Source of the DNA: Desulfarculus sp.
GTDB lineage: Bacteria > Desulfobacterota > Desulfarculia > Desulfarculales > Desulfarculaceae
Length of the DNA stretch: 11,277 nucleotides
Assembly (NCBI GenBank): GCA_020216625.1
Contig: JAIUYB010000034.1
Span: forward strand, 1-11,277
Direction of reading: 5' to 3'
The position numbers were made by a program, and so were the translations under genes. The notes under the pieces are model-generated. The model ran no database searches, was not told where the DNA came from, and worked only from the letters and a program-made list of their open reading frames with translations. How positions within the stretch are numbered: the first letter of the stretch is position 1; the number at the start of each line of letters is the position of its first letter. Of this stretch, positions 1 to 11,277 are shown one piece after another.

Positions 1-1434
1 GACAACCCGGCGGTGATCGTGGACAGCCAGGGCGGCAGCGGGCGGATCTACGGCGCTGGTCAATACACCGGCAAGTACAGTCGCGACCTGCAATTGAGCG
101 TGGACGCGGCCTACGCCGGCGGCGTCCCCAGCGCCCTGAACCCCATGCGGATCAATTACTCCTACGTGGATGACTATGGCCGCACCGTCACCGGCAGCGT
201 GACCTTGACCGGCACCGGCAGCGGCAACGGGGTTGAGGTGGGCGACGGACTGCGCATCTACACCGACGAAGGGACCTTTGCGGCCAATGGCTCCTACACC
301 CTGGAGGTTCACCGCCAGCAAGGCAACAACCAAAGCGTCTACGCCAATCTGGCCAGCAATAGCCGCATGGCCTACAACTACACCCTGGACACGCTCTGGT
401 CGGGGGAGGGCAATTCCGGCGTCGGCTGGGGCAACCTGCTGGACCAGTTGCGACACTGGCAGGACACGCTGGCCAAGGACTACGAGGTGCAGAAGTACTT
501 CGAGGCGGTGCCGGCGGTCGGCAACGACCGCGCCAGCACCGCGCAGTTGCGGGTTGACGGAAATTGGGCCGAATTGGGCTCGCGCGACTACGAGTTCTAC
601 ACCGGCGGGCCCATCCAAAGCAGCGACGCCGACGAGACCGCCCTGCGCAACTACCGCAACTTCACGGTGGACGCGGCCTACGCCGGGGGGACCCCGGAGG
701 CCGGCAACCCCATGACCCTAAACTACGAGTATTGGGACGGCGCGGCCTGGCAGACGGATTCCGTGGTCGTCTCCGGCACCGGCAGCGGCAACCCGGTGAG
801 CCTGGCCGGCGGCTATGGCGCCACCATCTATCTCGTGGAGTCGAGCTACACCGCCGGCGAGTCCCTGCCTCTGGAGACATATCCCTCCCTGCCCGCGCCG
901 CCGGCCGCCTTGCCATCGCCTCTGCCCAAGGACACCGCGGTGGAGCCCTCGGCCAGCCAGCCGGTGCGGGTCACCTACACCTATGTGGAAAACAACCAGC
1001 GGCGCTGGGGCAGCGTGGTCTTCACCGGCACCGGCGACGACCCGGCCAACGTCCTCTCCTTGAACCCCCCGGGCGAGGCCACCCTAAGCCTGAACCAGGG
1101 TGGCACCCTCAACGACGGCGACACCTGGTCCCTGACCCTGGAGCAATACCACCAGGGGCAGTCCACCAGCCAGGCCATGGTGGCAACGCTTGAAAGTGTC
1201 CAGTCCAAACTGCTAAAGTACATCGGCGACGCTGGCGGAAAGCTCAACCGCCTGGAGACCCGCACCGGCTTCCTGGAAAACGACGTGCTGCGGCTCAACG
1301 ACCGCCTGGAGCAGGTCGAGGATGCGGACGTGACCAAGGTGGCAACTCAGCTGGCGAGCTTCCAGACCATGTACCAGGCCACCCTGAAGGCCACGGCCAT
1401 GGTATCGGGTAAATCCCTGGCCGATTATCTGTGA
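1..1434 (+). CDS. flgL: FlgL, flagellar hook-filament junction protein (HAP3), 5' end missing
   Basis: The reading frame is open from base 1, so the N-terminal part lies outside the window; 477 residues are visible before the TGA. The C-terminal ~75 residues look like the flagellin/FlgL D0-D1 return helix: a helix with LNRLETR (residues ~415-421), then an EDADV motif (440-444), TQL, and the ending SLADYL, which fits FlgL (SLLDFL-type ends) better than flagellin. The position directly before csrA and fliW also matches flgL. FlgL joins the hook to the filament outside the cell after export by the flagellar type III system. The central part is unusual: it contains two or three related beta-rich modules (VDAAYAGG at 34-41 and 223-230; TGTGSGN or similar at 70-76, 258-264, 342-348), so the whole protein is much larger than the ~300-residue enterobacterial FlgL. 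A large flagellin-like protein is the alternative, less likely because of the C-terminus and context. Confidence 0.85.
   Translation, partial: DNPAVIVDSQGGSGRIYGAGQYTGKYSRDLQLSVDAAYAGGVPSALNPMRINYSYVDDYGRTVTGSVTLTGTGSGNGVEVGDGLRIYTDEGTFAANGSYTLEVHRQQGNNQSVYANLASNSRMAYNYTLDTLWSGEGNSGVGWGNLLDQLRHWQDTLAKDYEVQKYFEAVPAVGNDRASTAQLRVDGNWAELGSRDYEFYTGGPIQSSDADETALRNYRNFTVDAAYAGGTPEAGNPMTLNYEYWDGAAWQTDSVVVSGTGSGNPVSLAGGYGATIYLVESSYTAGESLPLETYPSLPAPPAALPSPLPKDTAVEPSASQPVRVTYTYVENNQRRWGSVVFTGTGDDPANVLSLNPPGEATLSLNQGGTLNDGDTWSLTLEQYHQGQSTSQAMVATLESVQSKLLKYIGDAGGKLNRLETRTGFLENDVLRLNDRLEQVEDADVTKVATQLASFQTMYQATLKATAMVSGKSLADYL
76..315 (+). repeat. FlgL internal module, copy 1
   Basis: This codes for a beta-rich stretch containing VDAAYAGG, then a Y-rich strand pair, TGTGSGN and a closing LRIYTDEG / YTLEVHR segment. 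A 20-base DNA block (100-119) is identical to one in copy 2 (667-686), and an 18-base block (211-228) is identical to 775-792. The conserved order and spacing of these blocks indicate duplication within the gene. Confidence 0.75.
652..882 (+). repeat. FlgL internal module, copy 2
   Basis: This is a second copy of the module, with VDAAYAGG, NPMTLNYEY, SGTGSGN and TIYLVESSYTAG in the same order as copy 1. It is separated from copy 1 by about 110 residues of unrelated sequence that carries a DLL/LRHW-type helix-like segment. A proline-rich linker (PSLPAPPAALPSPLP, about nt 883-927) follows it. Confidence 0.75.
955..1155 (+). repeat. FlgL internal module, copy 3 (divergent)
   Basis: This is a more divergent, shorter copy with VRVTYTYVENNQ, GSVVFTGTG, LSLNQGGTLNDGDTWSLTLEQ. 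It lacks the VDAAYAGG start but keeps the strand pattern Y-x-Y, GSV-x-TGTG and a terminal T-x-x-L-x-x-E strand. It is recognised by amino-acid pattern only; no long DNA identity to the other copies was seen. Confidence 0.55.
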
Positions 1435-1488
1435 GGCGGCCGGACCCTGATCAGCGACCCCACTTGCCGGCCTAGGCGGAGGTAAGCC

Positions 1489-1734
1489 GTGCTGATACTC
1501 ACCCGCAAGGTGGGGGAAAGCATCACCATCGGAGACGGCTCCATCACCGTGAGCGTGATGGAGGTCAAGGGCCGGCAGGTGCGCCTGGGGATCAACGCCC
1601 CGCCGGACACTCCCATCCACCGCCAGGAAATTTTCGACAAGATCAAGGAAGTGAATCAACAAGCCGTGGCGTGCCAGGCCGGGGACCTGGACTTGATCAG
1701 CGGCCTGCTGGATGACGGGGGGCGGGATGACTGA
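1489..1734 (+). CDS. csrA: CsrA/RsmA carbon storage regulator, RNA-binding translational repressor
   Basis: CsrA is a small dimeric RNA-binding protein that binds GGA motifs in mRNA leaders; in flagellar clusters its main target is the flagellin transcript. The 81-residue product starts [11 protein letters not shown] and shows the family core: L4, R6, the GD turn near 15-16, the VRLGI strand (31-35) and the AP-x-D-x-x-x-HR-x-EI segment. R45 corresponds to the RNA-contacting arginine R44 of E. coli CsrA. The GTG start is set by GGAGGT at 1478-1483, 5 bases upstream. At 81 residues it is longer than the 61-residue E. coli protein, with an acidic C-terminal tail ([16 protein letters not shown]). 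Extended C-termini are known in CsrA proteins that FliW binds. It lies 54 bases after flgL and overlaps fliW, so it is probably in the same transcript. Confidence 0.97.
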
Positions 1735-2182
1735 GGCCATGACCCAAGATGTGCTGAAAGTCGCCACCACCCGCTTCGGCATGGTGGAAGTGCCCGCCGA
1801 GCGCATGCTGACCTTTCCGCACGGCATGGTTGGTTTTCCGGAATTGCACCGCTATGTGATGTTGCGCCATCGCGAGGGATCGCCTTTCCACTGGCTACAA
1901 AGCGTGGACCACCCCGACCTGGCCTTTGTCCTGGCCAACCCCCTGGTCTTCGACCCTGGCTACCAGGTGGTGCTGGGCAACACCGAGAGCCAACTACTGC
2001 AAAGCAGCGACGTGCAAAACCTCCAGGTCTGGGTGGTGGTGACCATTCCCCAGGGAGAGCCGGAAAAGCTGACCGCCAACCTCAAGGCCCCGGTGGTCAT
2101 CAACCTGGAAAACCGCCTGGCGGCCCAGGTGATCATGGACGATCCCCGCTTCCCCCTGCGTCAGCCCCTGCGCAAACAGTAA
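1727..2182 (+). CDS. fliW: FliW, flagellar assembly factor and CsrA antagonist
   Basis: FliW binds either flagellin or CsrA. When flagellin has been secreted, free FliW sequesters CsrA and flagellin translation resumes. The sequence fits the family: an early TTRFG-x-x-EV strand, ITFP-like [13 protein letters not shown], the F-x-WLQS-x-DxP-x-LAFVL block, a VVVTIP strand, [12 protein letters not shown] and the end QVI-x-x-x-x-FPLRQPL. The ATG at 1727 was chosen, which overlaps the csrA stop region by 8 bases; ATGs at 1712 and 1739 are in frame and also possible, because no start has a clean Shine-Dalgarno sequence (only a G-rich run before 1727). The length of 151 residues is normal. The overlap suggests translational coupling with csrA, which would keep the two antagonists in proportion. 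Confidence 0.95.
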
Positions 2183-2208
2183 CCGCAACCGTCAACCCAA
2201 TCCGCCCG

Positions 2209-2239
2209 AAAAAAACGCCGGCCCCCATGGGGAGCCGGC
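2209..2239 (-). terminator. Intrinsic terminator of the flgM operon
   Basis: Read on the minus strand, a GC-rich stem (GCCGGC at 2239-2234 pairing with GCCGGC at 2222-2217, extended by CCC/GGG inside, with a one-base bulge) is followed by one G and then seven T (2215-2209). It lies 35 bases past the flgM stop codon. On the plus strand no T run follows the stem, so it should terminate mainly the minus-strand transcript; fliW reads into the same stem from the other side. Confidence 0.85.
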
Positions 2240-2273
2240 ACGTGGGGACGGATTGGGAGGACGACGGCCGGAA

Positions 2274-2591
2274 CTAGACCAGTTCGCGCAGGAAATCCAC
2301 GATCATTCGCTGGGCCACCTTTTCGGCGTCGACCGTGTATTCCTGGTTGGCGATGCGCTGCTTGATCTCGGCCACCCGCTGCTCGCGCACATCGGTGGTG
2401 TTGGCCAGGGCCTCGGCCGCCTTGGCCATCTCCCGGCTGCGGCCGGACAGCTCCACCCGGTCGGAAGACGCGGCCTGAGCCATTTCGCCGGAGCGGGTGG
2501 CCGCCTTGTCCTCGACCCGCGGGCTGGAGGAGGCGCGGTCGCGGTTTTCCACCGCCTTGTTGGTCAGGCCCAGGGTTTCCTTGATTTGCAT
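2274..2591 (-). CDS. flgM: FlgM, anti-sigma-28 factor
   Basis: FlgM binds the flagellar sigma factor FliA (sigma-28) and holds late flagellar genes off until the hook is complete, after which it is exported. The 105-residue product has the typical disordered, polar N-terminal half and the conserved C-terminal sigma-binding region: DRVELSG-x-S (44-52), then RVAEIKQRIANQEYTVDAE (72-90) and a final amphipathic helix with V-A-x-R-M-I. A strong Shine-Dalgarno AAAGGAGG (2606-2599 on the minus strand) sits 7 bases before the ATG. It is the second gene of a minus-strand operon, 72 bases after the DVU0524-like gene, and ends before an intrinsic terminator. Length and motifs are normal. Confidence 0.94.
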   Translation of the reverse strand: MQIKETLGLTNKAVENRDRASSSPRVEDKAATRSGEMAQAASSDRVELSGRSREMAKAAEALANTTDVREQRVAEIKQRIANQEYTVDAEKVAQRMIVDFLRELV

Positions 2592-2601
2592 GGCCTGCCC
2601 T

Positions 2602-2629
2602 CCTTTGTCGGCCCAGGGCCCTTTGTCGG
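2602..2629 (-). repeat. Short direct repeat in the flgM leader
   Basis: On the minus strand the 10-base unit CCGACAAAGG occurs twice (2629-2620 and 2611-2602) with an 18-base period, separated by GCCCTGGG. The downstream copy runs into the flgM Shine-Dalgarno sequence. It may be a leftover of a small duplication; a regulatory role is unproven. Confidence 0.5.
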
Positions 2630-2663
2630 GGCCAGGAGCCAGGGGAGCGCCGAGACGGCGCGA

Positions 2664-3101
2664 TTACACCATGTTCTCGTCCACGATCTGTTGCGTGATG
2701 GCGAACAGGCGCTCCTGCAGGCTGGCCGATTCCTCGGAACCCAGGGTTTCCACCACCTCGCCGGTGGTCTGGTCCCGCACCAGGAAGCGCAATTGCCCGG
2801 TGCTTTCGTCCTGGCTCAGATCCAATTCGCGGCCATACTCCTGGCTCAATTGCTTGAGCGCCATATCCTCCACCCCGCCGGGACCCATGCCCAGACCAGG
2901 GACACGATAGCCGATATTTGATACGATTTCAGCGGTTATCTTCTCGATGACCTGCTTGCGCCGGGCCTCTATGCTGATATTGACCTGATCGGAAGGGAGG
3001 CTTTCGCTGGCCATGCGCCGCCGCGCCAAGCGCTGCCCACGGCTGAGCTGCTTGGCGTAAGTTCGCAGAATATTCTGCACTTGAAAAGAGGTGATCGTCA
3101 T
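2664..3101 (-). CDS. DVU0524-like, FlgM-associated protein of unknown function
   Basis: The 145-residue product has no signal peptide or membrane segment. It resembles the small protein encoded next to flgM in Desulfovibrio (DVU0524 family), recalled from the conserved start TITSFQVQNILRTYAKQL, the DQVNISIEARR stretch (38-48) and the conserved gene pair; its biochemical role is not established. Visible parts are a basic helical N-terminus (RGQRLARRRM, 21-30), a glycine-rich hinge (GLGMGPGG, 69-76) and a C-terminal strand pair LRFLVRDQTTGEVVETL (104-120) that recalls the D-x-x-TGEV motif of FlaG. A final helix ends in QIVDENMV. It is the first gene of the operon with flgM, directly after a sigma-28 promoter, so it is expected to be a late flagellar gene. 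The start at 3101 is supported by the conserved N-terminus; the ribosome binding site is weak (TTAGGT close to the ATG). Confidence 0.8.
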   Translation of the reverse strand: MTITSFQVQNILRTYAKQLSRGQRLARRRMASESLPSDQVNISIEARRKQVIEKITAEIVSNIGYRVPGLGMGPGGVEDMALKQLSQEYGRELDLSQDESTGQLRFLVRDQTTGEVVETLGSEESASLQERLFAITQQIVDENMV

Positions 3102-3126
3102 GACCTAATGCATCCCTTCACCTCTT

Positions 3127-3154
3127 TTATCGACCACTCCGAGCAGAAACTTTA
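3127..3154 (-). promoter_or_regulatory. Sigma-28 (FliA) promoter of the DVU0524-like/flgM operon
   Basis: On the minus strand the -35 element TAAAGTTT (3154-3147) matches the FliA consensus at all eight bases, and the -10 element GTCGATAA (3134-3127) matches GCCGATAA at seven of eight. The spacer is 12 bases, against 11 in the consensus. The expected start is near 3119, about 18 bases before the ATG of the first gene. This would put FlgM under the sigma factor it inhibits, a known feedback arrangement. Confidence 0.82.
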
Positions 3155-3194
3155 TAGTTTTTTTTAGGCCCTGGCGTCAATCTTTTCACTCCCC

Positions 3195-3210
3195 TGGTCC
3201 GGCTTGTGCC
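3195..3210 (+). promoter_or_regulatory. Possible weak sigma-54 promoter
   Basis: TGG at 3195-3197 and TGC at 3207-3209 keep the exact GG/GC spacing of a sigma-54 -24/-12 promoter, but other consensus positions differ (TGGTCCG-N4-GTGCC). It would start transcription near 3221, about 50 bases before the small gene at 3273. A perfect TATAAT lies just downstream, so this is one of two weak candidates. Confidence 0.3.
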
Positions 3211-3233
3211 CCAGGGTGGATTTGCGGTATTAT

Positions 3234-3239
3234 TATAAT
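3234..3239 (+). promoter_or_regulatory. Possible sigma-70 -10 box
   Basis: A perfect TATAAT sits in a local AT-rich patch within otherwise GC-rich DNA, 33 bases before the ATG at 3273. No convincing -35 element lies 16-18 bases upstream, so the call rests on the -10 alone. Confidence 0.35.
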
Positions 3240-3272
3240 GCTTTCAGGGAAACAGCGCCGCAGGGAAATGCC

Positions 3273-3734
3273 ATGCCGGCTTCTATCCACAGCCTGGCGA
3301 CCCCTGGCGCGACCGCGTACACTAACGCTGGCGGTCGTGAGGCCCTGGACTGCGCCGCGCAGCCAGGGCAGGCGGTGACCAGTCATAGTTGGAGCCTGAG
3401 CACCGGCGGGTTCAACCTGGACTTCACCTGGCGGAGGGTGGAAAGCCTGGCCACCGGGGGGGCGGGTTCTTCCCCAAAGAGCCAAGCCGCCACCCCCGCC
3501 CCGGCCCAGACCGCCAACGCCACCGCTCCCGCCAAACCCCGGCAGAGTTTCCAGGAAATCCTTCGCCGTCAACAGCTTAGCCAACTGCTACTAGCATCGG
3601 ATCGACCGCCCCAGGATCGCCAATCCCTGCTGACGGCCAGCCCGCCATCCCCGCCCCAGGCCGGACCGGTCTGCCGGGCCTATGCCCAGGCCATGGGCCC
3701 ACTGGGTGGGTCCGGGCGCAATTTCAGCGCATAA
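3273..3734 (+). CDS. Hypothetical protein, alanine/proline-rich, flagellar cluster
   Basis: This is a 153-residue protein that I do not recognise. It has no signal peptide and no membrane segment. The N-terminal third has a SLSTGGFNLDFTWRRVESL stretch that could form strands; the middle (about residues 67-92) is a low-complexity Ala/Pro/Thr/Lys linker; then a short helix QSFQEILRRQQLSQLLLA (94-111), and a Pro/Ser-rich tail. The ATG at 3273 is preferred over an upstream in-frame TTG at 3204 because AGGGA at 3262-3266 is well placed, 6 bases before it. It is transcribed divergently from the flgM operon and lies between it and the glycosyltransferase operon, so a flagellar role is a guess from location. 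Codon use (G/C third positions) is consistent with a real gene; the low-complexity composition leaves some doubt. Confidence 0.6.
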   Translation: MPASIHSLATPGATAYTNAGGREALDCAAQPGQAVTSHSWSLSTGGFNLDFTWRRVESLATGGAGSSPKSQAATPAPAQTANATAPAKPRQSFQEILRRQQLSQLLLASDRPPQDRQSLLTASPPSPPQAGPVCRAYAQAMGPLGGSGRNFSA

Positions 3735-3747
3735 CCCATCTCGCCAA

Positions 3748-3802
3748 CGCAAATGGGCGCAGGTGGCGCGTCAAATAATTTGCGCGCTGGGCACGATTTG
3801 CC
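3748..3802. promoter_or_regulatory. Cluster of CGCAAAT/ATTTGC inverted repeats, possible activator-binding region
   Basis: The gap between 3734 and 3967 holds an AT-rich core inside GC-rich DNA. An imperfect palindrome spans 3766-3787: GCGCG-t-CAAAT-a-ATTTG-CGCGC. A further CGCAAAT lies at 3748-3754, inverted relative to ATTTGCG at 3778-3784, and ATTTGCC follows at 3796-3802. The cluster is 80-130 bases upstream of the sigma-54 promoter, the usual distance for an enhancer-binding activator. The half site GTCAAA...TTTG loosely recalls FleQ/FlrC-type sites. No T run follows, so it is not an intrinsic terminator. Confidence 0.4.
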
Positions 3803-3879
3803 GGGCTGACGCCAACCCACCGACGAGCCACACAAGAGCCGCAATCCCAACTGGTTATAACTAAAGCCCACCCAGGAAA

Positions 3880-3895
3880 TGGCACGAGGGTTGCA
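3880..3895 (+). promoter_or_regulatory. Sigma-54 (RpoN) promoter of the glycosyltransferase operon
   Basis: The sequence TGGCACG (3880-3886), four bases, then TTGCA (3891-3895) is a full match to the -24/-12 consensus, with the exact GG-to-GC spacing. The predicted start is near 3906, giving a leader of about 60 bases before the ATG at 3967. Sigma-54 needs an AAA+ activator, which in flagellar systems is of the FlrC/FleQ/FlgR type; that gene is not in the window. Confidence 0.9.
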
Positions 3896-3966
3896 CGGAA
3901 CCGGGTAATGGTTTCCGGATCGCTCCCCCATGGGCAACACCAAGCCCTGGAATGAGGAAAAGCCCC

Positions 3967-5514
3967 ATGCGGATGCTGCTGCTGGGCAGTGACAACTTCG
4001 CCTCCGCCCTGCGCCGGTTGGGATGCCAGGTGGTCACGGCTATGGCCGGAGATGGGGCCGACTTGCGCCTGGGCCCAGGGGACCCGGATTGGCGCGAGCT
4101 GAGGCAGGCGGTGGGGGAGGATTTCGATGCCATCTTGGTCACCGATAACATCGGTCGCCGGGTCCTGCCCACCGGCTTGTGGGCCGCCAGGGCGGTGACG
4201 GTCTTCTATGGCGTCGATGCTCCGCTGAACGGATTTTGGCAGCAGCATTTCGCCCGTTTGTTCGACCTGGCGGTTTTTGACCAGCCCCAGGCGGCCCTGG
4301 ATCTGGCGCCGGTGCATCCGGCGGCCCATTGGCTGCCACTGGCGGTGGAGACGGAGCGGTATGGTAACGACGCCAAACCGCAGGACACCCCGGGAGCCTG
4401 TTTTGTGGGGGTGGTGGACGAGGCTCTGCGCCCCAAGCGTTCGGCGGTCCTGGCCAGGTTGCGTCGGAAAACCAGCCTGGCGGTCCACGGCGGGCGGGGG
4501 CAGGGTTGGTTCGCGACCGAGGACGCCGCCCGGCTCTACCGCCGTTATCAGCTTGTAGTCAATGAGAATCTTTTTCCGGGAATGACCACCAGGCCCCTGG
4601 AGGTGATGGCCTCGGGCGGCTGTCTGTTCAGCGAGGCCGCGCCAGGGGTGATGGATAGGCACTTCGCTGACTTCGAGCATTTGGTCTATTTCACCCCGGA
4701 TGATTTCGACCAGCGACTGGAGCGATTGCTGGGCGACGACGGCTTGCGAATGAGTCTGGCCGAGGCGGGGCGGGAGGAGGTTTGCCAGCGCCATTCTTTC
4801 CTGGTTCGGGCCGGGCAGCTCCTGGGGTTGATCGAGCAATTGCGCGGGATGCCGCCGGAGGAGCGTGGCCGGGCGCGCGGAGGGGAGGCCCTGCGCCTGG
4901 AGGGTGAAAGCCTTTTTCTGGCCGGCCTGCGTTGGCCGCGTGAAGGCGGGAGTACAAGGGCCGCCAGAGGGTTGGGAAGGCTCAATGCCGCGGCCAACGA
5001 TGGCGCGGACCCTCTGCCCGCCAGCCGGGCCCATGGCCGGGCCGCCTTGCTGGCAGGTCAGATTGAGGCCGGAATGTCCCAGCTGGGTCGGGCGGCCCGG
5101 TTGGGCGGACCGGTAGATGGTCTGGTCTGGGCCCTGGCGGCCTGGTTGGTGGGCCGGGCCGATTTGGCCAGGGAGCGTTGGCGGGCCCTGTTGGGTAAGG
5201 CCGGTGAGCCAGGCCAGGCCCGTTTCCACATGGCGGTTGGTCGCCGGTTGGCCCAAGAGGGCGATGATCTGTGGCCGGGGTTCAATCGCCAGGCTTTGCC
5301 GATGATCCTTTGGGGAGCATTCGAGCATTTACTGGAGGCAACCCGAATTGCGCCCGAGCAACCCTCGGCTTGGGAGGCCCTGGGAGATCTTCTCTTGAAG
5401 CGGGGAGCCCCCAATCAGGCGCACACCTGTTACCAGAGGGCCTTGGAGCATTCCTCCGGCGTGGTTTTGGCGGAAAAGGTCCACCAAGCCGCCAGGCGCG
5501 GCTACTTGGAGTAG
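3967..5514 (+). CDS. CgeB-like glycosyltransferase with C-terminal TPR region
   Basis: This predicted cytoplasmic 515-residue protein begins with a beta-strand (MRMLLLGSDNF) of a GT-B type fold. The C-terminal half of the fold is clear: residues 199-218 read NENLFPGMTTRPLEVMASGG, the pattern of the Glyco_trans_1_2/CgeB group, followed by LVYFTPDDFDQRLERLL and a typical closing helix with RHSFLVRA. Residues ~310-500 are Ala/Leu-rich helical repeats, with one good TPR unit near 468-497 (AWEALGDLLLKRGAPNQAH and following). The TPR part may hold the acceptor protein. The ATG at 3967 was chosen over 3952 because GAGGAAAA (3954-3961) forms a good ribosome binding site for it. It is the first gene after the sigma-54 promoter, 2 bases before the Maf-like gene. 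Donor sugar and acceptor cannot be read from the sequence; modification of flagellin is inferred from context. Confidence 0.82.
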   Translation: MRMLLLGSDNFASALRRLGCQVVTAMAGDGADLRLGPGDPDWRELRQAVGEDFDAILVTDNIGRRVLPTGLWAARAVTVFYGVDAPLNGFWQQHFARLFDLAVFDQPQAALDLAPVHPAAHWLPLAVETERYGNDAKPQDTPGACFVGVVDEALRPKRSAVLARLRRKTSLAVHGGRGQGWFATEDAARLYRRYQLVVNENLFPGMTTRPLEVMASGGCLFSEAAPGVMDRHFADFEHLVYFTPDDFDQRLERLLGDDGLRMSLAEAGREEVCQRHSFLVRAGQLLGLIEQLRGMPPEERGRARGGEALRLEGESLFLAGLRWPREGGSTRAARGLGRLNAAANDGADPLPASRAHGRAALLAGQIEAGMSQLGRAARLGGPVDGLVWALAAWLVGRADLARERWRALLGKAGEPGQARFHMAVGRRLAQEGDDLWPGFNRQALPMILWGAFEHLLEATRIAPEQPSAWEALGDLLLKRGAPNQAHTCYQRALEHSSGVVLAEKVHQAARRGYLE

Positions 5515-5516
5515 GC

Positions 5517-7052
5517 ATGGATCTGAGCCAGACCAGCGATGGGGCCTGGTTCTTGGCCGGACGGCCCTTGCACCCGGCCCGGGGAGCCCTGGCGGCCGCC
5601 AGGGCCGAGTTAGCGGATCAGGGGCTGGATTTGTTGGGGCCCGACGACTTGGTCCTGCTGGTGGGACTGGGTCTGGGCTGGCACGCCCGGGCGTTGCTGG
5701 ATCGCGCCCCCGATGTCAACTTGCTGGTATTCGAGCCTGATCAAAACACCAGGGCCCTGGCTTCGGCCTTGGGCCCCAACCTGGACGGGGTGGAGGTGTT
5801 TGGGGCCGAGAACGATCTTCTGGCCCACCTGGCCCAGGTTTTGGTCTATGAAACCGGCCGGCAGGTCAAGGTGGTGAGTGTCCCGGCCTACCGCGAGGGG
5901 CAACCGGAATTATGCAACCAAGTAGAAACCCTGGTTGATAGGCAGACCCAACGGGGGAGGGTGGACCGGCTTAATCGGGCCGCCAAGCGCGCGCAGTGGC
6001 TGGGCCACCTGGAACAAAACATCAAGTATATACTCGAACTGCCGGACCTGACGCGACTGTACGGCCGGTACCGCGGGGCTCCGGCCTTGGTGATCGGGGC
6101 CGGACCTTCCCTGGATCAATCCCTGCCACTGCTGGCCCGACAGGACCGCGGGTCGCTGCTGACCATCGCCGCCGCCTCGGCCCTGACACCCTTGGCAAGG
6201 GTTGGGATCCATCCCGATGTGGTCCTGGCCCTGGAGGCCAAGGACGAGTCCCGGCAATTGATGATGGCCGATCCCGATCGGACCTTGGTGGCCGCAGCCA
6301 GCGGCGCGCACCCGAACCATTTCCGCAACCATCCGGGATGCAAAGCGCTTTTCCATTTGTTCCCCTGGTTGCCCAAGGTTTTGGGCCAGGGGCTGGCTGT
6401 GGCCAATGGCGGACATGTCACCAGCGCCGCCTTCACCTTGGCCTTGATCTGGGGGTGCGATCCAATTGTTCTGGTGGGGCAGGACTTGGCCTTCAGCCAG
6501 GGGCGGACCTACGTCCAAGGGCGTCCAGGAGCCGACGATCAACCGGTGTTCCAGACCATGACCGTCCCGGCTATCGGAGGTGGAACGGTAGAAACCTCCT
6601 TAGTCATGGCTGGTTACATAGATTGGTATCGTGAAGCGGCGGCGTATCTTGACCAAGGCGGGCAGGGCCCTCGGTTGGTCAACGCCAGCGCCCAGGGAGC
6701 CTGGCTGCCCGGCTTTGAGCACCAGGACTTGAGGTCGGTTTTGGAGGGGCTTGCGTCCCGCCAGCGATTGTTAGAGCGACCGCTGGAAGCGGCTCGCAAG
6801 CTGGCGGCTCCCCCAGCCTGGCAGGTTGGGCAGGCCCTCAGCCAAGCCCGAACCGATTTGCGGCAGGGCTTGAATTTGTTGACGCGGCAGGGTATCGCGG
6901 CATTGCGACAATCCACGGCACATGATTCGGTGGTGGCAGAACTCTGGGATTTGATTGGTAAAGAGGATCAAGCGGAGAGGGCGCGAGCGGTCCTGGAGGA
7001 GCTTAGCCAGGCCATGACCAGGATGGCGGAGGTGGTGCATGCCCACGCCTAG
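5517..7052 (+). CDS. Maf/MptE-like (DUF115) flagellin glycosyltransferase
   Basis: The 511-residue product belongs to the motility accessory factor group, whose studied members in Campylobacter, Helicobacter and Aeromonas are needed to attach nonulosonic acids (pseudaminic or legionaminic type) to flagellin in the cytoplasm. An N-terminal Rossmann-like part (LVLLVGLGLGWHARAL, 45-60; VFEPD 71-75) resembles the Maf N-domain. The DUF115 core carries GAGPSLD (194-200), HPDVVLALE (232-240), GGHVTSAAF (298-306), GQDLAFSQGRTY (321-332) and NASAQGAWLPGF (389-400). The tail (about 405-511) is helical. The ATG at 5517 follows GGAG at a 6-base spacing; the longer frame upstream overlaps the previous gene and is not used. 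It overlaps the next gene by 14 bases. The sugar is not determinable here, and no sugar biosynthesis gene is present in the window. Confidence 0.9.
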   Translation: MDLSQTSDGAWFLAGRPLHPARGALAAARAELADQGLDLLGPDDLVLLVGLGLGWHARALLDRAPDVNLLVFEPDQNTRALASALGPNLDGVEVFGAENDLLAHLAQVLVYETGRQVKVVSVPAYREGQPELCNQVETLVDRQTQRGRVDRLNRAAKRAQWLGHLEQNIKYILELPDLTRLYGRYRGAPALVIGAGPSLDQSLPLLARQDRGSLLTIAAASALTPLARVGIHPDVVLALEAKDESRQLMMADPDRTLVAAASGAHPNHFRNHPGCKALFHLFPWLPKVLGQGLAVANGGHVTSAAFTLALIWGCDPIVLVGQDLAFSQGRTYVQGRPGADDQPVFQTMTVPAIGGGTVETSLVMAGYIDWYREAAAYLDQGGQGPRLVNASAQGAWLPGFEHQDLRSVLEGLASRQRLLERPLEAARKLAAPPAWQVGQALSQARTDLRQGLNLLTRQGIAALRQSTAHDSVVAELWDLIGKEDQAERARAVLEELSQAMTRMAEVVHAHA

Positions 7053-8220
7053 TCTGGGCCTGGTGATGATCCTGAAAAACGAGGCGGCCAATCTGCCTCG
7101 CTCCCTGGCCCCCATTGCCCATTGCTTCGACGAGATCGTGGTGGCCGATACGGGTTCGCAAGACGATACGGTGCGTATTTGCAGGCAGTTAGGCGCCAAG
7201 GTCTATAGCATACCGTGGCAGGATGATTTCGGGGCGGCGCGCAACCAATCCATTACCCTGGCCAGCGCGGACTGGTTGCTCTGGCTTGATGGGGATAACA
7301 CAACAACGCCTAATGAAATCGAGGCATTACGCGCTGCGATACCTGTCTCCGGACCGGGGGTGATCTGGGCCCAGGAAAAGGTGGTGCCCAGCGGTGAGCG
7401 GCTCTGGCAAAAGCGTTGTTTTCCGCACCGACCGGAGGTCGGCTTCGCCGGCAGGGTGCATGAGCAACTGGTCCATCCGCCGGATTGGCCCAACCTGGTG
7501 GCGCCCATGGTGATCGAGCACTGGGGGTACGCCGATCCCCGGCGATCGCGGGAAAAGGGCGTTTATTATCTTAGGCTATTGCAGCAAACACTCGAAGAAA
7601 CCCCCGGCGATTTTTACGCCCGTTTCCAAGCCGGTCGTTGCTTGGTCAACCAAGGCGACTTGCCTGGGGCCGTCGCTGAATTATCCCTGGTGACGGCTGA
7701 CGCCGAGGCGCGCCGAAGCAACCCCGAACTCTGGGCCGCCGCCCACCACCTCCTGTCCCAGACCTGGCAGCGACTGGGCCACGAGGATCTCGCCCGCCAG
7801 GTCCTGGACCAGTTGCTGCACCAGATGCCAGGGCACGGGCTGAGCCACTATCATCGCGGACGCTTGGCCTATGCATCCGGAAAATGGGAGGAAGCGGTGG
7901 AGCACCTCTCCCTGGGACTGTCTCTGGGTTGGGGCGCGCCAGTGATGGACCTGGACCCGGAGCAAACCACCTTTCGCGCCCATTATTTCCTGGCCCGCGC
8001 TTGCGAGGAGTTGGGACGACCCCACGAGGCCTTGGAGCAACTCGCGGCCGCGCGAAAATTGGACCCCCTTCGAACCAGCTTGGCCACCGACCACGCGCGG
8101 TTGCTGTTGGCGATTGGAAAACCTCAGGCCGCCCGAAAAGAGTTAGAGCAAATACTTCAAAAGATGCCAGGGGACCGGCGCGCCCGCGCCCTATGGCAAC
8201 AGATCGAGGCCTCGGCATGA
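7039..8220 (+). CDS. GT2 family glycosyltransferase with TPR tail
   Basis: The 393-residue product is a GT-A fold family 2 transferase. Motifs in order: MILKNEAANLPRSL (10-23), the nucleotide-binding ADTGSQDDT (36-44), DFGAARNQSI (63-72) and the metal-binding DxD-type motif in WLDGDN (82-87), then GFAGRVHEQL (135-144), which fits the acceptor-side histidine region of this SunS-like/TPR-GT2 subgroup. Residues ~185-390 form TPR-like helices (for example YHRGRLAYASGKWEEAVEHL, 271-290, and HYFLARACEELGRPHEAL, 315-332). The ATG has a strong GGAGGT ribosome site 5 bases upstream and overlaps the end of the Maf-like gene by 14 bases, so translation is probably coupled. A TPR next to a GT2 catalytic domain suggests a protein acceptor. 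Flagellin is the likely acceptor by context only. Confidence 0.88.
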   Translation: MPTPSLGLVMILKNEAANLPRSLAPIAHCFDEIVVADTGSQDDTVRICRQLGAKVYSIPWQDDFGAARNQSITLASADWLLWLDGDNTTTPNEIEALRAAIPVSGPGVIWAQEKVVPSGERLWQKRCFPHRPEVGFAGRVHEQLVHPPDWPNLVAPMVIEHWGYADPRRSREKGVYYLRLLQQTLEETPGDFYARFQAGRCLVNQGDLPGAVAELSLVTADAEARRSNPELWAAAHHLLSQTWQRLGHEDLARQVLDQLLHQMPGHGLSHYHRGRLAYASGKWEEAVEHLSLGLSLGWGAPVMDLDPEQTTFRAHYFLARACEELGRPHEALEQLAAARKLDPLRTSLATDHARLLLAIGKPQAARKELEQILQKMPGDRRARALWQQIEASA

Positions 8221-9995
8221 AGAAGCAGAGCCTGCACATCGCATTCATCACCGATGGTCAGCCATTCCACGGCGCATCGCCCGAGGAGCACGCCTTGGGC
8301 GGTTCCGAAACCGCCTGCGTCCAAATGGCTCGGGCCCTGGCCCAGCGTGGCCACCGGGTCCAAGTCTTCTGCCGTTGTCCCCGTCCGGGGTTTCATCAAG
8401 GCGTGGTCTTCCGCGACCGCTGCGACCTGGTGGACGCCTCCCAGGAGGAACGGTTCGCGGTGGTGGTGGTCAGCCGGTTTTTCACCGCGCTGGATTTGCC
8501 ACTGCAAGCCGGACTTAAGGTGCTGTGGAACCATGACATTCTGGACGTACCGCGCCTCCTGGAAAAGAGACTGGACGATTTGGATCTTTGCCTGGTCCTG
8601 AGCCGGTTCCACGCCGAGGATTTCCTGGCCAAGCTCCCGGCCATCGCCCCCAAGCTGGCTCTGACCCGCAACGGGCTCGACCTGGACTTGATCGATCGTT
8701 CGGTGATCGGAATCCAGCGCGACCCCTGGTTGATGGGTTATGTCTCGCGGCCCGAGAGGGGCTTAAAGCTATTGCTCGAAAAGGTGTGGCCAGTCCTGCG
8801 GGAGAAGAAGCCGAGTCTGCGCCTGGCGGTTTGCGGATACGAGGTTGATGCCAGCGAGCTGCCCGAGGCCGTGGTCAGGGAGCACGCCCAGATCCAAGAC
8901 CTGATCGCCAACAGCCCGGGGGTGGTGCGCCTGGGGGCCCTGGCCAAGGCCGACTACTACCGGTTCCTCGCCACTTGCGGGCTGTTGCTATATCCTTGTG
9001 AATTTCCAGAGATATCCTGCATAGCCGCCCTGGAGGCACAGGCCCTGGGCACCCCCCTGTTGACCAGCGACGCCTTCGCCCTGCGAGAGACGGTCGCAGA
9101 ATCGAGTTTCCGGGTGTCTGGCGAACCCGGTTCCCCAGAGTACCTGGATCGCTACATCCAGCGCGCGCTCGAAATGATTCAAGAGCCACATGAGGCCCAA
9201 ACCCTGGCCGAGGCGGCCCGGGTTCGCGTCCGCGCCCGCCACGACTGGAGCCGCATCGCCGCTGAGTGGGAAGATTTGTTCCAAGACCAGCTATCGCGGC
9301 GCGTTCTGCGCCAGGCCTCGGCCATGGCGACCAGTCTGGTCCTGAAAGGGGATCGAGCAGCGGCCGAGGAATTGTTGCAGCGCGGCCTGCCAGTTCCAGA
9401 CGAGGGACCAGCGCCCCGCGATCCCGACGAGGAAGGGCTGCTGGACGCCATGGCCCAGGCCCTGGCCGGGGTGTTGCCCGAAAACGGTGTGGTCGGGGTG
9501 GTTTCGCGCGACCAGGGCCGCACCGCCCAGGGATTGGCTCAACGGCTGGGACGGGAGACCCGCGAGATCGATCCGGCCGGCGTCGGCCAGGGGAGGGTGG
9601 ACGCCCTGGTGGTCCGTGACTCCCTGGAACGGGCCGAAGAACCGGCCGATTTCCTGCGTCGGGCCCTGGCCTGGTGCCACCCTCATGGGCAGGTTCTGCT
9701 CTGCGTGGCCGCCGGAGCCTGGCCCCTCTTGATGGCCGGCCACCTGGCCCGACGCCACGATCTTGGCCGCGAGGAACTCCTGGCTCTGCTGCCGGGGCGG
9801 TCGGTCTCACTGCGCTATCTGGCCCGGGGGCTCATTGGTCAAGGGGCCGACCGCTACTTCGCCGGTCGCTGGCTGGCCCTGGCCCCGGCCGCCGGTCCGG
9901 AGCCAGGCTTGCTGGACCCCGGAGCCGGCCTGCGCCGCACCCGGCCAGCGCCCCAAAAACTGGTGGACGAGGTGAAGCGTGCCGGCCTGGTCTGA
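8217..9995 (+). CDS. GT4 glycosyltransferase fused to a degenerate methyltransferase-like domain
   Basis: The 592-residue product starts at an ATGA overlap with the previous stop codon, with GAGG 8 bases upstream. Residues 1-365 are a GT-B fold family 4 transferase: HIAFITDGQPFHG, GGSET (28-32), RNGLD (151-155), YVSRPERGLK (175-184) and the EX7E motif, E265 and E273, inside PEISCIAALEAQALGTP. A helical linker (360-395) follows. Residues ~420-500 resemble a class I methyltransferase in its later part (VDALVVRDSLERAEEPADFL, then WCHPHGQVLLCV), but the SAM-binding glycine-rich loop is not visible (VVGVVSRDQGR takes its place). This half may be inactive or may serve another purpose. The GT4 call is firm; the methyltransferase relation is tentative. 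The last 17 bases overlap the next gene. Confidence 0.85.
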   Translation: MKKQSLHIAFITDGQPFHGASPEEHALGGSETACVQMARALAQRGHRVQVFCRCPRPGFHQGVVFRDRCDLVDASQEERFAVVVVSRFFTALDLPLQAGLKVLWNHDILDVPRLLEKRLDDLDLCLVLSRFHAEDFLAKLPAIAPKLALTRNGLDLDLIDRSVIGIQRDPWLMGYVSRPERGLKLLLEKVWPVLREKKPSLRLAVCGYEVDASELPEAVVREHAQIQDLIANSPGVVRLGALAKADYYRFLATCGLLLYPCEFPEISCIAALEAQALGTPLLTSDAFALRETVAESSFRVSGEPGSPEYLDRYIQRALEMIQEPHEAQTLAEAARVRVRARHDWSRIAAEWEDLFQDQLSRRVLRQASAMATSLVLKGDRAAAEELLQRGLPVPDEGPAPRDPDEEGLLDAMAQALAGVLPENGVVGVVSRDQGRTAQGLAQRLGRETREIDPAGVGQGRVDALVVRDSLERAEEPADFLRRALAWCHPHGQVLLCVAAGAWPLLMAGHLARRHDLGREELLALLPGRSVSLRYLARGLIGQGADRYFAGRWLALAPAAGPEPGLLDPGAGLRRTRPAPQKLVDEVKRAGLV

Positions 9996-11277
9996 GACCA
10001 AGCCGCGTCTGCGGTTGGTGACGTCACCAAGCCATGGCCTGGTGGTGATCCAGCTGGCGCGCCTGGGCGACTTCCTGCAGACCACCCCGCTTCTGGCCGC
10101 CCTGCGCGCGCGTCACCCGGGCGCGCGAATCATGGCCGTGGTGAACCCGACCCAGGCAGCCCTGGCCCATGGCTGTGGTTTGGTGGACGAGGTCTTGACC
10201 CTGGACCCGGCGGTTTTGCGGGACGCGGCCGCCGACCACCACGCCCGCCGGGCCCTGGCCCGGCTGCGGGCGCTTTGCCAGCCGCTCTGGAGCCGACCCG
10301 CCCAGGCGGTCTACAACCTCAACTTCTCCCCTTTGGCCGCCGGGGTGGCGGCGGGCTGGGACCAGGCGGACCAGCGCGGCTGGCGGATTGACCGGGCCAA
10401 GCGCCGTCTGGTGGGCGCGGGCTGGTCCGGCTTCGTGATGCAAAACGTCTCCGACCGCCGCCTGACCCGGCTGCACCTTTGCGACATCCTGGCCTCCTAC
10501 GCCGAGGTGGAGACCCCGCCTTTGGCTCGTCTGGCTCAACGGGTGGACGCGAGCGCGGCGGCTCGAGTCCAGGACCTGTTGGGCCCACGCCGCCCCCGGG
10601 TGGCCCTGCAGCTGGGAGCCAACAACGATCTGCGTCGTTGGCCGGTGGCCAGTTTCGCCGCCTTGGCCAAGGCGCTGCTGGAGCGGGGCCTGGAGGTTTT
10701 TCTGGTGGGCAGCCACGCCGAGCGGCCGCTGGGCCGGCGCTTTCGGGATGCCCTGGGGCCGGCCGGGGAAAAGATCCACGATCTGATGGGGCGCACCGAC
10801 TTGGCTGGGCTGGCCGCCGTTCTGGCCGCCATGGACCTGGTGGTCTCCGGCGACACTGGCAGCCTGCATCTGGCCACCGCGGTGGGCGCGCCAACGCTGG
10901 CCCTGTTCATGGGCCCGGCCCAGGTTCACGAGACCGGGCCCTACGGCGCGGGTCACTTGGTGCTCCAAGCCCGGGACGCCTGCGGACCCTGCCAAGAGGA
11001 CGCGCCGGCCTGCGGCGGGACGGCCCCCTGCCGGCGGCTTTTGGATCCGGTTGCGGTGATTGGCGCGGCGACGGATTTGCTGGATGGCCGCCCGGCGGCG
11101 GAGGTGGGCGCGGGGCTGGAACTGCCCGAGGGCGTGGAGCCGCTGCTGGGTGAGATGGATGGTTTTGGCCAGCGCTACCGCCCTCTGCGGCCCCGACCCC
11201 TGGAGCCCTTGACCGCCCTGGCCCTGGCCCTGCGCCAGGCCGGACGCCTCCTGCTGCGTCCGGGCCCCGTGGCGGGC
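9979..11277 (+). CDS. GT9 heptosyltransferase-like glycosyltransferase, 3' end missing
   Basis: This frame is open from a GTG at 9979 to the right edge (433 codons visible). The start is supported by GAGGTG at 9969-9974 and overlaps the GT4 gene by 17 bases. The product begins its fold at VVIQLARLGDFLQTTPLL (22-39), the typical GT9 N-terminal motif, and carries LQLGANNDLRRWP in the second half and the diagnostic SGDTGSLHLA (290-299) with GAPTLALFMGP. A cysteine cluster follows (C335, C338, C345, C351), as in many GT9 members. Studied GT9 enzymes transfer heptose from ADP-heptose, mainly to LPS core; here the position in a flagellar operon suggests a protein or glycan-chain acceptor, but LPS is an alternative. 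The visible chain extends about 70 residues beyond the normal GT9 end, so an extra C-terminal domain is likely. Confidence 0.85.
   Translation, partial: MPAWSETKPRLRLVTSPSHGLVVIQLARLGDFLQTTPLLAALRARHPGARIMAVVNPTQAALAHGCGLVDEVLTLDPAVLRDAAADHHARRALARLRALCQPLWSRPAQAVYNLNFSPLAAGVAAGWDQADQRGWRIDRAKRRLVGAGWSGFVMQNVSDRRLTRLHLCDILASYAEVETPPLARLAQRVDASAAARVQDLLGPRRPRVALQLGANNDLRRWPVASFAALAKALLERGLEVFLVGSHAERPLGRRFRDALGPAGEKIHDLMGRTDLAGLAAVLAAMDLVVSGDTGSLHLATAVGAPTLALFMGPAQVHETGPYGAGHLVLQARDACGPCQEDAPACGGTAPCRRLLDPVAVIGAATDLLDGRPAAEVGAGLELPEGVEPLLGEMDGFGQRYRPLRPRPLEPLTALALALRQAGRLLLRPGPVAG

Follow-up and report, generated by a model that had tools for sequence, protein, structure and literature searches.

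Sigma-54-dependent expression of flagellin glycosylation enzymes has been described in other bacteria. According to the accessible text of a review, such enzymes are among the genes that depend on RpoN in H. pylori and C. jejuni (PMC3930126), and the available part of a study of H. pylori jhp0106, a Maf relative located behind flaB, reports this gene to be down 92% in an rpoN mutant (PMC5368276). In the text available from a further source the C. jejuni regulon consists almost exclusively of flagellar structural genes (PMC7677240), hence the C. jejuni part of the glycosylation claim may be narrower. As far as these sources extend, CsrA acts on the control of jhp0106 too, the gene is proposed to share the RpoN promoter of flaB, and H. 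pylori FlgR works without binding DNA. In C. crescentus and D. vulgaris, FlbD and DVU1063 are associated with sigma-54 hook and rod genes and with the palindrome GGCA-N4/5-TGCC (PMC3096577, PMC7064773, PMC3333781, PMC4641369; excerpts), and the receivers of FlbD (PMC3096577) and DVU1063 (PMC3333781) lack the phosphorylation residues. No operon of flagellar glycosyltransferases figures among the targets in the accessible parts of this literature. Binding sites 40-70 bp downstream of promoters are, in the D. vulgaris text at hand, mostly those of DVU1063. The D. vulgaris sigma-54 study lists 19 flagellar operons and no word beginning with “glycosyl” occurs in its main text (PMC4641369), nor does one in the main text of an RpoN study in G. 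sulfurreducens (PMC2725144), both as available in part. In Caulobacter, the excerpted source describes flmG, flmA and neuB as CtrA-controlled and expressed before the FlaF chaperone (PMC7591256); related literature, again available in part, is PMC12316311.

In this study we describe a five-gene operon of glycosyltransferases and a Maf-type protein in Desulfarculus sp. (GCA_020216625.1) that is preceded by a sigma-54 promoter and by a predicted enhancer of FlbD type. Like the enzymes of H. pylori and C. jejuni, to the extent of the sources above, its genes appear to be under sigma-54 (middle-class) control and include a Maf relative. However, the operon has its own promoter and palindrome where jhp0106 is thought to share that of flaB, a predicted upstream palindrome is present where FlgR does without DNA binding, and flagellin looks sigma-28-dependent here. 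With the excerpted FlbD and DVU1063 systems it has in common the sigma-54 hook and rod genes, the palindrome and a candidate activator with a degenerate receiver, although the palindrome lies about 90 bp upstream of the promoter and not downstream. From the text available on Caulobacter we note as shared features that glycosylation genes precede a late part of flagellin export and that proteins combine TPR repeats with a glycosyltransferase (PMC7591256); the differences are CtrA control and the lack of a Maf there, as opposed to FlbD/sigma-54-type control and a Maf gene within the operon here. The regulatory logic, glycosylation timed before flagellin, is known elsewhere with different wiring; what varies here is the FlbD-type palindrome on a dedicated Maf/glycosyltransferase operon. 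An earlier note on this DNA had called direct sigma-54 control of a whole Maf/glycosyltransferase operon less often described. This stands for a dedicated operon under FlbD/sigma-54 control, of which we found none in the open-licence literature in the portions available, supplements aside. It does not stand for RpoN-dependent glycosylation enzymes as such, which the accessible texts already report (PMC3930126, PMC5368276).

The window, i.e. the whole stretch of DNA analysed, is one contig of 11,277 nt (C409; JAIUYB010000034.1) from a genome (G000) of 2.98 Mb that is 70% complete. Its features are as follows:

1..1434, + strand: flgL-like gene, C-terminal part, open at the contig start (Flagellin_C 22 bits, cut-off 23; flgL model TIGR02550 61 bits, cut-off 127)
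1489..1734, + strand: csrA (profile match)
1712..2182, + strand: fliW (profile match)
2274..2591, - strand: flgM, anti-sigma-28 factor (profile match)
2664..3101, - strand: FlgM-associated protein of the DVU0524 family (NF041863, 80.2 bits, cut-off 40)
3127..3154, - strand: sigma-28-like promoter TAAAGTTT-N12-GTCGATAA, serving the DVU0524-like gene and flgM
3273..3734, + strand: small conserved ORF between the sigma-28-like and the sigma-54 promoter (tblastn matches in syntenic relatives)
3790..3802, + strand: predicted enhancer GGCACGATTTGCC, FlbD-type palindrome GGCA-N5-TGCC
3880..3895, + strand: sigma-54 promoter TGGCACGAGGGTTGCA (-24/-12), predicted +1 at about 3906
3967..5514, + strand: gene 1, glycosyltransferase (PF13524) with a weak C-terminal TPR match
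5517..7052, + strand: gene 2, Maf-type protein (PF01973, MptE-like; 111.7 bits, cut-off 34.6)
7039..8220, + strand: gene 3, GT2 glycosyltransferase with TPR repeats (profile match)
8217..9995, + strand: gene 4, group 1 type glycosyltransferase (PF00534, profile match)
9979..11277, + strand: gene 5, GT9 (heptosyltransferase-like), cut by the contig end

The five genes of the operon overlap or almost abut (5514/5517, 7052/7039, 8220/8217 and 9995/9979). The preceding sequence and the relatives make ATG 3967, preceded by TGAGGAAAAG, the likely start of gene 1, with the in-frame ATG 3952 as the alternative; 71 bases separate the sigma-54 motif from ATG 3967. Gene 2 matches the NCBIfam PseD model weakly and under the cut-off; its family PF01973 was formerly called MAF_flag10. 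A search of solved structures gave no match for the Maf gene and TPR proteins as the only matches for gene 1. Neither NCBIfam nor Pfam matched the small ORF, and an Rfam search of the window returned nothing at the gathering score. In the family, where contigs reach, the order is DVU0524/flgM, small ORF, gene 1, Maf, GT2, GT4 and GT9; loci L050 (G013) and L055 (G011) have neither flgM nor the small ORF ahead of gene 1.

Our analysis confirms the sigma-54 promoter motif. The full RpoN consensus with correct spacing that the earlier note had seen, TGGCACG-N4-TTGCA, is present at 3880-3895 on the + strand, with the GG of the -24 and the GC of the -12 element at exact spacing in TGGCAC-N5-TTGCW, and the start it had placed near 3906 agrees with the predicted +1 (C of the -12 GC at 3894). 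The pattern TGGCACN5TTGCW has one exact match in the window. At up to two mismatches the window holds five matches and no excess over shuffled sequences (mean 6.6), hence the window alone proves little. A count across the own genome gives 10 exact matches compared with two for the pattern reversed, for the shorter form TGGCACN5TTGC 15 compared with three, and summed over 20 family genomes TGGCAYRN4TTGCW reaches 236 against 15. Because of this genome-wide excess most exact matches in the family are probably real sigma-54 sites. The 14 other shorter-form sites of the own genome include one ahead of motA (Pfam) and one ahead of a flgB-like gene (L002), named by eye (Flg_bb_rod 18.8 bits, cut-off 20.7). 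The genomes compared are fragmentary. Those of the family are divided here by their Flagellin_N matches into flagellin-bearing (12/12) and flagellin-less (0/8) ones; the latter form one genus, and every contrast of 12 with 8 counts as one loss of flagella. RpoN is encoded in the own genome (PF04552, E 1.9e-62) and was found in 11 of the 12 flagellin-bearing and in all eight flagellin-less genomes; the flagellin-bearing G010 (86% complete) gave no RpoN match.

We searched for gene 1 in 98 genomes, the own included, and found it in 48. The promoter scan covered 30 of these 48 loci, namely all 12 of the family and 18 at class level. Within the family the promoter (TGGCAYN5TTGCW, 0-1 mismatch) is present at 11 of the 12 loci keeping gene 1, ten times exactly and in G009 with one mismatch, and it begins 56-106 nt ahead of the aligned gene 1 start; in the shuffle control 1-8 of 300 per sequence matched at up to one mismatch anywhere in 250 nt. 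G011 keeps gene 1 and has no sigma-54 site. In an alignment of the 11 promoters the core columns average 10.9/11 identical and the flanks 5.5/11. At class level none of the 18 loci with a similar gene 1 has the promoter at the same place, and displaced matches are one with one mismatch at -225 and three with two mismatches at -112, -131 and -232. Conservation of the motif in relatives that keep the operon, to which the earlier note had tied its reading, is therefore found within the family and fails outside it.

Beyond the promoter the gap before gene 1 contains a second element, a palindrome 90 bp ahead of the -24 box, counted to the first base of that box. It was found by aligning this gap together with the motifs published for DVU1063 and FlbD (PMC3333781, text available in part). 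Counting the window, 8 of the 11 family promoters have an exact copy of the palindrome at -90 to -96; it is degenerate in L054 (one mismatch) and in L049 and L052 (two each), with exact matches in 0-4 of 1000 shuffles per sequence. Ahead of fliD it recurs, exact or with one mismatch, at -86 to -110 of all six sigma-54-like sites. Hence GGCA-N4/5-TGCC palindromes accompany sigma-54 flagellar promoters in the family, as in an FlbD-type regulon. Three of the 15 own-genome sites have an exact copy: the window site, the site ahead of the flgB-like gene (copy at -154) and that ahead of a gene for a small protein (L005; copy at -86). No palindrome accompanies the motA site, and copies with one mismatch are scattered among the other sites. 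The gene after GT9 (L085:1599-3272, L079:1207-2916, L080:1689-3344) carries a TGGTA-type sigma-54-like site with one mismatch within about 60 nt upstream, and an exact palindrome at none of these three loci. By eye this gene had been taken for a second Maf, an assignment we rejected on Pfam Glyco_trans_1_2 (PF13524) matches in 4/4; a partial Maf N-terminal domain exceeds the cut-off in two of the four (L085 and L079).

In order to follow palindrome and promoter as one signature we used the composite GGCAN5TKCC-N72..102-BGGCAYN5TTGCW. Its form, K and B letters included, was shaped after seeing the gene 1 and fliD sites, so that independent evidence from the test comes from the remaining target genes, from the genomes without flagellin and from the reversed pattern. 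The composite has 46 matches distributed over 12/12 flagellin-bearing family genomes, with none in the eight flagellin-less genomes of one genus and none for the reversed pattern. Eight matches precede gene 1; in G006, G007 and G009 gene 1 is missed by the exact composite, as the palindrome deviates and in G009 the -24 box too. The 38 others divide into 21 ahead of flagellar genes, for the most part fliD and flgE, and 17 ahead of a gene without known flagellar role:

fliD: 7, all with FliD domains
flgE: 7 (4 with FlgE_D2, 1 by NCBIfam, 2 cut-off genes with an FlgE/F/G domain only)
FlgE/F/G-type rod gene: 1
fliS: 1
flagellin/FlgL-type: 2
FliK-like: 3 (L102 and L119 below the Pfam cut-off, at 26.5 and 23.2 bits to Flg_hook, cut-off 29.8; L127 by likeness to L119 alone)
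TPR-glycosyltransferase: 1 (own genome, L197)
58-59 aa four-cysteine protein: 7
roughly 94-aa protein: 4
DEAD-box helicase: 1
other uncharacterised genes: 4

The signature, present in all 12 flagellin-bearing and absent from the eight flagellin-less family genomes searched, lists candidate new flagellar genes. The 58-59 aa protein (FEPELYCLRCQ...MEWD...C.NF...CPL) has conserved cysteines and stands behind the composite in seven genomes (L118:190-363 on C174 of the own genome, L101, L108, L116, L117, L121 and L196), with no Pfam match for the two members tested, L118 and L108. The family of about 94 aa follows it in four genomes (L120, L123, L191 and L195), again with no Pfam match in the three tested (L123, L191 and L195). 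A long protein with TPR repeats and a glycosyltransferase, in an FlmG-like layout, is encoded at L197:357-3485 (C80 of the own genome, start codon uncertain) behind a composite of its own, and may represent a second glycosyltransferase of the regulon of the gene 1 operon. A DEAD-box-type helicase gene lies behind a sigma-54 site and palindrome in two genera (L115 in G006 at -98, by Pfam; L098 in G007 at -143, by eye). The search was widened to another 36 genomes, 30 from the order or class and 6 from the phylum; six of the class-level genomes had one composite each, and the control gave 0. Two of these six composites precede flgH (L201 and L203, Pfam); by eye a third gene is flgH-like and one is GT2-like. 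The GT2-like gene (L200, by eye) belongs to the class-level genome G023, whose gene 1 has no such promoter, which hints at a separate recruitment.

A protein that could bind the palindrome was sought among the PF00158 matches, of which there are 33 in the own genome and 29-43 in each of four genomes checked. All 29 places were examined in G007, where an FlbD-like gene lies directly before flgB; the stretches around the operon in G007 and G009 contain no PF00158 match. The FlbD-like protein of G007 shares 69-77% identity with its counterparts in the other flagellin-bearing genomes, 11 in number, of which that of the own genome is truncated and that of G013 has one in-frame stop, while the best matches in the eight flagellin-less genomes are 46-50% identical. 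The best of 103 NCBIfam models is that of Caulobacter FlbD, at 461.2 bits and below its cut-off of 750, hence we call the protein FlbD-like and not FlbD. The phospho-acceptor aspartate of its receiver is Ala or Gly in 12/12 orthologues, compared with Asp in the one canonical receiver aligned (L134), a degenerate receiver as in an FlbD-type flagellar regulon. Activators are thus encoded in the genome and an enhancer-like element, with predicted binding, lies near the promoter; the FlbD-like protein is the candidate that we infer to bind it.

By its promoter sites gene 1 is assigned to the sigma-54 tier, flagellin to that of sigma-28. Sigma-28-like sites with up to two mismatches are located at -51 to -53 ahead of the DVU0524-flgM genes at all ten syntenic loci and ahead of 15 of the 16 flagellin genes scanned in nine genomes, the sixteenth, in L087, having four mismatches. 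The late-class pattern TAAA-N14..16-GCCGATAA shows at least four mismatches in all ten gene 1 upstream regions. A FliA match above the cut-off is present in 11 of the 12 flagellin-bearing genomes, the exception being G001 (71% complete), and in none of the eight flagellin-less ones. As judged from these sites, the glycosyltransferase/Maf operon is most likely part of the middle tier of flagellar genes (FlbD/sigma-54) and would be ready before flagellin; from the order of the flagellar cascade, its enzymes should be present before flagellin appears. Both parts of the timing proposed by the earlier note gain from this: switching together with sigma-54 flagellar genes has cis support from the shared palindrome, and expression of the glycosylation enzymes ahead of flagellin is supported by sigma-28 sites at flagellin and flgM and none at the operon. 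As the operon shares the promoter and enhancer type of the hook-gene switch, the sugar machinery is probably made just ahead of the filament protein. This gives a rule for when, in this family, flagellin-modifying enzymes are made relative to flagellin.

Taken together, we consider it very probable that the operon has a sigma-54 promoter with an upstream enhancer, activated by an FlbD-like protein, and that its five genes are made with the hook and before flagellin. An FlbD-like enhancer-binding protein, its receiver devoid of the phospho-acceptor aspartate, would bind GGCA-N5-TGCC about 90 bp upstream and open the sigma-54 promoter. A single transcript would then provide the PF13524 glycosyltransferase, the Maf-type protein, the GT2-TPR protein, the group 1 glycosyltransferase and the heptosyltransferase-like enzyme. 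With the enhancer-promoter pair shared by flgE, fliD and other flagellar genes, the glycosylation machinery would be made alongside the hook, and flagellin, being sigma-28-dependent like flgM, would be made after it. Firing of the promoter in the cell and flagellin as the target of the glycan are both predictions from sequence. A role of the operon in flagellin glycosylation is likely on the distribution and neighbourhood of its genes. Among the relatives, 48 of the 75 with flagellin have gene 1 and none of the 23 without flagellin does, although kinship among the genomes means that these counts are not independent. In G007, G009 and G006 the contig with gene 1 also bears flagellin genes, about 16-21 kb further downstream, and at L078, L083 and L084, the last from the own genome, flagellin has a GT2-TPR protein as its neighbour.

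Several other explanations have to be weighed against this mechanism. It seems hardly credible that the motif is a chance match to the consensus without promoter activity: the window, no richer than shuffles at up to two mismatches, would agree with it, but the position is kept in 11 of 12 family loci whose flanks have drifted, and both the genome-wide excess over the reversed pattern and the linked palindrome contradict it. A real but minor sigma-54 promoter, with the operon depending mainly on transcripts that start at a sigma-70-type promoter ahead of the small ORF and run on into gene 1, and without flagellar timing, is improbable as well. Such transcripts could begin at TTGNNN-N17/18-TATNAT, which by eye precedes this ORF at 7 of 10 loci (an eighth has TATACT), and our scan shows no + strand terminator between 3735 and 3880. 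However, a sigma-70-like site in the window was not listed by the consensus scan, and from the end of the small ORF to gene 1 no block is better kept than the sigma-54 core.

Two further alternatives accept the promoter. The palindrome might be used by a different sigma-54 activator, for example a protein of the type of L130, encoded about 5 kb from the FlbD-like one in G007. The abundance of activator domains in each genome checked, the FlbD model cut-off that was not reached and the purely predicted assignment of the palindrome to the FlbD-like protein leave room for this, yet we think it unlikely: the palindrome agrees with the DVU1063 and FlbD motifs in the available text of PMC3333781, and L130 was set aside as flagellar activator since it has close relatives (59-63%) in 7 of 8 flagellin-less genomes, unlike the FlbD-like protein. 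Alternatively promoter and enhancer are flagellar and the enzymes decorate another target, such as hook, FliD, LPS or sheath. Gene 5 does resemble LPS heptosyltransferases, and 27 of the 75 flagellin-positive relatives manage without gene 1. Against this, Maf proteins are required for flagellin glycosylation in other bacteria, as stated in the accessible part of PMC7591256, gene 1 is missing from every one of the flagellin-negative relatives, and flagellin genes are found near it, so that we doubt this alternative.

Extending the preferred mechanism of an FlbD-like activator at a sigma-54 promoter, we tentatively suggest that assembly of the basal body licenses flagellin glycosylation, a proposal whose parts taken jointly might hold but could well fail. 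A phosphorylation-blind FlbD-like activator, gated by completion of MS-ring and export gate, would use one shared composite to switch on both the hook and the glycosyltransferase operon, and this composite would also drive the second TPR-glycosyltransferase and the two small-protein families. If this were true, the 58-59 aa and roughly 94-aa proteins would be new flagellar parts or regulators. As the operon occurs outside the family without such a promoter, it would have been recruited into the sigma-54 tier, or released from it, during evolution.

A minor observation concerns the opposite strand of the small ORF. At five of the ten syntenic loci, not including the window, this strand bears a sigma-28-like site that coincides with the stop codon of the ORF or adjoins it (L020:1174, L047:6119, L048:1659, L051:7824 and L052:7738); the site could give rise to an antisense RNA or serve as an additional promoter on the flgM side.
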